The notes beneath the pieces were generated by a model. The model searched no databases. It was not told the DNA's origin and saw only the letters and a program-made list of their open reading frames with translations. Below, piece after piece: positions 1-38,716 of a DNA stretch of 38,716 nt (position 1 is its first letter; each line of letters begins with the position of its first letter). The translations under genes and the position numbers were made by a program. The DNA lies in assembly GCA_011523685.1 (NCBI GenBank), contig WTGG01000017.1:1-38716 (forward strand). Reading direction: 5' to 3'. Source of the DNA: Coxiellaceae bacterium. Its GTDB lineage: Bacteria; Pseudomonadota; Gammaproteobacteria; Coxiellales; Coxiellaceae.

Positions 1-339
1 GATTAAAATAATATTAAATCAACCTAACTTTTCATTAATTTAACATTAAATCTCAAGTTAATATTAATCGATATTTTTTTTTGAATGTTTTATTAACTCT
101 GTTTAAATTATATTAAGGCCTTTTATGGTTAATATCTGTTGTTATCTGAGTGCCTATGAGATGAAATGTCAATTCTATTTATCGATGGCTTAAGTATTTT
201 GTTAAATTACCATATTTATAATTATTTATTATATTTAACTAGAAATTATCATTACGATGATCTCACTTATCGTAAGCGATATTTATATTTTCATGAAAGC
301 TGTTAAAAGGAGCCTTGGATAATCTGATGTTGGGGGAAA
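1..339. other. AT-rich stretch without a recognisable gene
   Basis: This stretch is very AT-rich, with many TTAAT/ATTAA runs and no long reading frame. Two short dyads sit side by side, ATCAT-TACG-ATGAT at 248-261 and ATCG-TAAG-CGAT at 269-280. A ribosome-binding-like AAAAGGAG at 305-312 precedes a 14-codon frame (TTG at 315, stop at 359), too short to call. It may be the regulatory upstream region of the small peptide gene at 529, but no clear promoter can be fixed. Confidence 0.4.
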
Positions 340-528
340 TTGAGGGTATTGATTGTTAAGTGTGTTATTTATCATGAGCTCGTTGAATATTATGAATTGG
401 TTCGTCTGCAATTCTTACGTGAGAATATGATGTTGTTGAAAACACTCTCTCTATTTGCGGGGCATTATTTTTTATTCGATAGTGTCTCGTTGACTATCTT
501 TAGCTTAATTAACACAAGGAGTGTTGTT

Positions 529-642
529 ATGAGTAAAAGTGATATTTTAAATATAGTAGGTGATGTCTATGTCGTACATGTATCGTTGAATAACTTCGCA
601 GATCCGACCTGTGTTCCTGGTATAACCATTCCTCTCAAATAG
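529..642 (+). CDS. Small peptide of unknown function (37 aa)
   Basis: This 37-residue frame starts at an ATG preceded by a near-ideal Shine-Dalgarno sequence, AAGGAG at 516-521, seven bases upstream. The frame stays open upstream to a TTG at 340 (100 aa in total), but that start has no good ribosome-binding site, so I prefer the internal ATG. The peptide begins MSKSDILNIVGDVYVVHV, has one Cys near the end (DPTCVPG) and finishes ITIPLK. It has no signal peptide or membrane segment. I do not recognise a family. The size, lone Cys and strong translation signal would fit a peptide toxin, a signalling peptide or a modified-peptide precursor, but no modification enzyme is next to it, so this is only a possibility. 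Confidence 0.4.
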   Translation: MSKSDILNIVGDVYVVHVSLNNFADPTCVPGITIPLK

Positions 643-703
643 AATTCTTCTTTTTCCAGAGAAAAGTTCTCATATACCACAGAGGATAATAACAGGAAGA
701 CTC

Positions 704-1243
704 CTAGCTAATTGCGCTGAAGACTTTGTCTTTTGATTGTAGTTTAGGGTGGGTCGTAACGGGAGGTGGAGGTGGGAACATTGAGGCCCTGTTGGTTCTA
801 ACAACAGACGTCGTTATCTTTCTTGTCTTGGCAGTTGTGTCTGCTGAGCGTGCTGTGCTCCAGTTAAGGACACGTTCAAGGTATGTATCTAAATCATCTG
901 CTGATATTATTTGTCTTTCGTCTTTTAGATTAGTGTAGGTCTTGCCAACTAAATTCTCGTGTAAAAGACCTCGTAATTCTGACTCGTCAGCTTTGCCATG
1001 TTCTCTCAATAGTTTTTGGTAGCATAAAGATACGCTATCTTCAAAACTCGGTGCAATTAGTTGTAAAGCATACTGCGCTAATTTTCGTGATTCTGCTTCC
1101 AGGCATCCAGTTTCATATCTGCAATGAGAAAAAAAATCATCCAAACGGTCTTTATTACGCGATAGCATATAGATATCGAAATACTGCCCTATGAAGTTCT
1201 TTATGGTGTTGTTAATGGTTTCGGTTGGATAGTTCCCACCCAT
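704..1243 (-). CDS. Hypothetical protein with C-terminal polyproline stretch (179 aa)
   Basis: This is an open frame of 179 residues from an ATG at 1243. I do not recognise its family. The first 125 residues are charged and appear helical, with no signal peptide or membrane segment, so it is probably soluble. The C-terminal third is Thr/Ser/Lys-rich and contains MFPPPPPVTTHPK, a five-proline run that in bacteria normally needs EF-P for translation. No clear Shine-Dalgarno sequence precedes the start. A dyad CATAAT-G-ATTATG at 1246-1258 lies directly upstream and could be an operator. The first codons overlap the 5' edge of the plus-strand fragment at 1225, so at most one of the two starts is right. 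A secreted or host-directed protein is conceivable, but nothing in the sequence proves it. Confidence 0.45.
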   Translation of the reverse strand: MGGNYPTETINNTIKNFIGQYFDIYMLSRNKDRLDDFFSHCRYETGCLEAESRKLAQYALQLIAPSFEDSVSLCYQKLLREHGKADESELRGLLHENLVGKTYTNLKDERQIISADDLDTYLERVLNWSTARSADTTAKTRKITTSVVRTNRASMFPPPPPVTTHPKLQSKDKVFSAIS

Positions 1244-1587
1244 GTCATAATGATTATGTTGTGTATGAAACCGTACGCAATTTTTGTTTGGAAGGCGATA
1301 AAAATTTAAATTTCCGTAACTATGACCATATTGGATTATGGATTCAAGGCGGCAAGCCTAATGACGTCAATCGGGATCTTAAAGAATCACAAACCGAAAT
1401 TATTGATGGTGTTTCTTTATTAATTCGCCGGAATTATCCCAGCATGGTGATGTCAAGTGATAAAAATTTGAGTTATAAACTAATTGATCTAGCTCTGAGA
1501 GAATCCATTTGTTTTGAAAAATTCATCGAAAATCTTGATATGTTAAAGGTATTGAATTTGTCGAGTGTCTCGACAACTACACCTTAG
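1225..1587 (+). pseudogene. Hypothetical gene fragment ending in an IS-end-like sequence
   Basis: This open frame of 120 codons begins at a TTG without a ribosome-binding site and has no convincing ATG start. The middle part (for example GLWIQGGKPNDVNRD, then a helical ELALRES-like stretch) looks protein-like, but I do not recognise it. The last seven codons (SVSTTTP and the stop) lie inside a sequence that matches the left end of the IS66-type element 200 bp further on (1574-1596 against 1775-1797, 22 of 23 identical). The natural C-terminus may therefore have been replaced when an older IS copy inserted. The 5' end is uncertain too, because it overlaps the start of the minus-strand gene. 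I treat it as a gene fragment. Confidence 0.35.
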
Positions 1588-1602
1588 CTAAATAATAACG
1601 TA
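1566..1602 (+). repeat. Degenerate second copy of the IS66-type left end
   Basis: The stretch around CAACTACACCTTAGCTAAATAAT (1574-1596) matches 1775-1797 at 22 of 23 positions. The preceding GTGTCTCGA is a poor match to the GTGAGCGTCACAG tip at 1762. Homology fades after about 1602. It looks like the relic of an older insertion of the same element family. Confidence 0.5.
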
Positions 1603-1753
1603 GGACTTTATTGTTAGGGTAAACACCACTCTTTTGTAATTTAATATCCAGTTAATATTTTTCTGTTGCTATAGGCAGAATTATTAACATTACCCTTGCG
1701 TTTTATTGACTATCAGTCTATAAACCCGCATGCTCCAACCTCATTGCTATCTG

Positions 1754-1761
1754 CGATCTTT
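1754..1761. repeat. Left 8-bp target-site duplication (CGATCTTT)
   Basis: CGATCTTT lies immediately outside the left tip GTGAGCGTCA of the element and is repeated exactly at 3149-3156, immediately outside the right tip. An 8-bp duplication is the length typical of IS66-family insertions. Confidence 0.8.
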
Positions 1762-1841
1762 GTGAGCGTCACAGCAACTACACCCTAGCTAAATAATTTA
1801 ACTTAGCCAGACTTTGGTTTTGCATAACCAAGGAGTAAGAT

Positions 1842-1967
1842 ATGGCAGAAAGCTAATCGACAGGTGAATCGGAAGAATTGGTTTAGTCTTGCAATGAAAG
1901 TGGCCAGAGCAAAGCAGCCTTAAGTTACGTCAACTCGCTTAACTAGCATCAATTTCTGTTTATAACA
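1842..1967 (+). pseudogene. Remnant of IS66-family accessory gene tnpA (OrfA)
   Basis: An ATG behind AAGGAG (1830-1835) opens a frame interrupted by stops at 1854, 1884 and 1944. Read through, it gives segments ESEELV, SCNESGQSKAALSYVNSLN and HQF. These match the usual pattern of IS66 OrfA proteins: a Trp/Leu-rich start, then SGQSKAAFC-like, then a QF-YW-like motif. Known OrfA proteins are roughly 100 residues or a little more, so only the N-terminal part is left. A hairpin (TTGGTT-TTGCAT-AACCAA, about 1815-1832) lies just before the start. The assignment rests on reading the motif by eye. Confidence 0.5.
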
Positions 1968-2024
1968 ATGTGCCCGGAGTTCTCATTCAGCTTGCCGGAT
2001 CTCATTATAACGAGAGAATCTACT

Positions 2025-2054
2025 ATGAAGCTAAAACTACTTGTATTTTTCTTT
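2025..2054 (+). other. Original bla start and frameshift site
   Basis: The ATG at 2025 has a modest GAGAG ribosome-binding site at 2012-2016 and encodes MKLKLLVFF. The T/C run 2046-2054 (TTTTTCTTT) contains one base too many to continue into the lactamase frame. Removing one T gives a continuous signal peptide and mature enzyme. Confidence 0.7.
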
Positions 2055-2940
2055 GACAGCCATTTTTTTAAGTACAAACGCTGTTGCGAATATTTCAAAA
2101 AAAATACAGACACAAACACGAGAAAAAATAGCCATGTTAGAAGCAGCTGCGAATGGGAGTATTGGTGTTTTTGCTATCAATACTGAAAATAATTATGTGA
2201 TTGCATATCATGCAAAAAAGAGATTTCCACTTTGCAGTACAAACAAAGTTATGGGTGTTGCTGCTATTCTCAAAGAGAGTGAAAAAAATACTGGATTATT
2301 ACAGCGAAAAATTAAGTACAAAAAGTCCGAGTTAATCGCTTGGTCACCAACTACAAAAAAACATGTCAATTCAGGAATGACAATTACTGAATTAGGTAAA
2401 GCGGCTATTACGCTTAGTGATAACACTGCAATTAACCTCTTAATGAAAGAAATATATGGACCCAAAGGTGTTACGGCTTTTGCGCGCTCCATTGGTGATG
2501 ATATTTTTAACCTAGTTCGCTGGGAGCCGGAATTAAATACAGCGGTGCCGGGTGGTTTACGTGACACTTCATCACCTGAGGCTATGGCCAATAGTTTGCG
2601 TAAATTAGTATTAGGACATGTATTAGCGCCTAAGCAACAAGAACTTCTTAAGACATGGTTAATAGAAAATACTACTGGAGATGCAAGAATTCGGGCTGGC
2701 ACACCGAGTAATTGGCTTGTTGGTGATAAGACTGGTACATGTGGACATTATGGTTCGACGAATGATGTCGGTATTATTTGGCCTAAAAATGGTTCGCCTA
2801 TTATCGTTGCAGTTTATTTTATAGTGAAAAAAGAAAATGCTAAGCCACGTGATGATGTTATTGCTAAAGCCACACGAATTATTTTGGGTTCTGTAACCAG
2901 CACTCAACACGAAGGAAAAATACGAGTAAAATTATCTTAG
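2041..2940 (+). CDS. bla: Class A serine beta-lactamase, KPC/carbapenemase-like, with frameshifted signal peptide
   Basis: This periplasmic enzyme opens beta-lactam rings through an acyl-serine intermediate. All class A motifs are present: S-T-N-K at residues 66-69 (Ambler Ser70/Lys73), SDN at 126-128, E-x-x-L-N at 162-166 (Glu166/Asn170) and KTG at 230-232 followed by T-C-G. Cys65 and Cys234 correspond to Ambler Cys69 and Cys238, the disulfide pair of KPC, NMC-A, SME and GES-type enzymes. WSP at 101-103 matches Trp105 of KPC. The open frame starts only at a TTG (2041) without a ribosome-binding site. The natural start is the ATG at 2025: MKLKLLVFF, then after a +1 shift in the T-rich run at 2046-2054, LTAIFLSTNAVA, a perfect signal peptide. 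The gene is thus inactivated, recoded or affected by a base-calling error. It is the cargo of the IS66-like element. Confidence 0.9.
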   Translation: MYFSLTAIFLSTNAVANISKKIQTQTREKIAMLEAAANGSIGVFAINTENNYVIAYHAKKRFPLCSTNKVMGVAAILKESEKNTGLLQRKIKYKKSELIAWSPTTKKHVNSGMTITELGKAAITLSDNTAINLLMKEIYGPKGVTAFARSIGDDIFNLVRWEPELNTAVPGGLRDTSSPEAMANSLRKLVLGHVLAPKQQELLKTWLIENTTGDARIRAGTPSNWLVGDKTGTCGHYGSTNDVGIIWPKNGSPIIVAVYFIVKKENAKPRDDVIAKATRIILGSVTSTQHEGKIRVKLS

Positions 2941-3116
2941 CGGTGCATCCGCCGTCATCAGATCCTCACCACTCCAACTCTAAGAATGCAGGCGCTTGCT
3001 TTGAGAGTATTAAATATTATAATTCCAAAACCAAACCCTTTCGTGTGATGACGATTTTGAGTTATTCCCTAGGTCATAATACAAGCTCCGAATGTCACCT
3101 GTAGTGTAAGCTCTGC

Positions 3117-3148
3117 GTGAGCGTCGTAATTTAAATTATGACGCTTAC
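3117..3148. repeat. 32-bp palindrome forming the right end of the element
   Basis: GTGAGCGTCGTAATTT (3117-3132) is followed directly by AAATTATGACGCTTAC (3133-3148). As RNA the arms pair over 16 positions with two G-U pairs. Each arm begins, reading inwards, with a GTRAGCGTC tip like that at 1762. It looks like two IS ends placed head to head, or a naturally palindromic right end. Confidence 0.75.
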
Positions 3149-3156
3149 CGATCTTT
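3149..3156. repeat. Right 8-bp target-site duplication (CGATCTTT)
   Basis: This is an exact copy of 1754-1761, directly abutting the right tip of the element. Confidence 0.8.
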
Positions 3157-3253
3157 GAGCGTGTATATAGCGTTTGATACCTTAGGACAAAGGTAAAGCG
3201 CAATAATAGTAAATTCATCATCTGAGTCATGCCAAAGGATTTTGACAAGGGAG

Positions 3254-3276
3254 TTGCCCGCTGATCCAGCGGGCAA
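3254..3276 (-). terminator. Hairpin downstream of ppiB, probable terminator
   Basis: TTGCCCGCT-GATCC-AGCGGGCAA is a perfect 9-bp GC-rich stem with a 5-nt loop, 16 bases after the ppiB stop codon. The downstream U-tract on the minus strand is weak (ACTCCCTTGT), so termination may be partial, or the hairpin may instead protect the transcript end. Confidence 0.6.
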
Positions 3277-3291
3277 TGAATATTAGGTGGA

Positions 3292-3804
3292 TTAGTCAGC
3301 AGAAACGGTTTCGTTGATCGCAGTTGCTTTCGTAATCATGACTGGCTCTGCAGGTACATCTTGGTGACCGTTGCGAGATGTGGTTTCAACCACTTTGATT
3401 TGGTCAACAATGTCCATGCCCGCAATCACTTTTCCGAATACGCAATACCCATAACCCTGAGGGTCTTTGGATTGGAAGTTTAGGAAAGCATTATCTTTAA
3501 CATTGATAAAGAATTGTGATGAAGCAGAGTGTGGTGCCATTGTGCGAGCCATTGCTAGAGTGCCACGGGTATTTTGCTCGCCATGCTCAGCTTCGTTCTC
3601 GATTGGATCATGCGTGTCTTTTTGTTGCATGTCTGCATCAAAGCCGCCACCTTGGATCATGAAGTCGTTAATCACTCGATGGAATAGAGTGTTGTCATAA
3701 AAACCTTCTTCAACATAACGTAAAAAGTTTTTGGCAGTGTTAGGTGTGTTGGTGTGGTCCAATTCGATATCGATGGTACCCATTGATGTTTCTAAGCGAA
3801 TCAT
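3292..3804 (-). CDS. ppiB: Peptidyl-prolyl cis-trans isomerase B (cyclophilin)
   Basis: This cytoplasmic cyclophilin catalyses cis-trans isomerisation of X-Pro bonds. At 170 residues it is the usual length for PpiB. The active-site signatures are visible: FHRVINDFMIQGG (catalytic Arg in FHR, then the Phe and Gln), MARTMAPHSASSQFFI and the FGKVIAGMDIVD segment. There is no signal peptide, so it is the cytoplasmic rather than the periplasmic (PpiA) type. The start ATG at 3804 has a good AGGAG five bases upstream. It follows purL by 23 bases on the same strand and is probably the last gene of an FKBP-purL-ppiB operon, ending at the hairpin 3254-3276. Confidence 0.95.
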   Translation of the reverse strand: MIRLETSMGTIDIELDHTNTPNTAKNFLRYVEEGFYDNTLFHRVINDFMIQGGGFDADMQQKDTHDPIENEAEHGEQNTRGTLAMARTMAPHSASSQFFINVKDNAFLNFQSKDPQGYGYCVFGKVIAGMDIVDQIKVVETTSRNGHQDVPAEPVMITKATAINETVSAD

Positions 3805-3827
3805 AGTTTTCTCCTATTGAATTTGTA

Positions 3828-6800
3828 TTATTTTAACCATGCCCTTGCATTACGAAAGAGCTGTATCCAAGGGGTGTTTTCCCCCCAGGTATTCGGTGAC
3901 CAAGACAGCTGAGATGTACGAAACACACGTTCAGGGTGTGGCATCATCAGTGTGACTCGACCGTCTGTTGTTGTGACTCCCGCGATACCTTCTGGGCTCC
4001 CGTTCGGATTAAAAGGGTAGCGTTGAGTGATGTTATGTGAATGGTCAACGTAGTGTAAAGCCGTGCGTTGTTGGCTTTGGAGTTGTGTTAAATCTTCGGA
4101 TGAGCGAAATGTCGCGCGTCCCTCTGCGTGAGATACGACCACAGGCAGCGTGCTACCTTCCATGCCTTGTAATAAAATGGACGGTGATCGGGGTATGGTG
4201 ACTAAGCTTAAACGCGCTTCGAATTGTTCTGATTCATTGCGTTGCCATAGTGGGAAGTGATTGCTGCCAGGAATGATGGGTTGACAGTGTGCTAGCACTT
4301 GGCAGCCATTGCAGATTCCTAGGGTAAATGTATTGTTACGATTAAAAAATGTAGCAAAGGTATCGTGCAATCGGGGGTTGCGTAAAATGGATTCGGCCCA
4401 GCCTCGTCCTGCGCCTAATGTGTCACCATACGAAAAGCCACCACATACCGCTAGGCCTTGAAATTCCGATAAAGATTGTCTGTTATGGAGTAAGTCGGTC
4501 ATGTGGACATCATGACAAGTAAAGCCAGAGCGCTCGAAAGCAGCTGCCATTTCTAGGTAACCATTGGTACCTTGTTCGCGTAGTATCGCCACTTTGGGTG
4601 GAGTGAGATTAAGGTATGGTGCACTGACATCCGTATTGGTATCGAATGCTACATGAGCATTGAGCCCGGGGTCTTCTTTATCGAGTAAAGTATCGTAAGC
4701 TTGTTGTGCGCATTCTGGGTTGTCGCGTAATGCTTGCATCTGGTAGGAGGTTGCTGACCAAAGGCGTTGTAATGTGATGCGCGATTCGGTGAATAGGACT
4801 GTATCATTGTGACTAAAAGTCAGGGTGTTGTTTGTTGTAGGTTGCCCAATAATGTGTGTTTGATCAATCAGTCCATGGTTCTTGAAGATAGCTTGTGTCC
4901 GGACAACATGTTCCGTGGCCACTTCAATGACTATGCCAAGTTCTTCATTAAATAATGTTGCTATAGGGTTGTTCCCAAGTTTGCTGAGATCTATCGATAA
5001 TCCGCAATGAGCAGCAAAGGCCATTTCTGCAAGTGTGACCAGTAATCCGCCATCTGAACGATCATGATAAGCCAGTATGAGATCTTTAGCTTTTAGTTCT
5101 CGTAGTGCCGTAAAGCTGTTCTTGAGTAGTTCTGGATGATCAATGTCAGCAGGACGTTGCCCTAGTGATTGGTAGACTTGGGTCAGTACGGAGCCCCCTA
5201 GGCACTGGCTGCCATCAGCAAGATCAATAAATAATAGTGTAGTATCTTGGTGAGGATGGAGTTCTGGGGTGAGTGTTTGAGTCACGTCAGTAACAGGTGC
5301 TGCTGCAGTTACAATCAGCGAGATGGGTGAAGCAACGGTGTGTGTTTCTTGGTGGTCTTTCCATTCAACTTTCATGGAGAGTGAATCTTTGCCAACAGGG
5401 ATGTTAATTCCAAGTGCAGGGCAGAGTTCCATGCCGACCGCTTGTACGGCATCATAAAGGCTTATGGCGTCAGCACTGAAATCACAGGCGGCCATCCAGT
5501 TTGCGGATAGTGAAATATCATCGGTGTGCTGAATAGGCGCGGCCATGAGGTTAGTCAGTGCTTCACCGATAGCCATGCGGGCTGATGCTGCTGGGTGAAG
5601 AAGAGCAACTGGGGTACGTTCACCTAAAGCAAAGGCTTCGCCTGTGTGTTGAATGAAATCACTGTGTGTCACTGCAACGTCAGCTACTGGTGTTTGCCAG
5701 GGTCCTACCATTTGGTCACGAGCAACCAGACCTCCCACACTACGATCACCGATAGTGATCAGGAAGCTTTTGTCGCCGACAGCAGGAAATTGTAAGACTC
5801 GAGAAATAGCATCATTCAGGGAGACCTGTGATAAATCAAAAGGTTCGTGTTCGACATCAGAGCGATGAAGATCACAATGCATAGGTGGCATGTCTTCAAA
5901 TAATGCGGACATGGGAAGGTTGATTGGAGTGTTTTCTGGGTGGTCTTGGTCATGTAGCGTCAGTTGTGGTTCGGCAGTGGCTGTGCCAATGATGGCATAG
6001 GGGCATTGTTCACGTTGACAGATGGCGTCAAAGCGAGAGAGGTCGTGGGGTGCAATCGCTAAGACGTATCGTTCTTGCGCCTCATTGCACCATATTTCCA
6101 TGGGCGATAGATCAGGTTGAGCATTGGGTATAGCTTGTAAATCCAATTGTGCACCGAGTTTATCTGCGTGAATGAGTTCGGGAAGTGCGTTACTGAGACC
6201 GCCTGCGCCTACATCATGAATACTGACAATGGGGTTGTTATCTCCTAGTCTCCAGCAGCAGTTGATGACTTCCTGTGCTTTTCGTTGCATGTGTGGGTTT
6301 GAACGTTGCACTGAAGCGAAATCTAGCGATGACAGTTGGTCTTGGTTGCTGCGGGAAGATGCTGAGCCTCCACCAATCCCTATGCGCATGGCTGGACCGC
6401 CTAATACAATGAGTTGGGTTTCAGGTTGTAAGGCTTGCTTTTGTATTTGAGAGTCGCGAATGGTGCCAATGCCACCGGCGAGCATGATTGGTTTGTAGTA
6501 GCTGCGAATAATATTGCCCACTTCGCGTGTAATGCAGCTTTCGAAAGTTCTAAAAAATCCGGCGAGGTTAGGGCGGCCAAATTCATTATTATAAGCTGCT
6601 GCACCTATTGGGCCTTCCATCATGATATTGAGTGCGCTCGCTAGGTGAGGTGGCTTGGGTGTGTCTAGTTCCCATGGTTGTGGTAAATCAGGTAGGTGTA
6701 AGTGTCCTGTAGCAAAGCCACATAAGCCAGCTTTGGTTTGTGCTCCACGGCCAGTAGCCGCTTCGTCTCGTATCTCTCCACCACTGCCTGTGGCAGCTCC

Positions 6801-7721
6801 AGGGAAAGGAGAGATGCCTGTTGGATGATTGTGAGTTTCGACTTTAAAGACAATGTGGCTTGGCTCGTCTTTGTAATAATAGTGATGACTGTCAGGGTCG
6901 ATCATGAGCCATCGTGTCTCTCTATGACCGGATAACACAGCAGCATTGTCATCATAAGCAACACGAACATTATTGGGATGTGTGTTCATGGTGTGTCTAA
7001 TCATTTGAAAGAGCGTATGGGCTTGCTCTCTATCATCTATCGTCCAGTTGGCATTGAATATCTTATGGCGACAATGTTCTGAGTTGACTTGCGAAAACAT
7101 CATCAGTTCAGCGTCGGTCGGTGATTGTTTAAGGTTTTGGTAGGTGTGTTTTAGGTGATCTATTTCGATGTCGTTAAGATTTAGGCCTAGGGACTGATTT
7201 GCTTGTTGAAGTGATTGATTACCTTTTTTGTCTATCCCTATAATTTTAAGTGTTTCTTTGGTGTTTTTTTGTGGGTTTTTTAGGGTGTCTGGGTCTGAGA
7301 TAATCTGCTCTGTTAGCGGATCGTAGAGGACACGTTGAGTCTCTGATAGGGAAGCTTTATGAGGTGATTGGTCAGAGGTGATTCTATAGAGTGTGCCGGA
7401 TTCTATATATTGAAATAGTGGAAGTTGACAGCACTGCGCGATATCCATGGCTTTGCTAGACCAGGCAGAGAGTGTTCCTGGTCGCGGCATGACAACCCAT
7501 TGTGTTTCGAGCGGTTGTGAGGAAAATAGACTAGGCAATGATTTGGCTTGTAACCAAGCTTCTAATTGTTGGATGTCCTCGGATGAGAGTGATGGGCTGT
7601 TGATGATATAGCAGATTGTGCTAGTCAATGCAGTAATGCTCGAATCCATCTGTTGCAATTGCTTTAAGAGTTTATTTAAGCGAAACGCTGAGTGAGGGCT
7701 TGGTCCAACAAAAAAATACAT
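3828..7721 (-). CDS. purL: Phosphoribosylformylglycinamidine synthase, single-chain type
   Basis: This enzyme carries out the fourth step of purine synthesis: FGAR, glutamine and ATP give FGAM. At 1,297 residues it matches the large gammaproteobacterial/eukaryotic form (E. coli 1,295), with all parts in one chain. The order is an N-terminal PurS-like domain (about 1-150), the linker motif [12 protein letters not shown], the synthetase core with [20 protein letters not shown] and further AIRS-type halves, then a C-terminal glutaminase. The glutaminase has the nucleophile elbow [13 protein letters not shown] and the catalytic PHPERVFR His/Glu. It begins 18 bases after the FKBP gene stops, on the same strand, with no strong ribosome-binding site of its own, which suggests cotranscription. 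No PurR-like operator could be identified. Confidence 0.98.
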   Translation of the reverse strand: [1297 protein letters not shown]

Positions 7722-7738
7722 ACTTGTCTTTAGCTCAG

Positions 7739-8434
7739 TTAGTTGTCGATTTTCATTAAATTCACTTTAAAGATCAGTGCTTGGTTGGGGTCGATGGAGC
7801 CATCAGGCGTACCTTGTTCTCCGTAAGCTAAAGCTGGAGGAATGAAAATGACCCACGTTGATCCGACAGGCATTTGTGTTAGCGCTTTTTGCCACCCAGG
7901 AATAACTCCTTTTAGTGGGAATGTAGCTGGTTCACCGCGTTGATAAGAGCTATCGAAGACGGTACCGTCGATGAGTTTTCCTTCATAGTTAACGGTGACA
8001 GTATCTGTAATGGATGGTTTGGGGCCGGTCCCTTCAGTGATAACTTGATATTGAATGCCGCTGTCTAAGGTTTTAATGCCTGGTTTCGCGGCATTTTCTT
8101 CAAGATAAGCTTCACTGGCAGCTAGGTTCGTTTTAGCCAAGCTTTGACGCTGTTGTTGAATTTTTTCGGCTTGTTCTTTCTGGAGGTTGGAGAGGGTTTG
8201 TATTATTTGAGCGTCTGTCATTTTTAGGGGAGAGTTATTTTGTTTATCGGTCATTCCTTGCATGTAAGATTTGATATCAATGTGTATACCATGTGATTGG
8301 AAAGATTTGGCTGTTTGTACTCCGAGGGCATAACTTTGTTGTTGCTCAGTAGTCATTTTTGCAGGTTCAGCAAGGCTGATGCTGCTGACGATTAGAGTGC
8401 TAGCGATAGCTAATGATAGAAGGCGAGATGTCAT
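7739..8434 (-). CDS. FKBP-type peptidyl-prolyl isomerase, periplasmic, Mip/FkpA-like
   Basis: This is a probable periplasmic folding catalyst. I chose the ATG at 8434 because an AGGA lies seven bases upstream; the frame extends to a TTG at 8473 without such a signal. The protein then begins MTSRLLSLAIASTLIVSS with predicted cleavage after SLA. About residues 25-95 form the helical dimerisation domain typical of Mip/FkpA (SYALGVQTAKSFQ ...). The FKBP domain follows with VTVNYEGKLIDGTVFDSSY, VIPGWQKAL, PVGSTW and PPALAYG, which include the usual ligand-pocket residues. Length (231 aa) fits FkpA and Mip. It is the first gene of a unit with purL and ppiB, so two different proline isomerases flank a purine gene. 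Confidence 0.92.
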   Translation of the reverse strand: MTSRLLSLAIASTLIVSSISLAEPAKMTTEQQQSYALGVQTAKSFQSHGIHIDIKSYMQGMTDKQNNSPLKMTDAQIIQTLSNLQKEQAEKIQQQRQSLAKTNLAASEAYLEENAAKPGIKTLDSGIQYQVITEGTGPKPSITDTVTVNYEGKLIDGTVFDSSYQRGEPATFPLKGVIPGWQKALTQMPVGSTWVIFIPPALAYGEQGTPDGSIDPNQALIFKVNLMKIDN

Positions 8435-8531
8435 AGTCATATCCTGATAAGTTATTAATCGTAAATTTTTCAACGCGCTATAGTAGCAAGACTTGAATGA
8501 AACTTCACTGATATTTTGTCGCCATTACTAT

Positions 8532-8540
8532 TGTGCATAA
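8532..8540 (-). promoter_or_regulatory. DnaA-box match
   Basis: TGTGCATAA, read on the minus strand TTATGCACA, fits the DnaA-box consensus TTATNCACA. It lies in the divergent FKBP/tadA intergenic region, about 35 bases upstream of the tadA promoter. A single box may be chance; see the second box at 9247. Confidence 0.3.
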
Positions 8541-8572
8541 TGATGTTTTTCTTGGAGGGTGTTTCGGTGAGC

Positions 8573-8601
8573 TTACAGTTTAATGTTATAGTTGATATAA
8601 T
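8573..8601 (+). promoter_or_regulatory. Sigma70-type promoter of tadA
   Basis: TTACAG (8573-8578), a 17-bp spacer and a perfect TATAAT (8596-8601). The expected start of transcription is near 8608, about 26 bases before the tadA ATG. Confidence 0.7.
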
Positions 8602-8633
8602 GAGTTTAAGTTAATATTTTATGGTCTATTTTG

Positions 8634-9089
8634 ATGGATTCTACTGAAGACGAAGTGTATATGCGTCACGCCATCGCTTTAGCTGCTAAGGCACAAGAGC
8701 ATGGTGAGGTGCCAGTTGGTGCTGTTGTTGTCAGGGATGGTGTTGTTATCGGTGAGGGATTTAATCAGCCGATTTCACAATCGGATCCAACAGCCCATGC
8801 TGAAGTCGTTGCGCTTCGTGCCGCTGCTAATACAATTAATAATTATCGGCTGCTTGAAACAACCCTGTATGTTACCTTGGAGCCTTGCTTGATGTGTTTA
8901 GGTGCCATGATCCATGGTCGAGTGTCTCGTGTGGTTTTTGGTGCTTATGATACACGTTCTGGGATGACAAAACGGTTACTGTCTGATCAGAATCATCGTT
9001 GGTTCGACCGAGAAATAGTGTATGAAGGTGGTGTGTTAGCTCAAGAGTGTTCTGCTCAATTAAAGGAATTTTTTCAAACAAAGCGTTAG
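8634..9089 (+). CDS. tadA: tRNA-specific adenosine deaminase
   Basis: TadA deaminates adenosine 34 to inosine in tRNA-Arg(ACG), allowing wobble decoding. The zinc and catalytic motifs of the cytidine/deoxycytidylate deaminase fold are intact: HAE at residues 55-57 (zinc His and proton-shuttle Glu) and PCLMC at 84-88 (two zinc Cys), plus the EVPVGAVVV strand. Length is 151 aa from the ATG at 8634. A TTG three bases earlier and an ATG at 8661 are alternatives, and no strong ribosome-binding site separates them. purL and tadA are also near neighbours in E. coli, which supports the assignment, although here they are divergent. Confidence 0.95.
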   Translation: MDSTEDEVYMRHAIALAAKAQEHGEVPVGAVVVRDGVVIGEGFNQPISQSDPTAHAEVVALRAAANTINNYRLLETTLYVTLEPCLMCLGAMIHGRVSRVVFGAYDTRSGMTKRLLSDQNHRWFDREIVYEGGVLAQECSAQLKEFFQTKR

Positions 9090-9094
9090 TTTTA

Positions 9095-9181
9095 ATGAGT
9101 CATTATAGGCGTCATTCGAGTTATGATTTCTTTCGTATATTTATGGTTTTGTTGCTATTGCTTGCGCAGCTCAAAAAATAA
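9095..9181 (+). CDS. Possible 28-aa membrane microprotein
   Basis: A short frame starts five bases after the tadA stop: basic, aromatic N-terminus MSHYRRHSSYDFFRIF, then the hydrophobic MVLLLLLAQL and a final KK. It would make one short membrane segment. There is no Shine-Dalgarno sequence, so translation would depend on coupling to tadA. Its stop lies in the stem-loop at 9172-9209. I do not recognise it and it may be chance. Confidence 0.25.
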   Translation: MSHYRRHSSYDFFRIFMVLLLLLAQLKK

Positions 9182-9209
9182 ACAAGCTGATAAAACTGTT
9201 TATATTTTG
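9172..9209 (+). terminator. AT-rich stem-loop after tadA
   Basis: CAAAA-A-ATAAACA (9172-9184) pairs with TGTTTAT-A-TTTTG (9197-9209), a 12-bp stem with one A-A mismatch and a 12-nt loop. The A-run before and T-run within the right arm could make a weak bidirectional terminator. Confidence 0.3.
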
Positions 9210-9246
9210 CCACCTCTTTTCATTTTACAGGCACTTTCTCACAGGG

Positions 9247-9255
9247 TTATCCACA
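9247..9255 (+). promoter_or_regulatory. Perfect DnaA box
   Basis: TTATCCACA is the high-affinity DnaA-box sequence. It lies 134 bases upstream of the SPOR lipoprotein gene, in an AT-rich intergenic stretch. No cluster of further boxes is visible here, so this is not an origin. It may be a DnaA-titration or regulatory site. Confidence 0.45.
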
Positions 9256-9388
9256 GAAAATGTTAATAAATTAAGAAGTCTTAATGTTTGATGTTTTCAT
9301 TGGGTGTGTGTCTGGTGTCCCTGTTTTTTTCGCGTTAAGATGATGACGATTTAATTCAATCTGTCGGTTATTGATAAGGGAGAGGTAA

Positions 9389-10150
9389 ATGCGAGTATAC
9401 GGGAAGTTAATGATTTCATGTGTTATTGGCGTTGTGCTTTGTGCGTTGGTAGGCTGTGCGAAGAAGACATCGGATGGTTCGTCGGTCCCGGGGGCATCTC
9501 AGATTAATGCTTCAGCTTGCGCTGGTAATGTGTATTTAGAAAAATATAATTGCTCGTTGGATACTATTCAGCAGGCTGCATTAACCGGTAATCCTGATGC
9601 GCAGTATGCCTTAGGTTATATGTATTATAATGGCATTGGGACGGTAAAGGATCAAAAGACGGGAGTTTTGTGGATAGAGCGTTCTGCCCAATTGGGACAA
9701 CCATTAGCTCAACAAGCTCAGTCAATGATTGAAGCTGATCAGAAGGTATTGCCATCAGAGAAAACTGCGGTGGCGCAAGCGGACCCTCGATTAGCGTCAG
9801 GTAGTTCGCCTAAGGTTGCGGTGAAAAATAATTCATCCACTACATTAAAAAGCTCTTCTAACTCTCTGGCTGGAAATAAATCGCATTATGCAATTCAACT
9901 GATGGGTAGTTATGATAAGCCTTCAATCCAGAGTTTTATTGCGCGAAGTTCATTGTCAGATCAAGCCCACATCGTTGAGGCGACTTTCCATGGCAAGCCG
10001 TGGTTTACATTGATGTATGGTGATTATCGCTCAATGAATGAAGCAAAGTCTGCGTTGGCAGAGTTGCCTCAACAGCTACAACAACTGAAACCTTGGGTTA
10101 AAGCTTATAACATTACCAGTGGGGCGCCGATAGCTCAGCAAACCACATAG
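9389..10150 (+). CDS. Lipoprotein with Sel1 repeat and C-terminal SPOR domain
   Basis: This is a probable outer-envelope lipoprotein. A basic N-terminus and hydrophobic stretch end in the lipobox LVGC with Cys23. About residues 62-113 (AALTGNPDAQYALGYMYYNG, then WIERSAQLGQPLAQ) are Sel1-type helical repeat. A Ser/Lys-rich linker follows, and residues about 165-245 (YAIQLMGSYD to WVKAYNI, with PWFTLMYGDYRS in the middle) form a SPOR domain. SPOR domains bind peptidoglycan glycan strands stripped of stem peptides, as found at division septa. GGGAGAGG at 9378-9385 gives a strong start at 9389. It is monocistronic, closed by the terminator at 10173. The exact role is not known; a septal or cell-wall function is inferred from the SPOR domain. 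Confidence 0.85.
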   Translation: MRVYGKLMISCVIGVVLCALVGCAKKTSDGSSVPGASQINASACAGNVYLEKYNCSLDTIQQAALTGNPDAQYALGYMYYNGIGTVKDQKTGVLWIERSAQLGQPLAQQAQSMIEADQKVLPSEKTAVAQADPRLASGSSPKVAVKNNSSTTLKSSSNSLAGNKSHYAIQLMGSYDKPSIQSFIARSSLSDQAHIVEATFHGKPWFTLMYGDYRSMNEAKSALAELPQQLQQLKPWVKAYNITSGAPIAQQTT

Positions 10151-10172
10151 GTCGGAGATCGGTATTATTGTT

Positions 10173-10206
10173 CACGCAGTGACCTAGCTCCACTGCGTGT
10201 TTTTTA
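10173..10206 (+). terminator. Rho-independent terminator
   Basis: CACGCAGTG (10173-10181), a 9-nt loop and CACTGCGTG (10191-10199) form a perfect 9-bp stem followed by a run of T. It separates the SPOR lipoprotein gene from smc. Confidence 0.9.
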
Positions 10207-10398
10207 TTAGGGTGAGCTAATTTTTATCAATAAGCCTGGTAGTAGATCTACCCCCTTGTTTTTCTGCTCTCCCAGTTCAGATTATCAAGCTTTTTTTCAT
10301 AAAAGTTCAGGATATTTCTATTCAAATTGCTGCTGATTCGGTAGACTGATTCCCAATTATTAAGAACATTAATTAAACGTTAACAGTGAAAAAAAACT

Positions 10399-13300
10399 AT
10401 GCAACTGAGAACCATAAAATTAACTGGATTTAAGTCTTTCGTCGATCCAACAGTGATTCACATTGAAGGTGACATGACCGCCATTGTTGGTCCTAATGGC
10501 TGTGGTAAATCTAATGTTGTTGATGCTATTCGTTGGGTTATTGGTGAAACTTCGGCAAAGCAGTTGCGCGGTCAGTCGATGTCCGACGTTATTTTTAATG
10601 GAACTACGTCACGTAAACCAGTAGGTAAAGCTGCAGTCGAGTTGATTTTTGATAAGGCACAAGGGGCCTTGAGTGGCGAGTACGCTCAGTACTCTGAAAT
10701 ATCCATTCGCAGGGAAGTTGAGCGTGATGGTGTGTCCACATACTTTATTAATGGGGTTGTTGGTCGTCGTCGTGATATTTTAGATTTATTTTTGGGTACC
10801 GGTTTGGGTTCTCGGAGTTATTCGATCATTGAGCAGGGCATGATTTCTCGATTGATTGAAGCTAAGCCTGAAGACTTACGTGCGCATCTAGAAGAGGTCG
10901 CTGGTATCTCTAAATATAAAGAGCGACGCCGTGAAACTGAAAATCGTATGGGGCATACACGAGATAATCTAGATCGCCTGAATGATGTGCGTGAAGAGGT
11001 GGGTAAGCAATTACGTCATTTAAAGCGACAAGCGAATGCGGCTAAACGTTATCAAGATTATCAATCACAGCAGCAGCAATTATCAGCAGAAATTAAAGCG
11101 GTTGAATGGGATACTTTTCAGCAAGACCTGCTAGTAAAGAAAGAAGCCATTGAGTCCGAAACCTTGCAGTGTGATCAGTTGACAGCAGAGCAGTCTGGTA
11201 TTGAAACCGGTATTACCGCTGTTCGTGAAGAGCAGTTGTCAGCTTCAGATGAGCATAATACTGTACAGAAACAGTTTTATACGTTAGGTGAGTCTATTGC
11301 GCGATTAGAACAGCAAATACAACATCATGAGCAACAATCTCAACAGTGGCAAAAAGAATTTTCAGCCGCTGAAGCTACTTGGGCTGAATTAACCCATAGT
11401 GTTGCTGATCAGCAGCGTATGGTTGAGGAGTTGAATGCTGAATCTGGTGAGTTGTCACCTCAAATGCTGGTGTTAGAGCAGGCTGTATCTACTGATTCCA
11501 AGCAGCTAGAAGATGCAGAATCTGCGTATCAAGCCTGGCGATCTGATTGGGATAAAGGCTTGCAATTATGGTCCAAAACGTCAAAAGAATTGGGTGTAGC
11601 CAAGAACACACTGTCCCACTTTGATCGTGAGCAGCAGTCATTAAAGCTTCAGGCAGAGCAGTGTGTTGTAGAGCAAGAAACATTAGCAAAGCAATGTGCT
11701 GAGGTTGAAATAGCACCATTGGAAGCCCAGCTGAATGAGGCGCAAACAGCTTGGGATAGCTTAGAAGAAAAGATGAAAAGTACGACGCAATCGATTGCTT
11801 TTCAAAGAGAACTCAAATCTAATCTAGAGCATGAAGTTTCTGAAGCCCGCCATCATTTACAGCAACATCAAGCGAGATACACTGCTCTTGAGGCTTTGCA
11901 AGAATCGGCTTTAGGCAGTGATGATCGATCAGCAGTTGAGTGGCTCAAAACGAATAACCTCGATCATACACGTCGTTTAGGGCAAGAATTACAAGTTGAG
12001 TCTGGCTGGGAATCTGCAGTCGAGATGGTGTTGGGGCATCATGTTGAGGCTCAATGTATTGAAGATATTCATGCAGTGGCTCATCAAGCACAATCATTAT
12101 CACAAGGACGTTTGTGTTTGATCAGCGCGTCATCTTCAAGCGCCGCTGTCTCTTCTAATAACTTATTAATCAGTAAGGTGACATCTTCTTGCTCCTTGGA
12201 TCACTGGCTTGCTGGTATTTATGTGGCTGATACGGTGGACGAGGCGCAGCGACTTTTATCTTCTTTGTCGCCTAACGAGTCAGTCATTACACCCGATGGT
12301 GTTTGGTTGGGGCAGCATTGGATGAAAGTCTCACGAGAGATTGATCCTGAAGAGTCCGTATTAGTCCGTCAACGAGAACTAGAGCGTTTAGGGGTTGAGA
12401 TTGAAAAAGCTGAAGCTCATTTAGAAGAGCAGATTGATGCTTTGCAAGTCGCAAAGTCACATTTAACAACCTTAGAAGCTCAACGTGACATTGAAAATGA
12501 TGAGTTTAAAGCTTTAACAGATACGTTGAGTCAGCGCCGTTCAGATCTAAAATCCTTAACTGCTCGTCAGCAAGATTGGCGTCATCAGCAAGCCCGTGCT
12601 GAAAAAGCGCTTGCAGATAATCAGCAGCGTACATCCAGTTTGCAAGTTCAAATTCAACAAGAGCAGGAGAAAATTCTTGCATTGTCTGATACAGAAAAAC
12701 AGCATGAAGAAGATCGTTCTCGTTTAGAGCAAAGCAAAGGTGCGATTGAACAAGCCTTATCTGATGCACGTCATACTGCTCAAGCGAGTCAATTGCAATT
12801 TGAGCAGGCGCAATCAAGAATTACGCATCAACAGCGACAATTAAGCTTGCTTGAGCAAACCATTGATCGTGAAAAGCGCCAATTAGAACATGTCTCTCAG
12901 CAAAGAACTCGCCTGCAAGAGCAGCTTTCTACTACGGATTCTCCGCTACAAGGTTTTCAAGCAGAGTTGCAAACATTGTTAGATCAGCGTTTAGTCGTTG
13001 AGAAGCAACTCCAGCAAGCGGAAAATCATTTACAAGGATTGGTGAATCAATTAACCGAGTTAGAGCAGAAACGTAGTCAGAAAGACAAGCGTTATAAAAC
13101 CCTACAGCAATCATTACAAGCTAACCAGGTCGAGCATCAAACATTAACTGTTAAACAGGCGGCCTTACTAGAACAGTTGACAGCGTTGGGTCATCAGCCT
13201 CAGGAGCTTCTCAGTACAATGACACTACCGGTTGATTTGCCCGCTATGCAAGAAGAGTTGGAGCGTGTTCAATTACGTATTGAGCGCTTAGGTCCTATTA

Positions 13301-13902
13301 ATTTAGCGGCAATTGATGAGCATGCTCAGTTGAGTGAGCGCGAGGTTTATCTAGATCAGCAACATGCAGACTTAACGGAAGCGATGGGGATTTTAGAAGG
13401 TGCTATTGCGAAAATTGACAAAAGTACTCGTTCAATGTTCCGCGATACATTTCAGGCGGTTAATCAGTCCTTTTCTGAATTATTTCCTTCAATATTCGGT
13501 GGAGGAAAGGCTTGTTTAGAATTAACAGAGTCTGATTATTTAACGACTGGTGTTCAGGTAATGGCACAACCACCAGGGAAACGGAATGCAACTATACACA
13601 TGCTGTCTGGTGGAGAAAAAGCCTTAACAGCCATTGCTTTGGTGTTCTCCATGTTTAAATTAAATCCTGCACCTTTCTGTATTTTAGATGAGGTAGATGC
13701 CCCATTAGATGATGTTAACGTTGGGCGATATTGTAATTTATTGCGAGCTATGGCAGGTAATATTCAGTTTTTAGTGATTAGTCATAATAAGGTGACAATC
13801 AGTATGGCGGATCGCTTGTTAGGTGTCACTATGCAAGAAGCAGGAGTTTCTCGATTGGTGTCCGTGGATATGCAGGCAGCCATTGAGATGGCGGAAGTAT
13901 AA
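10399..13902 (+). CDS. smc: Chromosome segregation ATPase SMC
   Basis: SMC condenses and organises the chromosome as a dimer with ScpA/ScpB-type partners. At 1,167 residues it is full length. The N-terminal head has Walker A GPNGCGKSNVVDAI (about 32-45), followed by a long Gln/Glu-rich coiled coil. The hinge lies near residues 500-630 (WLKTNNLDHTRRLGQEL to WLGQHWMKV), then comes the returning coil. The C-terminal head has the ABC signature LSGGEKALTAIAL and Walker B FCILDEVDAPLDD. Its presence instead of MukB is typical of gammaproteobacteria outside the Enterobacterales/Vibrionales group. The start ATG lacks a strong Shine-Dalgarno sequence. The gene leads a smc-zipA-ligA unit, 17 bases before zipA. 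Confidence 0.97.
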   Translation: MQLRTIKLTGFKSFVDPTVIHIEGDMTAIVGPNGCGKSNVVDAIRWVIGETSAKQLRGQSMSDVIFNGTTSRKPVGKAAVELIFDKAQGALSGEYAQYSEISIRREVERDGVSTYFINGVVGRRRDILDLFLGTGLGSRSYSIIEQGMISRLIEAKPEDLRAHLEEVAGISKYKERRRETENRMGHTRDNLDRLNDVREEVGKQLRHLKRQANAAKRYQDYQSQQQQLSAEIKAVEWDTFQQDLLVKKEAIESETLQCDQLTAEQSGIETGITAVREEQLSASDEHNTVQKQFYTLGESIARLEQQIQHHEQQSQQWQKEFSAAEATWAELTHSVADQQRMVEELNAESGELSPQMLVLEQAVSTDSKQLEDAESAYQAWRSDWDKGLQLWSKTSKELGVAKNTLSHFDREQQSLKLQAEQCVVEQETLAKQCAEVEIAPLEAQLNEAQTAWDSLEEKMKSTTQSIAFQRELKSNLEHEVSEARHHLQQHQARYTALEALQESALGSDDRSAVEWLKTNNLDHTRRLGQELQVESGWESAVEMVLGHHVEAQCIEDIHAVAHQAQSLSQGRLCLISASSSSAAVSSNNLLISKVTSSCSLDHWLAGIYVADTVDEAQRLLSSLSPNESVITPDGVWLGQHWMKVSREIDPEESVLVRQRELERLGVEIEKAEAHLEEQIDALQVAKSHLTTLEAQRDIENDEFKALTDTLSQRRSDLKSLTARQQDWRHQQARAEKALADNQQRTSSLQVQIQQEQEKILALSDTEKQHEEDRSRLEQSKGAIEQALSDARHTAQASQLQFEQAQSRITHQQRQLSLLEQTIDREKRQLEHVSQQRTRLQEQLSTTDSPLQGFQAELQTLLDQRLVVEKQLQQAENHLQGLVNQLTELEQKRSQKDKRYKTLQQSLQANQVEHQTLTVKQAALLEQLTALGHQPQELLSTMTLPVDLPAMQEELERVQLRIERLGPINLAAIDEHAQLSEREVYLDQQHADLTEAMGILEGAIAKIDKSTRSMFRDTFQAVNQSFSELFPSIFGGGKACLELTESDYLTTGVQVMAQPPGKRNATIHMLSGGEKALTAIALVFSMFKLNPAPFCILDEVDAPLDDVNVGRYCNLLRAMAGNIQFLVISHNKVTISMADRLLGVTMQEAGVSRLVSVDMQAAIEMAEV

Positions 13903-13919
13903 TCATCAAGGAGTCTATG

Positions 13920-17174
<3,255 letters not shown>

Positions 17175-17193
17175 TCCTTGGGAGGGAACGGTT

Positions 17194-17742
17194 ATGAAAC
17201 AGAAGGATTTGCGTGCTTTCAATCATTGGGGCATGTTGCTAGTTGTTGGTTTAATCCTTATTGTTTTAGGTGTAACCGCAGTCGCTTTGCCGAAACTATC
17301 GACTTTAGCTATATTTAAGGTGATTGGTTGGGTTTTATTTTTAGCCGGGTTTTTTCAATTATTTCAATTAATAGGCTCTAATATAAAAATGTGGGAGCGG
17401 CTCGGCTCCTTGTTAATCTTGGCGCTGTTTTACGCTTTTTTGGGATTGTTTATTATTTTGTATCCCGATGAGGTTGCGCAGCTGATTTCTACCATTTTAG
17501 GCTTATTTTTCTTTGTTTCTGGTCTGGTTAAATTATTCGTTGCTTTTCAGCTTTACCCATCTCGTTATTGGCATTGGGTGCTATTGACAGGGATTATGGG
17601 TGTCATGATTGCTATTTATCTATTTACCGTTTCTACAACAGTTGAAGCGGCATTACTAGGCTATTTGATTGGGTTTTATTTGCTATTGCATGGAGTTAGT
17701 CTGGTATTTTATGCTTCAGCATTGCGTGGATTAACTAAATAA
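17194..17742 (+). CDS. HdeD-family (DUF308) inner-membrane protein
   Basis: 182 residues from an ATG with GGGAGGG at 17180-17186; the frame extends to a TTG at 17167, but this has no ribosome-binding site. The protein is almost wholly hydrophobic with about six membrane segments, starting HWGMLLVVGLILIVLGVTAV and containing the repeated glycine-rich LGLF/AGFFQLF pattern of the DUF308 repeat. HdeD of E. coli contributes to acid resistance at high cell density; whether that holds here is unknown. It is the last gene of the run that begins with smc and starts 19 bases after the SnoaL-like gene. Confidence 0.78.
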   Translation: MKQKDLRAFNHWGMLLVVGLILIVLGVTAVALPKLSTLAIFKVIGWVLFLAGFFQLFQLIGSNIKMWERLGSLLILALFYAFLGLFIILYPDEVAQLISTILGLFFFVSGLVKLFVAFQLYPSRYWHWVLLTGIMGVMIAIYLFTVSTTVEAALLGYLIGFYLLLHGVSLVFYASALRGLTK

Positions 17743-17969
17743 AGCTAATCAAGTTTTTAGTTTCTAAATAGGCACTGATGAAAGTATTTTAAGGCTTATT
17801 AACACTTTTCAATAGCATCACCAGATTGACGACGATAAGTTGTTGAGTATTATTGCTTAATTAAAACTTAATAAATTTTTCTTATATGTTTCGTAGTGCG
17901 ATCAAGTCATTGTTACAGTAGACTAAATATTTAAGATTATTGATTTTATTAGGCAAGGAGGCCGGTCTG

Positions 17970-19181
17970 ATGAAAAGAAATATTTTATTGTTACGTTATA
18001 TTAGTGCTATTCGTTGGTTTTTATTAATCATGCCTGTGATTTTTTTATTCTATCGATCGCATGGTTTGTCTTTATTTCAAACCTTTTCAGTTCAAGCTTT
18101 TTTTTCGTTATGTGTGTTGTTATTTGAAGTTCCTACGGGTTATTTAGGTGATCGCTATGGTTGGCATCGTTCATTATTACTTGGTTCATTGGCTGCAATT
18201 CTTGGTCTATTTATTTTAACTATCGCCTCTAGTTATCTTGTGTTTTTAGTCGCAGAGTTTTTTATGTCAGTAGCCTATTGTCTATTTTCAGGTAGTGATT
18301 CGGCGTTACTCTATGAATCCCTATTGGAGGAGGATCGTGAGCATGAATATCTCGGAGAGGAGGGCTTATTGCTTGCTTGCGGTTATGTGAGTGAGGGCAT
18401 TGCTGCGGTTCTTGGTGGTGTATTAGCATTTATAAGTATGAGGTTGCCTTTTATTATGAATTTTGTCGTTGTGTTGTTGCTCATACCTTTATCATTAGGT
18501 TTAGTTAAGCCGTTATCACATAATTCGCGTTTGAGTAAAGGTCTTGAAGTTGAAGGGGTTCGTCGATTACGGCAAGATTTCTTCACTATCTTGCAATTCA
18601 TTCAGCAAGAGCCTGTGGTAAAGTGGGTGGCTATTTATTCTGGGTTTATTGGTTTTTTAGTGTTAGCTAGCGCTTGGTTAATGCAGTCATATTTTAAGTT
18701 AACTGGTTTTGAGCTTTACTATATTGGCGTTATTTGGGCTCTGATGAATTTTTCACGATCATTAGCTGCTAGCTGGGTTAATGTTATTAATTATCGTATT
18801 GGTACTAAACAGTTGTTTTTTATTATTCCTTTCGTGATTGCTTTTGTCTCATTTATTATGGGTGTTTATGTTTCTTTAATTGCTATGTTGCTAGGGCTTC
18901 TAATCCAGGTTGCGAGAGGTTTTCAGTTACCCTTGGTTTTCGCTATGATTAATAATAGAACGCCTTCAGACATTCGCGCTGCTGTATTAAGTTTCGAGGG
19001 GATGATGATGCGAGTATTTTTTGTTGTCATGGGGCCGGCATTAGGTTTGTTATGTGATATTGAGTCAATTCATGTGGCCTTTTATACGATTAGTTTGCTC
19101 TCGTTGCTAGGCGGTGTGATTTTGCACTATAAAATTCAATACTGCTTACAGGCCCATGATATAGCTGCTCCTGTTAATTAA
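17970..19181 (+). CDS. MFS transporter
   Basis: A 403-residue major facilitator superfamily protein with about twelve membrane segments. The start at 17970 is fixed by AAGGAGG at 17955-17961; the frame extends upstream to a TTG at 17940. The loop between segments 2 and 3 has the MFS signature form EVPTGYLGDRYGWHRSLLLG (compare G-x-L-a-D-r-x-G-r-r/k). A Ser/Asp-containing motif (FSGSDSALLYESLLEED) follows, typical of a group of uncharacterised MFS proteins. The substrate is not predictable. It stands alone in an AT-rich setting and ends only 7 bp from the converging dapE. Confidence 0.85.
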   Translation: MKRNILLLRYISAIRWFLLIMPVIFLFYRSHGLSLFQTFSVQAFFSLCVLLFEVPTGYLGDRYGWHRSLLLGSLAAILGLFILTIASSYLVFLVAEFFMSVAYCLFSGSDSALLYESLLEEDREHEYLGEEGLLLACGYVSEGIAAVLGGVLAFISMRLPFIMNFVVVLLLIPLSLGLVKPLSHNSRLSKGLEVEGVRRLRQDFFTILQFIQQEPVVKWVAIYSGFIGFLVLASAWLMQSYFKLTGFELYYIGVIWALMNFSRSLAASWVNVINYRIGTKQLFFIIPFVIAFVSFIMGVYVSLIAMLLGLLIQVARGFQLPLVFAMINNRTPSDIRAAVLSFEGMMMRVFFVVMGPALGLLCDIESIHVAFYTISLLSLLGGVILHYKIQYCLQAHDIAAPVN

Positions 19182-19188
19182 GGTTACT

Positions 19189-20328
19189 CTAGGGCTTTAT
19201 TAAACGGTAAAGGATATCTTCATATAGAGTGGTTAATGTGTTGAGATCATCAATATCAACATGTTCATTGACTTGGTGAATACACTGGTTTATCGGCCCA
19301 AGTTCGACTATCTCACAACCAGTCTTTGCAATAAACCTGCCATCAGAAGTGCCGCCATGTGTATTGAATCGAGGTGCTTGTTTGCACGTGTTTTCGATGC
19401 TGTCATGTACGGCTTGGGCTAGTGTGTTGGGTGAGCTAAAAAATGGTTGGCTGGCGTGCTCCCAGTCAATGTGGTAGTCAATATCATATTGATTCAGAGT
19501 AGACTCAATTTTATGTTGTAGCTCTTCTGCCTGACTAATAGGGCTGTAGCGAAGGTTGAAATCGGCAGTTAATCTACCTGGAATAATATTCGTTGCACCT
19601 GTATCTGCATGGATGTTATAGATTTGGAATGATGTAGCTAGAAAATACTCGCTATGATCATTCCACTCTAGTTGTGTAAGATGATCAAGTGCTTTGAAAC
19701 TTCGGTGAATTGGATTGGTAGTAGTGTGCGGGTAAGCAATATGGCCTTGCTGGCCTTTTACAGTAAGTTTTCCATAGAGTGATCCTCGGCGGCCTATTTT
19801 AACATTGTCAGCGATATGTTGTTCACTGCTAGGCTCTCCAACGATACAATAAGCTATCTCTTTAGTATGTTGCAGTTGTTGAATGAGGTAATTAGTTCCA
19901 TCTATGGCATCACCTTCTTCATCGCTAGTGATCATAAATCCTATGGACCCTTTATGGTGGGGGTATTTTTTTATAAACCGTTGACATCCAATAATCATTG
20001 CGGCTAAGCCGCCTTTCATGTCAGCAGCCCCTCTGCCATAGAGTTTGTTATTTTTAATGGTTGCTTGAAATGGTGGTGATCCCCATTGACGAATCTCACC
20101 AGGGGGGACTACGTCGGTATGGCCGGAGAAAACAATAAAAGGTTGATTGTGTTGACTGTGTTCTGCCCATAAGTTGCTGGTTTGATTCTTGGGGTAGTGT
20201 TCTATGTTAAATCCAGAGGTTGATAGTTGATGGGCAATGAGATCCTGGCACCCATTGTCATTGGGTGTGATGGATTCGATGTTGATGAGGGCTTTCGCAA
20301 GTGACAGTGTATCTGTGTAAGTTTTCAT
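19189..20328 (-). CDS. dapE: Succinyl-diaminopimelate desuccinylase
   Basis: This di-zinc hydrolase releases succinate from N-succinyl-LL-diaminopimelate in the lysine/peptidoglycan precursor pathway. At 379 residues it is standard length. Metal and catalytic motifs are visible: [11 protein letters not shown] (zinc His), [10 protein letters not shown] (bridging Asp), [12 protein letters not shown] (catalytic Glu pair), IVGEPSS (zinc Glu) and a C-terminal [10 protein letters not shown] (zinc His), with the dimerisation domain between. Its ATG overlaps the TGA of dapD by 4 bp, so the two enzymes of the succinylase branch are translationally coupled. Confidence 0.96.
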
Positions 20329-21143
20329 GCGTCTCTTAGTAGTTCATTGATTGATATTTTTCTACGAGTTTTTTCATCAACTCTTTTGATAATAATGGCG
20401 GCACTTCTATGGTAGCGGTCTGTTTTTCCTGGAAGTGTACCTGGGATTACAACAGCGCCTGAGGGTACTCGGCCATAGATGATGTCATCATTTGCGGTAT
20501 CGTAAATAGGTGTGCTCTGACCGATAAAGACACCCATAGAAATCACAGCGTTTTTTTCTACAATTACGCCTTCAACAATTTCAGATCGTGCGCCAATAAA
20601 GCAGTGGTCTTCTATAATCGTTGGGTGGGCATTAAGTGGTTCTAAAATTCCCCCGATGCCAGCACCGCCAGAGATATGAACTCCTTTGCCTATTTGTGCG
20701 CAAGATCCGACTGTAGCCCAGGTATCTATCATGCACCCACTATCTATATATGCGCCGATATTGACAAAGCTAGGCATGATCACGGTTTGTTTTCCAATGT
20801 ATGCGCCATGTCGGACACAGGCTGGAGGTACAATGCGAACACCGGCTGCTTCCATGTGCGACGCAGGGTATTGATTATACTTTAGAGGTACCTTATCGAA
20901 AAACTGATTGAATCCCGGCATGATACTATTTTTGGTCGTTTTAAAAGAGAGTAGTATCGCTTTTTTTAGCCACTCATGGGTGGTCCATCCTGTAGCGCTA
21001 GGGCTTGCTACACGTAATACGCCTTCATTGAGGTGGTTTAATGTTTCGCTAACAGCATCCTTCAGTGATGGTGGGGCGTTATCTGCGGAGAGTTCTTGAA
21101 TATGATTAAAGTTTTCGTTAATGATTTGTTCTAGTGCTTCCAT
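20325..21143 (-). CDS. dapD: Tetrahydrodipicolinate N-succinyltransferase
   Basis: DapD transfers succinyl from CoA to tetrahydrodipicolinate, the step that commits to the succinylase branch of diaminopimelate synthesis. It has 272 residues, as in E. coli (274). The N-terminal helical part is followed by a left-handed beta-helix of hexapeptide repeats (about 105-230: [27 protein letters not shown] ... [11 protein letters not shown]). The C-terminal [15 protein letters not shown] motif of the family is present. An AGGA precedes the ATG, and a leader stem-loop lies upstream (21165-21189). It is the first gene of the dapD-dapE operon. Confidence 0.96.
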
Positions 21144-21164
21144 GGTTATCCTGTGTGTTAGAGG

Positions 21165-21189
21165 GTGTATTTTGTTTTAAAAAATACAC
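21165..21189 (-). promoter_or_regulatory. Stem-loop in the dapD leader
   Basis: GTGTATTTT-GTTTTAA-AAAATACAC is a perfect 9-bp inverted repeat 21 bases before the dapD start codon. On the minus strand it is followed by CCTCTAACACAC rather than a T-run, so it is not a classical terminator. It could be a transcript-stabilising hairpin or a protein-binding dyad. Confidence 0.4.
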
Positions 21190-21279
21190 TGAAACTATGG
21201 CAAGAAATCTAAATTAGAACAGTTGAGTTGTCAACGACCAGTCGTGTTCTTAAAAACTCACTGAATGCAAGATAAATGA

Positions 21280-21308
21280 TTGACGCCAGTCAATTCGCTC
21301 AGTATGAT
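21280..21308 (+). promoter_or_regulatory. Sigma70-type promoter of the tRNA cluster
   Basis: TTGACG (21280-21285), a 17-bp spacer and TATGAT (21303-21308), with the first tRNA beginning 26 bases downstream. This is the best -35/-10 pair in the window. Confidence 0.75.
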
Positions 21309-21333
21309 TGCTGACTTGTTTTAGATGACAAAT

Positions 21334-21410
21334 CGGGGTATAGCGCAGTCTGGTAGCGCGCCTGCTTTGGGAGCAGGATGTCGGGGGTTCAAATCCCTCT
21401 ACCCCGACCA
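21334..21410 (+). tRNA. tRNA-Pro (TGG)
   Basis: 77 nt including an encoded CCA. The acceptor CGGGGTA pairs with TACCCCG. The anticodon stem CCTGC/GCAGG encloses TT-TGG-GA, giving anticodon TGG. The T-loop has the GGTTCAAAT form. First gene of a three-tRNA cluster. Confidence 0.97.
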
Positions 21411-21426
21411 TTTATAAAATGAACGA

Positions 21427-21503
21427 GCGCCTGTAGCTCATCTGGATAGAGCATCGGCCTTCTAAGCCGAGGGTAGCAGGTTCGAGTCCTGCCGGGCGCG
21501 CCA
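21427..21503 (+). tRNA. tRNA-Arg (TCT)
   Basis: 77 nt including encoded CCA. The acceptor GCGCCTG pairs with CGGGCGC (one G-U pair). The anticodon stem TCGGC/GCCGA encloses CT-TCT-AA, so the anticodon is TCT, reading AGA/AGG. The T-loop is GGTTCGAGTCC. Confidence 0.97.
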
Positions 21504-21546
21504 TCAATTGATTGATGGAATGCCTGTGTAAGATTGACCAAAATGT

Positions 21547-21623
21547 GGTGGATGTAGCTCAGCTGGTAGAGCCCCGGATTGTGATTCCGGTGGTCGCGGG
21601 TTCAAGCCCCGTCATCCACCCCA
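21547..21623 (+). tRNA. tRNA-His (GTG)
   Basis: The acceptor GTGGATG pairs with CATCCAC. The extra G at 21547 (position -1) faces the discriminator C, the identity feature of tRNA-His. The anticodon stem CCGGA/TCCGG encloses TT-GTG-AT, anticodon GTG. CCA is encoded. Confidence 0.97.
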
Positions 21624-21820
21624 CTTCTAAAGAATAATAAATCTAAAGCCATACCCTAGGTGTTTGCCTTTTGATCATTCCTGTTATTTGGAATTTGCTT
21701 TATTCGACTTTGTTTTAATTGGTAACACGCTGGTTTTAAAACTAAAAATATATATTATTTGCTTTATTGTAAAAGTTCATGGAAAATTATCTAGGGGTGT
21801 CTACAGGGATTTATTGAGTC

Positions 21821-22960
21821 ATGGAAGCATTGATGACAGAAAGTCAGCTGCATGTTGAATTATCAGAAGATAAGCAAACACTGTATTGCCATGGCGACTG
21901 GTTGATTAGACAATCTGTTGTCATTGGTCATCAAATTCAGGGTTTGCATATACTCCCTGAGTCAGTATCGTTTATTGATGTCTCTGCTGTTTCACTTCTT
22001 GATACTACAGGTGCATTGTTGATACTGGAGTTTAAAGCGGCGCATTCTGCTGATGGACGTAGTTGTGAGCTAGTGGGAGTTTCAGAGCATCTGCAGACAT
22101 TATTAGATTTGGTTGAAGATGAGCGTATTGCTTCTCAGAAAAAAACCACCTTTAATCACCCTGAGCATAATGATTTTTATGTGATTGGGAAGAATGCGAT
22201 TCGTCGGTATCGTCAGTGGTTGAGTATTCTCGCTTTTATTGGCGAGCTTTTAGTAGTATTAGGGAAAAATCTATCTCGACCTTTGCATCTTGCTTGGCAT
22301 TCTATTATTGAAAACATAGACCGGTCTGGTTTTAGGGCGTTACCTATTATTGGTCTCATGTCTTTTTTGATTGGTTTAGTATTAGCTTATCAGTTGAGCA
22401 CTCAACTTCAGACGTATGGTGCAGATATTTTTGTCGTCGATATAACTGGGATTGCTATCTTGCGAGAGTTTGCTCCGTTGATTACGGCCATTGTAATGGC
22501 AGGTCGAACAAGCACTTCCTTTGCAGCTTTAATTGGAACCATGAAGATTAATGAGGAGTTGGATGCGTTAAATACTATGGGTATAACTCCTATGTCATAC
22601 TTAATTGTCCCTCGTATTATAGCTACATTAGTGATTATGCCATTGCTGGTTGTCTGGGCTGATATTTTTGGGATTTTTGGCAGTATGTTTATGTCTAAAG
22701 TAACGATGGGAATCAGTTACGTGAGTTTTATTGACCGTTTTCATCATGAGGTTTCAGCGACAGAATATGTGCTGGGTTTAGTTAAAACTCCTTGTTTTGG
22801 ATTAATTATTGCGGGGGTGGGCTGTTTACAAGGACTTTTAGTAGGTGATAGTGCAGATAGTGTTGGCGTGCAGACGACAAAAGCAGCTGTTCAGGCTATA
22901 TTTACGGTGATTGTTGCTGATGCAGCTTATTCGATCATCTTTAGTTGGATGGGGATATGA
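21821..22960 (+). CDS. mlaE: MlaE-family lipid ABC transporter permease with N-terminal STAS domain
   Basis: The inner-membrane permease of an Mla/Mce-type transporter that moves phospholipids between the membranes. Unlike E. coli, where MlaB is separate, residues about 1-105 are a STAS domain with the conserved LLDTTGALLILEF helix start. The MlaE permease (about 135-379) follows with ITGIAILREFAPLITAIVMAGRTSTSFAALIG, the hallmark segment of the family, and about five membrane helices. The start at 21821 or an ATG at 21833 is possible. The gene overlaps the following ATPase gene by 4 bp (ATGA). It opens a four-gene operon that starts about 200 bases after the tRNA cluster. Confidence 0.92.
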   Translation: MEALMTESQLHVELSEDKQTLYCHGDWLIRQSVVIGHQIQGLHILPESVSFIDVSAVSLLDTTGALLILEFKAAHSADGRSCELVGVSEHLQTLLDLVEDERIASQKKTTFNHPEHNDFYVIGKNAIRRYRQWLSILAFIGELLVVLGKNLSRPLHLAWHSIIENIDRSGFRALPIIGLMSFLIGLVLAYQLSTQLQTYGADIFVVDITGIAILREFAPLITAIVMAGRTSTSFAALIGTMKINEELDALNTMGITPMSYLIVPRIIATLVIMPLLVVWADIFGIFGSMFMSKVTMGISYVSFIDRFHHEVSATEYVLGLVKTPCFGLIIAGVGCLQGLLVGDSADSVGVQTTKAAVQAIFTVIVADAAYSIIFSWMGI

Positions 22961-23730
22961 TGAATCATGGTGCTGAGCCTCTGATTGAGGTCATTGGACT
23001 TAAAAATTATTTTGGTGATCAGCATGTTCATGAACAGTTAGATTTAACCATCAATCGACGAGATATTGTTGCTATTATTGGTGGGAGTGGCTGTGGTAAA
23101 ACAACATTATTACGATCTATATTAATGCTGCATGAGCCGACTGGTGGTGAAATTAAGGTATTTGGTCATGATATCGATGATCTAGATGAGCAGCAAAAAA
23201 AAGCGATTCAAAATAATTGGGGTGTTATGTTCCAAAGTTGTGCATTATTCACCTCGTTAACGATAGCTGATAATGTAACATTCCCTATTGATCATTTAGT
23301 GCGCTTGGATCCTGATACAAGGCGAAAAATTGCTTTATTAAAATTAAAATTATCTGGCTTAGACCCTGAAGTAGCTGACAAGTATCCTTCAGAGCTTAGT
23401 GGCGGTATGAAAAAAAGGGCTGCTATGGCTAGGGCGATATCTTTAGATCCTCAGTTGGTATTTTTAGATGAGCCAACTGCGGGGCTAGATCCGTTAAGTG
23501 CTTCGGATTTGGACGGTTTAGTGTTGCATTTACGTGATAGTTTAGGAATCACATTTGTCATGGTTACTCATGATTTAGATACTCTCTGGCGAGTACCGAA
23601 TCGAGTGATTTTTATAGGAGAAGGGCGGGTGCTTGCAGATGAACCAATGGCGTCATTAGTTAATAATACCCATCCATTAATTCGGGCATATTTTTCAGGT
23701 GATAGGGCTGCTGTTAGAAAGGATAATTAG
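22957..23730 (+). CDS. mlaF: Mla-type ABC transporter ATP-binding protein
   Basis: The cytoplasmic ATPase of the phospholipid transporter. It has 257 residues from the ATG at 22957, which overlaps the permease stop; the open frame reaches a TTG at 22945. Motifs: Walker A GGSGCGKTTLL, Q-loop VMFQSCALF, signature LSGGMKKRAAMARAI, Walker B LVFLDEPTAGLDP and H-loop VTHDLD. The SGGMKKR signature is characteristic of the MlaF/Mkl subgroup. 14 bases separate it from the MCE gene. Confidence 0.95.
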   Translation: MMNHGAEPLIEVIGLKNYFGDQHVHEQLDLTINRRDIVAIIGGSGCGKTTLLRSILMLHEPTGGEIKVFGHDIDDLDEQQKKAIQNNWGVMFQSCALFTSLTIADNVTFPIDHLVRLDPDTRRKIALLKLKLSGLDPEVADKYPSELSGGMKKRAAMARAISLDPQLVFLDEPTAGLDPLSASDLDGLVLHLRDSLGITFVMVTHDLDTLWRVPNRVIFIGEGRVLADEPMASLVNNTHPLIRAYFSGDRAAVRKDN

Positions 23731-23744
23731 TAAGGAGTGAAGCG

Positions 23745-24674
23745 ATGTCTTCAAAGGTAAATTACACATTGGTTGGATTTTTTGTTGTTATATTTGCAGC
23801 CGTTTCTATACTGTTATTTTTTTGGATGCACTATAAAGGTGGAAGAACAGTTTATCATACATATGTAATGTATGTTCATGATGATGTAACAGGATTGTCT
23901 GTGCAAAGTCCTGTTCGTTATACGGGTGTACCTGTTGGGTATGTTGAGAATGTAACGCTAGATGCTAACAATCCTCAGCTTGTTCGTATTCGCTTAAAGA
24001 TTAAAGAGGGTGCTCCAATTTTAACAAGTACTGTCGCCACGTTGAGTGTTCAGGGTATTACTGGCGCTGCATACGTTGCTCTTGAGGCTACTACTGACGA
24101 TGCTCCAATTCTTAAAGCAAAGCCTGGTCAAGCTTATCCTGTGATTAGGTCTCGTCCATCTTTGTTAAATACAATTACTAATGCTTTGCCTGAAGTGGCA
24201 GAAAACTTGCAAGATTTATCAAGTCGAATTAGTGATGTTCTTGACGCGAAGAATTTAGACGCTTTGTCTGACATCATGCAAAACTTTAAGCGATTTTCTC
24301 AGTCATTATCTGAGTCATCGCCTGATTGGTCTAATATTATGAACTCCGTGAATATCACAATGAAAAATGCGGCTGTTAGTTCACAACAATTACCTGAATT
24401 GATAAATCAAACCAATAAAGCAATGGCGGATATTAATAAGACAGTCAATACCATTAATAGTGCAACTCATGGCTTAGATAAGCTATTAGGTACTACCAAT
24501 GTGTTAGTAGCAAATACAACTCAGCAATTGTTACCTTCAACTAGTTCACTGGTAAACCGACTGAATCATCTGTCATTGAGTCTACAAAGTTTAACTAATG
24601 AGTTAGCACGTAATCCTTCAGTATTAATCCGTGGCCGACAGCCAGCACAACCTGGACCAGGAGAAGCTCGATGA
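23745..24674 (+). CDS. MCE-domain periplasmic lipid-binding protein (MlaD-like)
   Basis: 309 residues anchored by one N-terminal membrane segment (YTLVGFFVVIFAAVSILLFF). One MCE domain (about 38-120: VMYVHDDVTGLSVQSPVRYTG, then GAAYVALEA) follows, and then a long helical, Asn/Ser/Leu-rich tail (about 140-300). In MlaD and PqiB/YebT proteins the MCE domains assemble into a hexameric ring that passes lipids. The long tail makes this closer to the single-MCE-domain proteins found with a PqiC-type lipoprotein than to the short E. coli MlaD. A good AAGGAG lies before the ATG. It overlaps the next gene by 4 bp. Confidence 0.92.
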   Translation: MSSKVNYTLVGFFVVIFAAVSILLFFWMHYKGGRTVYHTYVMYVHDDVTGLSVQSPVRYTGVPVGYVENVTLDANNPQLVRIRLKIKEGAPILTSTVATLSVQGITGAAYVALEATTDDAPILKAKPGQAYPVIRSRPSLLNTITNALPEVAENLQDLSSRISDVLDAKNLDALSDIMQNFKRFSQSLSESSPDWSNIMNSVNITMKNAAVSSQQLPELINQTNKAMADINKTVNTINSATHGLDKLLGTTNVLVANTTQQLLPSTSSLVNRLNHLSLSLQSLTNELARNPSVLIRGRQPAQPGPGEAR

Positions 24675-25276
24675 AAAAAGTATCCCTCTTTTTGACTATA
24701 GCATGCGTAAGTTCAATGCTATCAGGGTGTTTAGGCCCGGTTAAAACATCAGCACCATCTCGCTACACATTGACTTCTCATCAAAAGCCTCTGCCCGCTT
24801 CCAGGCGGTATTCTTCTACCTCGTTGTTGGTAACTGCTCCTAATGCTTCACCGGGCTATGGCACTTCAGCGATGGTTTATACTATGGTCCCTTATAAACT
24901 GATGTCTTATGCGGATAGTGTTTGGGTTGCATCGCCTTCGCAGATGTTTTTACCATTGTTAGCATCAACTATCCGACAGGCTAATTTCTTTAAGGCAGTA
25001 GTCTCAGCTCCATACCCTGGGTATACTCGGTACACATTAAATACAACGATAGAAACTATGCAGCAAGAGTTTCTTCAGCCTATTAGTCAGGTTAGGTTTG
25101 TAGTTTTAGCTTCAGTGGTAGATAACACAACGCAAAAAGTAATTGCAAGCCAACGCTTCTCAGCAAAGCTACCAGCTTCCGGTAATGATGCTTATTCAGG
25201 AGTCTTATCAATGAATGCAGCTGCAGGGAAGGTGGCTGATCAGATTGCCATGTTTGTTAAGCGCTCTGTGCATTGA
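24671..25276 (+). CDS. ABC-type transport auxiliary lipoprotein (PqiC-like)
   Basis: 201 residues with a lipobox MLSGC (Cys20) and the pattern of the PqiC/auxiliary lipoprotein family: YTL near the start of the mature part, a central ADSVWVASPSQMFLPLLASTIR segment (compare W-x-d-P-l-x-x-l-L-x-x-x-l), and a beta-rich C-terminal half. PqiC-type lipoproteins sit in the outer membrane and partner MCE proteins. It is the last gene of the lipid-transport operon and ends 19 bp from the converging sensor kinase gene. Confidence 0.85.
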   Translation: MKKVSLFLTIACVSSMLSGCLGPVKTSAPSRYTLTSHQKPLPASRRYSSTSLLVTAPNASPGYGTSAMVYTMVPYKLMSYADSVWVASPSQMFLPLLASTIRQANFFKAVVSAPYPGYTRYTLNTTIETMQQEFLQPISQVRFVVLASVVDNTTQKVIASQRFSAKLPASGNDAYSGVLSMNAAAGKVADQIAMFVKRSVH

Positions 25277-25295
25277 TACAGCAAAGACTCTTCTC

Positions 25296-26702
25296 TTATT
25301 CTGGTGTTTTAGGGAAAGTGATCTTAACTTCTAGTCCACCATGATCTTTGGGTTCTAAAAGCTCTATCGTTGCTTTGTGGAGCTTTGTGATTTGTAACAC
25401 AATACCAAGGCCTAGTCCTGTGCCTGAAGCCTTATTGCCTATCATGCGATAAAAGCGCTCGAATACACGTTCACGTAAATTTTTAGGGATACCTGGCCCA
25501 TTGTCAATAACCTGTAAAATGACATGATTAGTTGATTCATTAATGTCTATTTTAACAAAGCTATCAACGGGTGTATAACGAATAGCATTATCTACCAAGT
25601 TCCTTATAAGTATGTTGATAGCAGTTGGGTTCCCTATAATAGTGGCATCACTGTTAGGTGAAACAAGTTCTAGATCAATATTTTTAGTAATAGCTTCTGG
25701 TGCTAACATTGCAGCAACATCACTGGCTTGGCGGGAAAGTTTGACGGGGACTGGATTTTGAATGCCAGCCTCAGGAGCCATTCGACTGAGTGTGAGCAGC
25801 TGTTGAATTAAGTGGGTGCATCGATTAACGCCACCTAGTACTTTAAGTAATGACTGATTGCGAGCTTCAGGGGTATCCGCTCGTAATGATACTTGAATTT
25901 GTGTGCTTAATGCTGCTAGGGGTGTCCGGAGTTCGTGTGCTGCATCAGAGGTAAAGCGTTCATGGCGGTTAAATGCTTCTTTGAGTCTGTAAAATAGACT
26001 GTTGAGTTCATCGATGAGAGGTTCAACTTCAGTGGGGAGAGGTTTTAAGTCAACAGGTTCAAGGTAGTTTCTATCCCGATGTTTTAGTTCGCTAGTCACA
26101 GATTGTAAGGACTTTAATCCTTTTCCAATGATTGCCCAGATAAGAATGCCTAGAAATGGATAGGTTGCTAACATAATGAAAATGGAATCACGGGTTAGTT
26201 GGTTTTCAAGGTGTTGTCTATAGTCACCATGTTCTGCTGTAACAATAGTTACTCCTTTTTCTTTATTTTTAAGTGTGTAAACACGCCAAGTCCTATCTTT
26301 GGACCAAACGTTAGAAAAACCGGTTTTTTTCGACATTAATGGTGTCGAAGGCATGTTCTTTGAATGAAGGATAAGGATATTATTTTGCCAGATTTGAAAT
26401 TCAATGGTGCTTGCGGATGATGATAGGCTGCTGATGATATGACTATTATTAAAGAAGTTTTTGTTTATTTGATTTGCGTTTATAGTATTCAGTTTATCTT
26501 GAATGGTTGAAATTTTAGTTTTAGGTAGGTCAATACCTATAATAGCATTAATGCGTTTAGCGCTAATGATTAATGTGGAGTCAAGGTTGGTTTGAATATC
26601 TTTGTGTGTAAGAAAAAGGTTACCAACAATTGCTAATGAGGTGATAAGAATCACGCTCAAAAGCAAATTGATCAGTAAAAAGGTTCGTATAGAATGTGTC
26701 AT
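25296..26702 (-). CDS. Sensor histidine kinase, QseC/PmrB type
   Basis: 468 residues with two membrane segments (about 8-30 and 173-192) enclosing a periplasmic sensor domain. That domain contains the LDSTLIISAKRIN pattern seen in the 2CSK_N region of QseC-like kinases. A HAMP-like linker follows, then the phospho-acceptor helix FTSDAAHELRTPLAAL with His256. The ATPase domain has N-box IRNLVDNAIRYTP, G1 DNGPGIP and G2 GTGLGLGIV. It lies 54 bases after the response regulator gene and must be its partner. The signal sensed cannot be predicted. Polymyxin/iron-type (PmrB) or QseC-type kinases are the closest in architecture. Confidence 0.92.
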   Translation of the reverse strand: MTHSIRTFLLINLLLSVILITSLAIVGNLFLTHKDIQTNLDSTLIISAKRINAIIGIDLPKTKISTIQDKLNTINANQINKNFFNNSHIISSLSSSASTIEFQIWQNNILILHSKNMPSTPLMSKKTGFSNVWSKDRTWRVYTLKNKEKGVTIVTAEHGDYRQHLENQLTRDSIFIMLATYPFLGILIWAIIGKGLKSLQSVTSELKHRDRNYLEPVDLKPLPTEVEPLIDELNSLFYRLKEAFNRHERFTSDAAHELRTPLAALSTQIQVSLRADTPEARNQSLLKVLGGVNRCTHLIQQLLTLSRMAPEAGIQNPVPVKLSRQASDVAAMLAPEAITKNIDLELVSPNSDATIIGNPTAINILIRNLVDNAIRYTPVDSFVKIDINESTNHVILQVIDNGPGIPKNLRERVFERFYRMIGNKASGTGLGLGIVLQITKLHKATIELLEPKDHGGLEVKITFPKTPE

Positions 26703-26756
26703 TAACTTTACTAGATTCCATTATAGAATGCATGACAATGCTGTAAGGCAATATTC

Positions 26757-27434
26757 CTATTCTTCTTCATTGGGTTTTTCAGCCATGTAGCCAACACCCC
26801 TAATGGTACGAATTAAACTTGTGCCAAACCGTTTTCTTAGATTATGAATATGAACTTCTAAGGCGTTACTGTCAATGTTTTCACCCCATCCATACAAGGT
26901 TTGATTAAGTTGTTCTCGAGAAATTACCCGACCCGCATTTTCAAGAAGCTTTTGAAGGAGTGCAAACTCGCGTCTAGAGATCATGATGGTTTCATCATCC
27001 ATTTTCACCACATGTGATGCAGGGTCTAAAGTAATATTGTTATAGACAATAATGGGTTTTGCGCGTGATTTTGAACGGCGTTGCAGTGCACGCATGCGTG
27101 CGCAGAGTTCATCAAGATCAAACGGTTTGGTTAGGTAATCATCTGCACCAGCATCGAGACCGCTCACTCTGTCATCAACGGTTTCTTTAGCAGTTAGAAT
27201 AACGACAGGTGTCGTGATGTTGCGCTCGCGAATATTTTTCAGAACCTCCAGGCCTGATAATTTAGGCAGCCCTAGGTCAAGTACTACAATATCAAAATTT
27301 TCATGACTGGAGACTAAAACATTGTTTGCCGACTGTCCGTCTTTGACCCAGTCGACGGTGTGCCCATAGTGTTTAAGGCCTGTTCGAATGCCATCTCCAA
27401 GTAACTCATCATCTTCTACCAATAAAACTCTCAT
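26757..27434 (-). CDS. OmpR-family response regulator, QseB/PmrA type
   Basis: 225 residues. The receiver domain has acidic residues EDD at 7-9, phospho-acceptor Asp53 in VVLDLGLP, Thr81 and Lys103 (LTKPFD). The C-terminal winged helix (about 127-220) contains ISRREFALLQKLLENAGRVISREQL and the recognition region SNALEVHIHNLRKRFG. An AAGGGG lies nine bases upstream of the ATG, and a promoter candidate is seen at 27466-27494. It is the first gene of the regulator-kinase pair. The adjacent lipid-transport operon points towards it, so an envelope-stress role is plausible but unproven. Confidence 0.94.
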   Translation of the reverse strand: MRVLLVEDDELLGDGIRTGLKHYGHTVDWVKDGQSANNVLVSSHENFDIVVLDLGLPKLSGLEVLKNIRERNITTPVVILTAKETVDDRVSGLDAGADDYLTKPFDLDELCARMRALQRRSKSRAKPIIVYNNITLDPASHVVKMDDETIMISRREFALLQKLLENAGRVISREQLNQTLYGWGENIDSNALEVHIHNLRKRFGTSLIRTIRGVGYMAEKPNEEE

Positions 27435-27750
27435 GTTAGATAACCCCTTATGTGTTTCCCTATGTTATATATTCTTAGTGCTCTAATCCGTCAGATGCTG
27501 TGTTATTTGTTCTATTATGTTTTCTTGTTCGTCATGTTACACTTCACTCAAATTATAGCATAAGAGCATTATTTTGTGGAAGAATTGATGAAAGTTGATA
27601 AAAAAAGAACAATGGCGAGTATATTGTTTAATAGCAAGCAGTGTGCGCATATCTTGCTCTTTTGTAGATTTTCTGATTCTTTTGATTATTATTATGAATT
27701 ATAGCTTGTATCTATTTGAATTTTAGTTATTTATAAGTAAGGCGGGTGGA
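27435..27750. other. Divergent intergenic region between response regulator and glutamate dehydrogenase
   Basis: 316 AT-rich bases with no gene visible. They must hold the promoters of both divergent genes. The minus-strand promoter candidate is listed separately. Several TATAGC/TATATT-like hexamers exist towards the dehydrogenase, but none has a convincing -35 partner. Confidence 0.5.
27466..27494 (-). promoter_or_regulatory. Candidate promoter of the two-component system
   Basis: On the minus strand CTGACG (27494-27489), a 17-bp spacer and TATATA (27471-27466). This places the transcript start about 25 bases before the regulator ATG. Confidence 0.4.
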
Positions 27751-30700
27751 ATGCCAAAAACGAATGAGTTTCTTCTTAAGCAGCTAATTGATACTTTGTT
27801 GGGTTATGCTGCCGAGCATTATTTTTCTAACGATATGAATTTATTTAAAAAATTTGTTGAAATTTTTTATTCTCAAGCACCTTATGATGACTTAAAAGTG
27901 CGCTCCAAGGCTGAGCTGCTTGAAATGGCTTCAGTCAGTTGGAAATTACTGCAGCATCGAAAGCCTGATGAGATTAACCTCGAGTTGTTAACACCCCCTG
28001 GGTCCGAAGGCTGGTCCTCTCAAACCACCATTGTTGCAGTATTGTGTGCTGATGCTCCTTTTTTAGTCGATACGATTCGCTTAGAGCTGAATAAGCTAGA
28101 TATACCTATTAATCTTATTGTTCATACTGGGGGCATGGTTGTTGAGCGTAGTCACTCTGGTGATTTGTTGGGTTGTGATTTCTTTCGTCGCTCTGATGTA
28201 CATCACTCAATAGAGGCTCCCATCCTTTTTGAGATACAACAAATTACAGATGAAGTTTTTTTGAGTTCATTGAGGGTGCGTTTGTTGAGTGTAATCAGGG
28301 ATGTTTTGCTAGCTGTGCGTGACTGGGAGCCTATGCGAGAACGTATGGAGTCAGAAATAGCAATTATGACGAATCCTGCTACTGAGCATAGACCTAGTGA
28401 TTCCAAAGAATCTATTGCTTTTCTAAAGTGGTTGCTTGATAACCATTTCATTTTCCTTGGGGCGAGAGATTATGTTGTCCTGGATGAGGGTGATGATATG
28501 GTTTTGCAATTAGTCTCTGGTTCCGGGTTGGGTGTATTATTCGATGAATCTAATAGTCAAGTTCAACGAAAATTTTCACAATTACCGGCAAAAGCTGCCA
28601 AATTAATGCATTCAAGTGATCGTGCCTTAATGATTTCAAAATCCAATACTTTGTCAAGTGTTCATAGAGCAGGTTATACAGATTATATTGGAATAAAGCA
28701 GTTCGATAAAGATGGTGCTTTAGTTGGTGAGAGGCGCTTTATAGGCCTGTATACATCAGCAGCTTATCATTCCAGTCCCAATCAAATACCTTTTTTAGGA
28801 AAAAAAGTATCAGCTGTCTTAAAACGTTCTGGGTTAAGGGAGCGTAGCCATGCAGAGAAGGAGTTGATTTCGATTCTTTCTACATTGCCTCGTGATGACT
28901 TGATTCAAGCTTCTGTTGGTCAACTGTATCATATTGCAATGGGAATAATGCACATGCAAGAACGCAAGCAAGTGCGTTTATTTGTCAGGGAAGATAACTA
29001 TGGTCGATTTGTTTCTTGTTTAGTGTATTTACCTCGAGAAAAATTCACTACATCTCTTTTACAAGAGATGCAATCAATATTACTCGAAGAGTTCTGCGGT
29101 ATAGAGTCTAGCTTTTCTACGCACTTTGCAGTTTCTGTATTAGCTCGAATTGATTTTGTAATTCGACTCAACCCTGTAATGAGTGTTAAGTATCAGGTGA
29201 GGGTAATTGAGCAACGACTCATTAATGCCGTTAAATCCTGGCAGGACGAATTATATGAAGTATTGTATGACTCACAATTAGTCTCTAAGAGGCCTGGTTT
29301 AATTGGGAAGTATAAGCAAGCATTTCCTGCTAGTTATCGAGAAAAAAATACACCCCAACAAGCTGTTGATGATATTCGTTATTTGGAATCCTTGTCGGAT
29401 GATCGTCCACTGGCGGTTGAATTACAAGTATTGAATGAGGGGGCTGATACTGAGTTATCATTCAAAGTATTTAATATTCATAACACTATCGCATTATCTG
29501 ATGCGTTGCCTGTCTTGGAGCATATGGGGTGTCGTGTTGTTGATGAGTACCCTTGTCAGGTTATCTTGAGTGACAGTTCTGTTGTTTGGGTTAATGAGTT
29601 TTCCTTGACGTGTTCTTATTCAGTTACGGATAAAGCTATTGAAAATTTCAAAGAAAATTTCTTGCGTGTTTGGAGTGCTGATGCTGAAAATGATCCATTT
29701 AATGAATTAATATTATTGGCAGAGTTAGACTGGCGTCAAGTATGCGTTTTGCGTGCTTATGCGAAATATTATCGTCAGACAGGAACATCTTTCAGTGCGC
29801 ACTATATAGCTAAAACTTTGGTTTCCCATCCAGTGATTGCTAAGCGCCTTTTTCAGTTGTTTGATGCTAGGCTTAATCCTCGTAGTATAGATGATCGGCT
29901 TCCTGTAGATACTATAAAAGCAGACATAATATCCTTGTTAGATGATGTTTCTGTGCTAGATCAAGATCGTATTTTCAGGAAGTATATAAGTATGATTATG
30001 GCTACACTACGAACCAATTTCTATCAACATGATCATGATCGAAGTTGTACAACAATTGTCTTTAAGTTGGATTCTTCTAATATTTTGGATATGCCGCGAC
30101 CACTCCCTCAATTCGAGATATTTGTTTATGCGGTAGATTTTGAGGGCGTTCATCTGCGTGCTGGTAAAGTAGCTCGCGGTGGAATTCGATGGTCTGATCG
30201 TGTTCAAGACTTCAGGGTGGAAGTATTAGGTTTGATGAAAGCTCAACAAGTAAAAAACTCTGTGATAGTACCTTCGGGTGCAAAAGGTGGTTTTGTAATT
30301 AAATCTTCTATGGAAGGTTGGACTAGAGATGAAATTTATCAAAAAGGTGTTAGTTGTTATGAGCGTTTTATTTCAGGCTTGTTAGATGTCGTGGATAATC
30401 TTCATGCTGGAAACGTAGTAAAGCATACTAATACGATTTGTTACGATACGGATGATGTGTATTTGGTTGTTGCTGCAGATAAAGGTACAGCTAGATTCTC
30501 TGATATAGCCAATCAAATTGCTATCGATCGTGGTTTTTGGTTGGGAGATGCTTTTGCATCAGGTGGCTCAACAGGTTATGACCACATGAAAATGGGAATT
30601 ACAGCTCGTGGTGCTTGGGTTTCTGCAGAAAGGCATTTTTTAGATTTAGGAATTGATATCACTACCACGCCTTTTACCGTAATTGGTATTGGTGATATGT

Positions 30701-32622
30701 CTGGTGATGTTTTCGGTAACGGTTTGCTGATGTCGGATAATGCTAAATTAGTGTGTGCTTTTAATCATCAGCATATTTTTATTGACCCTGACCCTGATCC
30801 TAAAAGAAGTTATAAAGAAAGACAGCGCTTATTTAAGTTGCCTAGATCGGGTTGGTCTGATTACAATACTGCTCTGATTTCTAAAGGTGGTGCTATTTTT
30901 AGTCGTTCTCAAAAAACAATTAAGTTATCACCGCAAATTCAGAAGTTGCTGGGTTTGACTGATAAGGTAGTTGAACCTTCGTATCTAATTAAAGCTATAT
31001 TGCAATCTTCAGTTGATATGATATGGAATGGTGGTATTGGCACCTTTATTAAGTCTGAAGACGAAAGTCATTTTGTTGTTGGTGATCCAGCGAATGACGC
31101 TATTCGTGTTGATGCAAATTCTGTAACAGCAAAGATGATCTGTGAAGGTGGTAATCTCGGTGTTACACAGCGAGGGAGAATTGAATATGAGCTTTGTGGT
31201 GGTCGAGTTAATACGGATTTTATCGATAACTCTGCGGGTGTAGACTGCTCTGATCATGAAGTTAATATGAAAATATTGCTTAATAGCGTCGTGGATAGCG
31301 GTCTCTTGAGTATAGATGATCGTAATACCTTTTTAGCTGATCTTACTGATGATGTTGCTGCGCTAGTGTTGAGAAACAACTATGTACAAAACAAAGTAAT
31401 TAGTTTCGCTTCTCACTTTCAAAACATTGGTTTTACTATTTACATGAAGTATATCGATGATCAGGTTGCTGCTGGTAATCTCGATCTGGAGCTTGCTGGG
31501 TTGCCGAGTCAAGAAGCATTGATAGCAAGGCGTGATTCTGGCGCGCTGCTGACACGTCCAGAGATTTCTGTATTGATGTCTCATAGCAAGATAGAGCTTA
31601 CAAAAGCATTAATAAAGGAAATCCCCGAGTGTGAATTCTCACTATCTTCCTTCTCTGAGCGTGCATTCCCTATAGCCATGCAAAAGCAATATGCTTCATA
31701 TATTGACTCGCACCGTTTGAAACATGAGATTATTGCAACTCAATTGGCGCATCATATGGTGTCTGATTTGGGAATAGCATTTATCTACCATTTGTGTAAT
31801 GAGTTGGATATTACTTCTCTTCAGGTTGCAAAAGCTTATGTTGCAGCACATGAAATTTTTGATATGGCTCATTATAATCACACGTTGGAGCAGTTAGATG
31901 GTGAGATTCCCGCCTCTGATCAATACGCAGCGATGTTAGATCAGTTCCGTTTTTTACGTTTGGTTGTTAGGTGGTTTTTATCGAGGTATTCACATATTCA
32001 TAATCCAAATGAGTTAGTAGAGCTTTATAAGCCTTCCGTACAGCGACTTTCTGTTGTTATGAAAGATTTACTGGTCGGAGAGGCTCGTGAAGCCTATGAT
32101 ACCTCTTATCAGTCTTTATGTGACTTGGGAGTTGATAAAGAAATCGCTCATACTTTAGTTCTTCCTCGACATTTATTTCAAGCACTTAATATCGTTGAAG
32201 TTTCTTTGGATGTTGATTGTGATATTGTCGATGCGGCGGTCGTTTATTTTTCTGTAAAAGACTACTTTCATTTGTCTATTTTACGACAAATGGTATTTGA
32301 TTTTTCGGCAGATAATCAATGGTTGGTAATGTCAAGAACCTCTTGTTTAGCACATCTAGATAAGGTGGAACAACTATTCACTTCTATTATATTACGATGC
32401 TCATATTCATCATCAGAAGAAGTGGTTGCTAATAAAGTACATGTATGGACTGAGGAGCTATCAAGTCTGATAGGGCCCTGGTTGAGCCGATTTGATGAAT
32501 TTATTAAGTTGCCAGACCATTATTTGCCCGCTTTGTTGGTTATTATTGAGCAACTAAGGCAATTGGCTGTGACAGAATATGTTAAGAATCCTGGTAAGAA
32601 GAACTTGTTAGTCATGAATTAA
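27751..32622 (+). CDS. gdhB: NAD-specific glutamate dehydrogenase, large (180-kDa) type
   Basis: This enzyme converts glutamate to 2-oxoglutarate and ammonia with NAD+ and is used mainly to catabolise glutamate. At 1,623 residues it is the large class known from Streptomyces, Pseudomonas and Legionella relatives. The long N-terminal half holds ACT-like regulatory segments. The catalytic core lies about 790-1,150 with KVARGGIRWSDRVQDFR, the catalytic Lys region SGAKGGFVIK, GGSTGYDHMKMGITARGAW and IGDMSGDVFGNG. A helical C-terminal domain follows. The start has an AAGG/GGTGG-rich leader. Amino acids are the main carbon source of many intracellular gammaproteobacteria, which fits such an enzyme, but that is an inference about lifestyle. 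Confidence 0.96.
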   Translation: MPKTNEFLLKQLIDTLLGYAAEHYFSNDMNLFKKFVEIFYSQAPYDDLKVRSKAELLEMASVSWKLLQHRKPDEINLELLTPPGSEGWSSQTTIVAVLCADAPFLVDTIRLELNKLDIPINLIVHTGGMVVERSHSGDLLGCDFFRRSDVHHSIEAPILFEIQQITDEVFLSSLRVRLLSVIRDVLLAVRDWEPMRERMESEIAIMTNPATEHRPSDSKESIAFLKWLLDNHFIFLGARDYVVLDEGDDMVLQLVSGSGLGVLFDESNSQVQRKFSQLPAKAAKLMHSSDRALMISKSNTLSSVHRAGYTDYIGIKQFDKDGALVGERRFIGLYTSAAYHSSPNQIPFLGKKVSAVLKRSGLRERSHAEKELISILSTLPRDDLIQASVGQLYHIAMGIMHMQERKQVRLFVREDNYGRFVSCLVYLPREKFTTSLLQEMQSILLEEFCGIESSFSTHFAVSVLARIDFVIRLNPVMSVKYQVRVIEQRLINAVKSWQDELYEVLYDSQLVSKRPGLIGKYKQAFPASYREKNTPQQAVDDIRYLESLSDDRPLAVELQVLNEGADTELSFKVFNIHNTIALSDALPVLEHMGCRVVDEYPCQVILSDSSVVWVNEFSLTCSYSVTDKAIENFKENFLRVWSADAENDPFNELILLAELDWRQVCVLRAYAKYYRQTGTSFSAHYIAKTLVSHPVIAKRLFQLFDARLNPRSIDDRLPVDTIKADIISLLDDVSVLDQDRIFRKYISMIMATLRTNFYQHDHDRSCTTIVFKLDSSNILDMPRPLPQFEIFVYAVDFEGVHLRAGKVARGGIRWSDRVQDFRVEVLGLMKAQQVKNSVIVPSGAKGGFVIKSSMEGWTRDEIYQKGVSCYERFISGLLDVVDNLHAGNVVKHTNTICYDTDDVYLVVAADKGTARFSDIANQIAIDRGFWLGDAFASGGSTGYDHMKMGITARGAWVSAERHFLDLGIDITTTPFTVIGIGDMSGDVFGNGLLMSDNAKLVCAFNHQHIFIDPDPDPKRSYKERQRLFKLPRSGWSDYNTALISKGGAIFSRSQKTIKLSPQIQKLLGLTDKVVEPSYLIKAILQSSVDMIWNGGIGTFIKSEDESHFVVGDPANDAIRVDANSVTAKMICEGGNLGVTQRGRIEYELCGGRVNTDFIDNSAGVDCSDHEVNMKILLNSVVDSGLLSIDDRNTFLADLTDDVAALVLRNNYVQNKVISFASHFQNIGFTIYMKYIDDQVAAGNLDLELAGLPSQEALIARRDSGALLTRPEISVLMSHSKIELTKALIKEIPECEFSLSSFSERAFPIAMQKQYASYIDSHRLKHEIIATQLAHHMVSDLGIAFIYHLCNELDITSLQVAKAYVAAHEIFDMAHYNHTLEQLDGEIPASDQYAAMLDQFRFLRLVVRWFLSRYSHIHNPNELVELYKPSVQRLSVVMKDLLVGEAREAYDTSYQSLCDLGVDKEIAHTLVLPRHLFQALNIVEVSLDVDCDIVDAAVVYFSVKDYFHLSILRQMVFDFSADNQWLVMSRTSCLAHLDKVEQLFTSIILRCSYSSSEEVVANKVHVWTEELSSLIGPWLSRFDEFIKLPDHYLPALLVIIEQLRQLAVTEYVKNPGKKNLLVMN

Positions 32623-32651
32623 TTGATCAACGTATTATAAGGAAATAAGCT

Positions 32652-33563
32652 ATGACAACGCGTGATATGAAAGCCTCAGTAGACAGCCCAGCATCAGTAT
32701 GTTCCAAGTTTTTGGATGTTAAGGGGAGTCGTATGCACTATAGGGAGATAGGGCAGGGGGATCCCATACTTTTTTTACATGGGGTGCCAGTGAGCAGCTT
32801 TTTGTGGCGTGATGTATTACAAGCTTCTTCTTCCCTTGGTAGATGTATTGCTCCAGATTTAATCGGGATGGGCCAGTCTGATCAGCCAGATATTTCTTAC
32901 CGTGTGTTTGATCATATCGATTATATAACAGCTTTTATTGAAGAGTTAGGCTTGAAGAATATTACATTGGTTTTGCATGGCTGGGGGTCAGTTCCAGGTT
33001 TTGAATATGCTCGCTTGCATGCAAATAATATTTCACGATTGGTGTTCTTTGAGTCGCATATTCGTCCAACTGTTGATCCTTCTATGTTGTCCTTGCCAGT
33101 TCAGCAGTTAAGTTCTATGTTGTTAGATCTGGATGCTAGTCGTAAAGCTGTTATTGAGCAAAATTACATGATTAGGAAGGTGCTTCCTAGTTGTGTTGTT
33201 GGAACGATGCGTGATTGTGTTCTAGAGGAGTACGCTAAGCCATTTCAAACTGAGAAAAGCCGACAGGTTTTGTGGCAATATTTGCAAGACTTGCCCTTAG
33301 GGCGAGGTCAGTCTGATGTTGTCGATTTGATAGCTAGATACTCAGACTGGCTACAACACTCTGATATCCCTAAGTTAATGCTATATGCTATGCCTGGTTT
33401 TATTACAACAATGGATACGGTTCAGTGGGCTAATGATCATCTTTCTCATTTAACACAGGTCTGTTTGGAGGATGTGATGCATTTACCTCAAGAGTCCATG
33501 CCTGGTTTATTCTCACAGGCTTTTATAGAATGGTATGAAGATAGTCAAGTTTCAGGGGTATGA
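32652..33563 (+). CDS. Haloalkane-dehalogenase-like alpha/beta hydrolase lacking the nucleophile
   Basis: The 303-residue chain follows haloalkane dehalogenases of the DhaA/LinB group through most of its length: FLHGVPVSSFLWR, RCIAPDLIGMGQSDQP, FIEELGL, LHGWGSVPGFEYA and VMHLPQE. The catalytic Asp of the HDWGS motif is Gly110 here (codon GGC at 32979-32981, one transition from GAC). The halide-binding Asn of HGNPTS is Val45. The catalytic His (His277) and Glu (Glu134) seem kept. Dehalogenase activity is therefore unlikely; it may be a ligand-binding or regulatory pseudo-enzyme, or have another chemistry. The DhaA-like cap region is also conserved. AAGGAAAT precedes the start. It follows the dehydrogenase by 29 bp and overlaps a tiny lipoprotein gene by 4 bp. 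Confidence 0.85.
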   Translation: MTTRDMKASVDSPASVCSKFLDVKGSRMHYREIGQGDPILFLHGVPVSSFLWRDVLQASSSLGRCIAPDLIGMGQSDQPDISYRVFDHIDYITAFIEELGLKNITLVLHGWGSVPGFEYARLHANNISRLVFFESHIRPTVDPSMLSLPVQQLSSMLLDLDASRKAVIEQNYMIRKVLPSCVVGTMRDCVLEEYAKPFQTEKSRQVLWQYLQDLPLGRGQSDVVDLIARYSDWLQHSDIPKLMLYAMPGFITTMDTVQWANDHLSHLTQVCLEDVMHLPQESMPGLFSQAFIEWYEDSQVSGV

Positions 33564-33706
33564 GTTTGCGTTGGTCTTTTGTGGTCTTTATATGTTTGCT
33601 TTCATCTGGATGTTACCGTGAAGTCCCAGCTCCAGGTGGTATTGAAATGATTGGCTCAAAGGGCGATATCATAGAAATTAATCCTTCATACACGCCCGCA
33701 TTATAA
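33560..33706 (+). CDS. Small lipoprotein (48 aa)
   Basis: The ATG overlaps the stop of the dehalogenase-like gene (ATGA), so translation is probably coupled; an AGGGG lies just before it. The chain has a Trp/Val/Phe-rich signal ending in the lipobox LLSSGC (Cys18). A 30-residue mature part follows (YREVPAPGGIEMIGSKGD, then IIEINPSYTPAL). I know no named family. It is too short for most gene finders, but the lipobox and coupling make it credible. Confidence 0.6.
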   Translation: MSLRWSFVVFICLLSSGCYREVPAPGGIEMIGSKGDIIEINPSYTPAL

Positions 33707-33735
33707 TGAATGCTTGAGTCGTTTAAGGGTCAATC

Positions 33736-34179
33736 TTATCTGTTGGCTAATGATTTAAGGATATTAATTTTTTGTCGTTGTTCTTGTGTTAGCTGTGTCA
33801 TGATGTGATGCCTTGCTACAAGTTTTGTTTGAATTGATTCTGCGTAGAGCTTTCCTTGTTTTTCTGTCAGTATTTTTAGTTGACTGGCATTAAAGTGGTT
33901 TGAAAAGGTTTGATTGATATTATAAGCATTATGTTTCATCGCTAATTGAATACTATCTAGGTGTTGCTGAGCAGCTCTTGCTGTTTTTCGTATCGATATT
34001 TTTTGTTCCTGAGTGAGGTTGAGGCGATGCGATAGTGTTTCAGAGAATACGGGCTGGTCTGAAGAGATGATAATAATCTCATTGTAATTACTGTCTTGCC
34101 ATTCTGAATTTGAAAAACATAAGTTGCTCCAGATGCAAATGATAGTGATAATTATGGTGCTCAGGATGTTACGAATCAT
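33736..34179 (-). CDS. Periplasmic LTxxQ-motif protein (Spy/CpxP-like)
   Basis: 147 residues with a signal peptide (IRNILSTIIITIICIWSNLCFS) and a mature helical part. This part contains LNLTQEQKISIRK and, near the end, LTQEQRQKINIL, two LTxxQ motifs spaced as in Spy/CpxP proteins. Those are cradle-shaped periplasmic chaperones or stress-response inhibitors. The similarity is limited to the motifs and size, so it is a family-level guess. A GAGGAA five bases before the ATG supports the start. It converges on the small lipoprotein gene, with 29 bp between. Confidence 0.65.
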   Translation of the reverse strand: MIRNILSTIIITIICIWSNLCFSNSEWQDSNYNEIIIISSDQPVFSETLSHRLNLTQEQKISIRKTARAAQQHLDSIQLAMKHNAYNINQTFSNHFNASQLKILTEKQGKLYAESIQTKLVARHHIMTQLTQEQRQKINILKSLANR

Positions 34180-34306
34180 AGTTATTCCTCAAGAATAGTA
34201 ATTTAGTGACGATATATGTTATCTTTTCGAAGGGTATCTTTCCATGTATTGATCGGAGAGGTCTGAATTTTTAATTATTTAATTCTATTTTAATGATTTT
34301 AATAGT

Positions 34307-34729
34307 TTAGTAGTCACAGATAATACCATAGCTTGTCAGAATGATATCTCCATGGTTAAAAATAATAGTATAGGGCGCTGATATCATTGAAGGATAAATT
34401 GACCAGCGATTTAATCCTTTAATCGCTGGGTTCTTTTCTTCTATATAGACAATAGTGTGACGTAGATCTTCCTGGTTGCAGTATTGAATGTAGTGGTTAC
34501 TATCTTTGATAAAAATCATTATGCCGCTGGGGTTTTTATTATCGATAAATTCCTGGATCTTTTTTTGTTGATTGGCTCGTATTATAGTGGCAGGTGTCTT
34601 TGTATTAGCATCACTTGTAGTGGCCGCTGTTTTAACGGGTTCTTCTAGTGGCTTGAGGTGTTTACCATGTAACCAATATCCAATTATGACGAATACAATC
34701 AGTAAAATGAAGAGTGTGACAATTCTCAT
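34307..34729 (-). CDS. Membrane-anchored hypothetical protein (140 aa)
   Basis: An N-terminal hydrophobic segment (VTLFILLIVFVIIGYWL) followed by a charged, Thr-rich linker. A small soluble domain of about 85 residues rich in Ile, Tyr and Asn (GIMIFIKDSNHYIQYCNQ ... ILTSYGIICDY) then faces the periplasm if the first segment is an uncleaved anchor. Two or three Cys residues lie in the domain. I do not recognise it. GGAGAGGA ends three bases before the ATG. A 127-bp gap to the next minus-strand gene contains no clear terminator. Confidence 0.6.
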   Translation of the reverse strand: MRIVTLFILLIVFVIIGYWLHGKHLKPLEEPVKTAATTSDANTKTPATIIRANQQKKIQEFIDNKNPSGIMIFIKDSNHYIQYCNQEDLRHTIVYIEEKNPAIKGLNRWSIYPSMISAPYTIIFNHGDIILTSYGIICDY

Positions 34730-34951
34730 ATTCCTCTCCGATTAATATTTATTCATATAATAGTTCAATACTGAATTAATTGCTGAAATTTCTATTTTTT
34801 AATGGAAAAACAATGCATTGGAATTATGTTATTTTTTTTGCGGGGAGTAATGTTTTATTAAGTTATTGATTGTTACTTTTGTCAGCCTGAGAACTATTTG
34901 CATTTATTTCAATCAAGAGGTAGCCTTCATGGCCTAAATGAAGGAGGGATT
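34730..34951. other. Divergent intergenic region with short dyad
   Basis: 222 bases between the membrane-anchored gene and the tiny lipoprotein gene. A 10-bp perfect palindrome CAATGCATTG is at 34811-34820, a possible operator site. A TTGTCA (about 34878-34883) is a possible -35 for the lipoprotein/lexA transcript, but its -10 is weak. No LexA-type CTGT-N8-ACAG site was found. Confidence 0.35.
34924..34944 (+). promoter_or_regulatory. Hairpin that covers a ribosome-binding site
   Basis: CCTTCAT (34924-34930), a 7-nt loop and ATGAAGG (34938-34944). The right arm includes the first bases of AAGGAGG (34941-34947), the ribosome-binding site of the lipoprotein gene at 34952. Folding would hide part of that site. 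Confidence 0.45.
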
Positions 34952-35074
34952 ATGCGATATTTAAAGGTTGGGTTTGTGCTTGCAGTGAGCTTGTGCGTTT
35001 TGTCAGGTTGTCATAGACATATCTTAGTGCCTGCAGCAGCTTTTGTGGCTGGTGCCGCTGTTGCCGCAGCGTAG
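34952..35074 (+). CDS. Small lipoprotein (40 aa) upstream of lexA
   Basis: Forty codons preceded by a perfect AAGGAGG (34941-34947). The signal RYLKVGFVLAVSLCVL is followed by a lipobox LSGC (Cys20). A short mature part HRHILVPAAAFVAGAAVAAA ends the chain and looks like a second hydrophobic helix. Size and lipobox recall entericidin-like peptides, but the Ala-rich tail is not theirs. It lies 29 bases before lexA in the same direction and the two are probably cotranscribed. The ribosome-binding site sits in a hairpin. Confidence 0.6.
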   Translation: MRYLKVGFVLAVSLCVLSGCHRHILVPAAAFVAGAAVAAA

Positions 35075-35103
35075 TCGGTTTGTCGGAATAAAAAAGGATT
35101 TCT

Positions 35104-35718
35104 ATGTTAACCAGAAGTCAGCAGCGCACATATGATTTTATTGTTGCTTTTATTCAAGATAAAGGTTACTCACCCACAACGACTGAAATTGCCAGTGGGA
35201 CAGGGTTGGCGTCACGTGGTGTAGTCTATCGCTATCTCAAAGCATTGGTCGCTGCCAATAAAATTACTTTAATTCCTAATCGTCACCGTAATATTCAATT
35301 GGAATCTACGTCGTTACCAATGATATCTATGCCGGCCCTTGATATTCCTTTGAAAGGATTAATAGCGGCAGGTCATCCTATTGAAGCTATTGAACAGCAA
35401 GATACATTATCTCTGAGTCAGGCTTTTTCACAAGAGAATGTTTTTGCTTTAAAGGTTCGAGGTGATTCTATGATCGATGAAGGTATTATGCATGGCGATA
35501 TGGTGATTTGTAGGATGTCGTCAGTGGCTGAAAATGGAGATATTGTTGTTGCATTGATTGATCAGCAAGAAGCAACACTGAAACGTTGGCATTCTTTGGG
35601 TGATGGAAATATTAAGTTGTTCCCTGCGAATCAGGCTTTATTGCCAATGACTTATGCAGCAGAACGAATTACTGTGCAAGGCATTTTTATTGGATTAGTA
35701 CGATTGCCGTCATTTTGA
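35104..35718 (+). CDS. lexA: LexA-family SOS repressor
   Basis: 204 residues with the two LexA parts. A winged-helix DNA-binding domain (about 1-68) has TTTEIASGTGLASRGVVYRYLKAL, and a C-terminal S24 autoprotease domain follows. The cleavage site is Ala89-Gly90 in GLIAAGHPIEA, with catalytic Ser122 in RGDSMIDEG and Lys160 in ATLKRW. All residues needed for RecA-stimulated self-cleavage are present. The recognition region (ASRGVVYRYL) differs from the E. coli SPNAAEEHLKAL. No CTGT-N8-ACAG box lies upstream, so the operator may be different or the gene is not autoregulated. AAAAGGA before the ATG at 35104. It converges on mnmA with 4 bp between the stops. Confidence 0.93.
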   Translation: MLTRSQQRTYDFIVAFIQDKGYSPTTTEIASGTGLASRGVVYRYLKALVAANKITLIPNRHRNIQLESTSLPMISMPALDIPLKGLIAAGHPIEAIEQQDTLSLSQAFSQENVFALKVRGDSMIDEGIMHGDMVICRMSSVAENGDIVVALIDQQEATLKRWHSLGDGNIKLFPANQALLPMTYAAERITVQGIFIGLVRLPSF

Positions 35719-35722
35719 AGCT

Positions 35723-36811
35723 TTAAAGACGGTTAATCGTTCCTCCTCCTAAGCAATTATTATTTTGATAGAACACAATTGCCTGTCCAGGGGTGATGGC
35801 TCGTTGTTGATCTTGAAATACAACATAAGCTTCTGTTGCATCTTGATTGAGAGTGACAGTGCAAGCTTGTGCGCATTGTCGATAGCGTATTTTAGCGCTT
35901 GCTTGAAAGCTTGTGCTAGGAGGGTGTCCTGCTATCCAGTGTAAATCATTACAGTGTAGTGAAGTTTTAAATAAGCGCGGATGATCATGGCCTTGACCGA
36001 CAATTAATGTGTTACTGTCGCACTCCTTATCAACTACGTACCATGGAGACTCTGATGAATCTTGTCGTCCTCCTATGTTCAGCCCTTTGCGCTGGCCTAG
36101 AGTATAAAACATAATGCCATCATGTTGGCCGATGCATTTCCCTTCTGTTGTTTGTATTTCACCTGGTTGCGCGAGTAAGAATTCTTGCAAGAAAGTTTTA
36201 AATCGCCTTTCACCAATAAAGCAAATTCCGGTACTGTCTTTTTTGTCATGATTAATTAGATGATGTTGCTGAGCTAACTGTCGCACCTCAGGTTTTTTAA
36301 GGTCACTTAACGGGAAGAGTGCTCTTTTAAGTTGTTTTTGTTGTAAGGTGTATAAAAAATAGGTTTGATCTTTTTGTGAATCGGCGCAGGTGAGTAGTTG
36401 GTAGGGGGAGTGGTTTGATACGTGAGCGTAGTGGCCTGTTGCCAAGTAATCTGCACCTAAAGTGTCAATGTACTGTATTAAATGGTCAAACTTAATGGAT
36501 TTATTGCACCATATATCCGGGTTAGGTGTTCGACCTGCGGCAAATTCATCGAGACATAACTGAAAGACCTCGTCCCAATACGCCTGAGAAAAGTTGACCG
36601 TATAAAAAGGAATGCTAAGTTGATCGGCAATGGCTTTAGCATCACTTAGGTCTTGTTCTGCAGTGCAGTATGGGTCGTTTGATTGTGATTCCCAGTTTTT
36701 CATGTAAACACCGCATACGTGATGTCCCTGCTGCTGGAGTCTCAAAGCGGTAACGGCCGAGTCAACGCCACCCGATAATCCTACGGCAATGTGTTTTTTA
36801 CCCGTGCTCAT
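35723..36811 (-). CDS. mnmA: tRNA-specific 2-thiouridylase MnmA
   Basis: MnmA puts sulfur on uridine 34 of tRNA-Lys, -Glu and -Gln, using ATP and sulfur relayed from IscS through Tus proteins. 362 residues. The ATP-pyrophosphatase P-loop is SGGVDSAV (13-20). The first catalytic Cys is Cys102 ([11 protein letters not shown]) and the second Cys197 ([12 protein letters not shown]), with the family YTLGQRKGL and the C-terminal beta-barrel. It overlaps yhbY by 4 bp, so it is probably the second gene of a yhbY-mnmA operon. Confidence 0.97.
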
Positions 36812-37080
36812 TCGTTATCATCGCTTTCTCTGTAAATGCAAACTGTTTGACCAATGCGCTGAATGAGTTCGGCTTGATGGGCCTCGCATAGGTGATTGGC
36901 TAGTTTGTCTCGCTCTGTTTTGTCAGAGGTATTGACCTTGATTTTAATGAGTTCGTGGGAATCGAGTGCGCGCTCAATCTCTGCAGCAACGGCATCGGTG
37001 TATCCTTGATTACCTAGCCAAATGACGGGTTTAAGGTGATGGCATTCGCGGCGTAATTCTAGTAGTTCATGTTTGTTCAT
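36808..37080 (-). CDS. yhbY: Ribosome assembly RNA-binding protein YhbY (CRM domain)
   Basis: Ninety residues forming one CRM domain. The helical start ([17 protein letters not shown]) leads into the glycine loop [11 protein letters not shown], which corresponds to the RNA-contacting G-x-x-G loop, then HELIKIKVN and the terminal strand VCIYR. The family binds pre-50S rRNA. It lies divergent from rlmE, another 50S maturation gene, and upstream of mnmA. No strong ribosome-binding site is seen before the ATG at 37080. Confidence 0.93.
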
Positions 37081-37187
37081 GTGGATATTTCAGTAGTTAT
37101 TGGTTTAAAGCTGCGCTATGCTAACGCTTTTTATCCTTAAGGGCCACCGATTTATGGCTCTAATACTGTCAAATAAATGAGGCAATT

Positions 37188-37799
37188 ATGGTTAGTCGCC
37201 GTGAATGGATGAATCGTCACGTTAAAGACCCGTATGTAAAGCAGGCTCAAATCGATGGTTATCGTTCAAGAGCTGTATATAAGTTGTTGGAAATTAATGA
37301 AAAAGAGCGTCTATTTAAGCCGGGAATGGGTGTGATTGATTTAGGGGCAGCCCCTGGGAGTTGGACTGAATGGGCTCAAAAGCAAGTGGGTCGAAAAGGT
37401 TTTGTTGTTGCATTGGATTGTTTGAGTATGGATCCGATTCCTAATGTCGAGTTTATTCAGGGCGATTTTCGTGAACAGTCTGTTTTAGATGAGCTTCACG
37501 GTGTTATTGCAGGTCGGTCCGTTGATTTAGTGATTTCTGATATGGCACCAAATATGTCAGGTCAAAAAAGCGTGGACCAACCTCGTTCAATTTATTTGGC
37601 GGAGCTGTCTCTAGATTTAGCCCAGCAAGTTTTAGTTCCAGGTGGGTGCTTGTTGATGAAAGTGTTTCAGGGTGCGGGAATAGAAGCACTAGCGCAATCA
37701 TTGAGATCGTATTTTGTACAAGTGAAACACATTAAACCAAAAGCTTCTCGTGCAGCTTCAAAAGAAGTGTATTTGTTAGCTAAATCCTTTAAAGGTTAG
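37188..37799 (+). CDS. rlmE: 23S rRNA (uridine-2552-2'-O)-methyltransferase
   Basis: RlmE (FtsJ/RrmJ) methylates the ribose of U2552 in the A-loop of the 50S subunit. 203 residues, close to E. coli (209). The Rossmann motif GAAPGSWTEWA is at 53-63. The K-D-K-E tetrad is Lys32, Asp118 (SDMAPNMSG), Lys158 (LLMKVFQG) and Glu193 (SKEVYLLA). TGAGG precedes the ATG. It is followed 66 bases later by ftsH, the same pair as in E. coli, where the two form a heat-shock operon. A sigma32 promoter could not be identified here. Confidence 0.97.
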   Translation: MVSRREWMNRHVKDPYVKQAQIDGYRSRAVYKLLEINEKERLFKPGMGVIDLGAAPGSWTEWAQKQVGRKGFVVALDCLSMDPIPNVEFIQGDFREQSVLDELHGVIAGRSVDLVISDMAPNMSGQKSVDQPRSIYLAELSLDLAQQVLVPGGCLLMKVFQGAGIEALAQSLRSYFVQVKHIKPKASRAASKEVYLLAKSFKG

Positions 37800-37865
37800 A
37801 GGTGATAATTGCATAACCTGAGGGGCTCGTTTATGATAGTCCTAAGTTAAATGCGAGGTAACACA

Positions 37866-38716
37866 TTGAATACTTTCATGAAAAATATCATGGTTTGGTT
37901 AATCATCATTATAATGTTAATCACAGTTATTAGTAATTTTGGTCCGCATCAGTCTGGAACAAAACAATACTCCTATTCACAGCTGTTAACACAAGCAGAA
38001 AATAACAATGTGAACGAGGTTTCCATACAGGGACAGGTTATTCACGGTGTCACGAAAAGTAATGAAAAATTTACTACTTATCTGCCTATGCTAGATGATT
38101 TGTATTTATTGAATACGCTGGTAAAGAATAATGTTACTGTGCGTGGTGAGCCACCTCGTCAAGAGAGTTTATTGCTTCGAATTCTAATTAGTTGGGCTCC
38201 ATTCTTAATTTTAATTGGTATTTGGATTTTCTTTATGCGCCAAATGCAAGGCGGTGGTAGCGGTAAGGGCGGCCCTATGGCTTTTGGTCGTAGCAAGGCT
38301 CGCTTACTGGGTGAGGACCAAATTCAGGTTACTTTTGCTGATGTCGCAGGCGTTGAAGAAGCCAAGCATGAAGTGCAGGAACTGGTTGAGTTTTTACGTG
38401 ATCCAGGTCGTTTTCAAAAGCTCGGTGGGAAAATGCCTTGTGGTGTTCTATTAGTTGGCTCCCCAGGTACTGGTAAAACTCTACTGGCCAAAGCTGTTGC
38501 TGGTGAAGCTAAAGTACCTTTCTTCACGATTTCTGGTTCTGACTTTGTTGAGATGTTTGTCGGTGTTGGTGCTTCTCGTGTTCGTGATATGTTTGAGCAA
38601 GCAAAAAAACGTGCGCCTTGCATTATCTTTATCGATGAAATTGATGCGGTAGGTCGTCATCGCGGAGCTGGTTTAGGTGGTGGGCATGATGAGCGCGAAC
38701 AAACGTTAAACCAGTT
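37866..38716 (+). CDS. ftsH: ATP-dependent zinc metalloprotease FtsH, N-terminal part (runs off the window)
   Basis: The membrane protease of the inner membrane; the window holds about 283 codons of a protein normally near 640. A first membrane segment ([16 protein letters not shown]) is followed by a periplasmic domain and a second segment ([17 protein letters not shown]). The AAA module then has Walker A GSPGTGKT (family form usually GPPGTGKT), the pore motif [13 protein letters not shown], Walker [10 protein letters not shown] and [18 protein letters not shown]. The zinc HExxH lies beyond the end. The start is uncertain: TTG 37866 has GAGGT (37855-37859) at good spacing. In-frame ATGs lie at 37851 (no ribosome-binding site) and 37878 (spacing too long). 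Confidence 0.97.

Follow-up and report, generated by a model that had tools for sequence, protein, structure and literature searches.

The question raised by this locus is how a gene for a class A β-lactamase came to lie between the ends of an insertion sequence of the IS66 family, in the place of tnpB and tnpC, and whether the whole segment can be regarded as a unit that moves. The locus belongs to a 38,716-nt stretch of DNA from a Coxiellaceae bacterium, referred to here as the window. An earlier note, made from the letters of the sequence, had read the locus as a transposase-less IS66 derivative with bla cargo, and this reading is supported by the IS66 ends, by the exact duplication of the target and by the existence of other transposase-less elements. 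We consider it highly probable that positions 1762-3148 of the window constitute a non-autonomous IS66-family element working as a mobile insertion cassette, composed of a left end with a stub of tnpA, the bla cargo and a palindromic right end.

Borders and ends of the element

The element comprises 1,387 bases between IS66-type tips and is flanked by an exact 8-bp target duplication, CGATCTTT, found on the forward strand at 1754-1761 and again, letter for letter, at 3149-3156. The left tip GTGAGCGTCA starts at 1762 and the right tip TGACGCTTAC extends up to 3148, with 9 of 10 positions matched as inverted repeats; on re-reading, the letters of tips and duplication proved exactly as previously described. 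The tips are of the GTAAGCG type characteristic of IS66 (GTGAGCGTC and GTAAGCGTC in this element; GTAACCGTC, GTAAGCGTC and GTGAGCGTC in other copies), and the 8-bp duplication, likewise characteristic of the family, is complete (8/8) both here and in other elements of the lineage. The left terminal inverted repeat (IRL; GTGAGCGTCACAGCAACTACACCC, 1762-1785, forward strand) can be aligned with the IRL of about 15 other copies, whose consensus is GTAACCGTCACAGCAACTACACCC. The right end is a 32-bp palindrome, GTGAGCGTCGTAATTTAAATTATGACGCTTAC (3117-3148), detected in an unbiased repeat search that also recovered the direct repeats, whose outer arm (3127-3148) corresponds to the IS66 right terminal repeat (IRR).

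Inside these borders the list of open reading frames contains, apart from the bla frame, just the broken start of tnpA and no further transposase frame, and neither tnpB nor tnpC has left a trace there. The tnpA remnant (1842-1960, forward strand) represents the decayed 5' part of the gene with three internal stops; it is 78-90% identical to other copies and, translated with the stops as X, shares 29 of 40 residues with the intact TnpA encoded on contig C8 of the same genome, so the TnpA-like frame suspected inside the left end was recognized correctly. The set of tnpA, tnpB and DDE tnpC that defines a complete IS66 is present in the C8 relative and missing here, and the window element is therefore classified as an IS66 derivative rather than an IS66 element. 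It has the properties of a mobile insertion cassette (MIC), namely a cargo gene between IS ends, no transposase and a target duplication. On the other hand, the definition of a tIS66 of the ISPa75 type, with intact transposase genes and a cargo before the IRR, applies to the C8 element, whereas the window element possesses the cargo without the transposase.

The genome from which the window is derived (2.04 Mb, 34 contigs, 98% complete) was searched with positions 1700-3200. The left ~200 bp, up to 1959-1960, gave BLAST matches to about a dozen IS66-family copies, with identities of 78-90%, and at this point the IS66 homology of the left side stops; the right palindrome was found at several more places. 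The last 22 bp of the element agree in 21 positions with TAATTTAAATTATGACGCTCAC, the right-end sequence found in other IS66 copies, which finish with ...TATAATTTAAATT(A/G)TGACGCTCAC, and within the 38.7-kb window this right-end sequence, with up to four mismatches allowed, matches only the two arms of the single palindrome at 3117-3148. Both ends are thus IS66 ends of the genome's own lineage, and a lack of IS66 similarity, which would have spoken against the initial reading, is seen at neither of them. It had also been pointed out that the letters GAGCGTG following the right repeat slightly resemble the tip; GAGCGT occurs 19 times on the two strands of the window, and the likeness is probably a coincidence.

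An exact 8-bp direct repeat was found beside random pairs of positions in the window at an empirical rate of ~2.6e-5, and the CGATCTTT duplication, located at borders set by other copies, is therefore not attributable to chance. Left and right ends were also paired over all loci examined from the genus (~977 partly redundant pairs), and perfect 8-bp repeats were recovered at five elements, the bla element among them, against ~0.02 expected by arithmetic from base composition. Because of its duplication, insertion of the element as a unit is strongly supported. Most other IS66 copies show no recognizable duplication, which we count against our interpretation, although this is to be expected of decayed or recombined copies.

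An orthologous empty site, whose absence we also count against our interpretation, was found neither among 36 genomes of the family nor at the sister loci. The 20-base joined target gave only two matches in the 36 genomes, each with one or two mismatches and in distant genera, which were rejected as empty sites and taken as chance. The closest sister locus (G003) is 96% identical over ppiB/purL, with the similarity ending at window position 3253, 97 bp outside the element; at the ppiB loci of four sister genomes (G001-G004) no sequence upstream of ppiB beyond this position is shared, and none of the four has a related region left of ppiB. Relatives carrying bla with the same flanks and no repeats, the other observation that would have contradicted the first reading, were not encountered either. 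The bla element is present as a single copy, so its recent movement is putative, and this too is counted against our interpretation.

The β-lactamase cargo

The bla frame extends over 299 codons from a TTG at 2041 to 2940 on the forward strand and was identified as an open reading frame, by profile and by motifs. Its product scores 318 bits against the NCBIfam family bla_class_A (NF033103; cut-off 200), which confirms the presence of a class A β-lactamase in place of tnpB/tnpC, and it retains the four catalytic motifs of the class, CSTNK (S70-x-x-K), SDN, EPELN (E166-x-x-x-N) and KTG. The proposal that the gene is carbapenemase-like fared less well. The pair Cys69/Cys238 is typical of class A carbapenemases of the KPC, SME and IMI type, and it is present here (FPLCSTNK and KTGTCG), as in KPC and the Chromobacterium enzymes and unlike in most near relatives. 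However, the score against the class A carbapenemase family NF000538 (317.9 bits) is below the curated cut-off of 390, and in the phylogenetic tree bla is placed apart from KPC, as well as from CTX-M, its long branch lying close to two genomes of its family, without firm resolution. The part of the proposal that stands is therefore the two cysteines, from which a carbapenemase activity may at most be predicted.

No bla was found in the other genomes of the genus among those examined. The best relative among 93 genomes, from another genus of the same family, is 57% identical, and nothing above this value was found in these 93 genomes, in species genomes, in plasmids or in phages; one of the matches is a Legionellales MAG. 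The GC content of bla is 0.371, compared with 0.408 for the window.

The enzyme is not read in the frame of the apparent ATG at 2025, at which a signal peptide begins, and the signal peptide is therefore probably disrupted or misassembled. The frame break ahead of bla may be a true lesion or an assembly error, and any activity of the enzyme is therefore putative. Neither this break nor the palindromic nature of the right end had been recorded in the earlier note.

IS66 relatives with and without transposase genes

The intact IS66 transposase that had been recommended as a target for a search in the same genome is indeed present: contig C8 carries one IS66 element with intact tnpA, tnpB and tnpC, headed by one of the left-end copies and possessing matching tips. 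The encoded proteins, TnpA (91 aa), TnpB (116 aa) and TnpC (534 aa), all score above the NCBIfam cut-offs for IS66 TnpA, TnpB and transposase, respectively; TnpA passes IS66_ISAeme5_TnpA, and TnpC exhibits a full-length DDE_Tnp_IS66 domain. When ends were paired, the nearer right end of C8 (at 2,354 bp) was rejected as the true border, as it gave no duplication; a perfect 8-bp repeat, ATTTTATT, was found only with the far right end, at 3,093 bp, which is a 72-bp near-copy of the nearer one. The C8 element is thus a cargo-carrying IS66 with the layout of the ISPa75 type, and a search with its joined flanks matched only its own two halves. The cargo, located between the two right ends (L010 2198-2614), is a short ORF, rich in cysteine, that begins like a signal peptide and has no Pfam or NCBIfam match, and the distal right end includes a foldback with a 22-bp stem. 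The right end of C8 is of another type (TAGACACCGACGCTCAC) than that of the window element, which we count against our interpretation, and the use of the window's right end by the C8 transposase is therefore putative.

Another derivative, found on contig C31 of the same genome (L014, reverse strand 3342-4928), is a transposase-less IS66 element of 1,587 bp with perfect duplications, TTTTTACT. It has a left end, tnpA and tnpC remnants that are fused, the native right end, a stretch of DNA containing an ORF of 82 codons, and a distal end, and it displays several right-end-like sequences in series. This element interrupts the tnpA of a further IS66 copy, and when it was removed in a script together with one copy of the repeat, the two halves of tnpA joined without gaps over 82 residues aligned to intact TnpA. 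The C31 site is a paralogous empty site, in the same genome, for a transposase-less IS66 derivative.

The sister genome G002 possesses two elements, of 560 bp (GATACTAA) and 566 bp (GGAAGAGT), which exhibit perfect 8-bp duplications and a palindromic right end of 32-34 bp, as in the bla element. A third G002 element, of 453 bp (GTTGTTTT), also has a perfect duplication and is bounded by a left-type end and, opposite it, by a diverged tip. Palindromes of 32-34 bp made of two opposed IS66 tips were observed alone as well, in G000 at C7:9871, C12:11318 and C31:9718 and in G002 at C28:4804, C28:19766 and C31:5401; no matching left end was found nearby at these sites. Besides, two deletion derivatives of 555 bp, on C31 (L014) and C24 (L017), have an identical internal joint (IS positions ~164/1947) and different types of right end, which suggests that right ends have been exchanged between IS66 copies.

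Origin of the element and related systems

The cassette could have originated from an IS66 element with bla located between its native right end and a second, distal one. With tnpB, tnpC, the inner right end and the greater part of tnpA lost, the left tip and the distal palindromic right tip would have remained, and an IS66 transposase supplied in trans would have inserted this shortened unit at the present site, producing the usual duplication of 8 bp. No remnant of an inner right end was seen by eye between the tnpA stub and bla. The cargo would have conferred, or may still confer, hydrolysis of β-lactams, provided that it is expressed and exported. The loss of genes is likely to have preceded the landing, because other transposase-less forms have duplications of their own.

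The strongest competitor concerns the order of these events. According to it, a complete cargo-carrying IS66 with tnpA, tnpB, tnpC and bla moved to this site, and the transposase genes were deleted after landing, so that the present form never moved alone. C8 demonstrates that a complete form with cargo exists, and the stops in the tnpA stub of the window indicate that decay is under way. Nevertheless, the genus contains transposase-less forms of 1,587, 560, 566 and 453 bp with perfect 8-bp duplications, so movement after loss of the transposase is evidently possible, and the window copy has retained nothing of tnpB and tnpC. We regard late deletion as the less probable order of events, though one to be taken seriously; as it is a variant of our interpretation that differs in timing, the confidence given to the two overlaps.

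It is unlikely that bla entered an older, already landed IS66 copy by another route, such as illegitimate recombination, in which case the duplication would record the insertion of the IS66 and not the movement of bla. The somewhat different GC content of bla and the absence of a near relative in the genus are compatible with such a history, but the IS parts that remain amount to just 200 bp at the left end and 22-32 bp at the right, the palindromic right end recurs in other miniature elements and is absent from the intact C8 IS66, and most pre-existing copies lack a perfect duplication. Finally, it is very improbable that recombination in a region rich in repeats brought bla, a lone IS66 left end and a lone 32-bp palindrome together by accident, with CGATCTTT matching by chance: the flank is indeed a graveyard of IS66-like pieces (1563-1596, 1692-1732), solo palindromes do exist elsewhere (C7, C12) and the region is not common to the sister genomes, but the exact match stands at preset borders and two palindrome-ended G002 elements show the same feature at independent sites.

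The solo palindromes (C7, C12 and others) may serve as portable right ends, from which the palindromic end of the bla element could be derived. We propose, tentatively and as a possibility rather than an expectation, that the genus harbors non-autonomous, IS66-ended cargo elements as a class of their own, in which a 32-34-bp palindrome of opposed tips forms the right end and the left end captures anything between itself and such a scattered palindrome, including a β-lactamase. A description of such a stepwise route of IS66 gene capture via palindromic right ends was not found in the literature searched.

Among known systems, ISPa75, a tIS66 element carrying fosZ, is similar to the window element in its IS66-family ends, a resistance-gene cargo at the right-hand side, unlike left and right ends and target duplications, and passengers have been reported in 7 of 25 Pseudomonas IS66 members (PMC12888890). 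ISPa75 differs in its cargo and in keeping tnpA, tnpB and the DDE transposase where the window element keeps a tnpA stub only, and the right end in the window is palindromic. MIC231 and the qnrD mic are transposase-less mobile insertion cassettes, a group of which some members carry resistance genes (PMC3913671). They resemble the window element in having inverted repeats around a cargo gene without transposase, usually with a target duplication, and in movement in trans by a related IS, which has been demonstrated for MIC231 and is presumed for the window element; however, MIC231 is tied to IS231, while the ends in the window are those of IS66. The MITEs QMITE1 and QMITE2 of Coxiella burnetii (PMC5896051) are non-autonomous and IS-derived as well, and the 453-566-bp miniature elements of the genus are of this kind, but MITEs have no functional gene, in contrast to the 299-codon β-lactamase frame of the window element.

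In ISEcp1-blaCTX-M units a β-lactamase gene is also moved by means of a constant IS end paired with a distal one. These units belong to another family, IS1380, and differ from the window element in retaining the transposase and in having variable distal ends and 5-bp duplications. The earlier note knew of no described element of exactly this make-up. Our literature search, which was incomplete and did not cover ISfinder, returned no IS66-ended cassette with a β-lactamase; IS66 elements with resistance cargo have already been described (PMC12888890), which the note did not know.

If the interpretation is true, a little-known group of gammaproteobacteria, probably Legionellales, has IS66 elements that pack genes of the resistance type into small cassettes free of transposase, and IS66 must be added to the IS families from which mobile insertion cassettes can form. 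The genus would then offer naturally occurring ends, a partner transposase and cargo with which to test gene capture by IS66, a process hitherto deduced solely from finished elements, ISPa75-fosZ being an example.

The flank of the element deserves a separate description. A truncated IS66 left-end remnant is located at 1563-1596, 200 bp upstream of the bla element, and next to the bla element, at 1692-1732, a 41-bp remnant represents the beginning of a different element that occurs in multiple copies and bears an IS66-like tip (GTGAGCGTCACATAAACTACACCC in G004). Copies of the latter were found at L015 6980-8619, at L021 2730-3618 and on contig C20 of G004; its ORF has the look of a reverse transcriptase by eye, a 205-aa piece of it being without a Pfam match, and the copy on C25 is 889 bp long with a 7/8 duplication.
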